Shown here piece after piece: positions 1-64,000 of a stretch of DNA of 64,000 bases. Under the pieces are notes generated by a model that saw only the letters and a list, made by a program, of their open reading frames with translations, did no database searches and was not told the origin of the DNA. Every line of letters starts with the position of its first letter. Position 1 is the first letter of the stretch. Origin of the DNA: Glutamicibacter protophormiae (GTDB lineage Bacteria > Actinomycetota > Actinomycetes > Actinomycetales > Micrococcaceae); the NCBI RefSeq assembly GCF_014647495.1, contig NZ_BMPH01000001.1, forward strand, positions 186,001-250,000, given 5' to 3'. The position numbers and the translations under genes were made by a program.

Positions 1-975
1 TTCACCTGCTACACCCACCCGGAGATCGAGTTCTACCTGCTGAAGAACTCCGAGCTGGACGCTGAAGGCCGTCCGCAGCCGATCGACAACGGAGGGTACT
101 TCGACCACGTGCCGGACGGCGTCGGACAGGACTTCCGCCGCGCCTCGGTCACCACGCTGGAAGCCTTGGGCATTTCGGTGGAGTTCTCCCACCATGAGAC
201 CGGCCCCGGCCAGAACGAAATCGACCTCCGTTACGCTGACGCCCTGCAGACCGCGGACAACATCATGACCTTCCGCACCGTCATCAAGGAAATGGCCATG
301 CAGAAGGGCATCCACGCCACTTTCATGCCCAAGCCGTTCGCCGAGCATCCGGGCAGCGGGATGCACACCCACTTCTCGCTGTTCGAAGGCGACGTCAACG
401 CGTTCTTCGAAGCCGGCCGCGAGTACCAGCTTTCCGATGTCGCCCGGTCGTTTATCGCCGGCATCCTGCACCATGCGCAGGAAATGACGGCGATCACCAA
501 CCAGTTCGTCAACTCCTACAAGCGGCTGTGGGGCGGGGGAGAAGCCCCGAGCCACCGCTCGTGGGGGCACAACAACCGCTCCGCCCTGGTGCGCGTGCCG
601 CTGTACAAGCCGGGCAAGGGCCAGAGCGCCCGCGTGGAGTACCGTGGCATCGATTCGGCCGCCAACCCGTACCTTGCCTACGCCTGCCTGCTGGGCGCCG
701 GCCTGAAGGGCATTCGCGATGGCTACGAGCTGGAGGATCCGACCGAGGACGACGTCTGGAGCCTGTCCACCGCCGAGCGCCGGGCATCGGGCCACGTGCC
801 GCTGCCGGGCAGCTTGCATGACGCGCTGCGCGCCATGGAGGAATCCGAGCTCATGCCGGAGATCCTCGGCGAGCAGGTGTTCAACTCGTTCCTGGCCAAT
901 AAGCGCGCCGAATGGGAAGAGTACCGACAGATCATCACCCCGTACGAGCTGGATAAATATCTGGGGATCCTCTAG
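1..975 (+). CDS. glnA2: Glutamine synthetase, GlnA2-type (5' end missing)
   Basis: The reading frame is open from the first base, so the N-terminus lies outside the window; about 324 residues of the catalytic part are present. Visible glutamine synthetase motifs are HHETGPGQNEID (glutamate and metal site), GSGMHTHFSL, the NSYKRL segment and VEYRGIDSAANPYLA. The enzyme makes glutamine from glutamate, ammonia and ATP in the cytoplasm. Where GlnA1 in this window has the adenylylation tyrosine (LYELPAEE), this protein reads VWSLSTAER, so it is probably not adenylylated. glnE follows 54 bases downstream, the usual actinobacterial glnA2-glnE order. Some GlnA2-like paralogues act on polyamines or other amines, so glutamine synthesis is likely but not proven for this copy. 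Confidence 0.93.
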   Translation, partial: FTCYTHPEIEFYLLKNSELDAEGRPQPIDNGGYFDHVPDGVGQDFRRASVTTLEALGISVEFSHHETGPGQNEIDLRYADALQTADNIMTFRTVIKEMAMQKGIHATFMPKPFAEHPGSGMHTHFSLFEGDVNAFFEAGREYQLSDVARSFIAGILHHAQEMTAITNQFVNSYKRLWGGGEAPSHRSWGHNNRSALVRVPLYKPGKGQSARVEYRGIDSAANPYLAYACLLGAGLKGIRDGYELEDPTEDDVWSLSTAERRASGHVPLPGSLHDALRAMEESELMPEILGEQVFNSFLANKRAEWEEYRQIITPYELDKYLGIL

Positions 976-1029
976 GCGGATCCCGGCGCGCAGCCGCGCG
1001 TCACACAGTCAGGAGCCGACGTTCACGCC

Positions 1030-4000
1030 ATGACAGAAATTTCCTCGCGATCCCTGATCAACGCCGGGTTCTCCGACATTGAACGGGCCAAGAAGTTCCT
1101 TGATTCCAAGGAACTGTCCGCCTTGGACCCGGAGCTGATCGTGAAGATGATGGCGCATGCGCCGGACCCCGACCAGGCCCTGCTGCTGGCCTTGCGGCTG
1201 GTGGACCGCCACCCGCAGTCGGCGAAGATCTTCCTGCAGGCCGAAAGCTGCCAGGCGCTGATCCGGTTGCTGGGCAGTTCCTCGGCACTGGGCGAATTCC
1301 TGATCCGTTGCGAGGACGCGCTGCAGATCGTGGGGCAGGCGCCGTCCTCCGGGTTCAGCGGCGTACCCGCCGACCAGCTGCGCAGCGACATGCTCGACTC
1401 TGTGGGCGCCATGCAGACGCCGAACGGCCACTGGGTCGCCTCCTGCACCGGGGCCGAGGCGCGGCAGAAGCTGCGCGTCAGCTACCGGCTGGCGCTGCTC
1501 TCGCTGGCCTATCGCGACCTGGGCTCGGCCCAGCCGCAGTGGGTCATGCCGCAGGTCGCCGCCGAACTGGCCGACATGGCCGCGGCCGCCCTGGAAGGGG
1601 CGCTGGCCATTTCCCGCGCCGAAGCGGGGGATCAGTACACCCCGGAGCAAGTCGACCAGGTGAAGCTGTCGGTCATCGGCATGGGCAAATGCGGAGCGCG
1701 CGAACTGAACTACATCTCCGACGTGGACGTGATCTACGTGCATGGCTCGCTTCCGGGCATCGAGGAAGACCTGGCCGGCGCCATCGCCACGGTGCTGTGC
1801 GGCAATGCCGCCCGCGCGCTGATGGTTCCGGGCCCCGAACCGATGCTGTGGGAAGTGGACGCCAATCTGCGCCCCGAAGGCAAGGACGGGGCGCTGACCC
1901 GCACGCTGTCCTCGCACGAAGCGTACTACCGCCGCTGGGCACACTCCTGGGAGTTCCAGGCGCTGCTCAAGGCCCGCGCCATCGCCGGAGACAAGGACCT
2001 GGGCGCGGCCTACGAACGCATGGTCTCGCCCATGGTCTGGTCCAGTTCCGAACGCGACGGCTTTGTGGAATCCGTGCAGGCCATGCGCCGGAGGGTCAGC
2101 GACAACATCTCCAAGGACGACGTGCCCTGGCAGATCAAGCTGGGCCCGGGCGGGCTGCGCGACGTTGAATTCACCGTGCAGCTGCTGCAGCTGGTCCACG
2201 GCCGGGTGGAACCCTCTATCCAGGTGCCCACCACCACCCTGGCCATCCACGCGATGAGCGAGACCGGCTACATTGGCCGCGAGGACGCCACCAACTTCGA
2301 CGGCTCCTACCGCTTCCTGCGCCTGCTGGAGCACCGTATCCAGCTCAGCCAGCTGCGCCGCACCCATCTGATGCCGCGCAACGAAGACGCCCAGCGCGTG
2401 CTGGCCAGGGCTATTCGCGGCGCCGGGGATCTGCAGGCCACGAGCCCTGACAAGCTGCTGCGCCGCTGGAACGAAACCAAGCGGCTGGTGCGTTCGCTGC
2501 ATGAACGCATCTTCTATCGCCCGCTGCTGGTCAGCAGCTCCAACCTTTCAGCGGACGATGTCCGGCTCACCGCGGAATCGGCGCAGGCCCGGCTGCGCGC
2601 CCTGGGCTACCTGGATCCGAAGGCCGCGATGCGCCATATCGAGGCGCTGACCGGGGGAGTCTCCCGGCGGGCGGCCCTGCAGCGCCAGCTGCTGCCGGTG
2701 CTGCTGGACTGGTTCGCCCGCGGCGTCGACCCGGATGCCGGGTTGCTCGGGTTCCGCCGGCTCAGCGAGTCGCTGGGCAAGACCCATTGGTTCCTGGGCA
2801 TGCTGCGCGACACCAACGCCGCCGCCGAGCGGCTGAGCCACCTGCTGTCCAATACCCGCTTCCTCACCGACCTGCTGGCCAACGAACCGGCCGCAGCAGC
2901 CTGGCTGGGTACCGACAGCTCGCTGAGGCCGCTGAGCCGCGAAAGCCTTGAGCAGCAGAACACCTCCATCATCCAGCGCACCAAGGCGCCCGAGGCGGCC
3001 ATCCGGCAGATCCGGCTCGTACGCCGCCGCGAGATCCTGCGCGTCGCACTCGCCGATGGCGCGGGCCTGCTGAAGGTCGACCAGGTGGGCCAGGCCCTGT
3101 CGGACATCGATGGAGTCATGATCGATGGGATCCTGCGCGTGCTGCTGGCCGCCGACCAGGCCGCGCACGGGGAACACACGCGCATCGCCGTGATCGCCAT
3201 GGGCCGCCAGGGCGGGCAGGAGATCGGCTACGGGTCCGACGCGGACGTGCTCTACGTCCAGCGCCCGGTCCAGGGCGCGACCGAACAGCAGGCCCAGGAA
3301 CAGGCCTCCCGCGTGGTCACCGAACTGATGTCGTGGAGCTCGAAGCCGCTGAAACCGGCCATCCCTGCTGAGGTCAAGCTCAAGATCGACTCCGATCTTC
3401 GCCCCGAGGGCCGCCAGGGCGCGCTGGTGCGCTCCTTCGATTCCTATGCCGCCTACTATGAGCGCTGGGTCGAAGTCTGGGAGCGGCAGGCGCTGCAACG
3501 CGCCCGCCCGTTCGCCGGCGACGAGCAGCTGGGCCAGGACTTCATGGAGCTGATCGAGCCAATCCGCTACGGCCGCGGCCTGGACGAGGCGGAGATCAAG
3601 GAGATCCGCAAGATCAAGGCCCGGGTGGAGGCCGAGCGGCTGCCGCGCGGGGCGGATCCGAACCGGCACCTGAAACTCGGCCGGGGCTCGCTGTCCGACG
3701 TCGAATGGCTGGTGCAGTTCTACCAGCTGCGCTACGCCTGGAAGCACCAGGAGCTGCGCACGCCGTCCACGCTCATCGCGCTGGACCAGCTCGCCGCCCT
3801 GGAAATCATCACCGAGGAGCAGGCGGAGGTGCTGGACATGGCCTGGCGCCTGGCTACCCGCATCCGGTCCGCCGAGATCATCACCTCGGGGCGCTCCAGC
3901 GACGTACTGCCCAGCTCCGCCAGGGACATGGAAGCAGTGGCCCGCTGGTGCGGCTACGAGCCGAATACCGGCATGGAGCTCGAGGAAGACTACCTGCGCG

Positions 4001-4056
4001 CCACCCGGCACTCCCGGGCGCTGTTCGAGCAGCTGTTCTACGGCTTCGAAGACTAG
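1030..4056 (+). CDS. glnE: Bifunctional glutamine synthetase adenylyltransferase/deadenylyltransferase
   Basis: GlnE adds AMP to, and removes it from, the regulatory tyrosine of glutamine synthetase I in response to nitrogen state. The 1008-residue protein has the expected two nucleotidyltransferase domains. The first has a GMGKCGARELNY...SDVDVIYV core near residues 215-237 and the second has AMGRQGGQEIGYGSDADVLYV near 722-745. In the family the N-terminal domain deadenylylates and the C-terminal one adenylylates. Length is normal for actinobacteria. The ATG is preceded by CAGGAG about 14 bases upstream. It sits directly behind glnA2, while its likely target, GlnA1 with a conserved tyrosine, is encoded a few genes downstream on the other strand. 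Confidence 0.96.
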   Translation: MTEISSRSLINAGFSDIERAKKFLDSKELSALDPELIVKMMAHAPDPDQALLLALRLVDRHPQSAKIFLQAESCQALIRLLGSSSALGEFLIRCEDALQIVGQAPSSGFSGVPADQLRSDMLDSVGAMQTPNGHWVASCTGAEARQKLRVSYRLALLSLAYRDLGSAQPQWVMPQVAAELADMAAAALEGALAISRAEAGDQYTPEQVDQVKLSVIGMGKCGARELNYISDVDVIYVHGSLPGIEEDLAGAIATVLCGNAARALMVPGPEPMLWEVDANLRPEGKDGALTRTLSSHEAYYRRWAHSWEFQALLKARAIAGDKDLGAAYERMVSPMVWSSSERDGFVESVQAMRRRVSDNISKDDVPWQIKLGPGGLRDVEFTVQLLQLVHGRVEPSIQVPTTTLAIHAMSETGYIGREDATNFDGSYRFLRLLEHRIQLSQLRRTHLMPRNEDAQRVLARAIRGAGDLQATSPDKLLRRWNETKRLVRSLHERIFYRPLLVSSSNLSADDVRLTAESAQARLRALGYLDPKAAMRHIEALTGGVSRRAALQRQLLPVLLDWFARGVDPDAGLLGFRRLSESLGKTHWFLGMLRDTNAAAERLSHLLSNTRFLTDLLANEPAAAAWLGTDSSLRPLSRESLEQQNTSIIQRTKAPEAAIRQIRLVRRREILRVALADGAGLLKVDQVGQALSDIDGVMIDGILRVLLAADQAAHGEHTRIAVIAMGRQGGQEIGYGSDADVLYVQRPVQGATEQQAQEQASRVVTELMSWSSKPLKPAIPAEVKLKIDSDLRPEGRQGALVRSFDSYAAYYERWVEVWERQALQRARPFAGDEQLGQDFMELIEPIRYGRGLDEAEIKEIRKIKARVEAERLPRGADPNRHLKLGRGSLSDVEWLVQFYQLRYAWKHQELRTPSTLIALDQLAALEIITEEQAEVLDMAWRLATRIRSAEIITSGRSSDVLPSSARDMEAVARWCGYEPNTGMELEEDYLRATRHSRALFEQLFYGFED

Positions 4057-4058
4057 CC

Positions 4059-4553
4059 TTGACGACCCGGACACGGATTCGCGAGGAGCACTGGAACCCG
4101 GCGCCCGGCGGCTACCGGGCGTGGCGGCGCCAAACCTACCTGGGCTCGGGCGACGCATTCTGGGAGCAGTCGGCGGCAGCGCTTTTGCGCTGGGAAGTGA
4201 AGACCCGCAGCGGATTCCGCATCAGCCCGCAGGATAAGGTCCGCAGCGGGGCCAGGCCGCAGATCATCGTCCCGGTGGGACCGGTGTCGATCCACGAACC
4301 CGTCGAGGTGGTGGATGTCGTTGAAGCCGACGACGTGGTGGGGTTCGCCTATCGCACGCTGCCCGGGCACCCGGTCTCCGGGGAGGAAGCCTTCATCCTG
4401 CGCCGGCTGGGGCCCTCGGTGTTCCTGGAAATCCGATCGCTCACAGCCGCCTCGGACCGCGGGGTCTGGCGTTCGGTCTTCTGGCTGCTGCTGGGCGCGC
4501 AGAAACTCACCCGGTGGCGCTACCTGCGGGCGCTGCGCCAGCGCAGGTCCTGA
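4059..4553 (+). CDS. DUF1990 family protein
   Basis: A 164-residue cytoplasmic protein of the DUF1990 family, recognised by the segment VGFAYRTLPGHPVSGEEAF and by the N-terminal tryptophan-rich region followed by an alternating hydrophobic pattern. Members are assumed to have a START/polyketide-cyclase-like ligand-binding fold; no reaction is established. The best start is TTG two bases after the glnE stop codon, which implies translational coupling to glnE. The open frame extends further upstream inside glnE, but that part is a shadow. The association with nitrogen control is positional only. Confidence 0.72.
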   Translation: MTTRTRIREEHWNPAPGGYRAWRRQTYLGSGDAFWEQSAAALLRWEVKTRSGFRISPQDKVRSGARPQIIVPVGPVSIHEPVEVVDVVEADDVVGFAYRTLPGHPVSGEEAFILRRLGPSVFLEIRSLTAASDRGVWRSVFWLLLGAQKLTRWRYLRALRQRRS

Positions 4554-4713
4554 ACGCCATCTGCACCAGCGCGACGGCGGCAACACCATGAATTTACTGC
4601 AGACCCTCGCACCCGCGCCTGATCAGGGGATAGGCTGGGCACGCAGTGCAAAATTTTCGGTTCGGCGTCCCCGGATTGCCCGGCAACGCCGATCGTTTGA
4701 GGGGGAGCAGGAC

Positions 4714-5181
4714 ATGGATCCACAGCTAATGCAGGCAGCGGTCGACCAATCGGTGCTGGCGCTGGAGAGCAACGACAGCGGCCCGTTCGGGGCGGTCGTG
4801 GTACTGAACGGCAAGGTCATTGCCGCCGGCTACAACACCGTGGTGCATGATTCCGATCCGACGGCCCACGCAGAGGTCAACGTGATCCGCAAAGCAGGAC
4901 AGGCGCTGGGAACCTTCGACCTGTCCCAGTGCGAGCTCTACACCAGCTGCGAGCCGTGCCCCATGTGCCTCGGCGCCATCTACTGGGCGCGATTCAAGCA
5001 CGTCTACTATGCCAACGACCGGCAGGATGCGGCGAACATCGGTTTCGACGATGATTTCATCTACACCGAGCTGGAGCTGCCGATGAGCGAACGGCGCATC
5101 CCGTTCACCAAGGTCGAGCTGGCCTCGGCCCTGGCGGCGTTCGAGGCATGGACTGCCAAGGAGGACAAGCAGGAATACTAG
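4714..5181 (+). CDS. guaD: Guanine deaminase (CDA fold)
   Basis: A 155-residue zinc-dependent deaminase of the cytidine deaminase superfamily. The HAE motif (TAHAEV) supplies one zinc ligand and the proton-shuttling glutamate, and PCPMC supplies the two cysteine ligands. Similarity to Bacillus subtilis GuaD is strong as I remember that sequence: a DPTAHAEV block, LYTSCEPCPMCLGAIYWAR, FDDDFIYTEL and a C-terminus ending in EY. It converts guanine to xanthine and ammonia in purine catabolism, which fits the neighbouring glutamine synthetase genes. The ATG follows GGGGGAGCAG. The frame is open for about 400 bases upstream, but family length supports this start. A tRNA adenosine deaminase (TadA) is less likely because of the C-terminal FDDDF segment. 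Confidence 0.88.
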   Translation: MDPQLMQAAVDQSVLALESNDSGPFGAVVVLNGKVIAAGYNTVVHDSDPTAHAEVNVIRKAGQALGTFDLSQCELYTSCEPCPMCLGAIYWARFKHVYYANDRQDAANIGFDDDFIYTELELPMSERRIPFTKVELASALAAFEAWTAKEDKQEY

Positions 5182-5192
5182 CCGCCGTTGTT

Positions 5193-5558
5193 TCAGGGCC
5201 GGCTTGGCACCAGGCGGTGCTGCACATCCGGCCAAGGCACGTGGATGCGTTCGGTGGGCTGCAGGGCCTTGGTCTGCAGCGCATTGGCCAGCACGATGCC
5301 GTGCGGCGAGACCTCCAGTATGGTCAGCAGCTCGGTGGCATCGCGGGAGCCGGAATCCAGCACCCAGTCGGTCATCACCTCGCTGATGCCGCGCTCCAGC
5401 AGCAGCTGTTCGCCGTCCAGATACCCGCAGGCGTCGGCTACAGCGTGGCCCAGGACGTTGCGCGGGGTCACCAGGGTGTAGTCGGGATCCGCAGGGTCGA
5501 GATAGCCCACGGTTTCTCCGTCGTCGCGCTGTACGCTGACCCAGGTTGAAATGTCCAT
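5193..5558 (-). CDS. Conserved hypothetical protein
   Basis: A 121-residue acidic soluble protein with no signal peptide or membrane segment. It begins MDISTWVSVQRDDGE and has an alternating beta-strand-like pattern. I do not recognise a named family. It converges on guaD with an 11-base gap and lies downstream of glnA1 on the same strand, separated from it by a strong hairpin at 5585-5620, so it may be transcribed only from a weak promoter of its own or by read-through. Codon use matches the neighbours, which supports a real gene. Confidence 0.6.
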   Translation of the reverse strand: MDISTWVSVQRDDGETVGYLDPADPDYTLVTPRNVLGHAVADACGYLDGEQLLLERGISEVMTDWVLDSGSRDATELLTILEVSPHGIVLANALQTKALQPTERIHVPWPDVQHRLVPSRP

Positions 5559-5584
5559 GACGCCAGCCTACCCCGGGACAAAAC

Positions 5585-5620
5585 AACGCCGGGTTCCACC
5601 TGTTGGTGGAACCCGGCGTT
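5585..5620 (-). terminator. Terminator after glnA1
   Basis: A perfect 16-bp inverted repeat (5585-5600 and 5605-5620) with a 4-base loop lies just after the glnA1 stop codon. On the minus strand it is followed by GTTTTGT, consistent with an intrinsic terminator. Confidence 0.85.
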
Positions 5621-5645
5621 GTGCTGTCACCCCGCGGGGCGGTGA

Positions 5646-7070
5646 TTAGCAGCCGTAGTACAGCTCGAACTCGTAGGGGTTCGGGCGCAGGCTCAGTGGC
5701 TTGAGCTCGTATTCGCGCTTGTACTCGACCCAGGTCTGGATCAGGTCTTCGGTGAACACGCCGCCTTCGAGCAGGAACTCGTGGTCGGCTTCCAGAGCCT
5801 TGAGTGCCTCCTCGAGGGATTCAGGAGCGCGCTGGATGTCCTTGGCCTCTTCGGCAGGAAGCTCGTAGAGGTCCTTGTCGATCGGGTCGGCAGGTTCGAT
5901 GCGGTTCTTGATGCCGTCCAGGCCGGCCATCAGCTGTGCCGCGAACGCCAGGTACGGGTTCGAGGAGGCATCCGGTGCGCGGAACTCGATGCGCTTGGCC
6001 TTCGGGTTCGACCCGGTGATCGGGATACGGATGCCGGCCGAGCGGTTGCCCTGCGAGTACACCATGTTGACCGGAGCTTCGTAGCCCTTGACCAGGCGGC
6101 GGTAGGAGTTCACCGTGGGGTTGGTGAAGGCCAGCACGGCGTCCGCGTGCTTGAGCAGGCCGCCGATGTACCAGCGGGCGGTGTCGGAAAGGCCGGCGTA
6201 GCCCTTCTCGTCGTAGAACAGCGGATCGCCGTTGCTCCACAGCGACTGGTGCACGTGCATGCCCGAGCCGTTGTCTCCGAAGACCGGCTTCGGCATGAAG
6301 GTTGCGGACTTGCCCCAGGCATCGGCCACGTTCTTCACGATGTACTTGAACAGCATCAGTTCATCGGCTGCGTGCACCATGGTGTTGAACTTGTAGTTGA
6401 TTTCGGCCTGGCCGGCTGCGCCGACCTCGTGGTGGCTGCGCTCGACTTCGAGGCCGGCATTGTCCAGCTCGATGCAGATGGCGTCGCGCAGGTCAGCCTG
6501 CTTGTCGGTTGGCGAAACAGGGAAGTAGCCGCCCTTGAACGGGGTCTTGTAGCCCTGGTTTCCGCCTTCTTCCTTGCGACCGGTGTTCCATGGGGCTTCG
6601 TCCGAGTCGATCTTGTAGAAGGAGCCCTGCGGCTTGGATTCGTAGCGGACGTCTTCGAAGATGAAGAATTCAGCTTCGGGAGCGAAGAATGCGGTGTCGG
6701 CGATGCCGGTCGATTCCAGGTAGGCCTCGGCACGCTCGGCCACGCCGCGCGGGTCGCGGTGGTACGGCTCACCGGTGCGCGGGTTGATGATCGAGAAGTT
6801 GAAGGCCAGGGTCTTCTCGATGCGGAACGGATCGATGAACGCGGTGGTGACGTCTGGGATCAGCTGCATGTCGGATTCGGAGATTCCAGCGAAGCCGCGG
6901 ATCGAGGATCCGTCGAACAGCTGGCCGTTGACGAAGAAGTCTGCATCGACGGACTTGGCCGGCACATTGAAGTGCTGCTGGACGCCTGGCAGATCGGTGA
7001 AGCGAATGTCAACGAACCTGACGTCCTCTTCGGTGATGTAGGCCAAAGCTTCTTCTGGACTCTTAAACAT
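5646..7070 (-). CDS. glnA: Type I glutamine synthetase
   Basis: A full-length 474-residue glutamine synthetase, the main ammonia-assimilating enzyme, which forms a dodecamer. Visible motifs are [12 protein letters not shown] at the start, [16 protein letters not shown] (metal and glutamate binding), [11 protein letters not shown], the flexible-loop segment [17 protein letters not shown], and [17 protein letters not shown]. Tyr402 in DLYELPAEE corresponds to the adenylylation site of enteric GlnA, making this the probable substrate of the GlnE encoded at 1030-4056. A GlnR-type operator lies about 105 bases upstream of the ATG. The gene reads divergently from the RDD protein gene and ends at a strong terminator. 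Confidence 0.98.
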
Positions 7071-7173
7071 GTGCAGGTTACTCCCTGGTGAGATTTGGTT
7101 TTGGTAAACGGAACGATCATGTGAAGTGATCTGAGCTGTTCTCTTGCTTACCCGTTAACCTTACCTAGTATCC

Positions 7174-7211
7174 GTTTCTTATTGGTGTCTCTATTGTTTC
7201 GTCCGCGTTAC
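7174..7211 (-). promoter_or_regulatory. GlnR-type nitrogen box upstream of glnA
   Basis: Read on the minus strand the region is GTAAC, six bases, GAAAC, six bases, GACAC, six bases, GAAAC. This is the alternating a-site (gTnAC) and b-site (GAAAC) layout known for actinobacterial GlnR operators, with one mismatch in the third half-site. It lies 104 bases upstream of the glnA start and is followed by AT-rich sequence with -10-like elements (TAAGGT, GATACT). Binding by GlnR is inferred; no glnR gene is in the window. Confidence 0.75.
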
Positions 7212-7333
7212 AAACAGGAAGTCCGGGCGTGTCGTAGGACTCTGATCAGGCGGAAAGCAAGAGCTTAGTAATCTGAAGCCTGCGGAAAATCAGCAAAAAA
7301 TGTTTACACAGGGTGCGCGGATAGACTAGAAGG

Positions 7334-7771
7334 GTGGAACGTAAAGACTTTAGTTCGTGGCTCGAAGGCCCGCCCCAGCTTAATTCCCAGCATTGGCCGG
7401 GGGAGCACATGGGCCGTCCGGAAAAGGGCCCCGGTTCGATTGGGCGCCTGCCGCGCAGGCTTGGGGCAATCTGCATCGACTGGGGACTGTCAATGCTGCT
7501 CAGCTGGTGGCTTTTTGACCTCAACGACTGGGCGACGCTGGTGCTGTTCGGTCTGGGCCAGATTATCGGCGTGGGCATCACAGGTCATACCATCGGCCAC
7601 CGGGTCTTCAGAATGCAGGTCCAGTCGATGGACGGCACCGCGGTCAAACCGCTGCAGGGGCTGATTCGATCGGTGCTGCTGTGCCTGTTCATCCCGGTGC
7701 TGATTGCCGACAAGGACCAGCGTGGACTGCACGACCGCCTGGCCAAGAGCATCTTGGTCAATATCCGCTAG
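7334..7771 (+). CDS. RDD family membrane protein
   Basis: A 145-residue membrane protein of the RDD family. It has an N-terminal soluble segment of about 45 residues starting MERKDFSSWLEGPP, then hydrophobic helices around residues 48-70, 74-95 and 112-130, with RRLGAICIDW matching the arginine and aspartate positions that give RDD its name. Function is unknown; some RDD proteins act in ion exchange. The GTG start gives the conserved N-terminus seen in actinobacterial homologues. An ATG at 7409 has a better Shine-Dalgarno (GGGGGAG) but would remove that segment. The neighbours (glnA on one side, DUF4191-lipA-lipB on the other) form the usual actinobacterial arrangement. Confidence 0.85.
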   Translation: MERKDFSSWLEGPPQLNSQHWPGEHMGRPEKGPGSIGRLPRRLGAICIDWGLSMLLSWWLFDLNDWATLVLFGLGQIIGVGITGHTIGHRVFRMQVQSMDGTAVKPLQGLIRSVLLCLFIPVLIADKDQRGLHDRLAKSILVNIR

Positions 7772-7828
7772 CTACCGCAGGCTCCGCCGGCCCTGCGCAG
7801 CTGCACCGGACCCGCACTGATCCATAAC

Positions 7829-7866
7829 AAAAAAGAAACCGCATCCGAAGATGCGGTTTCTTTTTT
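7829..7866. terminator. Bidirectional terminator, RDD gene / DUF4191 gene
   Basis: A perfect 17-bp inverted repeat (7829-7845 and 7850-7866) with CGAA loop, flanked by A6 on the left and T6 on the right, so it has a U-tract on both strands. It sits between two convergent genes. Confidence 0.95.
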
Positions 7867-7874
7867 ATCCGGTT

Positions 7875-8624
7875 CTAGCCTCGCGTTGCGCGGCGGTTCG
7901 GTCGAACGCGGTTCGGGTCGATGCCCTTTGGAATCGGCAGGCGATTCGCAGTCAGGGTGCTGAGGCGCTTCTCAACTGCGCTGACCTCAAGCTTGGTGAT
8001 CGACTTCGGAAGCTTCTTCATCTTCTTGGCGATGTCTTCCAAGGCAACCTGGTCTTCATCCTGTCCGGCGTTGATCACGTGGATCGGGACGTTCGGCAGG
8101 ACGCGGCCAACACGCTTGCGTTCGGAGATCACCAGTTCGCGCACGCGCGACTTGGGGCCTTCGGAAACCAGCACCACGCCGGCGCGGCCGATGGCCATGA
8201 ACACCAGGTCCTGGTGGCGGTTGTAGGCGACCGGTTCCTCTTTCAGGATCCAACCGCGACGCAGTACACTCATCGCTGCGCCGACGGCACCCGGTCGTCC
8301 GACCAGTTGCGAGAAGGCGGCCTTCTCGGCACGGCGGGACATGATGTACATAGCGGCAAGCAGGGCCAGCGGGATCGAGATGATCAGCATGGTGACCCAG
8401 TTGCGGATCAGCAAGCCGATGACCAAGCCCACGGCGATGATGCCCAGGGCGGCCAGAGCCATCCACCAGACGACCATCGGGTCGTGGCGGCGGGTCATCT
8501 GGAAGACCTGGCCGATCTGCTTTAGGCGACCGGGCTCTTTGTTCTGCTTCTCAGCTTTTGGTTTACGCGAAAAAAGCCCACGCTTTGATTGCGAGGCAGC
8601 GTCGTTGTCGGAGTTTTTGGCCAT
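7875..8624 (-). CDS. DUF4191 family membrane protein
   Basis: A 249-residue protein with a basic N-terminus, two adjacent transmembrane helices near residues 50-95 (VVWWMALAALGIIAVGL and MLIISIPLALLAAMYIM) and a cytoplasmic C-terminal domain of about 150 residues ending in a basic tail. This is the DUF4191 layout. The gene regularly follows lipA in actinobacteria, so a link to lipoylation has been suggested by position only. It lies 156 bases downstream of lipA behind a hairpin. No catalytic motif is visible. Confidence 0.85.
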   Translation of the reverse strand: MAKNSDNDAASQSKRGLFSRKPKAEKQNKEPGRLKQIGQVFQMTRRHDPMVVWWMALAALGIIAVGLVIGLLIRNWVTMLIISIPLALLAAMYIMSRRAEKAAFSQLVGRPGAVGAAMSVLRRGWILKEEPVAYNRHQDLVFMAIGRAGVVLVSEGPKSRVRELVISERKRVGRVLPNVPIHVINAGQDEDQVALEDIAKKMKKLPKSITKLEVSAVEKRLSTLTANRLPIPKGIDPNRVRPNRRATRG

Positions 8625-8717
8625 AGTGCCTCAATTCTACGCGATGAATCTATGAGATCTAATCCGGTGCGGGAAATTGCCGGTCCGGAGGGGCTGCGGG
8701 GAGATCAAACGCACAAT

Positions 8718-8763
8718 GTCCCGGCCCGACGCGCCCCAGGGCTGGAGCGCGTCGGACCGGGAC
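8718..8763 (-). terminator. Hairpin between lipA and the DUF4191 gene
   Basis: 17-bp arms (8718-8734 and 8747-8763) with one mismatch and a 12-base loop, just downstream of the lipA stop on the minus strand. There is no clear U-tract (ATTGTGCGTTT follows), so it may only partly end transcription. Confidence 0.55.
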
Positions 8764-8780
8764 AAAGCTGGCTGTGCGGC

Positions 8781-9782
8781 TTAACCGCCGATCAGCGAAG
8801 CGGCTTCCTGGCGGGTGTCCCCGGAAGATTCGATGTGTGCGAGCGCCGCGGGGATTTCGCGGCCCTTCTTGCGCATGGCCCCGGCCCATAGGCGCCCGGC
8901 CCGGTAGGAAGAACGGACCAGCGGTCCGGACATGACTCCGGCGAAGCCAAGCTCTTCAGCTTCCTGCTGCAGCTCCAGGAATTCCTGCGGTTTCACCCAG
9001 CGGTCCACCGGCAGGTGGCGCTCGGTCGGGCGCAGATACTGGGTAATGGTCAGCAGATCGCAACCGGCCTCATGCAGGTCGCGCATGGCTTCAGAGATCT
9101 CCTCGCGGGTTTCTCCCATGCCCAGGATCAGGTTCGACTTGGTGATCATGCCACGCTGGTGGCCATGGGTGATGACGCCCAGGGAACGTTCGTAGCGGAA
9201 CGCCGGGCGGATGCGTTTGAAAATACGCGGAACGGTTTCCACGTTGTGCGCGAAGACCTCGGGCGCGGAGTCGCAGATCGCATCCAGGTTCTCCGGCTTC
9301 CCGGAGAAATCCGGGATCAACAGCTCCACGCCGGTGTTCTCGTTGAACTGGTGGATGCGGCGCACGGTTTCTGCGTACAGCCAGACACCTTCGTCTTCGA
9401 GGTCGTCGCGGGCTACGCCGGTGACGGTGGCGTAACGCAGGTCCATCTTCTTCACGCTCATGGCGACCTTGAACGGCTCGGAACGGTCGAGCGCGGCCGG
9501 CTTGCCGGTGTCGATCTGGCAGAAGTCGCAACGGCGGGTGCACTCGGAACCACCGATGAGGAACGAGGCCTCGCGGTCTTCCCAGCACTCGAAGATGTTC
9601 GGGCAGCCGGCTTCTTCGCAGACGGTGTGCAGCCCCTCGGACTGCACCAGATTCTTCAGCCCCACGTATTCGGGGCCGATGTTGAGTTTTGCCTTGATCC
9701 ACTCGGGCTTGCGCTCCACGGGAACGGCGGCGTTGCGCTTTTCGACGCGCAGGAGTCGACGGCCTTCTGGCTCGATGCTCAT
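8781..9782 (-). CDS. lipA: Lipoyl synthase
   Basis: A 333-residue radical SAM enzyme that inserts two sulfur atoms into octanoyl groups carried by E2 and GcvH proteins, giving the lipoyl cofactor. Both iron-sulfur clusters are visible: the auxiliary cluster cysteines C55, C60 and C66 ([12 protein letters not shown]) and the radical SAM CxxxCxxC at C81, C85 and C88 (CTRRCDFC). Length is normal. It starts 33 bases downstream of lipB in the same direction, forming a lipB-lipA operon. The lipoyl-accepting E2 gene lies 3 kb away. Confidence 0.97.
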
Positions 9783-9815
9783 TGACTGCTCTTTCTTAAG
9801 GAAGGGAGTGGTTGT

Positions 9816-10463
9816 CTAGACAACTTGAGGGGTGAGGAGGCGCTCAAGCTCCTGCTCGACACGATCGACGACGTCGCTGGGGGAGATCTCGCGGCCCAGT
9901 TCCCTGGAAATCGTGGTGACTCCGGCATCCGTGATGCCGCACGGGATGATTTGATCGTAGGCGCTGAGGTCGTTCGAACAGTTCAAGGCGAAGCCGTGCA
10001 TGGTCACGCCGTGGTTGATTCGAATGCCGATGGCAGCGATCTTCCGGTCCTGCTCGCCCTCCGCGCCTGGGACCCACACTCCGGAGCGTCCCTTCACCTG
10101 CACGGTGGGGATGCCGTACTCGTCGACGACGTTGATCAACGCTTGCTCGAGGGTTTCCACGTACAGCCGTATCGCGCTGATCTTGCGCAGCTTAACGATG
10201 GGATAGCCAATGAGTTGGCCTGGTCCATGCCATGTGAGTTTACCGCCGCGATCCACATCCACAACGGGGGTGCCGTCGAGGGGAAGATCTTCGGGTTCAG
10301 TCCGTTTGCCAGCCGTATACACGGCTGCATGTTCGAGGAAGAGGACTTTTGGGGTTTGTTCGTCCGCGGCCACCGCATCATGCAGCTGGATCTGGTAGTC
10401 CCAGGCCTGCATGTACGGAATATATTCTGTGCCGAGTCCGACTCTTTCGAATTCGATCGCCAT
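9816..10463 (-). CDS. lipB: Octanoyl-[ACP]:protein N-octanoyltransferase
   Basis: A 215-residue LipB that moves octanoate from acyl carrier protein to the lipoyl-domain lysine, the first step of lipoate assembly. Recognisable segments are KLTWHGPGQLIGYPI, the KGRSGVWV loop and the IIPCGI motif carrying the acyl-accepting cysteine. It precedes lipA in the same operon. The ATG at 10463 lacks a strong Shine-Dalgarno. The promoter must lie in the 105 bases shared with the divergent kinase-like gene, which also contain a DnaA-box-like sequence. Confidence 0.95.
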   Translation of the reverse strand: MAIEFERVGLGTEYIPYMQAWDYQIQLHDAVAADEQTPKVLFLEHAAVYTAGKRTEPEDLPLDGTPVVDVDRGGKLTWHGPGQLIGYPIVKLRKISAIRLYVETLEQALINVVDEYGIPTVQVKGRSGVWVPGAEGEQDRKIAAIGIRINHGVTMHGFALNCSNDLSAYDQIIPCGITDAGVTTISRELGREISPSDVVDRVEQELERLLTPQVV

Positions 10464-10521
10464 GGAGGTTACCCTACGCCGTTGAACCGGCGGTCGCTAA
10501 TTCTCCATCGTCCGCTGTACA

Positions 10522-10530
10522 TGTGGATAA
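10522..10530 (-). promoter_or_regulatory. DnaA-box sequence between lipB and the kinase-like gene
   Basis: TTATCCACA on the minus strand is an exact match to the consensus DnaA box. It is a single copy in an intergenic region and may be chance or a titration or regulatory site. Confidence 0.35.
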
Positions 10531-10568
10531 CGAATTTGCAATTCGGGAATTTTTGGTAGAACGGAGTC

Positions 10569-12089
10569 ATGGATGAATCAACGAATCTGCTGGCATGGCC
10601 GACGTGTCCCGGGTACATGACGGTGAAGCCCTTAAGCACCAAGTCACCTTGCAGAGTCTGGCTCATTCGGCGGGAATCTGACCAGCAGTACATGGTGCTG
10701 AAACTTAGTCTGACTATGGAAAATGTGGCTGCGCAGCGGCTGGGCAATGTCAACGCTGCGGGGAAATATGTCGTCGATTTTTACGGCATGCTCAGCACCC
10801 AGCTGGGCGACGGGCTGCTGATGGAGTACTGCCCCGGCGGCAGCTTGGCCGCGCTGGTCACCCGGCGCTCGACCTTCAGCCTCGCCGAATGCATCACGGC
10901 GCTGGCCCCCATTGCCCAGACGATCGCAGGACTGCATGCGGCAGGAATGCGGCACGGGGATATTTCCCCCTCGAATATCATGCTCACCGGTCAAGGCATG
11001 CCCAAGATCATCGATTTCCAGGAATCGACGCTGAGCCAGGATGCGGCCGAGATCGCCGGGACACCTGGATTCATCGCACCCGAGGTGCTCGCTGGACAGG
11101 GGGAGGAGGAACTTGGCGCCCAGGATGTCTTCGCCCTGGGAAGCTGCCTCTGGTACCTGCTTGATGGCGAACCGCCAGCGGAGCCGCATTTCCGGCCCCC
11201 AGTGAGGGTCCAATTCCCCGGTGTGCCCGAGATCATCCAGGAGCTCTTGGCCGACTCGCTGGACGGCAATCCGCAGCAACGCCCCACCGCCGACCAATTC
11301 GCCAGGACCTTGTTCTCCAGCATGCCGGCCGAGCCGATCCACTGGGAGGGCTTCATTGACAGCGACACCAGCCAGTTGATGGATACGATCCACCCGGACC
11401 TGCGGATACGATCGAAACACCGTCGCGCCGTTGCACCTCGCAGTGCGCGGAAGTCCACCGTGGTCGAGGACGGGAGCGGCGGCAGCTGGCAGGGGCATCG
11501 CCTGCTTCGAACACCCGGCGGTGCGAAAATTGTTGCGGCGCTGGCGCTCAGCGTCATCGCGATTGCTGCCAGCTTGTTCGGGGTGCGGCATCTGATGCCC
11601 GGCCACTTGCCGGATCCGGTGGCGCAGGCGGCGGAAGCTGGCGAGGGGGAAAGGTGCCGCATCCTGGACGTCGGGGAGCTGCCGGCCTGCGCCTTTGAAG
11701 CCGATACGGTTATTGCAAGTTTCCTGGCCCTCTCGGCAGCGCGGGACCAGGCCATGAACTCCGGTGATTCCTCCGCCCTGCAAGAAATCTACGTCGAGGA
11801 CTCGGAACAATTGGAACGAGACCGGGAAACCCTGGAAGCGATGAGCAAGCTGCGCTTGAGATTCAAGGGCCTTGCCACGAGCCTGGAGGATGTCTCGGTC
11901 CAGGCGCGCGGCGCCGCGGACACTGTCATCCTCAACGCCCGCTCGACGCACAGCGCCTATGCCTACGTGGATGCCGCCGGCGAGACGCGGCACCAGGTGG
12001 CCGCAGGCGACCCGGAACGAATCCAGGTCGAGGTGGTGCTCGTTGACGACCGGTGGCTTCTCGGACCAGTACTCAGCCGCGGCGAATGA
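10569..12089 (+). CDS. Divergent serine/threonine protein kinase-like membrane protein
   Basis: A 506-residue protein with an N-terminal kinase fold (about 15-260), a transmembrane helix near 318-340 and an extracytoplasmic domain of about 165 residues. Kinase signs are the ATP lysine in VLKL (K45), the catalytic loop HGDISPSN (D131, N136), IIDFQ in place of DFG (D149) and GTPGFIAPEV. The glycine-rich loop has no glycines (LSTKSPCRV) and DFG glycine is glutamine, so activity may be weak, altered or absent. The outer domain contains a two-cysteine segment and ends in a beta-rich part that resembles NTF2/SnoaL-like folds (inference). It is divergent from lipB and ends at a hairpin. Confidence 0.82.
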   Translation: MDESTNLLAWPTCPGYMTVKPLSTKSPCRVWLIRRESDQQYMVLKLSLTMENVAAQRLGNVNAAGKYVVDFYGMLSTQLGDGLLMEYCPGGSLAALVTRRSTFSLAECITALAPIAQTIAGLHAAGMRHGDISPSNIMLTGQGMPKIIDFQESTLSQDAAEIAGTPGFIAPEVLAGQGEEELGAQDVFALGSCLWYLLDGEPPAEPHFRPPVRVQFPGVPEIIQELLADSLDGNPQQRPTADQFARTLFSSMPAEPIHWEGFIDSDTSQLMDTIHPDLRIRSKHRRAVAPRSARKSTVVEDGSGGSWQGHRLLRTPGGAKIVAALALSVIAIAASLFGVRHLMPGHLPDPVAQAAEAGEGERCRILDVGELPACAFEADTVIASFLALSAARDQAMNSGDSSALQEIYVEDSEQLERDRETLEAMSKLRLRFKGLATSLEDVSVQARGAADTVILNARSTHSAYAYVDAAGETRHQVAAGDPERIQVEVVLVDDRWLLGPVLSRGE

Positions 12090-12112
12090 ACGGAGCCCGG
12101 TTAAAATGAGAA

Positions 12113-12147
12113 CGGCCGTCCTCCCCTGAAATCCGGGAGAACGGCCG
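12113..12147. terminator. Hairpin between convergent kinase-like and membrane protein genes
   Basis: 13-bp arms (12113-12125 and 12135-12147) with one wobble pair, located between two converging genes. No U-tract is present on either side. Confidence 0.6.
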
Positions 12148-12176
12148 ATAGGCGGCGGCAGCCGCCTGTCGCGCAA

Positions 12177-12527
12177 TTAGCTCCAGAGCACGGCGACGGC
12201 GATATTGATCAGCGCCAGTCCGCCAACTGCGTGGGCAATGCCGGTGGACACTTCCTGGCCCGCCTTGACCTTCTTGCGGCCGATGAATGCGGCTACGGCG
12301 ATGCCCAGGGCGATAACAACCTTCACGCCGATCTTGATGTGGTTCAGTTCAGCGTCCTGTGCTTCGTAGATGCCTACCAGAGCCAGGCCGGTGACCAGCT
12401 GCAGCAGCGCTCCGTACCACTGCCAGACGTTGACGGTGGGGGTCTTGAAATTGGCCAGCCAGCTGCCGAAGATCGCCGCCGCACCCAGGATGTGCAGGAA
12501 AACGAGGATAGAGATTGCAAAAGTCAT
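12177..12527 (-). CDS. Small four-helix membrane protein
   Basis: A 116-residue integral membrane protein with four predicted helices: residues 2-24, 36-53, 64-85 and 97-115. The loop between helices 3 and 4 is basic (GRKKVKAGQE). Actinobacterial homologues are annotated as hypothetical membrane proteins; I know no function. It stands alone between the kinase-like gene and the E2 gene, with its own ATG after an AGAGATATGACTTTT context. Codon use matches its neighbours. Confidence 0.72.
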   Translation of the reverse strand: MTFAISILVFLHILGAAAIFGSWLANFKTPTVNVWQWYGALLQLVTGLALVGIYEAQDAELNHIKIGVKVVIALGIAVAAFIGRKKVKAGQEVSTGIAHAVGGLALINIAVAVLWS

Positions 12528-12567
12528 ATCTCTAGACTAGTCGAGGTTCGACGCATTGTAGAAACGC

Positions 12568-12616
12568 CAAGGGGAAGCTTCCACCGCCGGCGAACCGACG
12601 GGAAAACTTCCCCTTG
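12568..12616 (-). terminator. Terminator after the E2 gene
   Basis: 13-bp arms (12568-12580 and 12604-12616) with one mismatch, 26 bases after the E2 stop on the minus strand. Confidence 0.65.
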
Positions 12617-12641
12617 CTAGAAGCGCTGAAGCGTTCGAGTC

Positions 12642-14378
12642 TTACAGACCCAGATCGCCCTCGAATGCGCCGCCTTCAAGACGTGCCTTGACGGTCTGCA
12701 GGAAGCGACCGGCGTCGGCGCCGTCAACCAGACGGTGATCGTAGGTCAGGCACAGGTACATCATGTGGCGGATGGCAATCGAATCGTTGCCCTCGGCGTC
12801 GGTGACGACCATTGGGCGCTTGACGATTGCACCGGTGCCGAGGATGGCAACCTGTGGCTGGTTGATGATCGGGGTGTCGAACAGTGCGCCAACCGAACCG
12901 ATGTTGGTGATCGAGAAGGTGCCGCCGGACAGCTCATCCGGACCGATCTTGTTGCTGCGGGTACGGGCAGCGACATCAGCGATCTTGTTGGCCAAGCCAG
13001 CAAGGTTCAGATCGCCTGCGTTGGCTACCACGGGAACCAGCAGGCCCTTGTCGGTATCTACCGCGAATGCCAAGTGCTCGGCATTGTGGTAGGTGATCTG
13101 CTGAGTCTCTTCGTTGTACTCGGCGTTCAGCTTCGGGTGGGCCTTCAGCGCTTCGGCAACAGCCTTGGCGATGAACGGAAGGTACGTCAGGTTGACGCCG
13201 TTGACTGCCTTGAAGTTGCTCTTGGCCGTGCCGCGCAGCTTCACGATGCGGGTCATGTCGATCTCGTGGACCTGGGTCAGCTGAGTCGAGACATCCAGCG
13301 ATTCGCGCATGCGGCGGGCGATGACCTGGCGGATGCGCGGGGCCTTCTCCGTGGTGCCGCGCAGGCTCGAAGCCTCGACAGCCGGAGCGGCCGGCTTGGC
13401 GGCGACAGGAGCGGCAGCGGCCGGAGCAGCAGCTTCCTTGGCGGCAACTGCGTCAAGCACGTCCTGCTTGCGGATGCGTCCGCCAACGCCGGTGCCCTTG
13501 ACCGAGGCGATGTCGATGCCGTGCTGGTTGGCCAGACGGCGCACCAGTGGGGTGACATAACCCGAATCATTGGACTCGGCGGCCGGAGCTGCTGGCGCGG
13601 CTGGAGCCGGAGCCGGCGTAGCAGCAGGAGCAGGTGCTTCTTCCTTCGCGGCCGGAGCCGGCGCGGCTGGAGCTTCTTCCTTCGCTGCCGGAGCTTCTTC
13701 CTTCGCTGCCGGAGCTTCTTCCTTCGCCGCCGGAGCTGGCGCTTCCGGAGCTGCTGGCGCTGTCGGGGCGGCGTCGGCAGAACCAATGACGGCCAGGACG
13801 GCGCCGACCTCGGCGGTCTCGTCTTCCGGAACACGGATTTCCAGCAGGGTGCCGGCCACCGGGGACGGAACCTCGGTGTCGACCTTGTCGGTGGAAACTT
13901 CCAGCAGCGGCTCGTCGACGGAGACTTCCTCGCCGACTTCCTTCAGCCAGCGGGTGACGGTACCTTCGGTGACCGACTCGCCCAGTGCTGGCAGGGTGAC
14001 CTCGGTGCCGGAGGCTGCGCCAGCGGCAGGAGCTGCAGGAGCGGCTTCGGCAGCCGGTGCCGGGGCCTCCTCTGCGGCCGGGGCGGCAGGGGCTTCCTCA
14101 GCAGCAGGCGCGGCTGGGGCGGCGGACTCGCCGGCACCTGAACCGTCGCCGATGCGGACCAGTGGAGCGCCGACTTCGGCTTCCTCGTCCTCGGCCACGA
14201 AAATTTCCTCGATGACGCCGGCCACTGGTGAAGGAACCTCGGTGTCAACCTTGTCGGTGGAAACTTCCACCAACGGCTCGTCAACCTCTACGCGGTCGCC
14301 GACCTGCTTCAGCCAGCGGGTTACCGTACCTTCGGTAACACTTTCACCCAGTGCGGGCAGGTTTACGGTTTCAGACAT
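12642..14378 (-). CDS. sucB: 2-oxoacid dehydrogenase E2, dihydrolipoamide acyltransferase
   Basis: A 578-residue E2 with two lipoyl domains (lipoyl lysines K43 and K165, each in [11 protein letters not shown]), long Ala/Pro-rich linkers with a repeated KEEAPA unit, a peripheral subunit-binding domain near 273-311 and a C-terminal catalytic domain with the DHRLVDG motif. It transfers acyl groups to CoA and is the lipoylated substrate of LipB/LipA encoded nearby. Homologues are usually labelled sucB, but in mycobacteria the equivalent gene (dlaT) encodes the pyruvate dehydrogenase E2, because 2-oxoglutarate dehydrogenase there carries its own fused E2-like domain. The same is likely here. The E3 gene lies immediately upstream. 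Confidence 0.93.
13669..13731 (-). repeat. Tandem 21-bp repeat in the E2 linker
   Basis: Three consecutive 21-bp units (13669-13689, 13690-13710, 13711-13731), the third with one change, each encoding seven residues of an Ala/Pro/Lys/Glu linker (PAAKEEA). A diverged copy lies just before them. The repeat is part of the flexible linker between the second lipoyl and the subunit-binding domains. Confidence 0.9.
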
Positions 14379-14494
14379 CTTCCCGTATCTCCTCGTTTAT
14401 AAAGCTTGAATTTTGTAGGAGGCGTTGCCTCCGAGCCTAGTGCATGCGGGCGGCACGGCAGAATACTGCGCCGCCCGCATGGCTTGATGCACTA

Positions 14495-15874
14495 TTAGCC
14501 GTGCAGAGGAGCTCCGGCCAGAGCCATTGCCGCTTCGCCCAGGGCTTCGTTCTGGGTCGGGTGCGCATGGATCAGCTGTGCGACGTCTTCCGGGTAGGCT
14601 TCCCAGTTCACGATCAGCTGTGCTTCGCCGATCTGCTCGCCGATGCGGCCGCCGATGCCGTGCACGCCGACGATTGGGCCGTTCTTGACGCGGACCATCT
14701 TGATGATGCCGCCGGTGCCAAGGATCGAGGACTTGCCGTTGCCGGCCAGGTTGTACTCGGTGGTTTCGATCGCGTCGGCACCGAACTTCTCCTTGGCCTT
14801 TGGCTCGGAGTAGCCCACTGAGGCGATCTCAGGCTCGCAGTAGGTGACCTTCGGGATGTTGATGTCCTCAATGATGGTCGGCTTCTTGCCTGCGATTTCC
14901 TCGGCAACGAAGCGGCCGTGCTGGTAGCCGCGGTGGGCCAGCTGCAGACCCGGGACGATGTCGCCGATGGCGTAGATGTTGCCCACGCCGGTGTGCAGTC
15001 GCTCATCGGTGATCACGAAGCCGCGATCGATGGTGATGCCCTGCTCCTCGTAACCCAGGTTCGCGGTGACTGGACCGCGGCCAACGGCCACCAGGACGAT
15101 CTCGGCTTCCAGGGTCTTGCCGTCGGCCAGGGAGACCTTGACGCCGTTGGCGTCTTGCTCGACCTTTTCGAAGAAGACACCGGTGTTGAACTTGATGCCG
15201 CGCTTCTTGAACGCGCGCTCCAGGTTCTTGATGATGGCGGGATCCTCGTTCGGGACCAGCGACGGCAGGCCCTCGACGATGGTGACGTCCACGCCGAAGG
15301 ACTTCCACACCGAGGCGAACTCGACGCCGATGACGCCGCCGCCCAGGACGATGGCGCTCTTCGGCAGGTCTTCCATGTTCAGCGCTTCGGTGCTGGTCAG
15401 GACGCGGCCGCCGATTTCCAGGCCGAAGGTCTTGGACTCCGAGCCGGTGGCGAGGACGATGTACTTGCCCTTGTAGACGGTGCCATCGACGTCGATGGAA
15501 TCCTGCGAGACGAGGCGGCCGTTACCGGTGATAACGTTGACCTTCTTCATCTTCAGCAAGCCCTGCAAACCCTTGTGCTTGCCGGCGACAATGCCGTCCT
15601 TGTAGGTGCGCACGCCGGCCAGGTCGATTGACTGCAGCGAGGAGTTGATGCCGTACTTGGCGCCCTCACGTGCGTTCTCGGCGAGTTCTGCGGCGTGCAG
15701 GTAAGCCTTGGTCGGGATGCAGCCGGTGTGCAGGCAGGTGCCGCCCAGCTTCTCCTTTTCGATCAGACCGACGGTGTAGCCCAGCTGGATGGCGCGCAAT
15801 GCTGCCGAGTATCCAGCGGATCCACCGCCGAGGATGAGGACATCAAATTCTTGCGTTGCTGCCGAATCGGCCAC
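14495..15874 (-). CDS. lpdA: Dihydrolipoyl dehydrogenase (E3)
   Basis: A 459-residue FAD flavoprotein that reoxidises dihydrolipoamide with NAD+. The N-terminal FAD-binding motif GGGSAG and the redox disulfide GGTCLHTGC (C47 and C52) are clear, followed by an NAD-binding GGGVIG segment and a C-terminal HAHPTQNEALGE carrying the catalytic His-Glu pair. It lies upstream of the E2 gene on the same strand with about 116 bases between them, so the two are probably cotranscribed and serve the same complexes. A short hairpin lies in its leader. Confidence 0.97.
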   Translation of the reverse strand: MADSAATQEFDVLILGGGSAGYSAALRAIQLGYTVGLIEKEKLGGTCLHTGCIPTKAYLHAAELAENAREGAKYGINSSLQSIDLAGVRTYKDGIVAGKHKGLQGLLKMKKVNVITGNGRLVSQDSIDVDGTVYKGKYIVLATGSESKTFGLEIGGRVLTSTEALNMEDLPKSAIVLGGGVIGVEFASVWKSFGVDVTIVEGLPSLVPNEDPAIIKNLERAFKKRGIKFNTGVFFEKVEQDANGVKVSLADGKTLEAEIVLVAVGRGPVTANLGYEEQGITIDRGFVITDERLHTGVGNIYAIGDIVPGLQLAHRGYQHGRFVAEEIAGKKPTIIEDINIPKVTYCEPEIASVGYSEPKAKEKFGADAIETTEYNLAGNGKSSILGTGGIIKMVRVKNGPIVGVHGIGGRIGEQIGEAQLIVNWEAYPEDVAQLIHAHPTQNEALGEAAMALAGAPLHG

Positions 15875-15903
15875 GTGAACGCTCCCTCGTTATTAGCTAA
15901 GTG

Positions 15904-15923
15904 AGGCCGACTTTGGTCGGCCT
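15904..15923 (-). terminator. Hairpin in the lpdA leader
   Basis: A perfect 8-bp inverted repeat (15904-15911, 15916-15923) with a 4-base loop, 30 bases upstream of the lpdA start on the minus strand. No U-tract follows. It could be a weak terminator for pepA read-through or an mRNA leader structure. Confidence 0.4.
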
Positions 15924-16074
15924 GGGGATCGGGTAGCAGATCGATGGTTCGCACTGGTAGGCGCGCGCCAGCAATCCGCGGTGATGTTTCAAAACTTACC
16001 TTAGTACCGTCGGCGCGCTGCAGTCACCTTCGCGCGCCCAAAAGTTGGGTAAGTCTCGTTGCCCAATACAGGCT

Positions 16075-16108
16075 GTGGCGCATGAAACGGTGAAATTCCA
16101 TGCGCCAC
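16075..16108 (-). terminator. Terminator-like hairpin after pepA
   Basis: A perfect 10-bp inverted repeat (16075-16084 and 16099-16108) with a 14-base loop, 8 bases after the pepA stop on the minus strand. Confidence 0.6.
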
Positions 16109-16116
16109 GAATTGTC

Positions 16117-17631
16117 CTATCGGCTGCCGGCCAGCTTCTCGGCGTAGGCAACCAGGGTGCGGACCTGGGAGCCGGTGCCGTTCTTCGGGGTGTAGCCCCA
16201 GGCCTTGCCTTCGTTGAAGGCCGGGCCGGCGAAGTCGATGTGGGCCCACGGGATCTTGGTGCCGTCAACCTCTCCGACGAACTCCTCCAGGAACACGGCG
16301 GCGGTCATCATGCCGCCCATCCGCTCGCCGATGTTGGCCAGGTCGGCCACCTGCGAGTCGATGCTCGGGCGCAGCTCCTCCGGCAGCGGCATGGCCCAAG
16401 CGAGCTCGCCGGCTTCGTTGGAAGCTGCAACCAAGTCGTCGCGGACCTGTTCGTTGCCCATGATGCCGGCGGTGCGCAGGCCCAGTGCCAGCATCTGCGC
16501 GCCGGTCAGGGTAGCGATGTCGATCATCACGTCGGGCTTTTCCTCGCTGGCCGCGGCCAGTCCGTCGGCCATCACGAGGCGGCCCTCGGCGTCGGTGTTC
16601 AGCACCTCGACGGTCTTGCCGCCGAACATGGTGATCACGTCGCCCGGGCGGGTCGAGGCGCCGCCCGGCATGTTCTCGGCCAGGCACAGCCAGGCGGTGA
16701 CCTTCAGGTTCAGGCCCAGCTCCGCGACTGCCGCCACGGTCTGGAACATCGCGGCGGCGCCGGACATGTCCGACTTCATCGCGTGCATGCCTGCAGGCGG
16801 CTTCAGCGAGATGCCGCCGGTGTCGAAGGTGATGCCCTTGCCGATCAGGGCCAGGTGCTTTTCCGCCTTGGCCGGGGCGTACTCCACCTTGACCATGCGA
16901 GGCTGGCGGGCCGAGCCGCCGCCGACGCCCATCAGTCCGCCGAAGCCTTCCTTGGTCAGGCGCTTCTCATCGAAGATCGTGACCTTTAGCGGCAGCGGCT
17001 TGGAGTATTCCTTGACGGCCGCCGCGAAGGACTCCGGGTAGAGCAGGTTCGGCGGGGTGTTGATCAGGTCGCGGGTTGCGCGCACGGCGCGGCCCAGGAT
17101 CGCGGCGCGCTTGAGGGCCTCCGGCAGGTCCTTTGAGGTTGCGGCATCGGTGGCGATCATGGCCTCGGCGAGCACCGGCTTGTCGTTGGCGGCGGTGCGC
17201 AGATTCTCATAGCGGTACGCGCCCAGGGCGACGCCTTCGGCGATCGCGGCGACGCGTTCGGTGGTGTCGGCCGGCAGCGCGAAGATCGCGCTCTTGGCGT
17301 TGGACATCTGGCGGGCGGCGGAACCGGCGGCGCGGCGCAGGGTCTCGGCGTCCAGCTCGGCCAGTTCCTTGACGCCCAGGCCGATGAACAGCAAGACCTT
17401 CGCCTTGGTCTCTTCGACGCCTGGCAGCAAGGTCACTTCGTCGGCCTTGCCGCCGACGCCGATCAGTGTCAGCGACGTCTCAAGTTCGGTGGTGACGTCG
17501 GCGGAGAACGGGGACGCGGCAATGGATACCTTGTCGCCGTTCTTCATCACGCCCAGCACCAGGGTATCGGCGCTCTTGCGCTTGATGTCGGTGCCGATGG
17601 CAGTCAGTGTGAGATCACTGGAGTTGATCAC
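16117..17631 (-). CDS. pepA: Leucyl aminopeptidase (M17)
   Basis: A 504-residue cytosolic aminopeptidase of family M17 that removes N-terminal leucine and other residues from peptides. The C-terminal catalytic half has GKGITFDTGG (active-site lysine, near 264-273), a KSDMSGAA segment and the hallmark NTDAEGR at 345-351, which binds two metal ions. Length and organisation are typical for the hexameric enzyme. It is divergent from the PAC2 gene and separate from lpdA. Confidence 0.96.
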   Translation of the reverse strand: MINSSDLTLTAIGTDIKRKSADTLVLGVMKNGDKVSIAASPFSADVTTELETSLTLIGVGGKADEVTLLPGVEETKAKVLLFIGLGVKELAELDAETLRRAAGSAARQMSNAKSAIFALPADTTERVAAIAEGVALGAYRYENLRTAANDKPVLAEAMIATDAATSKDLPEALKRAAILGRAVRATRDLINTPPNLLYPESFAAAVKEYSKPLPLKVTIFDEKRLTKEGFGGLMGVGGGSARQPRMVKVEYAPAKAEKHLALIGKGITFDTGGISLKPPAGMHAMKSDMSGAAAMFQTVAAVAELGLNLKVTAWLCLAENMPGGASTRPGDVITMFGGKTVEVLNTDAEGRLVMADGLAAASEEKPDVMIDIATLTGAQMLALGLRTAGIMGNEQVRDDLVAASNEAGELAWAMPLPEELRPSIDSQVADLANIGERMGGMMTAAVFLEEFVGEVDGTKIPWAHIDFAGPAFNEGKAWGYTPKNGTGSQVRTLVAYAEKLAGSR

Positions 17632-17890
17632 AAAATCATTCCTTCTATGCCTTTGTAGGGTCTAAGGACGAGACAGCCCAGAGTTCAATGCCGGAAACGG
17701 TGATGCCGGTGGGCTGCGTATCTCCCATAGACGATGTTATCCGAGGTCCGGCATCGGCGTGCCATACTTCACAGCGAGCGAAAGCCGGCACGCGCTAGGA
17801 TTGATCATTGAGCTGTGTCCGGTTGCCGTGTGCCAGGAGCATCGCGGCGGTGCAGAGATTTTTTCCAGTGTGGTCAGTAGAGGGGTGGAG

Positions 17891-18853
17891 ATGTCCAGGG
17901 AACCGTTGATGACGTTGGTCGCGTCCGAGGTGGACGACGCCCGACTTCAGGGCCTGGGCATGTATGTGGCGCTGCGCGGAATGTCCGACGCGGGCCATAC
18001 CCACTCGCAGGTCGCCAACGAGCTGTTCGGCCGCCTGGACTCCGAGCTGTTCGCGACTTTCGACGCCGATGAACTGGTGGCCTACACCTCCCAGCGTCCG
18101 CGAGTGACCTTTCTCGGCGACCATTTCGCCGGCTACCAGACCCCGCGTTTGGAGATCTATCTCATGACCGATGAGCTCGATCGCAAGTTCTGGCTGCTGA
18201 CCGGAGTGGAACCCGACCTCAAGTGGGACCGTCTGATTGCCGAGCTGCTCGGCTTCATCGAGGCCTTCAATATCGATCTTGTGGTCAGCACCGCGTCCTT
18301 GCCGATGCCGGTACCGCACACCCGCCCGGTCGGGGTCACCGCGCATGGCAACCGCAAGGACCTGATCGAAAACATCTCGACCTGGAGCCCAACCGTGGAA
18401 TCCCCGGCGGGGCTCACCTCGCTGATGGAGATCCGGCTCAACGACGCCGGTCGCGACGTGGTCGGCTATTCGCTGCACACCCCGCACTACCTCGCCGAAT
18501 CCGAATACCCCGCGGTGGCCGTGGCCGCTTTGGAACATGTCGGCGCGGCGCTGAAATTGGCCTTGCCGACCGATAACCTCCGCGAAGCGGGCCGGCTGAT
18601 CGACACGCAACTGGCCGAACAACTGGAAAGCAGCACCGACGTGCGCCAGATGGTTGACGGTTTCGAACAGCGATTCGACGCGCACGCCCATGAGCATGAG
18701 CGCCGTTCACTGCTGCTCGACGAGGGTGAAGACATGCCCGATGCCGAGGAACTGGGCACCAGGGTTGAAGACTTCCTGGCGAATATCGAAGACACCCAGG
18801 ATTGGCTGAACAATTCCGAGAATGGCCCGTTCCCGGGTGAATCGGAACAGTGA
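17891..18853 (+). CDS. PAC2 family (proteasome assembly chaperone-like) protein
   Basis: A 320-residue protein with the PAC2 fold: an N-terminal segment (MTLVASEVDDARLQGLGMYVA) followed by a nucleoside-phosphorylase-like alpha/beta domain and an acidic C-terminus. In actinobacteria such proteins are conserved but their role is not settled; the eukaryotic namesake assists proteasome assembly. ATG at 17891 follows AGGGGTGGAG, a good Shine-Dalgarno; the frame is open further upstream but without support. The stop overlaps the MFS start by four bases, so the two are translationally coupled. Confidence 0.85.
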   Translation: MSREPLMTLVASEVDDARLQGLGMYVALRGMSDAGHTHSQVANELFGRLDSELFATFDADELVAYTSQRPRVTFLGDHFAGYQTPRLEIYLMTDELDRKFWLLTGVEPDLKWDRLIAELLGFIEAFNIDLVVSTASLPMPVPHTRPVGVTAHGNRKDLIENISTWSPTVESPAGLTSLMEIRLNDAGRDVVGYSLHTPHYLAESEYPAVAVAALEHVGAALKLALPTDNLREAGRLIDTQLAEQLESSTDVRQMVDGFEQRFDAHAHEHERRSLLLDEGEDMPDAEELGTRVEDFLANIEDTQDWLNNSENGPFPGESEQ

Positions 18854-20118
18854 GCACTTCCCGCCTGAACTCGAAAAGATCGTGGCTCGTCTACGGTTTT
18901 GCAATTCTCACCTACGTTTCAGCTATTGCCCAGCGCACCAGTTTCGGTGTGGCCGGACTTGAAGCCACCGAACGCTTCAACGCCAATGCCCAGATCATGG
19001 CCACCTTTTCGGTGGTCCAGCTGGTCGTCTACGCAGGTGCCCAAGTCCCCGTCGGGCTGCTCCTGGACCGGTTCGGTCCGCGCATCCTGATTACCACCGG
19101 CGCGGCGCTGATGACGGCCGGGCAGGCCTTCCTCGCCATTTCAACCAACGTCCCCATGGGCCTTGCCGGCCGCGTCATGGTGGGTATGGGCGATGCCATG
19201 GTCTTCGTCTCGGTGTTGAAGCTGTTGCCGCTGTGGTTCTCCGGGTCGCGGATCCCCATCTTGACCCAGCTGACCGGCACTTTCGGCCAGCTCGGGCAGC
19301 TGATCAGCATTTTCCCGTTCCACATGATTCTTGTGGCACGGGGATGGACCCCCGCATTCTCTGTGCTCTCCGCACTCGCCTTCGCGACGCTGATCACCAC
19401 CATCGCTTTTGTTCGCAACGGCGACAACTGGACCCACGCCAAGCAGGGCGTCGGGGCGCACCAAGGCTCGCGCCTCGCCGCGGCCCTGCGCCAGCCCGGC
19501 ACCAGGCTCGGATTCTGGACCCATTTCAGCACCGCCTTCATGATCAATACGTTCATGATGACTTGGGGTTATCCATTCCTTGTCCAGGGCCAGGGGATCG
19601 ACAGCGCCCTGGCTTCGAGCCTGATGTCGGTGTTCGTCGTGGTTGCGGTGCTGGTCGGCCCGCTATTGGGGGCATTGACCTCTCGGCATGCCGACAAGCG
19701 GTCCTTCTTCGCGCTGGGCATCGTCGCCTGGATGGTCATCATGTGGGCTGTCGTCCTGCTCTGGCCGGGCCAGGCCCCGATATGGGTGCTGATCATCCTC
19801 ATGGTGTCCGTTGCCGCCGGCGGTCCGGCTTCGGTGATCGGCTTCGACTTCGCCAGAACATTCAACCCGCCGCACCTGCAGGGAACCGCAACGGGCGTGG
19901 TGAACACCGGCGGATTTATCGGTGCCTTCATCACGATCTACGTCATTGGGTTCATCATGGACTGGGCCTACAAGGCGGGTGGCTCAACTGGTGAGCTCTA
20001 CAACCTCCCGGCGTTCCGCCTCGCGCTGTCCTTCCAGTTCGTCATGGTGCTCATCGGAGTGTCCTTCATGCTGATCGAACGGGGAAAGGCCAAACGGTTC
20101 CTGGCCGACAACGGCTAA
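18850..20118 (+). CDS. MFS transporter
   Basis: A 422-residue major facilitator with about 12 hydrophobic helices, a conserved loop between helices 2 and 3 (GLLLDRFGPRIL) and a central cytoplasmic loop near 195-215. Substrate cannot be told from sequence; the helix pattern resembles nitrate or sugar-phosphate antiporter-like actinobacterial MFS proteins. GTG start overlaps the PAC2 stop (GTGA), indicating coupling. Confidence 0.88.
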   Translation: MSTSRLNSKRSWLVYGFAILTYVSAIAQRTSFGVAGLEATERFNANAQIMATFSVVQLVVYAGAQVPVGLLLDRFGPRILITTGAALMTAGQAFLAISTNVPMGLAGRVMVGMGDAMVFVSVLKLLPLWFSGSRIPILTQLTGTFGQLGQLISIFPFHMILVARGWTPAFSVLSALAFATLITTIAFVRNGDNWTHAKQGVGAHQGSRLAAALRQPGTRLGFWTHFSTAFMINTFMMTWGYPFLVQGQGIDSALASSLMSVFVVVAVLVGPLLGALTSRHADKRSFFALGIVAWMVIMWAVVLLWPGQAPIWVLIILMVSVAAGGPASVIGFDFARTFNPPHLQGTATGVVNTGGFIGAFITIYVIGFIMDWAYKAGGSTGELYNLPAFRLALSFQFVMVLIGVSFMLIERGKAKRFLADNG

Positions 20119-20191
20119 TTCCGCAGTTCGCGCCAGCCGGTCCGGGGCGTTCTCCACAGTTCGCGAGGCATTGCCAAGGGATACTGCCCCG

Positions 20192-21313
20192 GTGACTCAC
20201 CGTGGCTTCATGACTACTACACCCGAACGCCAACCGCTGTCCCTCGCAGATATCGAAGACATCCTGGCCTACATCCCGCATGCTCTGGGATTCCATCCCA
20301 TTGATTCGGTGGTGCTCCTGCTGGTCCAGGATCGCCGGCTTGAAGCAACTCTGCGTGTCGACCTGCCGAATATGCAGCCTGAAGAGGAGCTGAATGCCTG
20401 GGTGCTCCAGGTGGCAAACCTCCTGCGCCGCATGCCCGAGGTGCAAAGTGTTGTCGCAGTGGTTTACGCACCATCCAGCCTCGGCGCCGACACGGAGATC
20501 CCTTATTGGCAGATGCACACGAAACTCAACTCCCGGCTGCGGCACCGGGGTGTCGACCTGCGCCATGCCTGGTGCGTGGGCGACAGCTGCATCTGGGACT
20601 ACAGCACGGCTGATGTCAACGTCTGGTTGCCGCGACCGGAGACCCGCGGCAACGAGAACCACTTGTCGATGGTGCTGGCCGGATCGGCGCCGCTGGAAAA
20701 GCCCTGGGACGGGTGCGGTATGGCCCAGTGGCCCAATGCGGAGATCGTCCGGGAACTGGCAGCTGTGTTCAGCATGAATTCTCTGGAAGGCATCGCCTGC
20801 TGGGCGAAGCTGCTGGAGCTGCCTTCGGAGATCGCCTCACGGGAAATTCACGAGGACCCCAAGCGCGCGGCAGAGCTGATCGGTTCGTTGTATTGGAAAG
20901 TCGTCCGCGACATCCTTCCCTATCTGGCCGGTACCAGCTATGCGGAAACCAAAGGCGTTCTGCTGAAGCTGTCCGAGCGGGAACAGGGGGAGGAAGTGCC
21001 GGAGCTGGGGCAATTCCTGCTGGGCAAGGGATGGCGAAGCCCTGACTGGCAGCGGACCGAGCGGCTGTGGAGCTTGGCCCGCGATCTGCTGGGCGTCGCG
21101 GAGAACAACCAGCGTTACGCGTTGATGTGCGTGCTCGGCTGGATCGAATGGGCCAAGGGCCGGGGATCGCTGGCCATGACCCTGCTTGACCAAGTGCTTC
21201 GCGAATGCCCGGACTACAATTTGGCGAAGCTGTTGAAGGAGATGCTCAACCAGGGCATGATGCCGCATTGGGCGACCGACCAGCTGCGGGCTTGGAGAGC
21301 CCATTTCGCCTGA
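20192..21313 (+). CDS. DUF4192 domain-containing protein
   Basis: A soluble actinobacterial protein of about 373 residues. The DUF4192 signature is near the N-terminus: LSLADIEDILAYIPHALGFHP followed by DSVVLLLV, then a mixed alpha/beta region and a helical C-terminus with GWIEWAKGRGSLA, which looks like a short helical repeat. Function is unknown. GTG at 20192 is preceded by AAGGGA at a good distance. ATG at 20210 would also fit. A TTG at 20171 is less likely. It lies between the MFS gene and the sigma factor. Confidence 0.82.
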   Translation: MTHRGFMTTTPERQPLSLADIEDILAYIPHALGFHPIDSVVLLLVQDRRLEATLRVDLPNMQPEEELNAWVLQVANLLRRMPEVQSVVAVVYAPSSLGADTEIPYWQMHTKLNSRLRHRGVDLRHAWCVGDSCIWDYSTADVNVWLPRPETRGNENHLSMVLAGSAPLEKPWDGCGMAQWPNAEIVRELAAVFSMNSLEGIACWAKLLELPSEIASREIHEDPKRAAELIGSLYWKVVRDILPYLAGTSYAETKGVLLKLSEREQGEEVPELGQFLLGKGWRSPDWQRTERLWSLARDLLGVAENNQRYALMCVLGWIEWAKGRGSLAMTLLDQVLRECPDYNLAKLLKEMLNQGMMPHWATDQLRAWRAHFA

Positions 21314-21424
21314 CACGATGCACGCTGAACCCTTCAAGTGGTGTCTGGGCATCAATTCATGGATAATGGTTCAACAGACCCGGTTAGGTTCGAAAGCGCC
21401 TTTGCCTCAAAGTCCATGATTTTG

Positions 21425-21451
21425 GGAACATTCGGCGGAGCTGGTGCGTTG
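21425..21451 (+). promoter_or_regulatory. SigR/SigH-type promoter motif upstream of sigA
   Basis: GGAAC (21425-21429), an 18-base spacer and GTTG (21448-21451) match the promoter form used by the thiol-oxidative-stress sigma factors SigR (Streptomyces) and SigH (Mycobacterium). It lies about 115 bases upstream of the sigma factor GTG. In Streptomyces the principal sigma gene hrdB is a SigR target, which makes this plausible, but use of the site is inferred. Confidence 0.5.
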
Positions 21452-21474
21452 TAAAGTACGTGCCAACTTACGGT

Positions 21475-21493
21475 GATTCGTCGTGTACGAATC
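21475..21493. promoter_or_regulatory. Inverted repeat upstream of sigA
   Basis: GATTCGT and ACGAATC form a perfect 7-bp inverted repeat with a 5-base centre, between the SigR-like motif and the sigA start. A TTGACA lies at 21504-21509 without a convincing -10. It is a possible operator. Confidence 0.3.
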
Positions 21494-21567
21494 GCTATCG
21501 GACTTGACAGGGTCATAGTGGTGTTACCGGCAGGTGCATCCGGAACGCATCGTTAGAAAGGTTATTC

Positions 21568-22764
21568 GTGTCATCTTCTGAGACGAACGCTAATCGCAAG
21601 GCAACCGAAGCTGAGGTCGAGGTCGCCGAGGAATCGGTATCAAAGCCGGTAGCGAAGAAGCGCGCTACCAAGGCCCGTACCAAGAAGGCAGCAGCCGACT
21701 CCGCAGAGCAGACCGAAGCCGCCGCTGAGGTCGAGGAACTCGACGACGATGCCGAAGCTAAGGCCCCTGAAAAGCCGGAGGAAGAGTCCAAGGGCTTTAC
21801 GCTCTCGACTACCGACGACGATGCCCCGCAGCAGCAGGTCATGGTTGCCGGCGCCACCGCCGACCCGGTCAAGGATTACCTGAAGCAGATCGGCAAGGTT
21901 GCCCTGCTGAACGCCGAACAGGAAGTCGATCTCGCTCTGCGAATCGAAGCTGGCCTGTTCGCCCAGGACAAGCTCGATCACGACGAAGGCGCCATCGACC
22001 AGCGACTGCGCTGGGATTACGAGCAGATCATCCACGACGGCAAGATCGCCAAGAACCACCTGCTGGAGGCCAACCTCCGCCTGGTCGTCTCGCTGGCCAA
22101 GCGTTACACCGGCCGCGGCATGCTGTTCCTGGACCTGATCCAGGAAGGCAACCTGGGCCTGATCCGCGCCGTCGAGAAGTTCGACTACACCAAGGGCTTC
22201 AAGTTCTCGACCTACGCGACCTGGTGGATCCGCCAGGCGATTACCCGCGCCATGGCCGACCAGGCACGTACCATCCGTATCCCTGTGCACATGGTTGAAG
22301 TCATCAACAAGCTCGCCCGTGTCCAGCGGCAGATGCTTCAGGACCTGGGCCGCGAACCCACTCCGGAGGAGCTCGCCAAGGAACTGGACATGACTCCTGA
22401 AAAGGTAGTCGAGGTCCAGAAGTACGGCCGCGAACCAATTTCGCTGCACACCCCGTTGGGTGAAGACGGAGATTCCGAGTTCGGCGACCTGATCGAAGAC
22501 TCCGAGGCCGTCGTGCCGGCAGATGCGGTGTCCTTCACCCTGCTGCAGGAACAGCTGCACTCAGTGCTCGACACCTTGTCGGAGCGCGAGGCCGGCGTTG
22601 TCGCCATGCGTTTCGGGCTGACCGATGGACAGCCAAAGACCCTGGACGAAATCGGCAAGGTCTACGGCGTGACGCGTGAGCGTATCCGCCAGATCGAGTC
22701 GAAGACCATGTCGAAGCTGCGCCACCCGTCGCGTTCGCAGGTTCTTCGCGACTACCTCGACTAA
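21568..22764 (+). CDS. sigA: Principal RNA polymerase sigma factor (sigma-70 group 1)
   Basis: A 398-residue RpoD/SigA/HrdB-type sigma factor. The N-terminal 90 residues are acidic and Lys/Ala-rich, as usual for actinobacterial principal sigma factors. [16 protein letters not shown] is region 1.2; [17 protein letters not shown] through [18 protein letters not shown] is region 2 (core binding, -10 recognition and melting); region 3 follows; and [22 protein letters not shown] is the region 4 helix-turn-helix for the -35 element. GTG start follows AAAGG. Transcription is monocistronic, ending at a hairpin. Confidence 0.96.
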
Positions 22765-22782
22765 GCCGTAGTTGCACCGGGG

Positions 22783-22812
22783 GCCGGTCCAATCCGCAAG
22801 GGTTGGGCCGGC
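22783..22812 (+). terminator. Hairpin after sigA
   Basis: 10-bp arms (22783-22792 and 22803-22812) with one wobble pair, 18 bases after the sigA stop; TTCCCTGTTT follows. Confidence 0.6.
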
Positions 22813-22877
22813 TTCCCTGTTTAATCACGGAGCCAGGTGCGGTGCGGCTGGTATGGAATGGCCGGACGGCGCAAAAA

Positions 22878-22916
22878 ACCGCAGGCGGCCCCATCGATGA
22901 TGAGTCCGCCTGCGGT
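22878..22916 (-). terminator. Terminator after the DUF7455-like gene
   Basis: A perfect 11-bp inverted repeat (22878-22888 and 22906-22916). On the minus strand it is followed by TTTTTTGC, a proper U-tract, so it ends the small cysteine-protein gene upstream of it. Confidence 0.85.
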
Positions 22917-22941
22917 GCATCCTTTGAGGGATCGGGCACTA

Positions 22942-23166
22942 TCAGTCGTTGATGTCGACCTTCGGCTTTTCGTAGAGTCGCGAGGACTCGTCGTGCCACA
23001 GCGAAGTCTGTGGGCGTAGTTTTGGTTCCACGTCCCGTGCATGGTGAGCGCAGAAAAGCAGCTCGCCGCCGGTAGAAGCTAGCACGGCCCGTACGTAGGC
23101 CTGTGCACCGCAGCGGTCGCACCGGTCGAGGGCGTTGAGTTCACGACTAGGAGTTGTAGTAGTCAT
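22942..23166 (-). CDS. Small CxxC zinc-ribbon-like protein (DUF7455-like)
   Basis: A 74-residue protein starting MTTTTPSRELNALDRCDRCGAQAYV with CDRC and a later C-x-H-H pair (LLFCAHHA), which together could bind one zinc ion. Small proteins of this form beside the principal sigma gene are common in actinobacteria and are listed as DUF7455; their role is unknown. ATG at 23166 is preceded by AGGGAGG, which fixes the start; the frame is open 12 codons upstream. It has its own terminator. Confidence 0.8.
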   Translation of the reverse strand: MTTTTPSRELNALDRCDRCGAQAYVRAVLASTGGELLFCAHHARDVEPKLRPQTSLWHDESSRLYEKPKVDIND

Positions 23167-23220
23167 CGCCAGCCTCCCTAAATAGATGGTTACTCTATAC
23201 AACCAGCTTTGCCCCCGACT

Positions 23221-23270
23221 TTATCCCCAAAGAGCCGCGCTTTCGCTCACCGCGTAGCGAGTGTGGATAA
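23221..23270. promoter_or_regulatory. Two DnaA-box-like sites upstream of parE
   Basis: TTATCCCCA at 23221-23229 (one mismatch to the DnaA box) and TTATCCACA on the minus strand at 23262-23270 (exact) point towards each other across 32 bases in the intergenic region before parE. They may be regulatory or titrating DnaA boxes, or chance. Confidence 0.35.
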
Positions 23271-23389
23271 CCTCTCATCGTTCCGCCAGCGCCCGGATTG
23301 CCGTCAAATGCCACGGATTCGAACAAAGTAACGATTAGAATGGGAAGAGAAGTAGTTCTTTTCTCGTGTCAGTAGGAGACAGCAGCCCA

Positions 23390-25498
23390 GTGGCCTCATC
23401 CGAAAATTACAACGCTCGCCACCTCTCGGTTCTTGAAGGACTTGAAGCCGTGCGCAAGCGACCGGGTATGTACATCGGCTCCACCGACTCCCGAGGCCTG
23501 ATGCACTGCCTGTGGGAGATTATCGACAACTCGGTTGACGAGGCCCTGGGTGGTTTCGGCCAATCGATCAACGTGATCCTGCACAGCGACGGGTCGGTCG
23601 AGGTCCAGGACGATGGCCGAGGCATTCCGGTTGACGTTGAGCCAAAAACCGGATTGAGCGGGCTTGAGGTCGTCTTCACCAAGCTGCATGCCGGCGGCAA
23701 GTTCGGTGGCGGATCCTACAGCGCTTCCGGCGGCCTGCACGGCGTGGGCGCATCGGTGGTCAACGCGCTGTCCTCCCGGCTTGACGTAGAGGTGGACCGC
23801 GGTGGCAAGACCTACGCAATGCAGTTCCGCCGTGGCGAGCCCGGATCCTTCGCGGACAAGGGCCGCAAGAAGTACGACGCGGAATTCACCCCGCACAAGA
23901 AGGCCACCCCTCCGGAAATTATCGGCAAGGCCAAGCGCGGTGTCACGGGCACGCGCATTCGCTACTGGGCGGACAACTACATCTTCACCCCGGACGCAAA
24001 ATTCTCCTACACGGACCTGCAAGACCGGGCGCGCCAAACCTCATTTTTGGTGCCCGGCCTGCGCATCACCCTGCGTGACGAACGCGGCCTGCCTGATACG
24101 CCAGGAGCCGAGGGGCCGCACGAAGAGATCTTCCAGCATGACGGCGGCATCAGCGAGTTTGTCGACTTCCTGAGCAGCGACTCTCCGGTGACCGACATCT
24201 GGCGCTTCCACGGCAGCGGTTCGTTCCACGAGAAGGTCCCGGTGATCGACGAGAACGGCCGCAGCCATATCCAGGACGTGCAGCGCGTGTGCGAGGTCGA
24301 TGTTGCCCTGCGTTGGGGAATCGGCTACGACACCACGCTGCGCAGTTTCGTCAACATCATCGCCACCCCCAAGGGCGGAACCCACACCACCGGTTTCGAG
24401 CAGGCGATGCTGAAATCGTTCCGCAAGAACGTCGAAGCCAACGCCCGCAAGCTGAAGTTCGGCCAGAAGGACAAGCTGGAGAAGGACGACGTCCTGGCCG
24501 GCATGACGGCGGTGCTCACCGTGCGCCTGGCCGAGCCGCAGTTCGAGGGGCAGACCAAGGAAATTCTCGGCACGCCGCAGGTGCGCCAGGTGGTTTCCAA
24601 GGTCTTGGAAAAGGCGATGGACGAGCGTCTGGGCTCCAGCAAGCGCAATGAAAAGGCCGAGGCCAACTCCTTGATGGAGAAGGTCGTCAACGAGATGAAA
24701 TCCCGCGTCTCGGCCCGCATGCACAAGGAAACCCAGCGGCGCAAGACCGCGCTGGAATCCTCCTCGCTGCCGACCAAGCTGCTGGACTGCCGCAGCAAGG
24801 AAGTCGGCCGTTCCGAACTGTTCATCGTCGAGGGCGACAGCGCCTTGGGCACCGCCCGGCTGGCCCGCTCCAGCGAGTTCCAGGCGCTGCTGCCGATCCG
24901 CGGCAAGATCCTGAATGTGCAGAAGGCCTCGGTCTCCGACATGCTCTCGAACGCCGAATGCGCGGCGATGATCCAGGTGATCGGCGCAGGCTCGGGGCGC
25001 AGCTTCGACATCGAGCAGGCGCGCTATGGCAAGATCATCCTGATGACCGATGCCGACGTCGACGGCGCGCACATCCGCACCCTGCTGCTGACCTTGTTCT
25101 ACCGCTACATGCGGCCGATGATCGAGCACGGGCGCGTGTACGCGGCGGTTCCGCCGCTGCACCGCATTGAGATCATCAACCCCGGGTCGAAGCAGAACGA
25201 AGTGGTGTACACCTATTCGGAAGCAGAGATGCAGCGATTGCTGACGAAGATCGAGGCCGAGGGCCGGCGCTACAAGGAACCGATCCAGCGCTACAAGGGC
25301 CTAGGCGAGATGGACGCAGACCAATTGGCCGAAACCACCATGGATCCGCGCCACCGCATGCTGCGCCGCGTGAAAATCGAGCATGCCCAAGCGGCCGAGG
25401 AGATCTTCGACCTGTTGATGGGTTCGGACGTCGCCCCGCGCAAGAGCTTTATCATTGCAGGCGCCGATGACCTGGAGCGCGAACGCATCGACGTATAG
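23390..25498 (+). CDS. parE: Type IIA topoisomerase subunit B (ParE/GyrB-like)
   Basis: A 702-residue ATPase subunit. The GHKL domain has LEGLEAVRKRPGMYIGST and GGLHGVGASVVNALS for ATP binding; the transducer has QTKEILGTP; the TOPRIM domain has IVEGDSALG (catalytic Glu) and DADVDGAHI (metal-binding Asp); the C-terminus has RYKGLGEMD. It partners with the A subunit encoded at 33503-36097. Chromosomal gyrBA normally lies next to dnaA-recF, which are absent here, so this is more likely the second, topoisomerase IV-like pair. GTG at 23390 has AGGAGA upstream; the GTG at 23366 in the same frame does not. Confidence 0.92.
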   Translation: MASSENYNARHLSVLEGLEAVRKRPGMYIGSTDSRGLMHCLWEIIDNSVDEALGGFGQSINVILHSDGSVEVQDDGRGIPVDVEPKTGLSGLEVVFTKLHAGGKFGGGSYSASGGLHGVGASVVNALSSRLDVEVDRGGKTYAMQFRRGEPGSFADKGRKKYDAEFTPHKKATPPEIIGKAKRGVTGTRIRYWADNYIFTPDAKFSYTDLQDRARQTSFLVPGLRITLRDERGLPDTPGAEGPHEEIFQHDGGISEFVDFLSSDSPVTDIWRFHGSGSFHEKVPVIDENGRSHIQDVQRVCEVDVALRWGIGYDTTLRSFVNIIATPKGGTHTTGFEQAMLKSFRKNVEANARKLKFGQKDKLEKDDVLAGMTAVLTVRLAEPQFEGQTKEILGTPQVRQVVSKVLEKAMDERLGSSKRNEKAEANSLMEKVVNEMKSRVSARMHKETQRRKTALESSSLPTKLLDCRSKEVGRSELFIVEGDSALGTARLARSSEFQALLPIRGKILNVQKASVSDMLSNAECAAMIQVIGAGSGRSFDIEQARYGKIILMTDADVDGAHIRTLLLTLFYRYMRPMIEHGRVYAAVPPLHRIEIINPGSKQNEVVYTYSEAEMQRLLTKIEAEGRRYKEPIQRYKGLGEMDADQLAETTMDPRHRMLRRVKIEHAQAAEEIFDLLMGSDVAPRKSFIIAGADDLERERIDV

Positions 25499-25513
25499 CA
25501 CCGGTGGAAAAAG

Positions 25514-25558
25514 GTCCGCCGCCCCCAGTCCGCGCAGTGCGGGCCGGTGGCGGCGGAC
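25514..25558. terminator. Bidirectional terminator, parE / M56 protease
   Basis: A perfect 10-bp GC-rich inverted repeat (25514-25523 and 25549-25558) with internal pairing, flanked by AAAAAGG and TTTCTTTTATT, between two converging genes. Confidence 0.85.
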
Positions 25559-25583
25559 TTTCTTTTATTGGCGGTGCAGGCGG

Positions 25584-26549
25584 CTACCAGGCCAGCAGGC
25601 GCGGAGCGATCAGCAGGACGGTCGGGCACACCATGAGCAGCACGGTGCAGGCCAAGACCAAGCCGCGCTGCGGTTTGGCCAGCGGTTCCTCCGGAGTGAG
25701 CAGTCGCTGCAGGCGGCGGGAGGATACTTCGCCGCCGGGCATCCCGACCTGCTGGGCATTGGAGGAGCCTGCGCCGGCAGATCCGGAGGCCTCGGGAGCG
25801 GCGGCGGCCGCGACGGTGACGATGGCCTTGAGCAGGGTCTGGCGGCTGACCTGCTCCAGTGCCTTGTCGTCGGCCAGCATCTCGATCAGCTGCCGCACCG
25901 CGTCCAGGGACAACCGGGAGGTCGGCAGCCAGGGCAGAGCCTCGTTCCAGGCCGTGAACGCCAGGATCAGCAGGTCGTGGCGTTGGTCCAGGTGCGAGCT
26001 TTCGTGAGCGATCACGGCGGCTTGTTCCTCGGGGGAGAGCTTGGTGAGCAGCCCGCGCGACAGCACGGTGACGGACTGGGCGATTCCCGGCACGCAGTAG
26101 GCGACTGGCATGTCATGGTCCAGCACGAGGGTATTGGGACGGGTATCCGAGGGGTTGCTCAGCAGTCGAAGAAGCTGCCGGTGCTTGGCGCGCTGTCTGG
26201 TGGTGCGCCACGCGGCGCGTGCCAGCGTGAGAACCAGATGGAAACCGAAGAGCAGGGCCGTGCTCAGCGCAAATAGATGCACGATGCCCGGGTAGACGAC
26301 ATCGGGATCGCCGGTGATCAGGCGCCATCCGGCAATCAGTGCGGAAATCAGGTCGCTGCCCAGGGGTGCCAAGCCCCAGACCAGCATAGAGCCGATCATG
26401 GACAGGCCGCCGCCCAGTGCAATGGCCTGCCAGAGCAGGACGGCCTGCACCGGAGCGCGGGAGGTCCATTTTGCCTTGGACAACGCCAACGGCGTTGGCC
26501 ACGCCAATGCGATAGCCAACGCCGCTAGAAAATATGAGGTGAGAAGCAC
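25584..26549 (-). CDS. M56 family membrane metallopeptidase (BlaR1-like)
   Basis: A 321-residue membrane protease. There are hydrophobic helices near residues 3-20, 35-60, 88-110 and a C-terminal one near 298-318. HESSH in VIAHESSHLDQRHD is the HExxH zinc motif, with E in IEMLADDKAL a likely third ligand. It has the protease part of BlaR1/MecR1 but no penicillin-binding sensor domain, so the signal it senses is unknown. GTG start lies 23 bases after the BlaI-family gene, the usual order of a repressor and the protease that inactivates it. Confidence 0.88.
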   Translation of the reverse strand: MLLTSYFLAALAIALAWPTPLALSKAKWTSRAPVQAVLLWQAIALGGGLSMIGSMLVWGLAPLGSDLISALIAGWRLITGDPDVVYPGIVHLFALSTALLFGFHLVLTLARAAWRTTRQRAKHRQLLRLLSNPSDTRPNTLVLDHDMPVAYCVPGIAQSVTVLSRGLLTKLSPEEQAAVIAHESSHLDQRHDLLILAFTAWNEALPWLPTSRLSLDAVRQLIEMLADDKALEQVSRQTLLKAIVTVAAAAAPEASGSAGAGSSNAQQVGMPGGEVSSRRLQRLLTPEEPLAKPQRGLVLACTVLLMVCPTVLLIAPRLLAW

Positions 26550-26572
26550 TCAGTCCCCGAAGTTCGTGTAAA

Positions 26573-26944
26573 TTAGGCGGACTTTACAGTGTCCAAGATA
26601 GCACGAAGGGATGCTGCTTCATCTGCTGAAATGCCGCCGATAAAGCGGGCAAGGACGGCTTCGCGATCCTGGGCGGTCCCCAGAGCGTCGTTGAGCAGTC
26701 CCACAGTGTGGTCCTCGCGGGTTGAGGACGCCGTATAACGGTGAGGCCTGGTGGTACGTTCACGTAGCACGAGGCCCTTCTTCTCCAGTCGTGCCAACAC
26801 GGTGAGCACCGTGGTAACTGCGAGTTCCTTTGCATCGGTACCAAGTGCCGCAAGATTGTCGCGAAGATCATTTGCGGTGAGTGGTTCTGCGGAGTCCCAC
26901 AGCAGGTCCATGACGGAGCGTTCCAGATCGCCAAGGCTGGCCAC
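26573..26944 (-). CDS. blaI: BlaI/MecI/CopY family repressor
   Basis: A 123-residue winged-helix repressor. LGDLERSVMDLLWDSAEPLTANDLRD begins the winged helix, VTTVLTVLARLEKKGLV is the recognition region and the C-terminal helices mediate dimerisation. BlaI proteins bind palindromic operators and are cleaved after the partner M56 protease is activated. GTG at 26944 with TGAGG upstream gives the family-typical N-terminus; longer starts (26980, 27028) are possible. It forms an operon with the M56 gene and is divergent from cydA. Three related palindromes occupy the shared intergenic region. Confidence 0.9.
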   Translation of the reverse strand: MASLGDLERSVMDLLWDSAEPLTANDLRDNLAALGTDAKELAVTTVLTVLARLEKKGLVLRERTTRPHRYTASSTREDHTVGLLNDALGTAQDREAVLARFIGGISADEAASLRAILDTVKSA

Positions 26945-27050
26945 TAGGTAGTACCTCACTTGCTTTAGTTGCTGACGCATCAGGGTCCTCGTCGTAATGA
27001 CGTGAAATCTGGTGCTTGGAAATCTCATTGTAGCGACAATTGACCAATAT

Positions 27051-27067
27051 TTCTACGTGTCGTAAAA
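27051..27067. promoter_or_regulatory. Putative BlaI operator 1
   Basis: TTCTAC-N5-GTAAAA, one mismatch from the perfect palindrome TTCTAC-N5-GTAGAA found near cydA. It lies on the blaI side of the intergenic region. Confidence 0.45.
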
Positions 27068-27258
27068 GAGGTTCGTGAGCACACTGTTTCCGAATCGTGG
27101 AGCATTGAGTGCAGTCCCGGTGGTCACCTTTTCGTTGACTTGGGAAATTTAATTTCCGTGGACGTGAAGCGGTCTACGGGTTTAGAATCACCCGAACGTC
27201 AATTTTCGGAGCTGATTCTCAGGATTGCCGCGCGTGCAAGTGACCCAGCCGACGCGAT

Positions 27259-27275
27259 TTCTACAAGTTGTCGAA
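27259..27275. promoter_or_regulatory. Putative BlaI operator 2
   Basis: TTCTAC-N5-GTCGAA, one mismatch from the perfect palindrome. Centre about 98 bases upstream of the cydA start. It shares the leading GCGATTTCTAC-like context with operator 3. Confidence 0.5.
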
Positions 27276-27304
27276 ATTGATCTAAGGTGATCGTGTGAGC
27301 CGAT

Positions 27305-27321
27305 TTCTACCAAGCGTAGAA
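27305..27321. promoter_or_regulatory. Putative BlaI operator 3
   Basis: A perfect palindrome TTCTAC-N5-GTAGAA centred 46 bases downstream of operator 2 and about 52 bases upstream of cydA. The TAC/GTA half-sites recall the TACA...TGTA core of known BlaI/MecI operators. Confidence 0.55.
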
Positions 27322-27364
27322 GTTGGCGGCCAACTCAACTCGCGACATATATACAGAGGACCCG

Positions 27365-28966
27365 ATGGATGCATTAGAGATTGCCCGGTGGCAATTTGGC
27401 ATTACAACCGTCTACCACTTCCTAATGGTGCCCTTGACGCTGGGCCTGGGCATGACCGTGGCGGTGCTCCAGACTGTCTGGTACCGCACCGGCAATGAAC
27501 AGTGGCTGCGCATGACCAAGTTCTGGGGCAAGCTGTTCCTGATCAACTTCATCATGGGCGTCGCCACCGGCATTGTCCAGGAATTCCAATTCGGCATGGC
27601 CTGGAGTGAGTACAGCCGATACGTCGGAGACGTTTTCGGCGCCCCGCTGGCCATGGAAGCCTTGCTGGCGTTCTTTGTTGAGTCAACCTTCCTCGGCCTG
27701 TGGATCTTCGGCTGGAAGAAGCTTCCCAAGCTGGTCCACCTGGCAACGATCTGGTGTGCCGCACTCGCCTCGCTGCTCTCCGCCTACTTCATCCTCGTCG
27801 CCAACTCATGGATGCAGCATCCAGTCGGTGCCGAAATCATCGACGGCAAGGCCGTGATGACCGACGCCTGGGCAGTCTTCACCAACAACACCGCACTGAT
27901 CACCTTCCCGCACACGCTCTTCGGCGCGTTCGCCGTTGCCGGCGGATTCCTGCTGGGCATCTCCTGGTTCCACCTCTACCGCCGCCGCAAGGAAGGCATT
28001 GATTCCGTCGACGCCCAGGGGCGGGTTGTCGTTGGAGAAGACCTGAGCAAGGGCAAGAACCGCGACAAGACGGACTACCAGGTCTGGATCAAGTCGCTGC
28101 GTATCGGCGCCGTCGTCGCCATGGTCTCGTTCCTCGGCGTCGCGCTGACCGGCCACGAGCAGGCCAAACTCATGTTCGAGCAGCAGCCGATGAAGATGGC
28201 CTCCGCGGAAGCTGCCTGCCACGACGGCACCGGCTTCTCGGTGCTGACCCTGGGCGACATCACCACACCGGGTTCCACCAGCTGCGATGACATCGTGGCG
28301 ACCTTCGAGCTGCCAGGCCTGCTGTCCTTCCTGGCCAACGGCGACTTCACCACCGAGGTCAAGGGCGTGAATACGCTGATTCCGGAATACCAGGAAAAGT
28401 ACGGCAAGTACTACCCGGAAGATCCGAACTTCGGCCCGTACGCCGGTCAGGAGATCAACTACCTGCCGGTCATGGAGGTCACCTACTGGGGCTTCCGACT
28501 GATGATCACCTTGGGCGGGCTGTCCGCAGTGACCGCGGCCCTGGCCCTGTGGCTGACCCGCAAGGGCACCGTCCCGCAGAGCAAATGGCTTTCGCGCCTG
28601 GCGCTTCTGAGCATCGCGGCTCCGTTCGGCGCGAACTCCGCCGGCTGGATCTTCACCGAGATGGGACGCCAGCCGTTCACCGTGGCGCCTAACCCCCAGA
28701 TGGGCGGAATCGACCAGGTGTTCATGTACACCGCGGCCTCGGTCTCGCCGACGGTCAGCGCGGGGGAGATGCTCTTCTCGCTGATCACCCTGACCCTGGT
28801 CTACGGCGTGCTGCTGGTGGTCGAGCTGGTGCTGCTCACCCGGTACATCCGCGGCGGCATCGGAGCGGCCATGCCGGAGCTGAATGAGACACCGGATACC
28901 AAGAATCCCGACGGTTCGGGCCATGACAAGAACGACGACGGCGACGTACTCGCCTTCGCCTACTAG
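27365..28966 (+). CDS. cydA: Cytochrome bd oxidase subunit I
   Basis: A 533-residue membrane protein that carries hemes b558, b595 and d and oxidises quinol, reducing O2 to water with high affinity. The N-terminus MDALEIARWQFGITTVYHFL includes a conserved heme histidine; multiple transmembrane helices follow; the periplasmic Q-loop and GRQPF (family GRQPW) quinol-site segment are visible. ATG at 27365 has AGAGGA upstream, which decides the start over the longer open frame. It is the first gene of cydA-cydB-cydDC and divergent from blaI. Confidence 0.97.
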   Translation: MDALEIARWQFGITTVYHFLMVPLTLGLGMTVAVLQTVWYRTGNEQWLRMTKFWGKLFLINFIMGVATGIVQEFQFGMAWSEYSRYVGDVFGAPLAMEALLAFFVESTFLGLWIFGWKKLPKLVHLATIWCAALASLLSAYFILVANSWMQHPVGAEIIDGKAVMTDAWAVFTNNTALITFPHTLFGAFAVAGGFLLGISWFHLYRRRKEGIDSVDAQGRVVVGEDLSKGKNRDKTDYQVWIKSLRIGAVVAMVSFLGVALTGHEQAKLMFEQQPMKMASAEAACHDGTGFSVLTLGDITTPGSTSCDDIVATFELPGLLSFLANGDFTTEVKGVNTLIPEYQEKYGKYYPEDPNFGPYAGQEINYLPVMEVTYWGFRLMITLGGLSAVTAALALWLTRKGTVPQSKWLSRLALLSIAAPFGANSAGWIFTEMGRQPFTVAPNPQMGGIDQVFMYTAASVSPTVSAGEMLFSLITLTLVYGVLLVVELVLLTRYIRGGIGAAMPELNETPDTKNPDGSGHDKNDDGDVLAFAY

Positions 28967-28992
28967 TCCGCACCGAACAAAGGAGAAACACC

Positions 28993-30018
28993 ATGGATTG
29001 GCTACCAGCACTCTGGTTCATCCTCATCGCTGTGCTCTGGTGCGGCTACCTGTTCCTTGAAGGGTTCGACCTGGGCGTGGGAATGCTCATCGGCCTGGGA
29101 CGAAACACCGAGAAGCGCAAGCGCGTCCTGCTGAACACCATCGGCCCGGTCTGGGACGGCAACGAAGTCTGGCTGCTCACCGCCGGCGGCGCGACCTTCG
29201 CCGCCTTCCCGCACTGGTACGCCTCGCTGTTCTCGGCGCTGTACATCCCGCTGACCCTCGTGCTCGTGGCGCTGATCTTCCGCGCCGTTTCCATCGAGTA
29301 CCGCGGCAAGGCCAAAACCGCCCGCTCGCTGAAGCTGTGGGATGCCGCCTTGGGTTACGGGTCGCTGGTTGCGGCCTTCGGTGTGGGCGCCATGCTGGCG
29401 CTGACCACCCTGGGGCTGCCGCTGAATGAGAACGGCGACCGCGTGGGCGGACCCTTCGCGTGGCTCACCTGGTACGCGGTGCTCGGCGGCGTGGCCGTCG
29501 TGGCCTTCTGCTGGATCCACGCGCTGGCCTTCGTCCGGTTGAAGACCGACGGTCCGGTCCGCGAACGCGCCGGCACGTTGTTCACCCGCTGGCTGCCGTT
29601 GGCCGTGCTGCCGCTGGTAGCCTGGGTGCTGATCGTGCTGCTGGAGAACGACTCGGCCGTCGGATGGGCCCTGCTCGCTGCCGCGGCGCTGGCGCTGGTT
29701 GTCAGCATCGCCACCGCCCGCGCCGGGCGTGAAGGGGTTTCCTTCATCGCCCTAGGCCTGATGCTCGCCACCGGCGTGGCCGCGATCTTCACCGCAGTGT
29801 TCCCCGTCGTGCTGCCCTCCACCCTGGACCCGGCGTTCAACCTGACGATCTACAACGCTTCCAGCTCGCCCTACACGCTGAAGCTGATGAGCATCGTAGC
29901 TGCCTTCGGCGTCCCGCTGGTCCTGGCCTACCAGTCCTGGAGCTACTGGGTCTTCCGCAAGCGCGTCAAGGAGGAGCACATCCCCGAGGCGCACCACCCG
30001 GAACCGATCGTCAAGTAG
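28993..30018 (+). CDS. cydB: Cytochrome bd oxidase subunit II
   Basis: A 341-residue integral membrane protein with about eight helices that pairs with CydA. The N-terminus MDWLPALWFILIAVLWCGYLFLEGFDLGVG is typical of CydB, as is the segment GPVWDGNEVWLLTAGG. ATG follows AAAGGAGAAACACC, a strong ribosome-binding site. It lies 26 bases after cydA and 36 bases before the cydDC fusion. Confidence 0.97.
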   Translation: MDWLPALWFILIAVLWCGYLFLEGFDLGVGMLIGLGRNTEKRKRVLLNTIGPVWDGNEVWLLTAGGATFAAFPHWYASLFSALYIPLTLVLVALIFRAVSIEYRGKAKTARSLKLWDAALGYGSLVAAFGVGAMLALTTLGLPLNENGDRVGGPFAWLTWYAVLGGVAVVAFCWIHALAFVRLKTDGPVRERAGTLFTRWLPLAVLPLVAWVLIVLLENDSAVGWALLAAAALALVVSIATARAGREGVSFIALGLMLATGVAAIFTAVFPVVLPSTLDPAFNLTIYNASSSPYTLKLMSIVAAFGVPLVLAYQSWSYWVFRKRVKEEHIPEAHHPEPIVK

Positions 30019-30054
30019 CACGCCTCACCGCGGCGACCGAAAGGAACGCACCCC

Positions 30055-33000
30055 ATGCGCACACCGCGCTTCCTGCCCCGAGAGCTGATCGCTCCGCGCC
30101 AGATCGTGATCCTCACCGTGTTCTCGGTGCTCAAGACCCTGGGACTGGTGCTCACCGCCTACGGGCTGGGCCAGTGGATCGCGAACATGGCTTCCGGCCT
30201 CGGCAACAGCCCGCAGCTGCTGATCCTGGCCGCCGCCGGCGTGCTGGGCCGGTCCGCAGGGGTGTGGGGGCTGAACACCAGGGCGCGGCGTATGGGGCTG
30301 GGGGCCAAGGAGCGGATGCGTGCCACCCTGGTGCACACCGCGGCGAGTCGGCCGGGCATCGTCCCGGCCGACTCGGCCGAGCACTCCGTGCCGGTCACCG
30401 CAACCCTTGCAAGCCACGGCATCGACAAGCTCGATGACTACTTCACCAAATTCATTCCGGCGCTCATCGGCGCCATGGTGCTCCCGGCGCTGCTGGGCAT
30501 CTACATCCTGTCCCTGGACTGGATCAGCGCGGTAGTGCTGCTGCTGACCATCCCGCTGGTCCCGGTTTTCATGGCCCTGATCGGGCTGCACACCCAGGAC
30601 ACCCTGGCCGCCTCGCAGTCCAAGCTCGACGCGCTGGCCCATCAGATGTACGAGCTGGCCCAGGGCCTGCCCGCACTGCTGGGCCTGGGCCGCGCCCGCC
30701 GCCACGGCAACGCCATCGCCGCCGTCAGCGAGAGATACCGCCAGGCCACGATGGCCAACCTCAAAACCGTTTTCCTCTCCAGCTTCTGGCTGGAACTGAT
30801 CTCCACCCTCTCGGTGGCCGTGCTGGCCGTGCTGATCGGCGTGCGCCTGGTCGGCGGTAACATGGAACTGGCCCCGGGCCTGGTCATCCTGATCCTGGCC
30901 CCGGAGCTGTTCTCCGCGCTGCGCGAGGTCGGCTCCGCTTACCACGCCGCCGATGACGGGCTGGCCTCCTACCAGCGCTACCGTGCCATTACCGCGGAAC
31001 AGGACAACCACCAGATCCTCTCCCTGGTCCCCGCGACCCCGGGCAGCCTGCTGGAACTGCGCGACGTGTCCATCGGCTACCGCGCCGGCGAACCGGTGCA
31101 CGAGCACCTGGACCTCACCCTGATGCCTGGTCAGCGCAAGCTGCTGTCGACCGCCAGCGGCACCGGCAAGACCACCGTGCTGCGTCTGATCGCCGAGGCC
31201 TGCACCAGCGACAACAGCTTCGACGCGGACCGGGTCGGCGGACAGGTCTACGCGGGCAGCCAGCTGGCCGTCATCAGCCAGCACCCGCAGTTCAACGCCG
31301 CCACCGGCACCGCCCAGCTGGCCCAGGACGTCCCGGACGCCGATGAGCGCCTCGCCGCCGAGTTCTCCGCCCGGCTGGAGCTGGACTCCATGCTGCCCCG
31401 GCAGATCGCCGAATACTCGCCGGGCGAACTGCGCCGGCTGGAGGTGCTGCGCGCGCTGCTGCGCCTGCACAGCGTGCCCGAATGCCGCCTGCTGCTGGCC
31501 GACGAACCCACCGCACACCTCGATGCGGCCAACGCCGCCGCCGTGCGCCAGCTGCTGGCCGAGCTTCCGGAGGGCACCGCGGTGCTGGTGGCCAGCCACG
31601 ACCCGCTGCTGGCGGACGAGTCCGCGCACAAGCTGGAATCCGGCGCGCCGCAGGCCTCCCATCCCGCCGGGGCCCCGACGCACCCGGAGCCCGCGGACCC
31701 GCCGGCGGCCGCCGCCGCCGCAGCAGCCCCGGCCGGGGCCGCGCCGCGCTTCAACCCGCTGCGCGAACTGTTCTCCGGCTACGCCTCGGCCCGCAAGGCC
31801 GCAGTGTATGGCACCATCGGCGTCCTGTGCGCCGTGGCCCTGTCCGCGCTGAGCGGCTGGTTGATCGTCGAATCCAGCTACCAGCCGGCCATCTTGCACC
31901 TGACCGTCGCCTTCGTCATGGTCCGCACCCTGGGCATCGGCCGCGCCGCCTTCCGCTACCTGGAACAGCTGGCCATCCACGACGCGGTGCTCGCCTATGC
32001 CGGGGCGCTGCGCGAGAAGATCTGGACCTCCATGGTCGCCAACCCCGCCCGCTGGGGACTGGTCAGCCGTTCCTCGGTGGTGCTGCGCTTCCTGCTGGCC
32101 GAGGTCGACGAACTGCGCGACCTGCTGGCCCGCGTGCTGTTTCCCCCGATCCAGGCCGTCGCGGTCTGGACCGCCGGCATCGCCGTGCTGTTCTACCTCC
32201 AGCCCGCCTTCGGCGCCGCCGCGCTGGCCGCCGGGCTGCTGCTGGCATTCCCGGGCCGCTGGCTCGTGCGCCGGGTCGAGGGCCTGCACCTGGCCCGCCA
32301 GCTGGCCCACCGGCTGTCCGTGAACCAGGGCGTGCTGGGCATCCTGCGCAACCAGGGCTCGCTGCGCGCCTACGGGTCGCTGACCCGGGTGCTGGAAAAG
32401 CTTTCCCGCGAGGAATCGGAAAATACCGCGGCCTCCCGGCGCCACGCGCTCGGCCAGGGCCTGGCCCCGGCCCTGGGCGCCCTGCTCAGCGGCGCGCTGG
32501 CCATCGCCTGCGCGGGGCTGTCCACCAGCTCGGCCTCCTTCACGGCGCTCGCCGTGCTCCTGGCCCTGGCCCTGGGTGAATCCGCCACCGCGGCGCTGGC
32601 TGCGGTGCAGCAGGGCCGGGCCCTGAAGGAGCTGACCACGACCCTCGGTTCCCGGGGTGTGGGCGGCGGGGAAGCGGCGCCGGCCGGCCTGCGCGAGAAC
32701 TCCCCGGCCGGGGCCCCCGCGGTATGCGGTTTCGTGCTGGAGGACGTGTCGCTGGGCTACGGCCCGCAGGCCCCGGTCGTCGAGCAGCTGACCGCCCGCA
32801 TCGAGCCTGGCCAGTGGACCGCGCTGACCGGACCTTCCGGTTCGGGCAAATCCACGGTGCTCACCGCGTTGCTCGGGGCGCTGCCGCTGGAGGGCGGGCG
32901 CCTGGCCGCGCTGGACGCCGACGGGCGGGAGCACCCCTTCGCCGCAGCGAACCCGGACTCGGTGGCATGGTGCCCGCAGGAGGCGCACCTGTTCGACTCC

Positions 33001-33393
33001 ACGCTGCGCCGCAACCTGCTGCTGGGCGCCGCCGACGAGGCGCAGGTATCCGACGCGCAGCTGCGGGACGTGCTGGAGCAGGTCGGACTGGGTGGCTGGC
33101 TTGCCGCCCAGCCCGAGGGCCTGGATACCCGCATCGGCACCGGCGGCCACCGGCTTTCCGGCGGCCAGCGCTGCAAGCTCGCCGTCGCCCGCGCCTTGGT
33201 GGGCGGGCACCAGGTGATTCTGCTGGATGAGCCCACCGCGCACCTGGGCCAGGACGAATCCGTCGAACTGATGCAGACCCTGCGCGCGGCGCTTGAAGGA
33301 CGCACCGTCGTGCTGATCACCCACGATGAGCAGCTGGCCGGCGGCTGCGAGGGCAGGATCCGGCTGCAGGCCAAGCTGGCCCCCACCGCCTGA
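30055..33393 (+). CDS. cydDC: CydDC fusion, thiol reductant ABC exporter
   Basis: A 1112-residue fusion of the two half-transporters CydD and CydC that export glutathione/cysteine-type thiols or heme-related cargo needed to assemble cytochrome bd. The first half has membrane helices (about 20-320) and an ATPase near 335-530 with Walker A TASGTGKTT, Walker B LLLADEPTAH and an unusual SPGEL where LSGGQ is expected. An Ala/Pro-rich linker (about 535-560) leads to the second half, with helices near 575-850 and an ATPase with GPSGSGKST, LSGGQRCKLAVARAL and VILLDEPTAH. The fusion is known in other actinobacteria. It is the last gene of the cyd operon. Confidence 0.93.
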   Translation: MRTPRFLPRELIAPRQIVILTVFSVLKTLGLVLTAYGLGQWIANMASGLGNSPQLLILAAAGVLGRSAGVWGLNTRARRMGLGAKERMRATLVHTAASRPGIVPADSAEHSVPVTATLASHGIDKLDDYFTKFIPALIGAMVLPALLGIYILSLDWISAVVLLLTIPLVPVFMALIGLHTQDTLAASQSKLDALAHQMYELAQGLPALLGLGRARRHGNAIAAVSERYRQATMANLKTVFLSSFWLELISTLSVAVLAVLIGVRLVGGNMELAPGLVILILAPELFSALREVGSAYHAADDGLASYQRYRAITAEQDNHQILSLVPATPGSLLELRDVSIGYRAGEPVHEHLDLTLMPGQRKLLSTASGTGKTTVLRLIAEACTSDNSFDADRVGGQVYAGSQLAVISQHPQFNAATGTAQLAQDVPDADERLAAEFSARLELDSMLPRQIAEYSPGELRRLEVLRALLRLHSVPECRLLLADEPTAHLDAANAAAVRQLLAELPEGTAVLVASHDPLLADESAHKLESGAPQASHPAGAPTHPEPADPPAAAAAAAAPAGAAPRFNPLRELFSGYASARKAAVYGTIGVLCAVALSALSGWLIVESSYQPAILHLTVAFVMVRTLGIGRAAFRYLEQLAIHDAVLAYAGALREKIWTSMVANPARWGLVSRSSVVLRFLLAEVDELRDLLARVLFPPIQAVAVWTAGIAVLFYLQPAFGAAALAAGLLLAFPGRWLVRRVEGLHLARQLAHRLSVNQGVLGILRNQGSLRAYGSLTRVLEKLSREESENTAASRRHALGQGLAPALGALLSGALAIACAGLSTSSASFTALAVLLALALGESATAALAAVQQGRALKELTTTLGSRGVGGGEAAPAGLRENSPAGAPAVCGFVLEDVSLGYGPQAPVVEQLTARIEPGQWTALTGPSGSGKSTVLTALLGALPLEGGRLAALDADGREHPFAAANPDSVAWCPQEAHLFDSTLRRNLLLGAADEAQVSDAQLRDVLEQVGLGGWLAAQPEGLDTRIGTGGHRLSGGQRCKLAVARALVGGHQVILLDEPTAHLGQDESVELMQTLRAALEGRTVVLITHDEQLAGGCEGRIRLQAKLAPTA

Positions 33394-33425
33394 CACGGCG
33401 CACCGCCGGCCGCAGGCCGAACGCA

Positions 33426-33470
33426 GACAAGCCCGGGACCGGTTCATGCAGAACCGGTCCCGGGCTTGTC
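33426..33470. terminator. Long palindromic hairpin between cydDC and parC
   Basis: A perfect 20-bp inverted repeat (33426-33445 and 33451-33470) with a 5-base loop between two converging genes. It lacks a U-tract on either strand but would form a very stable hairpin in both transcripts. Confidence 0.75.
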
Positions 33471-33502
33471 CGCTGCCATCTGCCGATGGCCGGCAGGAAC
33501 TG

Positions 33503-36097
33503 CTAGAGCACGACCCCGCCGTCATCGAAGGGCAAGGTGTCCTCGCCCGGCTGCACCGACGGACGGGTCGACGGCGCCGCCGGAGGCAGCGGGGATGAGG
33601 CCGGCGCCGCAACGGTGCCCAGGTTCAGTGAACCGCCCAGGATGTTGATGCTCTGCGCCAGCGGGGCGCCTGAGCCGTCGCGCTTGCCGAACTCGGTCGG
33701 CAGGGCACGCACCACGCCGGCCGCGGAGCTGGCGCGGGCCGGACCGTGCCCGGCATAACCCAGGACCAGGTAGTCCTCGCCCTTGACGAAGCGGTGGGCG
33801 CGCACGCCGGCCGTGGCGCGGCCCTTGGCGGGGAACTCGCTGAACTCGGTCAGCTTCACCGACTGGCCGGAGGTGCCCGGCAGGGTCTGGGAGCCGGCGG
33901 CGATGGTCGCCACCACCGCATCCTCGGCTCCGGCACGGACCACCCCGAAGTAGATGACCTTGTCCTCGGCGCCGAGCTTGATGCCGGCCATGCCGCGGCC
34001 GGTGCGGCCCTGGGCGCGCACGGCGGAAGCGCCGAAGCGCAGCAGCTGCGCCTGGCGGGTCAGGAACACCAGCTCGTCCTCGTCCTCGGCCGGGGCCGCG
34101 GCCACCACCGTGTCCCCGTCCTTGAGGGTGATGGCCTCGAACTCGTCGCGGTTCAGCGGGTAGTCCGGGGTCACCCGCTTGACCACACCCAGCTCGGTGC
34201 CGATGGCGACGACCTTGTTCAACGGCAGCAGCGCCACCGCCTGCTCGCCCTTGGGCAGCTTCAGGAAGTCGGCCACGGCCACCCCCTGGGCCAGCTGCGG
34301 GAAGCCGTGCATTTCCGGCAGCACCGGCACGTCGATCAGCGAGATGCGGATCATCCGGCCGGTGGAGGTCAGGGCGCCGATCTCGCCGCGCGCGGTGGAC
34401 GCGACCTGGGAGAGCAGCACGTCGTGCTTGATGCGGGCCGCGGAGAAGTCCAGCGCGGCGCGGTCATGGGTGCGGGCGATCTGGCCGGTGGCCGAGAGCA
34501 GCACCCAGCAGGGGCTGTCGGCTACTTCCATGGCCAAGGTGGCCTTCTTGCCCGAGCCGACGGCCTCCGGCAGTGCGGTGCCCTTCAGCGGCTGCAGCTG
34601 GGCGCTCTTGGAGAGCTTGGTGCGGCGCGGGGTGCCGAAGGTCTGCGCCATCTCGTCCAGCTCGCTGGAGACCAGCTCGCGCAGCAGCGCGTCGGAGTCC
34701 AGGATGGCGCGCAGCTCTTCGATCTCCTTGCGCAGCTGCTCGGCCTCGGTCTCCAGCTCCAGCCGGGAGTACTTGGTCAGCTGGCGCAGGCGCAGCTCAA
34801 GGATGTGGTTCGCCTGGGGCTCGGAGAGGTCGAAGACCGTCATGAGCCGCTCGCGCGCCTCGGCCGTCTGCTCGGAGGAGCGGATGATGGCGATGACGTC
34901 GTCGATGTCCACGATCGCGATCAGCAGGCCCTCGACCAGGTGCAGGCGGTCCTCGCGCTTGGCCAGACGGAAGGCGGTGCGGCGGCGCACCACGTCCACG
35001 CGGTGGTCCACGTAGACGGTCAGCAGTTCGCGCAGGCCCAGGGTCTGCGGCTGCCCGTTGACCAGCGCCACGTTGTTGATGCCGAAGGAGTCCTCCAGCG
35101 GGGTGTGCTTGTAGAGGCTGGCGAGCACCGCATTCGGGTTGAAGCCGTTCTTCAGCTCGATGACCAGCTTCAGGCCGTTGTGGCGGTCGGTCAGGTCCAC
35201 GACGTCGGAGACGCCGGAGATCTTCTTGTTGTTCACCCCGTCCTTGATCTTCTCGATGATCTTTTCCGGGCCCACGCCGTAGGGCAGCTCGGTGACCACG
35301 AGCGCGGACTTGCGGGCGGAGACCTTTTCCAGGGCCACGGTGGCGCGGGTGCGGAACAGGCCGCGGCCGGTGCGGTAGGCGTCATGGACGCCGTCGAGCC
35401 CCACGATCGTGCCGCCGGAGGGCAGGTCCGGGCCCGGCACGAACTTCATCAGGTCCTCGACGGTGGCATCGGGCTCCACCAGCAGGTGCTGGGCCGCCGC
35501 GACGACCTCGCCCAGGTTGTGCGGGGCCATGTTCGTGGCCATGCCCACGGCGATGCCGGTGGTGCCATTGACCAAGAGGTTCGGGAAGGCGGCCGGGAGC
35601 ACTTCTGGCTGCATGAACTGGTTGTCGTAGTTCGGGACGAAATTGACCACATCCTCGTCCAGGTTCGCCGTCATGGCCACCGCGGAGGCCGCCAGCCGGG
35701 CCTCGGTGTAGCGGGCCGCCGCCGGGCCGTCGTCCAGCGAACCGAAGTTGCCGTGGCCGTCGATCAGCGGCAGGCGCAGCGCGAAGTCCTGGGACAGGCG
35801 CACCATCGCGTCGTAGATGGCGGTGTCGCCGTGCGGGTGCAGCTTGCCCATCACCTCGCCGACCACGCGGGCCGACTTCACGTGGCCCTTCTCCGGGCGC
35901 AGTCCCATCTGCGCCATCTGGAACAGGATGCGCCGCTGCACCGGCTTCAGGCCGTCGCGGGCATCGGGCAGCGCACGCGAATAGATGACGGAGTAGGCGT
36001 ACTCCAGGAACGAAGATTCCATTTCGCTGGTGACATCGATGTCGACAATGTTCTCCACGAAATCCGCGGGGAGATCTTCAGACTTCTTTCGAGCCAT
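33503..36097 (-). CDS. parC: Type IIA topoisomerase subunit A (ParC/GyrA-like)
   Basis: An 864-residue DNA-cleaving subunit. The N-terminal segment has SRALPDARDGLKPVQRRIL, the quinolone-determining region HPHGDTAIYDAMVRLSQ and the catalytic tyrosine in AARYTEARL; a coiled-coil arm follows and the C-terminal third forms beta-pinwheel repeats with an acidic low-complexity tail. No GyrA box (QRRGGKG) is visible in the C-terminal domain, supporting topoisomerase IV rather than gyrase. Its partner parE is 8 kb away on the other strand, with the cyd cluster between them. Confidence 0.9.
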   Translation of the reverse strand: MARKKSEDLPADFVENIVDIDVTSEMESSFLEYAYSVIYSRALPDARDGLKPVQRRILFQMAQMGLRPEKGHVKSARVVGEVMGKLHPHGDTAIYDAMVRLSQDFALRLPLIDGHGNFGSLDDGPAAARYTEARLAASAVAMTANLDEDVVNFVPNYDNQFMQPEVLPAAFPNLLVNGTTGIAVGMATNMAPHNLGEVVAAAQHLLVEPDATVEDLMKFVPGPDLPSGGTIVGLDGVHDAYRTGRGLFRTRATVALEKVSARKSALVVTELPYGVGPEKIIEKIKDGVNNKKISGVSDVVDLTDRHNGLKLVIELKNGFNPNAVLASLYKHTPLEDSFGINNVALVNGQPQTLGLRELLTVYVDHRVDVVRRRTAFRLAKREDRLHLVEGLLIAIVDIDDVIAIIRSSEQTAEARERLMTVFDLSEPQANHILELRLRQLTKYSRLELETEAEQLRKEIEELRAILDSDALLRELVSSELDEMAQTFGTPRRTKLSKSAQLQPLKGTALPEAVGSGKKATLAMEVADSPCWVLLSATGQIARTHDRAALDFSAARIKHDVLLSQVASTARGEIGALTSTGRMIRISLIDVPVLPEMHGFPQLAQGVAVADFLKLPKGEQAVALLPLNKVVAIGTELGVVKRVTPDYPLNRDEFEAITLKDGDTVVAAAPAEDEDELVFLTRQAQLLRFGASAVRAQGRTGRGMAGIKLGAEDKVIYFGVVRAGAEDAVVATIAAGSQTLPGTSGQSVKLTEFSEFPAKGRATAGVRAHRFVKGEDYLVLGYAGHGPARASSAAGVVRALPTEFGKRDGSGAPLAQSINILGGSLNLGTVAAPASSPLPPAAPSTRPSVQPGEDTLPFDDGGVVL

Positions 36098-36196
36098 GAC
36101 CCTGTAATTCCTTCATCTGCATAACTTTTCGCTTAAGTCGCCGGCTGATCGTGTTCCTACTGGGCACAATGTCGAAGTCGCGACTATCCTAAGCCT

Positions 36197-38857
36197 ATGG
36201 TGGATCGTAAACTTTCGGTGGCATATCCGGCCCATTGGGAAGCAGACGTGGTGCTTCGAGACGGCACCACAGCACATCTTCGGCCGATAACCCCGGCTGA
36301 CGCGCAGGGTTTGCAGGACATGCATCATAAGCAATCCGAAACCTCGGTTTACCTACGCTATTTTACGTACAAGTCCTCGCTGACCGCGAAAGAGCTCGAG
36401 CGCTTCACGAATGTCGACCATGTGAATCGCGTCGCCTTTACCGTTTTCCGCGGCAGCAACATCATCGGCGTGGGCCGCTACGACCGGCTCGACGACCCCA
36501 CCGAGGCCGAAGTCGCATTCAACGTGTCCGACGCCTACCAGGGCACCGGCATCGGCTCGATCCTGCTGGAGCACCTTGCCGCGGCGGCCCGGGAGAACGA
36601 CATCACCCGCTTCACCGCCGAGGTGCTGCCGGAGAACCGCAAGATGCTCACGGTCTTCTCCGACGCCGGCTACGCGGTGGCCCGCCACTTCGAAGACGGA
36701 GTGGTCATGCTTGAATTCCCGATCAACCCGACCGAACGCTCCCGTGAAGTGACCGAGGCGCGCGAGCACCGCGCCGAGGCCAGCTCCGTGGCCGCCATGC
36801 TGGCCCCGCAGTCCATTGCGGTGGTCGGCGCCAGCCGCACCTGGGGCAAGCTGGGGCACCGGGTCCTGGACCGCCTGGTCGAGGGCGGCTACACCGGAGC
36901 CACCTACGCGGTGAACGATGCCGCGCTGGAAGTCGGCGGGCACCTGGCCTACGGCAAGGTGTCCGAGATCCCGGGCCCGGTGGACCTCGCGGTGGTCTGC
37001 GTGCCGCGCGACCAGGTGACCGGCGTCATCGAGGACTGCGGCGCCCACGGGGTCAAGGGACTGGTGCTGATGACCGCGGGCTACGAGAACGCCGATGGGC
37101 TGGCGGCACAGCGCGAACTGGTGTCGCTGGCGCGCGCCAACGGCATGCGCGTGGTCGGGCCGGCGTCGCTGGGCCTGGTCAACACGGACCCCGAGGTGCG
37201 CATGACCGTCACCGGAACCACGGTGCAGCCCACCGCCGGCAACGTGGGCCTTTTCAGCCAGTCCGCCTCCATGGGAGCGATCCTCCAGGGGGTCAGCGTG
37301 CAGCACGGGGTGGGCGTGAGCAGCTCCATCTCCTCGGGGCTGCGCGCCGACGTCTCCGGCAACGACGCCATGCAGTATTTCGAGGACGATCCGCGCACCG
37401 ACCTCGTCGCCATGCACCTGGAATCCTTCGGCAACCCGCGCAAGTTCGCGCGCATCGCCCGGCGCCTGGCCCGCAGCAAGCCGGTCATCGTCGCCAAGTC
37501 CGACCTGCTGGGCCGCCGCCTTCCGCCGGGGCATTCGGTCCGCGTGGGCCAGGCCCCGCCCGGCGCCCTGAACGCGATGCTGCGCCAGTCCGGGGTCATC
37601 CGCGTGCAGTCCGTGGAAGAGCTCATGGACGTGGCGGGCCTGCTTTCGGTCTACAAGGCTCCGGCCGGTCCAAACGTTGCCGTGCTCTCCAACTCGCTGA
37701 CCCTGGCCGAGGTGGTCTGCGACGTCGCCGAAGCATGCAAGCTGAAGGCCACCGCCGACCACCGGGAACTGGACTACACGCTGGGCCAGTCGCGGGTGCT
37801 GCCCAAGCTGCGCGAACGGGTAGCGGAGTTGGTCGCGAATCCCGAGGTGCACGCGGTGATCCTCGCCCACCTGTCCTATTCGGGCATTTCCACCGAAGCT
37901 GTGCTGGAGGTGCTCCGTGAATTCTCCACCCAGCCCAAGCCGGTGATCACCGTGCTGCCCGGGCAGATCGACCGCAAGATCGCTGGGGGAGTGCACCACG
38001 GGGTGCCGGTCTACACCTCGCCGACCTCCGCCGTCGGGGCGCTGGGCAAGGCCTACGGCTACCGCCAATGGCTCGACATCCCCTTCGAGCCGCTGGTCGA
38101 ACCCGAGGGGCTGGACGTGGAAGGCGCCGCGGACTACCTGCACCAGCTCTCCGCCGGGATCCCGGGCACCGAGCTGCGCAAGCTGAGCACCGAGCAGACC
38201 ACGAAGCTGCTGGGCTTCTACGGCATCAACATCTTTCCGTCCCAGGTGGTGCATACCGCGCAGGAGGCCGTCGACGCAGCGAAGTCGCTGGGCTGGCCGG
38301 TGGCGCTCAAGGCCAACGACCCGGACCTGCGCCAGCGCCTGGACCTGGGCGGGGTGCGCCTGAACATCCCGGACGCCGAGACCCTGCGCGCGGACTTCAC
38401 CCACATGAGCGAGCTGATGCGGCAGTACGGCGTCGACTCCCTGGAGGTGCAGTCCATGGCCTCGGCCGGGCAGGCCTGCGTCGTGAAGGCCATGGAGGAC
38501 CCGCTGCTGGGCCCGGTGGTCTCCTTCGGGCTCAGCGGGGACGCGGTGAACCTGCTCGACGACTGGGCGCACGGCGTCGCGCCGTTCTCCGCCACGGACC
38601 TGACGCTGCTGATGCACCGGCCGCGCAGCAGCGCCCGGCTCTTCGGCTACCAGGGGCTGCCCGCGGTGGACCTGGACGCGCTGCGGGACTTCATCACCCG
38701 CGTCTCGCTGTTCAAGGACAACCATCCGGAAGTCACCATCGCGCAGTTCGCCCCGGTGTCCGTGTCCGCCGATTCGCTCAGCGTGCTGGGGGTCAAGCTG
38801 CGCATCGGGAATGCCGAACGGCGCACCGACAGCATCCGCCGGGCGCTGCGCGGCTGA
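36197..38857 (+). CDS. GNAT acetyltransferase fused to NDP-forming acyl-CoA synthetase-like domains (Pat-type)
   Basis: An 886-residue fusion. Residues about 20-165 form a GNAT domain with the acetyl-CoA motif QGTGIGSILLEHL. The rest has a CoA-binding domain (SIAVVGASRTWGKLGH near 205), succinyl-CoA-ligase-like domains and an ATP-grasp domain at the C-terminus. Enteric PatZ has the opposite order, with GNAT last; the GNAT-first order is known from Streptomyces. These enzymes acetylate lysines, for example of acyl-CoA synthetases, in response to acetyl-CoA. A histidine in PPGHSVRVG lies close to the position of the phospho-histidine of active acyl-CoA ligases, so ligase activity cannot be excluded. 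It is divergent from parC. Confidence 0.87.
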   Translation: MVDRKLSVAYPAHWEADVVLRDGTTAHLRPITPADAQGLQDMHHKQSETSVYLRYFTYKSSLTAKELERFTNVDHVNRVAFTVFRGSNIIGVGRYDRLDDPTEAEVAFNVSDAYQGTGIGSILLEHLAAAARENDITRFTAEVLPENRKMLTVFSDAGYAVARHFEDGVVMLEFPINPTERSREVTEAREHRAEASSVAAMLAPQSIAVVGASRTWGKLGHRVLDRLVEGGYTGATYAVNDAALEVGGHLAYGKVSEIPGPVDLAVVCVPRDQVTGVIEDCGAHGVKGLVLMTAGYENADGLAAQRELVSLARANGMRVVGPASLGLVNTDPEVRMTVTGTTVQPTAGNVGLFSQSASMGAILQGVSVQHGVGVSSSISSGLRADVSGNDAMQYFEDDPRTDLVAMHLESFGNPRKFARIARRLARSKPVIVAKSDLLGRRLPPGHSVRVGQAPPGALNAMLRQSGVIRVQSVEELMDVAGLLSVYKAPAGPNVAVLSNSLTLAEVVCDVAEACKLKATADHRELDYTLGQSRVLPKLRERVAELVANPEVHAVILAHLSYSGISTEAVLEVLREFSTQPKPVITVLPGQIDRKIAGGVHHGVPVYTSPTSAVGALGKAYGYRQWLDIPFEPLVEPEGLDVEGAADYLHQLSAGIPGTELRKLSTEQTTKLLGFYGINIFPSQVVHTAQEAVDAAKSLGWPVALKANDPDLRQRLDLGGVRLNIPDAETLRADFTHMSELMRQYGVDSLEVQSMASAGQACVVKAMEDPLLGPVVSFGLSGDAVNLLDDWAHGVAPFSATDLTLLMHRPRSSARLFGYQGLPAVDLDALRDFITRVSLFKDNHPEVTIAQFAPVSVSADSLSVLGVKLRIGNAERRTDSIRRALRG

Positions 38858-38909
38858 GCGGCAGGACACGAAACCTGAAACACGGCGGCGCACTGGGTAG
38901 AATTGGATC

Positions 38910-39497
38910 ATGAGCTCTGCAACCTATTCGACGACTGCCGGTGCCGACCTCCAGCATGACCTGGTCCGCGCGGGCTTCTACCCGCAAATGGTCCAGGACG
39001 TGCTGGCCGAAGCAATGCTGGACTTGCCGGTAGTGGACCACTTCCTGCATCTGGAGACCCATTTCGACCACACCGAGGTCCACCGCCACATCACCGTCAT
39101 GGTGCGCAGCGAGAAAGTGCTGTTCATCGTGCACGTCGACGACCAGCAGCTGGATGACCACGGCCACGACGTGATGGCCCAGGTGTCGGTGGAAATGATC
39201 AGCCTGGCCCGCATCGAGTCGGTGGCGACCAGCTACGTCTACCACCAGCCGCAGCATTACAGCAGCGGCGACCTGGTGCGCGAGCTGACCTTCGGCATGT
39301 CCTGGGACGGCACCAAGCGCATCGACCTGGCTCCGGCCGAGTGCGCCGACCCGCAGTGCGAAGCCGACCACGGCCTGAACGGCACTTCCCAGCCCGAGGA
39401 CCTGGTGCTGCGCGTAAGTTCCGAGGCCGACGGCCAGCGTGCAGTGGACAAGGCCCGCGAATTCGCGGTACGCCTGCGCCTGGCGACGATCGCCTAG
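38910..39497 (+). CDS. DUF5998-like conserved protein
   Basis: A 195-residue soluble acidic protein. It starts MSSATYSTTAGADLQHDLVRAGFYP and has a central beta-rich part (HITVMVRSEKVLFIVHVDD) and a C-terminal helix. I match it to DUF5998, an actinobacterial family without known function, from general form; the assignment is moderate. A cysteine pair (ECADPQCEADH) could bind a metal. It lies 52 bases after the GNAT fusion and 15 bases before the phosphodiesterase gene, so probably one operon. Confidence 0.68.
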   Translation: MSSATYSTTAGADLQHDLVRAGFYPQMVQDVLAEAMLDLPVVDHFLHLETHFDHTEVHRHITVMVRSEKVLFIVHVDDQQLDDHGHDVMAQVSVEMISLARIESVATSYVYHQPQHYSSGDLVRELTFGMSWDGTKRIDLAPAECADPQCEADHGLNGTSQPEDLVLRVSSEADGQRAVDKAREFAVRLRLATIA

Positions 39498-39512
39498 GGA
39501 CGCCAAGCCAAC

Positions 39513-40685
39513 GTGACTGACTCCTCCCTGCCTGTCCCCGCCCAGAAACTTCCCGCAGCGCCGGCCTACGGCGCAGCCACCCTGTCGGAAATCCTGCCTT
39601 CGGCGGCCCACGCGCTGGGCATCCCGGGTTACTCGAATCCGCTGGGTCTGGAACCCACCAAGCGCGTCGCCGTGATCATGGTCGACGGCCTGGGCTGGAA
39701 CCAGCTGAAATCGCACCTCGGACACGCGCCGTTCCTGCGTCCGCTGTTCGAGCGCGCGCAGAAGCTGGGCACCGGTTTTCCCTCCACCACCGCGACCTCG
39801 CTGTCCAGCCTCTCCATCGGACTGGCTCCGGGTCAGCACGGGATGCTCGGCTACGACGTCGTCGACCCCGCCCGGCGCCGCGTGGTCAACCAGCTCGGCG
39901 GGTGGCCCGGCGACCTGGACCCCGTGGCCTGGCAGCCGTTGCCCACGGTCTTCGAAAAGGCCGCGGCACACGGCATCCACGCCGCAACGGTGTCCATCGA
40001 CCAATTCTCCAACTCGGCGCTGACCCGAGCGGCGCTGCGCGGCCCGAAGTTCGTCGCCGCGCGCCAGCCGGCGGCCCGGGCCCGCGCCACCGCGGAGGTG
40101 TTCGCGGCGCAGCGCAACGCGCTGGTCTACACCTACTTCAACGAGCTGGACAAGGCCGGGCACAAGTTCGGCGTCGATTCCCCGCAGTGGCGCGATACGC
40201 TCGAAGAGCTGGACTACGTCATCAAAAACCTCGTCTCGCGCCTGCCGGAGCAGACCACCGTGCTGATCACCGGCGACCACGGGATGGTCGACGTGCCCGC
40301 ATCGCAGCGCATCGACTACAGCCTGCAGCCCGAACTCATCGAGGCCGTGGAGCTGACCAGCGGCGAGCCGCGCGGGGTGCAGCTGACCTTCGCCGCCGGC
40401 ACGGATGCGGCCCAGCGGGCCAAGGTCCGCGAGGCCTGGCAGCGCGCCTACGGGTCCAAGGCCTGGATCCTCAGCCGCGATGAGGCCGTGGAGCTCGGGT
40501 ATTTCGGACCGGTTCGTCCCGAATTCCTGCCCCGCCTGGGTGACCTGATGATCCTGGCCGCCGAAGCCATCGCGTTCTACGATGGGCGCCGGGTCAAGCC
40601 GATGGCCTTCGAGATGGTGGGGCAGCACGGCTCGCTCACCGCGGCCGAGCGTTTCGTCCCGCTGTTCGTGCACCGTACCGCCTAG
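39513..40685 (+). CDS. Alkaline phosphatase superfamily phosphodiesterase/nucleotide pyrophosphatase
   Basis: A 390-residue enzyme of the nucleotide pyrophosphatase/phosphodiesterase branch. Metal ligands and nucleophile are recognisable: IMVDGLGWNQL (first Asp), TTATSLSSLSIG with the Thr/Ser nucleophile, ELDKAGHKFG and ITGDHGMVD (Asp-His pair). It hydrolyses phosphodiester or pyrophosphate bonds; the substrate is unknown. There is no signal peptide, so it is probably cytoplasmic. GTG start 15 bases after the DUF5998-like gene. Confidence 0.88.
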   Translation: MTDSSLPVPAQKLPAAPAYGAATLSEILPSAAHALGIPGYSNPLGLEPTKRVAVIMVDGLGWNQLKSHLGHAPFLRPLFERAQKLGTGFPSTTATSLSSLSIGLAPGQHGMLGYDVVDPARRRVVNQLGGWPGDLDPVAWQPLPTVFEKAAAHGIHAATVSIDQFSNSALTRAALRGPKFVAARQPAARARATAEVFAAQRNALVYTYFNELDKAGHKFGVDSPQWRDTLEELDYVIKNLVSRLPEQTTVLITGDHGMVDVPASQRIDYSLQPELIEAVELTSGEPRGVQLTFAAGTDAAQRAKVREAWQRAYGSKAWILSRDEAVELGYFGPVRPEFLPRLGDLMILAAEAIAFYDGRRVKPMAFEMVGQHGSLTAAERFVPLFVHRTA

Positions 40686-40710
40686 CTGGCGGGGGCCGCC
40701 GCACGCAAGA

Positions 40711-40744
40711 AACCCGGGAGCAGCCAACTGGCTGCTCCCGGGTT
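40711..40744. terminator. Bidirectional terminator, phosphodiesterase / sepH
   Basis: A perfect 15-bp inverted repeat (40711-40725 and 40730-40744) with loop AACT, preceded by AAGA and followed by TTT, between two converging genes. Confidence 0.9.
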
Positions 40745-40774
40745 TTTGGTATTCAGTGTGGGGCGGGTGCGGAC

Positions 40775-41827
40775 CTAGGAGTCGGTATCCTTTTTGCGCT
40801 TGCCGAACATGATGTCGTCCCAGCTGGGCACGGAAGACCGCTTGGCCTTGCGTCCGGCGCCGTCCTCGGAAGGCTCCTCGGCAGGCTTCGGGGCCAAACC
40901 GGAGGACTTGTCTGCGTCGGTGACGATCACCAGCTGCGAGGTGCGCGGAGAGATGCCCTGCGGCAGGTGCGGCAGCGACTCGTCTTCCTCGGCATCGTAC
41001 TTGCTCATGCCCCGCTCGATGATTTCGTTGTAGCGGGCCTCGCGCTCCGGATCCTGGTCCTTGGGACGCTGGCCGCGGCGGGCATTGAGCAGGGATACCA
41101 GCTCCTCGGTCTCATCCGGTTCCGGGGCGGCCGGAGCCGCGGGTTCCTCGACCTGCGAGATGGCCGAGACCGGGCGGAAGTACTCCGGGGCGACCTGTTC
41201 GCTGAGGGTCTGGGCCCAGCGGTTCAGGTTGCTCAAGGTCTTGCGGGCCGGGGCGAAGGACCAACGGGCCACGTTGTCCGGCTGCGGCAGCGCATTGTCC
41301 AGTTTCTCGACATTGTCGGCCTGCAGCGGCGAATCAAATTCGACGGTGACGATCCACTGTCCCTCGGGATCCTTCCACGAGTCCCAGCGGGCCGTGAGCG
41401 GATTGATATTCAGCTGGTGCAAGCGGTGGGCGACCATGGAGCCCAGATCTGCGGGCTCCTCTCCGAAGACTTCGCGGTACTCGGCATCGGTCTGCGGACC
41501 GGAAACCTCCACGCGGCGGGCGAGCTCGGCGATGTGCTCGCGCTCGGCCAGCACCGGCCCTTCGTACTTGACGATCGACTCGACGGGAACGTCCCACTCC
41601 AGCGCCAGATCGTAGGCAGAAGCACCCGCGCGCACGCGGGCCTGGATCTCCCTGGGGGTGTGCACCGAGGATTCATCACGGTTGCGCGGCGCCCTGGAAC
41701 GAGCGATTTCGGCCATGGCACTGCGCAGGGCATCGTCAACGGGCAGCTCGAAGCTCATCCCGTCGTCGCTGCTGACCTGCAGACTGGAACCATTTTCATG
41801 AATTCCTACCAGTCTCAGCTGACGCAT
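40775..41827 (-). CDS. sepH: Septation protein SepH
   Basis: A 350-residue protein of the actinobacterial cell-division family SepH (DUF3071). The N-terminal domain MRQLRLVGIHENGSSLQVSS through ARVRAGASAYDLALEWDVP contains a helix-turn-helix-like part; the C-terminal half is acidic and disordered with a basic end (KRKKDTDS). In Streptomyces and Mycobacterium SepH binds FtsZ and promotes filament assembly. ATG at 41827 is preceded by GGAGGG. It is divergent from the DUF4193 gene. Confidence 0.92.
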   Translation of the reverse strand: MRQLRLVGIHENGSSLQVSSDDGMSFELPVDDALRSAMAEIARSRAPRNRDESSVHTPREIQARVRAGASAYDLALEWDVPVESIVKYEGPVLAEREHIAELARRVEVSGPQTDAEYREVFGEEPADLGSMVAHRLHQLNINPLTARWDSWKDPEGQWIVTVEFDSPLQADNVEKLDNALPQPDNVARWSFAPARKTLSNLNRWAQTLSEQVAPEYFRPVSAISQVEEPAAPAAPEPDETEELVSLLNARRGQRPKDQDPEREARYNEIIERGMSKYDAEEDESLPHLPQGISPRTSQLVIVTDADKSSGLAPKPAEEPSEDGAGRKAKRSSVPSWDDIMFGKRKKDTDS

Positions 41828-42087
41828 TACTACCCTCCACACGGTTCATTTACTGTGTAAAACTTTGCCACTTGTCGCCCGATTTTCCTACCACCGGGCG
41901 GGGCGTGGCGCAAGATTAGTCGACAAGTTCACGCAGAAAGTTGCGTTCGGGCTTCCGCCGTGGGCATAGCCCGCCGAACGCGGGCAGTTTCCAGGGCCTT
42001 CGGACGTTATACTTCTATGCCGGAATGAAAATCCTTCCGCGGATTGACGTCCACTTCATCGCCTGCAGGAAAGAGCTGACAATCACC

Positions 42088-42390
42088 ATGGCCACACAGT
42101 CTGCCGCCGTCCACCCGGCCGAAGCCGAGAAGGCGCGGGTCCGGGAAATTGCCGCGCTCAAAGCCGGGAAAACCGCGGCAATGGCGAACTTGATCGATGA
42201 ATCGGAATCCGAGCTGGCCGAGCTGTTCATCCTGCCCGGGGGAGAAGCCCAGTCCGAAGAGGCCAGCATCGACATCGTGCCGGAGCAGGCCGACGAGTTC
42301 ACCTGCGCATCCTGCTTCATGGTGCGCCACCGCACCCAGCTGGTGCGCGAAGCGGGCGGGCAGAAGTTCTGCGCCGAATGCGAAGGCTGA
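42088..42390 (+). CDS. DUF4193 family zinc-ribbon protein
   Basis: A 100-residue protein. The C-terminal DEFTCASCFMVRHRTQLV...KFCAECEG has two CxxC pairs that can hold one zinc ion, the DUF4193 hallmark. The N-terminal half is acidic and more divergent than in relatives, which usually begin MATDYDAPRK-like; here it begins MATQSAAVHPAEAEKARV. Function is unknown. It is next to DUF3093 and dut, the same order as M. tuberculosis Rv2699c-Rv2697c. Confidence 0.85.
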   Translation: MATQSAAVHPAEAEKARVREIAALKAGKTAAMANLIDESESELAELFILPGGEAQSEEASIDIVPEQADEFTCASCFMVRHRTQLVREAGGQKFCAECEG

Positions 42391-42438
42391 GCGGCCCCGC
42401 CTCCTGCCTGCGTGCCGCCATCCCGGAGCGCGCAAAAG

Positions 42439-42474
42439 AACCCCGGACCCCGCCTTGCGGCGGGTTCCGGGGTT
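42439..42474. terminator. Bidirectional terminator, DUF4193 / DUF3093 genes
   Basis: 16-bp arms (42439-42454 and 42459-42474) with one mismatch and a TTGC loop, preceded by AAAAG, between converging genes. Confidence 0.8.
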
Positions 42475-42493
42475 CGATGCGTTGCGGGGAAGC

Positions 42494-43024
42494 CTAGGGC
42501 TCCCGGGGATGATCCTCGTCCGCCGCGGCGTCCGCCTGCCGGCCTTCGTCGGTGAATTCGTACATGATCCCGCCCAGCGCCGCGGTGAGCTCTTCGGGGC
42601 GGCGGGTCGAAGCCAGCCAGTAGGGGGTGGCGTCGCGTTCATCGGTGACTTCCATGCGGACCACCGCGTCGAGGTAGCCGCGCAGCAGCATGAAGGCCAG
42701 GCCGTGCAGCTTCTGCCCGCGCTGCTTGAAGGCCTCTTCACCGCGGTAGCCGATGACCTGCCCGATGTAGCGGCGTTCAATGGTCGCGCGGCCGACGGTG
42801 ACGGTCTGCCCGGTGACCTCGATGACCGGCACGCGAAGGAGCATGATGACAGCCAGGGCCAGCATGACGATGATGCCGGTGGCGTAACCGGCAGCGATGT
42901 TGATCGGTGCCACGGCGATGCCAGCGGTGAGGGCAATCAGCAGCGGCCACATCCACGATCCGAACGATGGCCAGATCTTTTCGCGAAACAGGACGTTGGA
43001 AGCCTCTGGGCTGCTATTACTCAT
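42494..43024 (-). CDS. DUF3093 family membrane protein
   Basis: A 176-residue protein with two closely spaced transmembrane helices near residues 25-65 ([19 protein letters not shown] and [14 protein letters not shown]), then a soluble domain rich in beta strands that ends with acidic residues. This is DUF3093, found in actinobacteria beside dut. Function unknown. ATG at 43024 gives the typical MSNSSP-like start; the frame is open upstream but that part lies in the dut promoter region. It is divergent from dut. Confidence 0.85.
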
Positions 43025-43163
43025 GAGTCCTAGTCTAGGCAATCTTTCGGGGGACGCCGAACTGCCGGATGTGGTCCGCGGTCCGGCCGGGCGCGATAGA
43101 GTTGTGCAGGTAAACGCAGACCAGCTACAACTTTCCAGAGTTCCGGGGGATGACCAAACCACG

Positions 43164-43622
43164 ATGAGCGAGCCTACGATCTCAATCTCCATCAAGATGC
43201 TCGATAGCGAACTACCCGTTCCAAGCTATGCCCATCCTTCGGATGCGGGTGCTGACCTGCATGCACGCACCTCCTTGGTGCTCGAACCGGGACAGCGCGC
43301 CCTGGTGCCGACCGGAATCGCCTTGGCGCTGCCGCACGGATACGTCGGACTGGTGCATCCGCGCAGCGGCCTGGCCGCCAAGCATGGCATCACCATCGTC
43401 AACGCCCCGGGGACCGTCGACGCCGGATATCGTGGTGAGATCATGGTCACCCTGTTGAATACCGACAAGGACCAGGCCTTTGAAATCTCCCGCGGCGACC
43501 GCATCGCCCAGCTGGTGATCCAGAAGGTCGAGCAGGCGGTCTTCGTCCAGGTCGACTCCCTGGAGGATTCGGCCCGGGGAACCGGCGGCTTCGGCTCGAC
43601 CGGTGGATTCAGCGCCAACTAG
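43164..43622 (+). CDS. dut: Deoxyuridine 5'-triphosphate nucleotidohydrolase
   Basis: A 152-residue trimeric dUTPase that converts dUTP to dUMP and keeps uracil out of DNA. All five family motifs are visible: [32 protein letters not shown] (catalytic Asp and substrate Tyr), RGDRIAQLV and the C-terminal P-loop-like [13 protein letters not shown] at 43164 follows GGGGGA. It is the first of four co-directional genes: dut, DUF3710, OB-fold, DUF3159. Confidence 0.97.
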
Positions 43623-43659
43623 GTACGCTTGGTGCCAAGCGAAACTCTCTAAGGACATC

Positions 43660-44418
43660 ATGATTTTCAAGCGCAAGAAGTCTAAAGCCGAGCCAGCAGC
43701 CGAGCAGGCGGCCGGCGCCGTCGAGCAGGCCGCCGAGACCGCCGCCGAGGGCGCGGACCCGGCCGAGCAGCAGCCTGCCAAGAAGCCGACGCTCAACGGC
43801 CCGTTCGACTTCGCGGACATCGAGAACACCGACGACTACCTGGACTTCGGCTCCATCCTGGTCAAGCCGGTTGCCGGGCTGAAGGTGCGCATGGACGTCG
43901 AACAGTCCAACCAGCGCGTCATCGCGGTCTCCCTGGAGCTGGCCGAGTCCCGCGTCCAGCTGATGGCGTTCTCCGCCTCCAAGTCCACTTCGCTGTGGCC
44001 CGGGATCAGCGACAAGATCCGCGAGGACATCGCCAGCCAGAACGGCGAGATCTACCAGCGCGACGGCGAATACGGCCAGGAGCTGCTGGCCCAGGTGCCG
44101 CAGCAGCTGCCCGACGGCCGCGCAGGCCACGTCGCGTTGCGCTTCGTGGGCATCGACGGGCCGCGCTGGTTCCTGCGCGCCGTCATCGGGGGCGCCGCCA
44201 TCGGCGACGAGGAAGCCTCCCGGGCCGTCGACGACCTGCTGCGCAGCATCGTGGTGAACCGCGGCGACAAGCCGCTGCCTCCGCAGGAACTGCTCCCGCT
44301 GAACGTCCCGCACAACGCCCAGACCCGACCGGACGCCGAGGCGCAGGTCGATGCCGGGAACCCGGACGCGGCGGCGCAGCGTCCGGAACGCGGACCGGAA
44401 ATCACCCAGATCGGCTAA
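43660..44418 (+). CDS. DUF3710 family protein
   Basis: A 252-residue soluble protein. It has a basic start MIFKRKKSKAEP, an Ala/Glu-rich linker of about 35 residues, then a conserved domain with FDFADIENTDDYLDFGSILV, GLKVRMDVEQSNQRV and PRWFLRAVIGG, matching DUF3710 of actinobacteria. Function unknown. ATG at 43660 follows AAGGAC. Operon position after dut is conserved in M. tuberculosis (Rv2696c). Confidence 0.88.
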   Translation: MIFKRKKSKAEPAAEQAAGAVEQAAETAAEGADPAEQQPAKKPTLNGPFDFADIENTDDYLDFGSILVKPVAGLKVRMDVEQSNQRVIAVSLELAESRVQLMAFSASKSTSLWPGISDKIREDIASQNGEIYQRDGEYGQELLAQVPQQLPDGRAGHVALRFVGIDGPRWFLRAVIGGAAIGDEEASRAVDDLLRSIVVNRGDKPLPPQELLPLNVPHNAQTRPDAEAQVDAGNPDAAAQRPERGPEITQIG

Positions 44419-44422
44419 CCTG

Positions 44423-44797
44423 GTGCCCCTAGAATCCAAGCCGGTCACCCCGCAGCTCGACGGCACGCAGGCGGCCCGCACCTTCACCCGGCTGCAGTCG
44501 CTGGAGCAGCTGCCGGCCAAGGGGAGGGTGGAGCACACCGGCTACATCCAGTCGGTCAGCTATTCGGCGCCCGACGCGGCGCCGCTGCTGACCGCGGTGG
44601 TGGTCGACCGGCTGGGCAGCGGGGCGCCGCGCCGCGGAACCGCGCCGCACGTGCGGCTGAGGTTCATGGGCCAGAAGAACGTTCCGGGCATCAAACCCGG
44701 GGTGAAGGTCCGCTACGCGGGGATGGTCGCGCCCGTCGACCAGATCCCCACCATTTACAATCCGCGCTACGTCATCGTTCCCGTTCCCCGAGGGTGA
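44423..44797 (+). CDS. OB-fold nucleic-acid-binding protein
   Basis: A protein of about 124 residues whose core (GRVEHTGYIQSVSYSAP, LTAVVVDR, GVKVRYAGMV) has the five-strand pattern of an OB fold, like the M. tuberculosis Rv2694c family. Binding to DNA or RNA is assumed from the fold. The GTG at 44423, four bases after the DUF3710 stop, is the most likely start; an upstream ATG at 44351 would overlap DUF3710 by 68 bases. Confidence 0.75.
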   Translation: MPLESKPVTPQLDGTQAARTFTRLQSLEQLPAKGRVEHTGYIQSVSYSAPDAAPLLTAVVVDRLGSGAPRRGTAPHVRLRFMGQKNVPGIKPGVKVRYAGMVAPVDQIPTIYNPRYVIVPVPRG

Positions 44798-44861
44798 ACG
44801 AAGAACGCCACCGGCCGCAGCGCCTGCCGGACCAGCCCCACCAGGCGGAAGCGAGAACACC

Positions 44862-45581
44862 GTGAACGAAAACCCACCGACCGGCCAGCAGCCGGAGCCG
44901 GAGAAGAAGCCGAGCCTGGCCGAGGCGATCGGCGCGAACGCCAAGGTCGCGCAGAACGCCGACGGCGGCATCGACGTGCTCTCCACCGTGGGCGGGGTGC
45001 GCGGCATCCTGGAAACCGTGGTGCCGGGCTTCGTGTTCGTGCTGGTCTACGCGCTGGGCAACCAGCTGTCCTGGGCGCTGCTGTCCTCGATCGCGCTGGG
45101 TGTGGTCTTCATGGTGCTGCGCCTGCTGAACAAGTCGACGCTGGTGCAGTCTGCCAGCGGCCTGATCGGCATCCTGATCTGCGCGCTGGTGGCCCGCACC
45201 TCGGGCGACGCCCGGGACTACTACGTTCCCGGCTTCCTGATCAGCGGCGGTTACCTGCTGGCCCTGATGGCATCGATCTTCGTGAAGTGGCCGCTGATCG
45301 GCCTGCTCTTCGGCTTCATCCGCAACGAGGGCGTGGCCTGGCGCCAGCAGCCGGACCGGCTGCGCCGCTACGGCATCGCCACCTGGATCATCTGCGCGGT
45401 ATTCGCGCTGCGCCTGGCCGTGCAGCTGCCGATGTACTTCACCGACCAGGTGGTTTCGCTGGGCATCGCCCGCGCGCTGATGGGGGTGCCGCTGTACGCG
45501 GCCGGCCTGTGGTTCGCCTGGCTGGTCTCGCGCCCGGCCACCGCCGGGCACGCCCCGACGCCCGAGGACCTGGCCTCCTAG
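44862..45581 (+). CDS. DUF3159 family membrane protein
   Basis: A 239-residue membrane protein with a hydrophilic N-terminus of about 45 residues and five or six hydrophobic helices (from about 55 to 225). The segment GGVRGILETVVPGFVFVLVYAL and IGLLFGFIRNEGVAWR are typical of DUF3159. Its role is unknown. GTG start; last gene of the dut operon, ending at a strong terminator that faces the TrkA genes. Confidence 0.86.
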   Translation: MNENPPTGQQPEPEKKPSLAEAIGANAKVAQNADGGIDVLSTVGGVRGILETVVPGFVFVLVYALGNQLSWALLSSIALGVVFMVLRLLNKSTLVQSASGLIGILICALVARTSGDARDYYVPGFLISGGYLLALMASIFVKWPLIGLLFGFIRNEGVAWRQQPDRLRRYGIATWIICAVFALRLAVQLPMYFTDQVVSLGIARALMGVPLYAAGLWFAWLVSRPATAGHAPTPEDLAS

Positions 45582-45621
45582 TACTGCCGTCGTGTTTCCG
45601 CTCCCAGCGGCCGCGCACGGC

Positions 45622-45662
45622 GAAAACCCCGCCCATCCCGTTGCGGGATGGGCGGGGTTTTC
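45622..45662. terminator. Bidirectional terminator, DUF3159 / trkA
   Basis: A perfect 19-bp inverted repeat (45622-45640 and 45644-45662) with A4 and T4 at the outer ends of the stem, between converging genes. Confidence 0.92.
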
Positions 45663-45683
45663 CCTTTTCCGAGGCGGCGCCGG

Positions 45684-46349
45684 CTACCGGGTGGCCGCCT
45701 GCAGCACGCGGCGCAGCAGCGGTTCGGCCTGCGGGGTGGTGATGAAGAAGATTTCGTCGCCGCCCTCGATGACATCGTCGTCGCTGGGCGGGAACGGGGT
45801 CTTGTCGCGCACCACGGCCATGAGCGTGGTTTCCTCCGGCCACGGCACGCGCCCGATGGTGCGCCCGATCATGCCCGAATCATGCGGCACGGTGAACTCC
45901 ACCAGGTAGACCTCGCCGGCCTTCAGCGTGAGCAGGCGCACTAGGTCGCCGACCTCCACGGCCTCCTCGACCAGCGCGGTCATCAGCCGCGGGGTGCTCA
46001 CCGCGACGTCCACGCCCCAGGCGTCGTCGAACATCCACTCGTTCTTGGGATTGTTCACGCGGCCCACGGTGCGGCGCACCCCGAACTCGCTCTTGGCCAG
46101 CAGCGAAACCACCAGGTTGACCTTGTCGTCGCCCGTGGCGGAGACGACCACGTCGTAGTCCTCCAGCTGCAGGCGCTGCAGCACGGCGAGCTCGCAGGCG
46201 TCGCCGATCAGCCATTTGACCCCTTCGAGGTCGGCGCGCTGCCGCATTTCCGCCTTGAGGTCCACGAGCAGCACCTCGTGGTGGTTGGCCACCAGCTCGC
46301 GGGCGATGGAGGACCCGACCGAGCCGGCTCCGGCGATCATAACCTTCAT
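45684..46349 (-). CDS. TrkA-type potassium uptake regulator (RCK), second copy
   Basis: A 221-residue cytoplasmic RCK protein. The N-terminal Rossmann domain (MKVMIAGAGSVGSSIARELV, then EVLLVDLK) binds NAD(H) or ATP; the C-terminal RCK_C domain starts near residue 135. It corresponds to M. tuberculosis CeoC. Such subunits gate K+ channels or transporters. It starts 15 bases after the first trkA copy. No TrkH/KtrB membrane subunit is in the window. Confidence 0.9.
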   Translation of the reverse strand: MKVMIAGAGSVGSSIARELVANHHEVLLVDLKAEMRQRADLEGVKWLIGDACELAVLQRLQLEDYDVVVSATGDDKVNLVVSLLAKSEFGVRRTVGRVNNPKNEWMFDDAWGVDVAVSTPRLMTALVEEAVEVGDLVRLLTLKAGEVYLVEFTVPHDSGMIGRTIGRVPWPEETTLMAVVRDKTPFPPSDDDVIEGGDEIFFITTPQAEPLLRRVLQAATR

Positions 46350-46364
46350 TCTTCGGCCTTTCGC

Positions 46365-47042
46365 TTAGTCTGCAGGGGCGGGCTTGGGGGCGCTGGCCAG
46401 GATCTTTTCCACTTCCTGGCTGCGGTCCAGGTGCATCATGACGTGGATCAGGTCCCCGCCCTGCAGCCGGGTGCGGCTTTCCGGGATGGTCCCCTCGCCG
46501 AAGCGGGTCAGGTAGGCCACGCGCACCCCGGCGGCGGCCTCCAGGTCCTTGACCAGGCGGCCGTACCATTCGCGGTGCAGCGCCACCTCGGTCAACACCA
46601 GGCGGCCCGAGGGCTCGCGGAAGTCCCCGCGCATCGAGTAGTCCGGCAGGATGCGGCGCAGCACCTGGTCGGTGCTCCAACGCACCGCGGCGACCGTGGG
46701 GATGCCCAGCCGCTGGTAGATCTCGGCGCGGCCCGGGTCGTAGATGCGGGCGACCACATGCGGCACGTGGTAGGTTTCGCGGGCGACGCGGGTGGCCAGA
46801 ATGTTGGAATTATCACCGCTGGAGACCGCCGCGAAGGCGTAGGCCTCGTCGATCTTCGCCTGCTCCAAGGTGTCCTTGTCGAAGCCCAGGCCGGTGACCT
46901 TGCTGCCGGAGAACTCGTCGCTGAGCCGGCGGAAGGCCTCCGGGTTCTGGTCGATGACCGCCACCGAATGCCCGGCGGAATCCAGCGTATGGGCCAACGC
47001 CACACCCACTCGGCCGCAGCCCATGATCACAAAGTGCGCCAC
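46365..47042 (-). CDS. trkA: TrkA-type potassium uptake regulator (RCK), first copy
   Basis: A 225-residue RCK protein with an N-terminal nucleotide-binding domain (VAHFVIMGCGRVGVALAHTL; HSVAVIDQNPEAF) and a C-terminal RCK_C domain, corresponding to M. tuberculosis CeoB. GTG at 47042 with GAGGAG eight bases upstream decides the start; longer frames reach into the divergent promoter region. It is followed by the second trkA copy and is divergent from the KimA-like transporter gene, so the three are likely to act together in K+ uptake. Confidence 0.9.
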   Translation of the reverse strand: MAHFVIMGCGRVGVALAHTLDSAGHSVAVIDQNPEAFRRLSDEFSGSKVTGLGFDKDTLEQAKIDEAYAFAAVSSGDNSNILATRVARETYHVPHVVARIYDPGRAEIYQRLGIPTVAAVRWSTDQVLRRILPDYSMRGDFREPSGRLVLTEVALHREWYGRLVKDLEAAAGVRVAYLTRFGEGTIPESRTRLQGGDLIHVMMHLDRSQEVEKILASAPKPAPAD

Positions 47043-47187
47043 CAAAAACTCCTCGGGGTCCAGCATCAGGATGAACATCGTCGCGGCACCGCTGCTGGTG
47101 CCACGAATGCAACAATAGCGCTGATCGGCGCCGCGTTGAGCCCAATGAAGACGGCATGCCGCGCGGAGCCTGCGATAACGTTGTCTC

Positions 47188-49206
47188 GTGCCTGCTTTAT
47201 TTGATGGTCTGAAACGGATCCTCGTGGGCCGGCCCTTCAGCACCGAACAGCTGAAAAAGAAGCCGCTCCCACCGAAAATTGCGCTGCCGGTTTTCTCCTC
47301 CAGCGCCCTGTCCTCGCTGGCCTACGCCCCGGACGAAATCCTGCTGACCCTGGCCATGGCCGGCGTCGCGGCGACCATGCTCTCCCCGGCGGTGGGCGTG
47401 GCCGTGCTGGTGGTGCTCGTGGTGCTGGTGCTGTCCTACCGGCAGTCCATCAAGGCCTACCCCTCCGGCGGCGGCGACTACGAGATCGTGCGCACGAACC
47501 TCGGCGCCCGGCCGGGCACCGCCGTGGCCGCGGCCCTGCTGGTGGACTTCGTGCTCACCGTCGCGGTCTCCAGTTCCTCGGCCGCCCAGTACCTCAGCGG
47601 GCTGTTCCCGGTGCTGGGGGAGCACCGCGGCCTGGTCGCGGCGGGCATCGTGGTTTTCCTGGTGGTGGCGAACCTGCGCGGGCGCGGCCAGAGCCGCTGG
47701 GCGCTGGCGGTGCCGGTGTACCTGTTCGTCTTCGGCATGCTGGCGCTGATCGCGATCGGCGGGCTGCTGGCGGCCACCGGCAAGCTGGGCCTGGCGCCCA
47801 GCGCCGAGTTCACCATTGTGCCCGAGGAGCAGTTCTCCAACGGGCTGCACGGCGTGGTGGGCGCGCTGCTGATCCTGCGCGCCTTCTCCACCGGCTCCGC
47901 GGTGCTGACCGGCATCGAGGTGCCGATCTCCAACGTCCAGTCCCTGGCCAAGCCGCGCGCCCGCAACGCCGGGCGCATCCTGCTGGTGGTTGGACTGCTC
48001 TCCGGGGTGCTGACCCTGGGCACGCTGATGCTGGCGCGGGCCAGCGGCATCAAGGTCGTCGCCGACCCCCAGAAGTCCCTGATGCTGGACGGGCTGCCGG
48101 TGTCCGCGGACTATGTCCAGGTGCCGGTGCTCGGCCAGCTGGCGCAGGCGGTGTTCGGCGACTTCATGCTGGGCACCGTGGTCGTCTCGGTGCTGACCAT
48201 CCTGGTGCTGCTGCTGGCCGGCAACCAGGCCTTCAACTCCTTCCCGTCGCTGGCCAGCCACCTGGCCACCGACGGCTACCTGCCCCGCCAGCTGCGCACG
48301 CGCGGTGACCGGCTGGGCTTCTCCAACGGCATCCTGTCCCTGGGCGTCGCCGCGGTGCTGCTGGTCCTGGTGTTCCAGGGCGATGTCACGATCCTGATCC
48401 AGTTGTACGTGGTGGGTGTGTTCGTCTCCTTCACGCTGAGCCAGCTGGGCATGCTCAAGCACTGGAACCGCGAGCTGGTCCCGGTCGCGGACCGGCGCAT
48501 CCGCGCCGCGAAAAAACGCCAGCGCCTGCTGAACCTGGTGGGCCTGGTGCTCTCCGGGCTGGTCCTGCTGATCGTGCTGGCCACCCGCTTCGTGCACGGC
48601 GCCTGGATCGCGGTGCTGGGTATCGTGCTGCTGATGTTCGTGATGAACTCGCTGCACCGCCACTACCAGCAGGTGGATGCCGAACTGTCCATCGAGGACG
48701 GAGGCCAGGCCACCGCGCTGCCGGCGCGCGTGCACGCCCTGGTGCTGGTCTCCACGCTGCGCAAACCGGTGCTGCGCGCGCTGGCCTTCGCCCGGGCCAG
48801 CCGCCCCTCGAAGCTCGAAGCGATCATCGTCGACGTGGAGCCGCAGAAGACCCAGCGCACCCTGCAGGACTGGGAGCGGCTGCGCATCCCGGTGCCGATC
48901 ACCGCGCTGGCATCGCCCTACCGCGACATCCCCGGGGCGCTGATCGAGCACATCCGCTCGATCAAGCGCGAGTCCCCGCGTGATCTGATCGTGGTCTACA
49001 TTCCCGAATACGTGGTCGGCCACTGGTGGGAGCAGCTGGTGCACAACCAGACCGCCCTGCGGGTGAAGAACCGGCTGCACTATGAGCCCGGGGTGCTGAT
49101 CGCCTCCGTGCCCTGGCGCCTGCTGAGCGCCAAGAACGCCCTGGGCGGCGGGCCGACCGAGGAATCCTCGGCCCACCGCGAACCCAAACCCCTGCCGAAG
49201 GACTAA
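47188..49206 (+). CDS. KimA-like APC/KUP superfamily transporter
   Basis: A 672-residue transporter. About 12 helices span residues 35-500 and a soluble domain of about 150 residues follows. Segments that match B. subtilis KimA (YdaO) as I recall it are SSALSSLAYAPDEILL, SYRQSIKAYPSGGGDYEIV, RGDRLGFSNGI and, in the soluble domain, VHNQTALRVKNRL. KimA is a high-affinity proton-coupled K+ importer whose cytoplasmic domain dimerises and is inhibited by c-di-AMP. Databases usually call this actinobacterial protein an amino acid permease. The divergent pair of TrkA genes supports K+ transport. GTG start. Confidence 0.82.
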   Translation: MPALFDGLKRILVGRPFSTEQLKKKPLPPKIALPVFSSSALSSLAYAPDEILLTLAMAGVAATMLSPAVGVAVLVVLVVLVLSYRQSIKAYPSGGGDYEIVRTNLGARPGTAVAAALLVDFVLTVAVSSSSAAQYLSGLFPVLGEHRGLVAAGIVVFLVVANLRGRGQSRWALAVPVYLFVFGMLALIAIGGLLAATGKLGLAPSAEFTIVPEEQFSNGLHGVVGALLILRAFSTGSAVLTGIEVPISNVQSLAKPRARNAGRILLVVGLLSGVLTLGTLMLARASGIKVVADPQKSLMLDGLPVSADYVQVPVLGQLAQAVFGDFMLGTVVVSVLTILVLLLAGNQAFNSFPSLASHLATDGYLPRQLRTRGDRLGFSNGILSLGVAAVLLVLVFQGDVTILIQLYVVGVFVSFTLSQLGMLKHWNRELVPVADRRIRAAKKRQRLLNLVGLVLSGLVLLIVLATRFVHGAWIAVLGIVLLMFVMNSLHRHYQQVDAELSIEDGGQATALPARVHALVLVSTLRKPVLRALAFARASRPSKLEAIIVDVEPQKTQRTLQDWERLRIPVPITALASPYRDIPGALIEHIRSIKRESPRDLIVVYIPEYVVGHWWEQLVHNQTALRVKNRLHYEPGVLIASVPWRLLSAKNALGGGPTEESSAHREPKPLPKD

Positions 49207-49211
49207 ACCCC

Positions 49212-50534
49212 GTGACTGAATTACCCACCCTGACCCTGCGCCTGGGCGCCATCGCCCACGGCGGACACACCGTGGCCCGCCACGAGGGGCGGGTCATCTT
49301 CGTCCGCCACGGCATCCCCGGCGAACTGGTCACCGTCCGGCTGACCGAGAGCGGCGAGAACGCCAAGTTCTGGCGCGCCGACGTCGTGGAGGTGCAGGAA
49401 GCGAGCGAGCACCGCGTTCCGCATTTCTGGGCCGCGGCCGACGCCCTGCGCCGCCGCGACCCGGTGGGCGGCGCCGAATTCGGCCACATCACCCTGGAGC
49501 ACCAGCGCGAGCTGAAGGCCGCGGTGGCCGCCGAGCAGCTGACCCGGCTGGGCGGCCTGAAGGCCGAGGACTACAACTTCCCCGCCGTGCAGCCGGTGGC
49601 CGGGCAGGGCGACGGCCTGGGCTGGCGCACCCGCATGTCCTACTCCGTGGACGCCGACGGCAAGCTGGCCATGAGCGGCTTCCGCAGCAATACGCTCACC
49701 GCCATCGACTCCATGCCGCTGGCCCACCCGGCCATCGAGCGCACCGGGCTGTACGCGATGGACTTCAGCGGTATCGAGCGGGTGGAGGCCGCTGTCTCCA
49801 GCGCGGACGACGCCACCGTGCTGATCCTGCTGGCCGAGTCCCGCCCCGGCGCGGCCCGCAAGGCGGCCCGCCAGTTCCCCGAGGGCGTCAACGTAGCGGC
49901 CTTCAGCCAGCAGGGCGGCTCGGCCGCCGACGGCCGCGGCGAGCTGCAGGCGCTGACCGGGCGCAGCTGGCTGCAGGAGTCAGTGCTGGGGGAGGGCTTC
50001 CGCATCACCGGCGAGGGCTTCTGGCAGGTGCACCGCGCCGCGGCCACCGTGCTGAGCGAACGGGTCCTGGAACTGACCGAACCGGCGCGCGGTGAGCAGA
50101 TCGCGGACCTGTACGCCGGGGCGGGCCTGTTCTCGCTGCCGCTGGCGAAGGCCGTGGGTCCCGAAGGGCGCGTGTTCTCCATCGAGGGCGCGCCGGGCAC
50201 CCACGCCGATGCCAAGAAGAACCTGCGCGAGCTGCGCCAGGCCAGCGTCATCCGCGGCCGCGTGGAACGCGTGCTGCGCCAGGTCGCCCGCGACGCCCAG
50301 CTCGATGCGGTCGTGCTCGACCCGCCGCGGGCCGGAATCGACAAGCAGGTGGCCGCCGAATTGGGTTCCAGCGGTGTTTCGCGCATTTGTTACGTCTCCT
50401 GCGACCCGGCATCTTTCGCCCGGGATACCGCTCGATTGACCTCCCGTGGCTACGAATTAGCGCACATGGAGATTCACGATTTGTACCCGCACACCCACCA
50501 CATGGAGTCGATCGGGCTCTTTGTACGCCGTTAG
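49212..50534 (+). CDS. TRAM-domain class I RNA methyltransferase (TrmA/RlmD family)
   Basis: A 440-residue SAM-dependent enzyme that probably methylates uracil C5 in tRNA or rRNA. An N-terminal TRAM domain (about 5-60, GAIAHGGHTVARHEGRVIFV) is followed by the central domain and the Rossmann domain with DLYAGAGLFSLPLA, LDPPRAG and YVSCDPASFARD carrying the catalytic cysteine. The CX5CX2C iron-sulfur ligands of RlmD between TRAM and catalytic domains are absent. GTG start five bases after the KimA-like gene, so the two are cotranscribed. Confidence 0.9.
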   Translation: MTELPTLTLRLGAIAHGGHTVARHEGRVIFVRHGIPGELVTVRLTESGENAKFWRADVVEVQEASEHRVPHFWAAADALRRRDPVGGAEFGHITLEHQRELKAAVAAEQLTRLGGLKAEDYNFPAVQPVAGQGDGLGWRTRMSYSVDADGKLAMSGFRSNTLTAIDSMPLAHPAIERTGLYAMDFSGIERVEAAVSSADDATVLILLAESRPGAARKAARQFPEGVNVAAFSQQGGSAADGRGELQALTGRSWLQESVLGEGFRITGEGFWQVHRAAATVLSERVLELTEPARGEQIADLYAGAGLFSLPLAKAVGPEGRVFSIEGAPGTHADAKKNLRELRQASVIRGRVERVLRQVARDAQLDAVVLDPPRAGIDKQVAAELGSSGVSRICYVSCDPASFARDTARLTSRGYELAHMEIHDLYPHTHHMESIGLFVRR

Positions 50535-50652
50535 ACCGGCGAATATTGCCGTTTGGACACGAATTTGGCGGAAAATTATCCCTGTTCATTCTTTTTGTCC
50601 TAGTTGGCGATAGACTGTTTTTAGCTCTGCAACGATACAAGCATGAGAATCT

Positions 50653-50672
50653 CAGTTAGGAACTCCTAACTG
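50653..50672. promoter_or_regulatory. Palindrome upstream of acnA
   Basis: CAGTTAGGA and TCCTAACTG form a perfect 9-bp inverted repeat with a 2-base centre, 53 bases upstream of the acnA GTG. It is a candidate operator for a dimeric regulator of aconitase. Confidence 0.5.
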
Positions 50673-50725
50673 GAATGCGAGTGTGTGCGTGCAACAGAAT
50701 GAGTGTCTGGCGAGAGGAGTCCCAC

Positions 50726-53434
<2,709 letters not shown>

Positions 53435-53488
53435 GGATCCCGCTTCGATCCTTGATCGACGTGAACCCTAGGTAGTTCCGCAACCCGG

Positions 53489-53532
53489 AACACCGTGAGA
53501 CCCAAGGCCCCGGCCTTGGGTCTCACGGTGTT
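53489..53532 (+). terminator. Long hairpin after acnA
   Basis: A perfect 21-bp inverted repeat (53489-53509 and 53512-53532), 54 bases after the acnA stop; the innermost bases form the loop. It has no clear U-tract but is very stable. Confidence 0.75.
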
Positions 53533-53615
53533 AAACGTGCAAGAATGTTCGGGCGGCGAGCAGCTGCCCGGATGCGTCCGGACCGCCAATCAGCCCTGCC
53601 AAGGTGAAAGCAGCG

Positions 53616-54491
53616 ATGCGCGAGATGACGACTCGAAAACCCCGTCTAGACCAGTTCCTGGATCCAGCGCAACTCGATGCGGTCGAACGCTGGCTGCCTG
53701 ACTGCACCGTAGTCGCGGACCTCTCCTGGCATGAGACCGATACCCTGGTCCTGCACCTGCGTACCCCCGGAAGCGACTACATCCTCAAAAGCGCCGGAGC
53801 CGTGAACCGTCATTTCGAGCGGGAACTTGTCGCCCACAGCGGGCCGACGGCGGCACTGGTCGAGTCGGGGTTCGGCGCTGCGCTGCGTTTCGCCGATTCC
53901 CGGGCCAGGCTCATGATCCTCGAATATCTTCCCGGACGCCTCAGCGAGCACACCGCACGGGAACTGGACCCGGAATTCCACCGCCAGGCCGGACACGCCC
54001 TGCGAACCCTGCACCAGGGCACGGGGCGGCTCGACGCAGAATACGAATCGAAGCTGCTGGCCGTGAGCCTGAAGCGGCTGGGACAAGGGCACCGGATCGA
54101 ACCGGAGAACGAACGCCGGGCCTACGAGGCCCTGCGGGCCTACCGGCCGCGGCCGGTCCGGCTGGTTCCAACCCACGGCGACTGGCAGCCGCGCAACTGG
54201 TTGAGCGACCATGGAAACTTGAAGGTCATCGATTTCGGCCGTTTCGACTACCGTGCACCGTCCACCGACTTGGTGCGGCTGGCCAACCAGCAATGGCTGG
54301 GGCGCCCCGAGCTTGAAAAGGCTTTCCTGCAGGGCTACGGCGGCGACCCGCGACAGGCACGCAGCTGGCCGATCGAATGCCTGCATGAGGCTATCGGCAC
54401 GGTCGTCTATGCCTACCGCCTCGGCGCCGAGGACTTCGAAGCCCAGGGCCAGCGCATGCTCGGCCGGGCCTTGCAGCTTGCCGGGTGCTGA
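53616..54491 (+). CDS. Aminoglycoside phosphotransferase-like (APH/choline kinase fold) protein
   Basis: A protein of about 291 residues with the APH kinase fold. VPTHGDWQPRNWL is the catalytic loop (HGDxxxxN) and VIDFGRFDYRAP the metal-binding DFG-type segment; a lysine in YILKSAG may bind ATP. The substrate could be a small molecule such as a sugar, amine or antibiotic; sequence alone does not tell. ATG at 53616 follows AAGGTGAAAG; a GTG at 53604 in the same frame is also possible. It converges on the patatin gene. Confidence 0.78.
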   Translation: MREMTTRKPRLDQFLDPAQLDAVERWLPDCTVVADLSWHETDTLVLHLRTPGSDYILKSAGAVNRHFERELVAHSGPTAALVESGFGAALRFADSRARLMILEYLPGRLSEHTARELDPEFHRQAGHALRTLHQGTGRLDAEYESKLLAVSLKRLGQGHRIEPENERRAYEALRAYRPRPVRLVPTHGDWQPRNWLSDHGNLKVIDFGRFDYRAPSTDLVRLANQQWLGRPELEKAFLQGYGGDPRQARSWPIECLHEAIGTVVYAYRLGAEDFEAQGQRMLGRALQLAGC

Positions 54492-54544
54492 AGACCGCCA
54501 GGCCGGCATCGGCCACCCGCCGGTGATCCACGGTGCCGGCAGCC

Positions 54545-55849
54545 CTATTCGGAACGCGCGGTGCGCAGCATCTTCAGGGTGTCCCGGACGGCGAAGATCC
54601 GCTGCCGAAGTCCGTGGGCGCCGAAGGGCTCCAGCGAGATGAGCATGCGGATCCGTCCGAGCAGTCCCATCCGCAGCTTCGCACGCCGGGTGCCGAGCTC
54701 CGCTGCAGCCCGCGGGAGCTGCTCGAAGATCGACCGCCCTGCGGGAACGTCCCGCCGGATGACCAGCGGAACCCAGCTGCCATCGATCCTGGCCCGTGCC
54801 CGGTATTCCCACGCGGTGGCGGTGCGCACGACGCCGCCGGCGGCCAAGGGGATCGGAGGCTTCCCGCGCCGCCCGGTGATAAACCCGGTCACGGTTCCGG
54901 GCTGCATATCATCCAGCGGCAGCCACACGGTCAGCCGCACCCCGAACCCATGCCCGGACAACTGTTCGTTCCAGCTGACGCCAACCGGCCCATCGGTCAT
55001 GGCGGTGCATCGGTAATCGGCGTGAACCCCTTCCGGCCGAGACCGCTCAAGATAGGCGACCGCGTCCCGGTAGCCCATGGACATCAGCGTCGACGCGCTG
55101 ATCCGCCCCAGATAGAAGACCGGGTCCAGCGGCAGCGGGTGCTCCGGCTTGATGACATGCAGGACGAATTCACGTCCAGCGGCCTTGGCCTGCTCGAAAT
55201 CGGCCAGCAGCCCGCCGGTGGCGCTCATTTCGATCATGTGCACGTACTGTTCCAGCGGGCCGTTGCCCCAGTACGGGGAGTTGCCCACGCACCAGACCAA
55301 CCAGATTTCCCTAGCGCCATGATCCAGCGCCGCGGTGATATTCGCATCCCGGATCCACGCCGCATCGGTCCAGGTGGCCCCGTCGCGATGCAGCGGCGCG
55401 GTGAAAATCGGCAAGCTCATGCCCGCCACCAGCAGCTGCGGGTCCACGTCTTTGGATGAGACCGCGATGCTTCGCTTTTCGGTGAAGTTCGCGATGTTGA
55501 ACGTCCCGGGAGTCTTGCTTTTCCGGATGGCCTCCACATCCACGCCCATGGAGGGGAACAACTTGGTGATCATTGCCTCGGGGCTGGAAAGCGCCGGCAG
55601 GTTCCATGGCCCCCGCAGGTAGTCGCGCAGCGGCAACGGCGAGGAGAAATGGGAGACCTTCACCGAGGCCCAATGCTTCATCATCTGGTCTGCATCCTGC
55701 CCGGAGAGCATCATGGCGGTGTTCAGGATTCCGCCGGAGGTCCCGTCCACATGGGTGAACTCCAGGCCCGCTTCTTCCAGGGCCTTGAGCACGCCAGCCT
55801 GCCAGGCGACGCGCATGCCTCCGCCGGCGAGCACCAGCGAGCGTTTCAC
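54545..55849 (-). CDS. Patatin-like phospholipase family protein
   Basis: A 434-residue protein. The patatin oxyanion hole GGGMR (residues 9-13) and nucleophile elbow GTSGG (Ser38) are intact. The usual DGG of the catalytic Asp region appears as DAA (TWTDAAW, Asp162), so the Asp remains. The C-terminal part from about 285 (VSWNEQLSGHGF, then GVRLTVWLP) is outside the lipase domain and resembles the C-terminal module of the GMC oxidoreductase in the same operon (inference). It is expected to hydrolyse an acyl ester. It is the last of seven overlapping genes; its ATG overlaps the preceding stop by four bases. Confidence 0.85.
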   Translation of the reverse strand: MKRSLVLAGGGMRVAWQAGVLKALEEAGLEFTHVDGTSGGILNTAMMLSGQDADQMMKHWASVKVSHFSSPLPLRDYLRGPWNLPALSSPEAMITKLFPSMGVDVEAIRKSKTPGTFNIANFTEKRSIAVSSKDVDPQLLVAGMSLPIFTAPLHRDGATWTDAAWIRDANITAALDHGAREIWLVWCVGNSPYWGNGPLEQYVHMIEMSATGGLLADFEQAKAAGREFVLHVIKPEHPLPLDPVFYLGRISASTLMSMGYRDAVAYLERSRPEGVHADYRCTAMTDGPVGVSWNEQLSGHGFGVRLTVWLPLDDMQPGTVTGFITGRRGKPPIPLAAGGVVRTATAWEYRARARIDGSWVPLVIRRDVPAGRSIFEQLPRAAAELGTRRAKLRMGLLGRIRMLISLEPFGAHGLRQRIFAVRDTLKMLRTARSE

Positions 55850-56271
55850 CGCAGCGTCCGTTCATGCTTCGGGAGCATCTTCGCGCCCAGGCCGGCGGCC
55901 AGCACCGCGGCCGAGAGCAGGTCGAACGCCGCGACGGCCAGCGCCCGGCGGGCGAACACGCCGCGGCGCACCCCAATCGCGACCGCGCCGACCGCGCCGG
56001 CCTTCTGGACCACGGACCAGAACAGCGCCAGGCGCATCGACTTGCGGCAGAGCATCGAGTGGGTCAACATCCCGCCGGTGACCGTCATGAACATGCCGAC
56101 CGTTCCGAACAGCTGGCAGGTCGCCGGCGAATTCTCGGCCCCGACGAGCTTCAGCACGAGGCCCGGAGCAGCCGCCTGGCTTGCCCCGGACACCACGGTG
56201 ACAGCACCGATGCCAAGCGCCGCGCGATCCAGCAGCGGGCCGGAACAGGATTTTACTGATGTGCGTTTCAT
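55846..56271 (-). CDS. Small membrane protein of the 7-gene cluster (A)
   Basis: A 141-residue membrane protein with four hydrophobic segments near residues 12-35, 45-65, 80-97 and 110-130 and a basic C-terminus. I do not recognise a family. ATG at 56271 (MKRTSV) follows GGAGG; a start at 56286 is possible. Its stop overlaps the patatin start and its start overlaps the upstream gene's stop, each by four bases, so it is a fixed member of the cluster. Confidence 0.72.
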   Translation of the reverse strand: MKRTSVKSCSGPLLDRAALGIGAVTVVSGASQAAAPGLVLKLVGAENSPATCQLFGTVGMFMTVTGGMLTHSMLCRKSMRLALFWSVVQKAGAVGAVAIGVRRGVFARRALAVAAFDLLSAAVLAAGLGAKMLPKHERTLR

Positions 56272-56765
56272 GGCAGTGCCTCCCATAATTCATGGCCCGC
56301 CAGCAGATAACCGACCGCGGCCGCCCAGTAAACCAATGCTGCGTAGAATCTCGCCCAGTTGCGCGTGACCCACTGGCGCATCGTGGCGCGCAGCTCGGAC
56401 TCGTCGGTCACCGCACCGGTCAGCAGCTGCTGGTTGACCGGACGCATGGACAGCGCAAACCACAAGGCCAGGAACATGTATGCCGCGGCGGTGGCGATGG
56501 CGAAGGCCAGCGCCCACACGTGGGTGCGGCCCAGCCACATCTGGACCAACGGGGCGACCAGCAAGGGGAGGAACATGATCCCCAGGAAACGGGTGATCGC
56601 CGTGATGGGCACAGCGAAGACCGTCGACAGCTCATCGAGCCGCAAGCCGAGAAACACCGGACGCAGGAAGAACTGCGCCACCGTCATGAATCCGAGATAC
56701 AACGATGCCCCAAAGACGGTGACCAGTGCCGAAACCAGTGCGGTCCAGGCCAGTGCCGCGCTCAT
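56268..56765 (-). CDS. Small membrane protein of the 7-gene cluster (B), DUF1772-like
   Basis: A 165-residue membrane protein with four helices near residues 3-32, 56-77, 83-104 and 138-158. The segment MRPVNQQLL, then RQWVTRNWARFYAALVYWAA, resembles the DUF1772/anthrone-oxygenase-like family, in which an asparagine and a conserved W-x-x-x-x-W/R region follow helix 3; the match is moderate. Overlaps both neighbours by four bases. Confidence 0.7.
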   Translation of the reverse strand: MSAALAWTALVSALVTVFGASLYLGFMTVAQFFLRPVFLGLRLDELSTVFAVPITAITRFLGIMFLPLLVAPLVQMWLGRTHVWALAFAIATAAAYMFLALWFALSMRPVNQQLLTGAVTDESELRATMRQWVTRNWARFYAALVYWAAAVGYLLAGHELWEALP

Positions 56766-57688
56766 TGGACTCGGCTTTGGTCCCGTTGCGGAGGGTCGGG
56801 CCAGTCTTCGCCCAGCCCCAGCCCGACCACCGAATCCATGCCGTCCCCGCCGTAGGGGGCGCGGTCACGGCCGTACTGGAACCATGCCTCGTAATGGTCA
56901 TCCAGCACCCCGTGCGAATCGGGGATATACAGGGTGAACACCGGCTGCGGGTCGAAATCCAACCCGGCCAGCCCTGCCACCTGAGGCAGGTCGCCGAACT
57001 CCAGCCGCGCCTTGGCCTGCCGGCCGATCGACACGTCGGCGGTGCCCTGGAAGTAGATGCTCGACTTGTAGAGCATGCCGCGGAACGAGCAGTAGTTCAC
57101 CGCACCGACCTTGATCGGCAGCGCGGTGGGCGCCGGGCGGTCGATCTCCACCAGCGCGCCCTTCACCCCGTCCAGCTCGTAGGCGCTGGACACTGTCTGG
57201 TCCGTCACCTTGAAGTCGAGGCTGGCCTGGTGCTTTGGCATGCCCCAGATGCCCTTGCCGCCCTTGACCGAGATCTCCGTGCTCACCGGCAAATCCACCA
57301 CGTACTGCCCCAGGTTCAGGGTTTTCTGGAACAGCATGGGCAGCAGCGGCGGCGCCGGCCGCATGCCGCGGGTGACCGCCAGGGCCAGCGAGTACTCGAT
57401 ATAGGCGCCGATATCCGTGGCCAGGTAATTGATCACGGTGACCATCAGCAGCGATTTCCCTCCCGGCAGACGGAACGGATGCAGCTCCTCGCCGGGGATC
57501 AGCCGCGCGGCCGCTTTGGCGTCGACGGGGAACGCGGTCATCAGGACCGGCGAGGGCTCGGAGTTCACCGGCAGCAGGTAGCTGATGCCGTCCACGGTGG
57601 CCTTCTGCCCGGACAGCTGCCGCTGGCGAGCCGGCAGCGCGGAGGGCAGCAGGCGCAGCGCCGAACGCAGCGGGGGTAGCAGATTCAT
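56762..57688 (-). CDS. Acetoacetate decarboxylase-like protein
   Basis: A 308-residue protein of the acetoacetate decarboxylase superfamily. It has NYLATDIGAYIEYSLALAVTRG and GKGIWGMPKHQASLDF, the two segments that form the cone-shaped active site; a lysine in the second could be the Schiff-base residue, but I cannot align it with certainty. Superfamily members also act as aldolases, dehydratases or binding proteins. Overlaps the alpha/beta hydrolase gene upstream and the DUF1772-like gene downstream by four bases each. Confidence 0.8.
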   Translation of the reverse strand: MNLLPPLRSALRLLPSALPARQRQLSGQKATVDGISYLLPVNSEPSPVLMTAFPVDAKAAARLIPGEELHPFRLPGGKSLLMVTVINYLATDIGAYIEYSLALAVTRGMRPAPPLLPMLFQKTLNLGQYVVDLPVSTEISVKGGKGIWGMPKHQASLDFKVTDQTVSSAYELDGVKGALVEIDRPAPTALPIKVGAVNYCSFRGMLYKSSIYFQGTADVSIGRQAKARLEFGDLPQVAGLAGLDFDPQPVFTLYIPDSHGVLDDHYEAWFQYGRDRAPYGGDGMDSVVGLGLGEDWPDPPQRDQSRVQ

Positions 57689-58737
57689 GATGCAAGCTCC
57701 TGAAGGATCAGAGGATAGGTGTCGCGCCAGGCGTCCCTGCCGAAAATAAGGTCCAGATGCCCGTAGCCGGGAATCACGTGCAGCGAATGCTTCCCGGGGG
57801 CGTAGTGGTCGAAGAACTCGTAGGTGCGCCGCTGCCCCTGCGGCAGGAAGCAGCGGTTGTCCGCCCCGGCGATGAAGGAGAACCGCGCCTCGGTGCGCGG
57901 CGGCCCGTCCACCAGCGAGGCGGGAAGCTGGCTGCGCTTCCCGGTGGGCACCAGGTATCCTGCCTTGACGCTGTCGGCCATCTGGCGGAAGAAGGACAAC
58001 GGGGCGCCGGCGAACTCCCCGATGATCCAGCGGTGGGTGGCGTCATCCAGGTTCGCATGGGACCACAGGGCCGGGTGCCCTGCCCCGTAGGTGAAGGACA
58101 CCAGCCGGCAGACGGTGTTGTCGCATTCGTGGTGGGTCAGCTTCACCCCTGAACGCACGATGCGCGAGAAATACCCCTGGGACTTGTAGCCCCAGCGCGG
58201 GGAGAGCATCGGGGTGAACCCGCCCAGCAGCGGCAGCAGGTGGGTGATCTTCTGGCGGGACACCCAGGGGACGTCCACGAACAGCGAGGAGGCATTGGAG
58301 ACGATGGTGCGCACCTGCGGCAGCAGCCCGGCCACGGCCGCGATGGTGAAGGAGGTCGACCCCTGGCAGTGCACGAACGCCGCGAGCGACTCCGCCCCGG
58401 TGCGGGCCAGCACCTCGCGCACCGCCGCCGGATGGTCGAACACTGCCGCGTCATCCAGCGTCCAGGCCACCGGCGGCAGGTCGATGGACGCGCGCCAGTT
58501 CAGCATCCACACGTCCCAGCCCTCGTCCAGCAGGGCGTCCACCAGGGTGCGGGCGATCGGCGGCCGGAACAGCTCGGCGCGCACCCCGGCCCCGTGCACC
58601 AGCAGCACCGGTCCGCGCGGGGCGTCCGGGCAACGGCGCGATGATACGTGGATGAGTGTCAGCGGCAGCCCGTCGTCAGCCGAAAACTGCACCACCTCGG
58701 TCGCATGATCGGCGCGGGTTGTCTGCACTGTGGTCAT
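57685..58737 (-). CDS. Alpha/beta hydrolase with cysteine nucleophile
   Basis: A 350-residue alpha/beta hydrolase. VLLVHGAG (47-51) is the oxyanion-hole loop. The nucleophile elbow reads FVHCQGST, with Cys124 where most hydrolases have serine. Probable acid and base are Asp293 (AGADNRCF) and His327 (PGYGHLDLIF). Cysteine nucleophiles are known in dienelactone hydrolase and PHA synthases. No signal peptide is visible. It overlaps the metallophosphoesterase and acetoacetate-decarboxylase-like genes by four bases each. The substrate is probably an ester, lactone or thioester made by the cluster. Confidence 0.82.
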   Translation of the reverse strand: MTTVQTTRADHATEVVQFSADDGLPLTLIHVSSRRCPDAPRGPVLLVHGAGVRAELFRPPIARTLVDALLDEGWDVWMLNWRASIDLPPVAWTLDDAAVFDHPAAVREVLARTGAESLAAFVHCQGSTSFTIAAVAGLLPQVRTIVSNASSLFVDVPWVSRQKITHLLPLLGGFTPMLSPRWGYKSQGYFSRIVRSGVKLTHHECDNTVCRLVSFTYGAGHPALWSHANLDDATHRWIIGEFAGAPLSFFRQMADSVKAGYLVPTGKRSQLPASLVDGPPRTEARFSFIAGADNRCFLPQGQRRTYEFFDHYAPGKHSLHVIPGYGHLDLIFGRDAWRDTYPLILQELAS

Positions 58738-60635
58738 TGGACACCTCCCGGGGTGCTGAAGCCGTTGATGCTCACGATGATCGGATCCTCCAGCAGGCGC
58801 AGCTGCGGCAGCCCGCCGACGGGCACCGGGCGCATCTGGTTACGGGTGCTGGGCCCGGTCTCCCAGTCGTGGACGACGGTGTCGGCAATCACCGGATAGA
58901 TCACCAGGGTGCCGTCCTCGCGCAGGTGCATACGCAAGAACCCCTTGCCGTCCTCGTAGGCCAGCGCCGTCATCTTCAGCCGGCCCACCGCCCCGGACGG
59001 GGCGAACACCAAATGCAGTGCAAAGGCCATCGTGCCGGCGGCCGCGCCCAGCACCGTGGCATAGACCGCGGCCAGCAGCACGGTGATCCACCCGGCGCTC
59101 CAGCTCCGCTGCCAGGGCAGGGCGATGAGCCCCGTGAAGATGCCCGACGCCAGCAGCAGCTGCACCCCGACAAGAAGCAGCGGCTGCACCAGCGGGCTGG
59201 CTCTCCCGGAGTCCCCGGGCCCGGCCTTGACCAATCCCCGGGCGTTGCGCGCCAGCCACAGCAGCAGGGCCACCAGCAGCGGCACCACGAACAGGAACAC
59301 CACAATGCCCGCGGCGTGGACCCAGTCGCCCGAACCCAGCGCCTCGGGGTACGAATCCCCGGTGATCCCGGAGAAAATGGTGCACAAGAACATGAAGCAG
59401 CCCAGGTGCACCACACCCAGCCCGGTGCTGAACCACGGGTTGCGCCAGGGCAGGAAAAATTGGCTGAACGGGTTGGCCAGCTTCCAGTGCAGCGCCCGCT
59501 CCTGCGCGGGCGTCGGGTATACGGTGTCGGCCAGCGCATACCGCTGGCGCTCGGCCGGATTCACCATCTCCCGCGAACCGGTGGGCGGCAGCAGCAGCTC
59601 GGGCGACAGGTGCCGGGCCCCCGAAAGGTAGGCCCCGCCCAGCCCGCAGGTCAGCAGCTGCTCGCGCCGCGGGTCTTCCGGCCCTGCCTGCTCATGCAGC
59701 TGGGCGTAGCGCGCGTAGTGGTGCTTGTCCCCGCTCAACCGCACCCGGATCTGCGCCCCGGTGGGCGTCGATTCCCCGGTCGCCGGATCCGTCCGCCGCA
59801 ACAGGTAGTGGTTCTCGAAGTAGCGCAGCGCGTTGTTCGCGTTCGGGTCGCCGTCCGGCAGCGTCCCGGTGGCCTCCCAGGTGGGGGAGGAGGCGCACAG
59901 GATGATCGCGTCGCCCGGCTTCAGGTGCCGCGTCACCTCCGCCTCGAAGTACTGCAGCTGCGGCCGGTCGATGTAGCTGCCCAGTTCGCTGTCCAGCGCC
60001 ACCAGCCACCAGGTCTTCTGCACGGTGTTGGCTTCCAGGTTCGTCAGCCGCGCGGCGAAGTAGCCGCGGGACTGCAGGGTCTGCCACCCGCCGATCTTCG
60101 CCTGCTGGCAGAAGATGCGTTCGAAGGCCGTCAGCCCGTCGTACCAGTCGTGGTTTCCGGGCAGCGCCAGCAGCGCGGCCGGCGGCCCCGGGAGCGACGC
60201 GGCCCGGTAGGGGCGCACCAGCCGGTCCTCGTAGGCGCGTTCGGACGCTGCGGGGTAGACCTCGTCACCGCCCATGACCAGCAGCTGCGACTTGGGCAAC
60301 GCCACCTGCGGCCGGCCGGGATCCGCGGCCTGTACCTGCAGCTCGGGCTGGGCCAGCGCCCAGGCCATGGTGTAGGTCGCGTCGAAGCCGTCGCCCAGGT
60401 CAGCGATGAAGTCGATCCAGCGGCCCTGCTCCTGCGGCGGGAAGCCGCCCAAGTCCAGGGCCCGCTGCGGAAAGATGCTCTGCGTTTCCCGGTTGTCCAT
60501 GAACCCCAGGAAGACGTGGGCGGCCAATGACTGGATGCCGGTGCGCAGCAGCTCGGGCGGGGACAGCCAGCGCACCGCCGGCCGGGGGCGGAACCCCAGT
60601 TCATGCTCGAACTGCGCCAACTCATGCTGGTTCAT
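58734..60635 (-). CDS. Metallophosphoesterase with C-terminal membrane domain
   Basis: A 633-residue protein. The N-terminal calcineurin-like domain has LGDGFDATY (81-), LVMGGDEVYP (about 119-128), the strict LPGNHDWYDG (158-167) and LSGDKHHYARY (about 316-326), which together form the two-metal site. About five helices follow between residues 395 and 545 and a soluble tail contains WETGPSTRNQ. It presumably removes phosphate or a head group from a membrane lipid or prenyl phosphate. ATG at 60635 lies inside the 3' end of the GMC gene (14-base overlap); a start at 60665 would lengthen the overlap. Confidence 0.87.
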   Translation of the reverse strand: MNQHELAQFEHELGFRPRPAVRWLSPPELLRTGIQSLAAHVFLGFMDNRETQSIFPQRALDLGGFPPQEQGRWIDFIADLGDGFDATYTMAWALAQPELQVQAADPGRPQVALPKSQLLVMGGDEVYPAASERAYEDRLVRPYRAASLPGPPAALLALPGNHDWYDGLTAFERIFCQQAKIGGWQTLQSRGYFAARLTNLEANTVQKTWWLVALDSELGSYIDRPQLQYFEAEVTRHLKPGDAIILCASSPTWEATGTLPDGDPNANNALRYFENHYLLRRTDPATGESTPTGAQIRVRLSGDKHHYARYAQLHEQAGPEDPRREQLLTCGLGGAYLSGARHLSPELLLPPTGSREMVNPAERQRYALADTVYPTPAQERALHWKLANPFSQFFLPWRNPWFSTGLGVVHLGCFMFLCTIFSGITGDSYPEALGSGDWVHAAGIVVFLFVVPLLVALLLWLARNARGLVKAGPGDSGRASPLVQPLLLVGVQLLLASGIFTGLIALPWQRSWSAGWITVLLAAVYATVLGAAAGTMAFALHLVFAPSGAVGRLKMTALAYEDGKGFLRMHLREDGTLVIYPVIADTVVHDWETGPSTRNQMRPVPVGGLPQLRLLEDPIIVSINGFSTPGGVQ

Positions 60636-63084
60636 GATCAGGCTTCCCGGAGCGGCGCGGTGCAAGGTAGCTGCGGTACAGCGACCCGAGGAACAGCCCT
60701 CCGAAGGCCGACAGCGCCTGGAGTTTGCGCGGGCCCTGCGCCCTGAAGGTCGTGAGCTGGCGTGCGAAGTCCAACGGCTCGATGTACAGGACGCCGGATC
60801 CCAGCACCGCCGGGTCCTCGGAGGCCAGCAACCCGGAGGCCGCGGGCAGTTCCGGAGGCGGCGGGAAGACGTGTCCGTCCAGCAGCTGCACGAACAGCGT
60901 CGTGGTGTCCGGCCAGAGGTCCAGGCCCGGCCCGTCCTGGATGTCCTTGAACCCCACCATGGTCAGCTTCCGCCCGCCGGGGGACTGGATGTGCAGCCGG
61001 TACAGCATCAGCCGGCGCTGTTGCCCGTCGGGCACAAACAGGTTGAACCAGCCGCGCAGCACCGGGCAATGCCCGCCCAGCACGTCCGCGTCGAGGAAGC
61101 CCTCGGCGCTCGCCGGGTGGCGTGGGTCGTCGGTGAAGCGCTCGATGTCCTTGGCGGTGATGGTCAGGGTGAACATCATCCGCTCATGGCGCAGCGACGC
61201 CTGCTCCAGGCCGGATTTCGGTTCGCCCACACCCAGGGTGACGTGCCCGCGCATGGTCTCCGTGAACGCCACCGTGGTGGCCCGGGGATTAAAGAGCCCG
61301 GCCGGATCCTGCGCGTCCGTGGCGGTGTCCTCGGCAGCTGCGTCGGCGGGGGCGGCCCCGGCCGCGGCGCCAGGGGAGGCCCACTGCTGGTCGAGCAGGT
61401 GCTCGCAGGCCCGGTCCGCCATCGCGGCGATGGTCAGCGACGGATTCGGGCCGACCGGACCCGGCATGGCGGCGCCGTCCACCACGTACAGGCCCGGCTG
61501 GCCGTACACCGCGGACCACGGGTCGCAGACCCCGACCCGGTCGTTCGCGCCGATCGGCGCCCCGCCCAGCGGATGCACCGTGACCACGCGCTGGGCCTTC
61601 CACAGCGGGTTGTCCTTGAAGGCGGCGCCCAGCTGGTCGCCGATGCCGCGCATGGTGCCGCGCACGGATTCGAAGTACTCCTGTGATGTGGACAGCGTCC
61701 AGTCCGCGGCCAGGCGGCCCTCGCGCAGGTACATGCGCCCGTCGGGCACATCCCGGCCCATGCCCAGCAGCGGCAGCGCGGTGCTGGAGAAGCTCCCCTG
61801 GCCCAGCGCCATGGCCAGGTCGGCGGAGATGCTGCTGCGGTTCTGCTGGAACAGCCGGTTCTCGAGGATCTTCGCGGCCACCTTGCCGGCGCGCGGCAGG
61901 GCCTGGCGGAACTGCGAGAGTTCCATGAGCCAGTTGAAGAACGCCGGGTAGCCGGCGTCCTGCAGGTAGTAGCCGCGTCCGGTGGCCCCGTTGCCGTCCG
62001 CTGCGTCCGCGACTCGCACGGTGCTGGTGATGACCGGGCCGTGGTTGCCGTAGAGCCGGCGCGGCACCGTGCGGCCTTCCACCTGTTCGCTGGCGTTGAA
62101 CAGCAGTCCCAGCAGGTCTCCGTTGCTGCTGAATCGGGTGCCCAGCGCCGGGCTGATCCCCGGCAGGGTCATCCGGTTGCGCAGCAGCAGGTAGCTGGTG
62201 CCAAAGGTGCCGGCGGCCAGCAGCAGCTTGGCGCAGCGGATCAGCCGTTCGGGCAGGTCTGCGGTGGCGGCGGGCTGCTGCGGGTCGTGGACGACGTAGC
62301 GCACCAGCCAGCTGCCGTCGGTCTCTCGGGAGAAGCCGCGCACCTCGTGCAGCGTGCGGAGATCGGCGTTGCCGGTTGCCGCCGCCGCGGAAAGGTAGTT
62401 GTGGTCCAGGGTGTTCTTGGCTCCCGAGTTGCAGCCCAGATCGCATTCGCCGCACAGCGTGCAGGTGGTGCGGGGCTTGCCGTGGATGTTGCCGTAATCC
62501 GCCAGCGGCAGCATCCTGCCCGGCTGGGCGGGGGAGCTTGCATCGGTGGAGAAGCTCACCGCCAGCGGCGGACGGAACACCGTGTGGCCGCCGGCCCGGG
62601 CGGCCTGCTCGAAGGCGTTGGTCTTGGCGGTGTCAGGGTAGGGGTAGCGGTTCACGCCGATCATGTCCTCGACGCGCTGGTAGTGCTGCTCCAGGTCCCG
62701 GTACCCGATGGGCCAGGATTCATAGCCGCCGCCGGGCAGCGGGGATTCGTTGACGAACCACTTCTCGTCCTTGCGCAGCAGCACGTTCGCGTAGATCAGC
62801 GAGCCGCCGCCCAGACCGCTGGAGACCAGCCCCTCCAGGCCGCGCAGTGTCCAGGCGTCGAACAGCCCGTAGAGTTTTTCGCTCGGATCCCAAAAGGCGG
62901 TGGCCAATTCCGCCGGGGAGCGGGCGAAATCGCCGGGCCCGTAGGATCGGCCGCGTTCCATCAGGACCACTTGCTTGCCGGCCTCGGCCAGGCGGTAGGT
63001 CGCCACCGAACCGCCGAACCCCGAACCGACCACAACTGCATCTACATATTCCGTCGGCACCCGGCCGGCACGAATTTCCCCCAT
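60622..63084 (-). CDS. GMC family oxidoreductase (cholesterol-oxidase-like)
   Basis: An 820-residue flavoprotein. VVVGSGFGGSVATYRLAEAG (18-) is the FAD dinucleotide fold. CTLCGECDLGC (C208, C211, C214, C218) followed by GAKNTLDHNYL is characteristic of the cholesterol oxidase/ChoD subgroup. HPLGG and the final GLYVVDGAAMPGPVGPNPSLTI segment complete the GMC domain by about residue 565. A further domain of about 220 residues (TETMRGHVTLG ... WPDTTTLFVQLL) follows that I do not find in simple GMC oxidases. It likely oxidises an alcohol on a sterol, hopanoid or other isoprenoid lipid. ATG with AGGAGGGGGAC; first gene of the seven-gene cluster. Confidence 0.88.
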   Translation of the reverse strand: MGEIRAGRVPTEYVDAVVVGSGFGGSVATYRLAEAGKQVVLMERGRSYGPGDFARSPAELATAFWDPSEKLYGLFDAWTLRGLEGLVSSGLGGGSLIYANVLLRKDEKWFVNESPLPGGGYESWPIGYRDLEQHYQRVEDMIGVNRYPYPDTAKTNAFEQAARAGGHTVFRPPLAVSFSTDASSPAQPGRMLPLADYGNIHGKPRTTCTLCGECDLGCNSGAKNTLDHNYLSAAAATGNADLRTLHEVRGFSRETDGSWLVRYVVHDPQQPAATADLPERLIRCAKLLLAAGTFGTSYLLLRNRMTLPGISPALGTRFSSNGDLLGLLFNASEQVEGRTVPRRLYGNHGPVITSTVRVADAADGNGATGRGYYLQDAGYPAFFNWLMELSQFRQALPRAGKVAAKILENRLFQQNRSSISADLAMALGQGSFSSTALPLLGMGRDVPDGRMYLREGRLAADWTLSTSQEYFESVRGTMRGIGDQLGAAFKDNPLWKAQRVVTVHPLGGAPIGANDRVGVCDPWSAVYGQPGLYVVDGAAMPGPVGPNPSLTIAAMADRACEHLLDQQWASPGAAAGAAPADAAAEDTATDAQDPAGLFNPRATTVAFTETMRGHVTLGVGEPKSGLEQASLRHERMMFTLTITAKDIERFTDDPRHPASAEGFLDADVLGGHCPVLRGWFNLFVPDGQQRRLMLYRLHIQSPGGRKLTMVGFKDIQDGPGLDLWPDTTTLFVQLLDGHVFPPPPELPAASGLLASEDPAVLGSGVLYIEPLDFARQLTTFRAQGPRKLQALSAFGGLFLGSLYRSYLAPRRSGKPDHEPA

Positions 63085-63262
63085 GTCCCCCTCCTGGGAA
63101 GACCTAGCAGATTCGCGAGGTGGATAGCCTCGTGTCCAGAATTAGGCTCATCTTACCTACGCCGGACGAGTGTGGAAAGAGGGAAACTCGACAGCTTCTA
63201 GTTTCTTTTCCGTCGTCGTGACCGCGGTCGAACTGGGCGTAGCCAACATCATCATCGAAAAA

Positions 63263-63292
63263 TTGGTTTCAGCCCAAAAGGTGGCGGATAAT
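63263..63292 (+). promoter_or_regulatory. Putative sigma-70 promoter of dxs
   Basis: TTGGTT (63263-63268), 18-base spacer and GATAAT (63287-63292), about 80 bases upstream of the dxs start. The rest of the 291-base divergent region with the GMC gene shows no credible gene. Confidence 0.5.
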
Positions 63293-63375
63293 GGGAGCAG
63301 TCAAGTGCGCGATAGACTAGTTGTTTCGCACGGACTTGCGGTGCCCGCACGGGCAGAAATGTGAAGGGGATGACT

Positions 63376-64000
63376 GTGTCTTTACTCGAGACCATAAAGA
63401 AACCAAGCGACCTGCGGGCGCTTACCCTGGATCAGCTCACCCAGCTGGCGCAGGAGATCCGCGCCTTCCTCATCGACAACGTCGCCCGCACCGGCGGCCA
63501 CCTGGGCCCGAACCTCGGTGTGGTGGAACTGACCATCGCCATGCACCGCGTGTTCGATTCCCCGACCGACTCCATCGTGTTCGACACCGGCCACCAGTCC
63601 TACGTGCACAAGCTGCTGACCGGACGCCAGAATTTCCAAACGCTGCGCCAGCAGGGAGGCCTGTCCGGATACCCCGACCGCGGCGAATCCGAGCACGACA
63701 TCGTCGAGTCCTCCCACGCCTCGTCCTCGCTGTCCTGGATCGACGGCATCTCCCGGGCCAACAAGCTGACCGGCCGCACCGAAAGCTACGCGGTGGGCCT
63801 GGTGGGCGACGGCGCGCTGACCGGCGGCATGGTCTGGGAAGCGGTGAACAACATCGCCGCGGACAAGGAGCGCAAGGCCGTGATCGTGGTCAACGACAAC
63901 GGACGCTCCTACGCCCCGACCATCGGCGGTCTGGCCGACCAGCTCGCGGGCCTGCGCCAGCAGCTGGACAAGGTCCGTACCCACCCGGCGTACGAAACCG
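63376..64000 (+). CDS. dxs: 1-deoxy-D-xylulose-5-phosphate synthase (3' end missing)
   Basis: The N-terminal 208 residues of Dxs, which condenses pyruvate and glyceraldehyde 3-phosphate using thiamine diphosphate in the first step of the MEP isoprenoid pathway. Visible segments are [47 protein letters not shown] and [16 protein letters not shown] (thiamine diphosphate and Mg binding). The gene runs off the window end. GTG at 63376 (MSLLETI) matches the family N-terminus and has AAGGGGA at the right distance; an ATG at 63370 is two codons upstream. It is divergent from the GMC cluster. Confidence 0.95.

Follow-up and report, generated by a model that had tools for sequence, protein, structure and literature searches.

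A seven-gene overlapping cluster of Glutamicibacter protophormiae recurs in four phyla and may encode a mobile lipid-processing complex

Do seven tightly packed genes of Glutamicibacter protophormiae serve one common task, and of what kind could it be? The question is raised by a 64,000-nucleotide stretch (contig NZ_BMPH01000001.1, positions 186,001 to 250,000; hereafter the window), in which a sequence-only reading had placed seven minus-strand genes, indeed found as ORFs:

54545..63084, minus strand: seven-gene overlapping cluster, A to G
60622..63084, minus strand: gene A, GMC flavoprotein of 820 aa with a C-terminal "mid" domain (PF05199 1.9e-14, PF00732 1.4e-5)
62431..62463, minus strand: C208-x5-C214-x3-C218 of gene A, a predicted 3Fe-4S site seen in the window protein
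60649..61287, minus strand: mid domain, gene A residues 600-812 (fusions in relatives; model pLDDT 90, pTM 0.86)
58734..60635, minus strand: gene B, divergent calcineurin-like phosphoesterase of 633 aa (PF00149 E 0.0072, below cut-off)
57685..58737, minus strand: gene C, alpha/beta hydrolase with Cys124, His327 and Asn294 (Abhydrolase_1 over cut-off; acid-lipase profile alignment)
56762..57688, minus strand: gene D, acetoacetate-decarboxylase-like protein (PF06314 3.5e-12)
56268..56765, minus strand: gene E, small membrane protein whose relatives place it in the Anthrone_oxy family (hydropathy; PF08592 in relatives)
55846..56271, minus strand: gene F, small membrane protein (two clear hydrophobic segments by hydropathy)
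54545..55849, minus strand: gene G, patatin with GTG start and shortened mid-like C-terminal region (PF01734 2.1e-23)

As read from the sequence, A and B overlap by 14 bases and each of the other five junctions by four. The sequence-only reading was right about these lengths but not about an ATGA at all five short overlaps: B/C, C/D, D/E and E/F read ATGA, whereas F/G reads GTGA because gene G has a GTG start. Its GMC, patatin, acetoacetate decarboxylase (ADC)-like and alpha/beta hydrolase calls all score over the Pfam cut-offs, and its proposal of a common lipid-related task combined with close packing is supported. Scans of the cluster gave 0 promoter-like sites and 4 terminator-like sites against 4.1 expected.

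The cluster is inserted as a block between two genes that are neighbors elsewhere in the genus:

53604..54491, plus strand: left border gene, APH-family kinase, convergent (PF01636 1.1e-16)
63361..64000, plus strand: right border gene, start of dxs, running off the window (comparison with congeners)
54492..63360, no strand: inserted stretch, APH-family gene to dxs (comparison with congeners)

In five congeners, the APH-family gene and dxs (the latter presumed from recognition of the protein rather than from a family search) are adjacent, about 130-170 bp apart, and of the 12 genomes listed for the genus only 2 have gene A. A patchy occurrence together with insertion at a single site would also fit a mobile anti-phage defence island equipped with a patatin, and gene G, whose patatin domain scores 84 bits against a cut-off of 27.7, weakly matches NCBIfam models of antiphage lipases (E 0.066 and 0.19). 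Such an island is nevertheless very improbable: none of the seven proteins matched a PADLOC model at E 0.01, none is a sensor or nucleotidyltransferase, and redox enzymes form the core. The best sub-threshold NCBIfam match of gene G, VpdC (17.6 bits; cut-off 1000), was discounted as evidence.

The rarity of gene A within the genus might also suggest a chance assembly of unrelated lipid genes hitchhiking together. This is scarcely credible and is already refuted by a gene content that is kept across four phyla in altered order, by fusions and by purifying selection. Specifically, relative to the only congener in which the cluster was found, the seven genes show dN/dS values of 0.09-0.26 (controls: dxs 0.03, APH-family gene 0.21); because of these values, and because the gene content recurs across phyla, the cluster is more than chance.

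The recurrence is seen most clearly at loci holding gene D, counted here without the window and without 13 duplicates (D is present in five of these). All seven roles are present in 18 of 35 such loci, distributed among Actinomycetota, Bacteroidota, Pseudomonadota and Myxococcota, or in 17 if one locus (L148), whose phosphoesterase belongs to family m5, is removed. By role, C and mid are each found in 34 of the 35 loci, GMC in 33, patatin in 27, the phosphoesterase in 25, F in 24 and E in 22; 9 of 22 Myxococcota matches were left out of the locus reading. Gene C lies within 102 bp of D on the same strand in 33 of the 35 loci, and within 102 bp in 24 of 25 loci that were found and read via D; in the exception (L115), a GMC fragment overlaps a D fragment. 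A tree of C places all 34 rows from D loci in one group of 37 rows with support 100/100 (87 hydrolase rows; 14 loci, namely the 13 duplicates and L111, and matches of up to 280 residues were left out). Across the four phyla, gene order is changed and content is conserved, contrary to the absence of co-occurrence outside close relatives that the sequence-only reading had named as grounds for abandoning the idea. The widest core consists of A, mid and C, often with the phosphoesterase, and D to G form an extension; actinomycete loci such as those of Lentzea and Actinomadura carry GMC-mid and C, with no phosphoesterase recognised in the fetched stretch.

The domain that recurs with these enzymes is mid, about 200 residues at the C-terminal end of gene A, for which no Pfam family matched. 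In relatives, its fusion partners are the GMC enzyme, gene C, gene D and the patatin: with duplicates included, GMC-mid was counted in 41 ORFs, GMC-mid-C in 35, F-G-mid in 10, G-mid in 9, mid-C in 6, and D-mid and mid-GMC in 1 each. Additionally, in ten genomes having the system, 14 of 14 mid matches fall at a GMC or patatin gene of the cluster kind. Sequence comparison gave no convincing solved relatives of B, D or mid. The shared domain ending gene A, the one-ORF fusions and the island nature of the cluster had all gone unmentioned in the sequence-only reading.

Gene A had been called cholesterol-oxidase-like, and cholesterol oxidase is the best solved-structure sequence match of its GMC domain (4.5e-48). 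As an oxidase, the call was rejected: gene A scores 191.7 bits with the cholesterol-oxidase model NF058674, short of the equivalog cut-off of 850, and carries a cysteine motif absent from the aligned cholesterol oxidase chains (1b4v, 1coy). This C-x5-C-x3-C motif is present in 72 of 73 ORFs related to gene A (duplicates included) and has the spacing of Cys212/218/222 in BcGDH; it also aligns to the cysteine region of a gluconate-dehydrogenase-like protein, in which the last gap is one residue longer and which has FDH and BcGDH as its closest solved relatives. Since it is cholesterol-oxidase-like but has the spacing of 3Fe-4S dehydrogenases, gene A is, judging from sequence, probably an Fe-S dehydrogenase rather than a cholesterol oxidase. 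With the 3Fe-4S FAD glucose, fructose and gluconate dehydrogenases (BcGDH 6a2u; FDH 7w2j) it shares the GMC fold and the catalytic His/Asn pair (H504 and N547, unchanged throughout six-sequence alignments), whereas it is closer to cholesterol oxidase, bears the mid domain and has relatives fused to or beside an acid-lipase-like hydrolase. In the seven-gene cluster, Pfam recognised neither a small Gluconate_2-dh3-type hitchhiker nor a haem or cytochrome subunit; 12 related loci have a di-haem cytochrome gene downstream of their hydrolase gene.

Gene C had been read as a Cys-nucleophile hydrolase, and Cys124 stands; to this can be added its membership of the acid-lipase family with a Cys, His, Asn site. 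Its nearest solved structures are gastric and lysosomal acid lipases (7.6e-19 and 1.3e-13), the profile aligning with 1hlg (7.6e-19) over positions 7-348 of 351. The HG motif and HLD region of these lipases (1hlg, 6v7n) are kept, but Cys124 stands at the nucleophile Ser and Asn294 at the aligned Asp, residues that serve in the lipase triad. By alignment, gene C is an acid-lipase relative in which Cys124, His327 and Asn294 replace Ser, His and Asp. HCxG was found in 61 of 66 related ORFs, the other 5 giving no match (duplicates included). A sterol or steroid catabolism island, with A as cholesterol oxidase and C as cholesteryl-ester hydrolase, would fit the nearest solved structures of both proteins. 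It is distinctly unlikely, given the score and cysteine motif of A, the loss of the triad Ser and Asp in C, and the lack of a ring-cleaving steroid gene among the seven.

Gene D scores 46.8 bits with PF06314 (cut-off 29.8). It shares with acetoacetate decarboxylase the PK motif, whose lysine we take to be the catalytic position of that enzyme; this Lys152 is present in 34 of 37 rows including the window (the other 3 are gapped there), but the following residue is, in contrast to acetoacetate decarboxylase, mostly His. A profile search of solved structures with gene D gave no ADC at E 1, and the ADC used for comparison was likewise without a solved relative at E 1e-5.

The description of gene B as a metallophosphoesterase with membrane helices holds in part: its Pfam match is below cut-off, but the motifs GNHD (block III) and GDxHHY, shared with calcineurin-like phosphoesterases, are conserved in relatives, and hydropathy places hydrophobic segments between residues 402 and 546. 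Canonical calcineurin-like enzymes bind metal through blocks I-V. In gene B this set is incomplete and the metal site has diverged, the block-I and block-IV His being absent and block V reading GDxH, with Asp replacing the first His; the C-terminal half is, moreover, hydrophobic. Lacking canonical metal-binding residues, gene B may therefore not be a phosphatase, and the proposed phosphate release is unproven because the metal-binding histidines are missing. A phosphoesterase occurs in 35 of 80 loci, whereas the PF00149 background (72 matches in about 28.2 Mb, five genomes) would predict about 4 for flanks totalling at most 1.6 Mb, a rough comparison that uses two different models and includes several closely related loci, six of them from Pseudomonas. 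Families m4 and m5 were assigned from a weak Pfam match or the GNHD motif alone, and hhalign gave no significant relation between m2 and m3.

The small membrane proteins bear on a further alternative. The "DUF1772-like" call for gene E is not borne out by the window protein itself, the one family member of 11 without a PF08592 match, but fits its relatives, since the other 10 match PF08592 Anthrone_oxy (presumably the former DUF1772) at E up to 1, best 3.7e-6. For gene F, rightly described as a small membrane protein, no convincing family was found; in Myxococcota its relatives occur as fusions with the patatin, its comparison with the N-terminal hydrophobic part of cytochromes gave E 0.022 and a probability of 2 percent by hhalign, and the same program gave no significant relation between E and F. 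The cluster could thus, through the Anthrone_oxy relatives of E, be read as tailoring enzymes that complete a secreted polyketide or terpenoid instead of processing a lipid; an AfsR/SARP regulator adjoins the Pseudonocardia hydrolase, and ADC-like and GMC enzymes occur in specialised-metabolite pathways. This is unlikely, as no core synthase is found among the seven genes, none was recognised among 12 recurrent flank families of 36 loci (mostly without library search), the same set occurs in four phyla, and the patatin and acid-lipase families point to lipids.

The reading that we favor is that the cluster is probably an operon that moves horizontally and encodes a single membrane-associated complex of several lipid-processing enzymes. 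Conserved content, fusions to a common domain, block insertion and conserved catalytic motifs underlie it; for the lipid substrate and the order of steps, we infer the following as guesses. The mid domain would hold the enzymes or their lipid substrate together. The patatin G and the acid-lipase relative C could release or transfer an acyl group, and the exposed lipid alcohol would be oxidised by A to a ketone or aldehyde via FAD and a 3Fe-4S cluster, electrons passing to a membrane or cytochrome acceptor and not to O2. The lysine of D might then serve in decarboxylating or cleaving the beta-keto acid so formed, E and F could anchor the complex or serve as oxygenase or electron partner, and a phosphorylated head group would be the target of B.

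Like the sequence-only reading, which recognised no pathway, a keyword search of an open-access library found no described pathway with this gene set. More tentatively, we suggest that an undescribed lipid-redox pathway may travel as a mobile cassette in at least four phyla. A new domain would there bring together an Fe-S flavodehydrogenase, an acyltransferase of acid-lipase type with a Cys-His-Asn site, a decarboxylase working through a Schiff base, a patatin and membrane proteins as one complex, and this complex would remodel or degrade a class of membrane lipids for which such metabolism is not yet known. Both the acid-lipase relatives with a Cys-His-Asn site and the predicted Fe-S relatives of cholesterol oxidase are enzyme variants open to direct tests, and the myxobacterial copies come with an organism that is tractable in the laboratory. 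Evidence against the favored reading comes from homologues of gene B that occur singly on plasmids of Mesorhizobium ciceri and Rhizobium phaseoli, where tblastn found none of A, C, D and G in the stretches examined, as well as from the actinomycete loci with no recognised phosphoesterase, the diverged metal site of B and the lack of a cytochrome or small-subunit gene in the cluster. The recurrent cassette and its repeated fusions to one unassigned domain suggest a metabolic module missing from annotation; the plasmid records examined name its genes GMC oxidoreductase, alpha/beta fold hydrolase, metallophosphoesterase or hypothetical protein.

The seven minus-strand genes, here termed A (GMC flavoprotein), B (phosphoesterase-like), C (hydrolase), D (ADC-like), E and F (small membrane proteins) and G (patatin), form a compact cluster:

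54545-63084, minus strand, cluster A-G, seven ORFs

Read from the sequence, A (820 aa) shares 14 bases with B, the B/C, C/D, D/E and E/F junctions overlap by ATGA and the F/G junction by GTGA. Four products exceed the Pfam cut-offs, namely A (GMC_oxred), C (Abhydrolase_1), D (ADC) and G (Patatin), while B matches Metallophos below threshold, E gives a chance-level Pfam match only, with its relatives belonging to Anthrone_oxy, and F has no Pfam match. By hydropathy, B (within residues 402-546) as well as E and F have hydrophobic segments.

That these genes constitute one system is well supported. Gene A occurs in 8/197 genomes of the family (E 1e-20), and the whole cluster is present in the five of these eight that were examined for the remaining genes, the own genome included. 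More widely, searching the named genomes with a GMC alignment yielded at least 327 relatives, from which 80 loci were kept, and a D profile matched 7/396 genomes in its own phylum (own genome counted), 4/296 in the phylum of Aquiflexum, 4/398 in that of a Methylococcaceae genome and 22/146 in that of Myxococcus. C lies no more than 102 bp from D in 24 of 25 further loci read from the D-profile matches; at the remaining one, L115, a GMC fragment overlaps a D fragment. Among 35 loci holding D (duplicates removed, window excluded), C was found in 34, mid, a domain at the C-terminal end of A, in 34, GMC in 33, patatin in 27, phosphoesterase in 25, F in 24 and E in 22. Since some loci stop at contig ends, the absences in these counts are partly artefacts. 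The complete set is present in 18/35, including one locus (L148) whose phosphoesterase is known from its motif alone. Gene order varies between loci (e.g., C-D-E-F-G-B-A in Aquiflexum), which points to function rather than to synteny simply passed on by descent. When the C tree is rooted at its midpoint, the 34 rows from D loci all fall within one 37-row group (support 100/100) spanning Actinomycetota, Bacteroidota, Pseudomonadota and Myxococcota; its other three rows are L021 (a 6 kb contig), L048 and L092.

The genes are also linked by the mid domain (A residues 600-812), for which a Pfam search of 48 members, run to E 1, identified no family (no more than one member matched any given family; best E 0.031). 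Its predicted structure is mainly beta with a C-terminal helix (pLDDT 90, pTM 0.86). Fusion partners of mid in relatives are GMC (41 ORFs), GMC plus hydrolase in a single chain (35), hydrolase in the absence of GMC (6), patatin (9), F together with patatin (10) and D (1); mid also stands ahead of GMC (1) or is free-standing, with duplicate loci included in these counts. By alignment, patatin G of the window has a shortened mid-like C-terminal region. In ten genomes picked for having the system, which carry 1 to 3 mid copies each, 14/14 mid matches are located at a system-type GMC or patatin gene. A, C, D, F and G are joined by fusions, and B and E by neighbourhood only. Several variants were also observed: the swapped order mid-then-GMC in a Candidatus Anammoxibacter MAG (L071:11927-14200), a Leptospira plasmid (L018:5504-10523) on which the fusion precedes a second GMC reading split over separate ORFs, and two additional GMC-plus-mid genes (G596:C335 and G596:C62; L181, L186) beyond the D cluster of a Myxococcus genome.

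In its 3.83 Mb host genome, the cluster is flanked by an APH-family gene and acn on the left and by dxs on the right. An APH match is present in 14 other genomes of the genus, and in the five of these congeners in which the region was compared the APH gene adjoins dxs (~130-170 bp apart), with acn next to the pair in 4/5. The cluster lies between the APH gene and dxs in its own genome and in congener G023, and gene A occurs in 2 of the 12 genus genomes listed, own genome counted. Relative to G023, dN/dS is 0.09 to 0.26 across the seven cluster genes, compared with 0.03 for dxs and 0.21 for the APH gene. Given this insertion between neighbours that are adjacent in congeners, together with the dN/dS values, the cluster is an island gained as a block and maintained by selection. 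Five further copies, in three same-family genomes, Arthrobacter sp. SW1 and a plasmid of Arthrobacter sp. StoSoilB13, have no acn or dxs in the stretch searched around each. The APH-family gene itself (53604-54491) is 89 percent identical to its counterpart in G023 and 46-54 percent identical to those in island-free congeners; its low identity compared with dxs (89-91 percent) and acn (93-96 percent) across the five congeners suggests that it is fast-evolving or was replaced.

The catalytic residues of several products can be aligned with known families. The GMC catalytic pair corresponds to His504 and Asn547 in A, whose cysteines C208, C214 and C218 are spaced like Cys212, Cys218 and Cys222, the 3Fe-4S ligands in Burkholderia cepacia glucose dehydrogenase (PMC6719666). 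This motif, present in 72/73 full GMC ORFs (at least three duplicate pairs among them), also aligns to the region of a gluconate-dehydrogenase-like protein that contains its cysteines, where the last gap is one residue longer, whereas the aligned cholesterol oxidases lack it. At 12 loci, including Pseudomonas and Bryobacterales, a gene downstream of the hydrolase codes for a protein that has two CxxCH haem motifs (L089:13404-15749, L054:13546-15441 and ten more); 11/12, read by eye, have several N-terminal hydrophobic segments, and the single one scanned matches the RoxA-like cytochrome family PF21419. The C profile matches gastric lipase (7.6e-19) and lysosomal acid lipase (1.3e-13), but C carries Cys124 in place of the serine and Asn294 in place of the aligned aspartate of acid lipases, with His327 retained. 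HCxG is found in 61/66 C-relative ORFs, the other five having no match and none having serine. Lys152 of D, present in 34/34 rows with a letter at the site (37 rows), aligns to the PK motif in an ADC-family protein.

The simplest account would be a membrane-associated lipid-processing complex, its lipid context suggested by the enzyme families and its substrate and order of steps conjectural. G and C would deacylate or transacylate a lipid, A would oxidise a lipid alcohol using an acceptor other than oxygen, D would decarboxylate or cleave the keto product, B might act on the lipid head group, and E and F would be located in the membrane. A keyword search of the open-access literature found the gene set in no paper; two of the papers found mention single GMC or cholesterol oxidase genes without the cluster.

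B fits this simple picture less well. It keeps GNHD and GDxHHY but not the block-IV histidine, and its catalysis may be non-canonical. A phosphoesterase lies close to the GMC gene in 35 of the 80 kept loci, divided among subfamilies B (11), m2 (13), m3 (9), m4 (1) and m5 (1), and its absence from some actinomycete loci also counts against the simple picture, as do solitary B-like proteins. Lone B-type phosphoesterases occur on plasmids of Mesorhizobium ciceri and Rhizobium phaseoli (L165:7944-9692, L166:7959-9887), in stretches where tblastn found no A, C, D or G. Additionally, three Bacteroidota-group clusters encode an extra small membrane protein (L050:6424-6843, L149:8410-8862 and L147); that of L149, the one scanned, matches PF14248 (DUF4345) at 4.6e-10.
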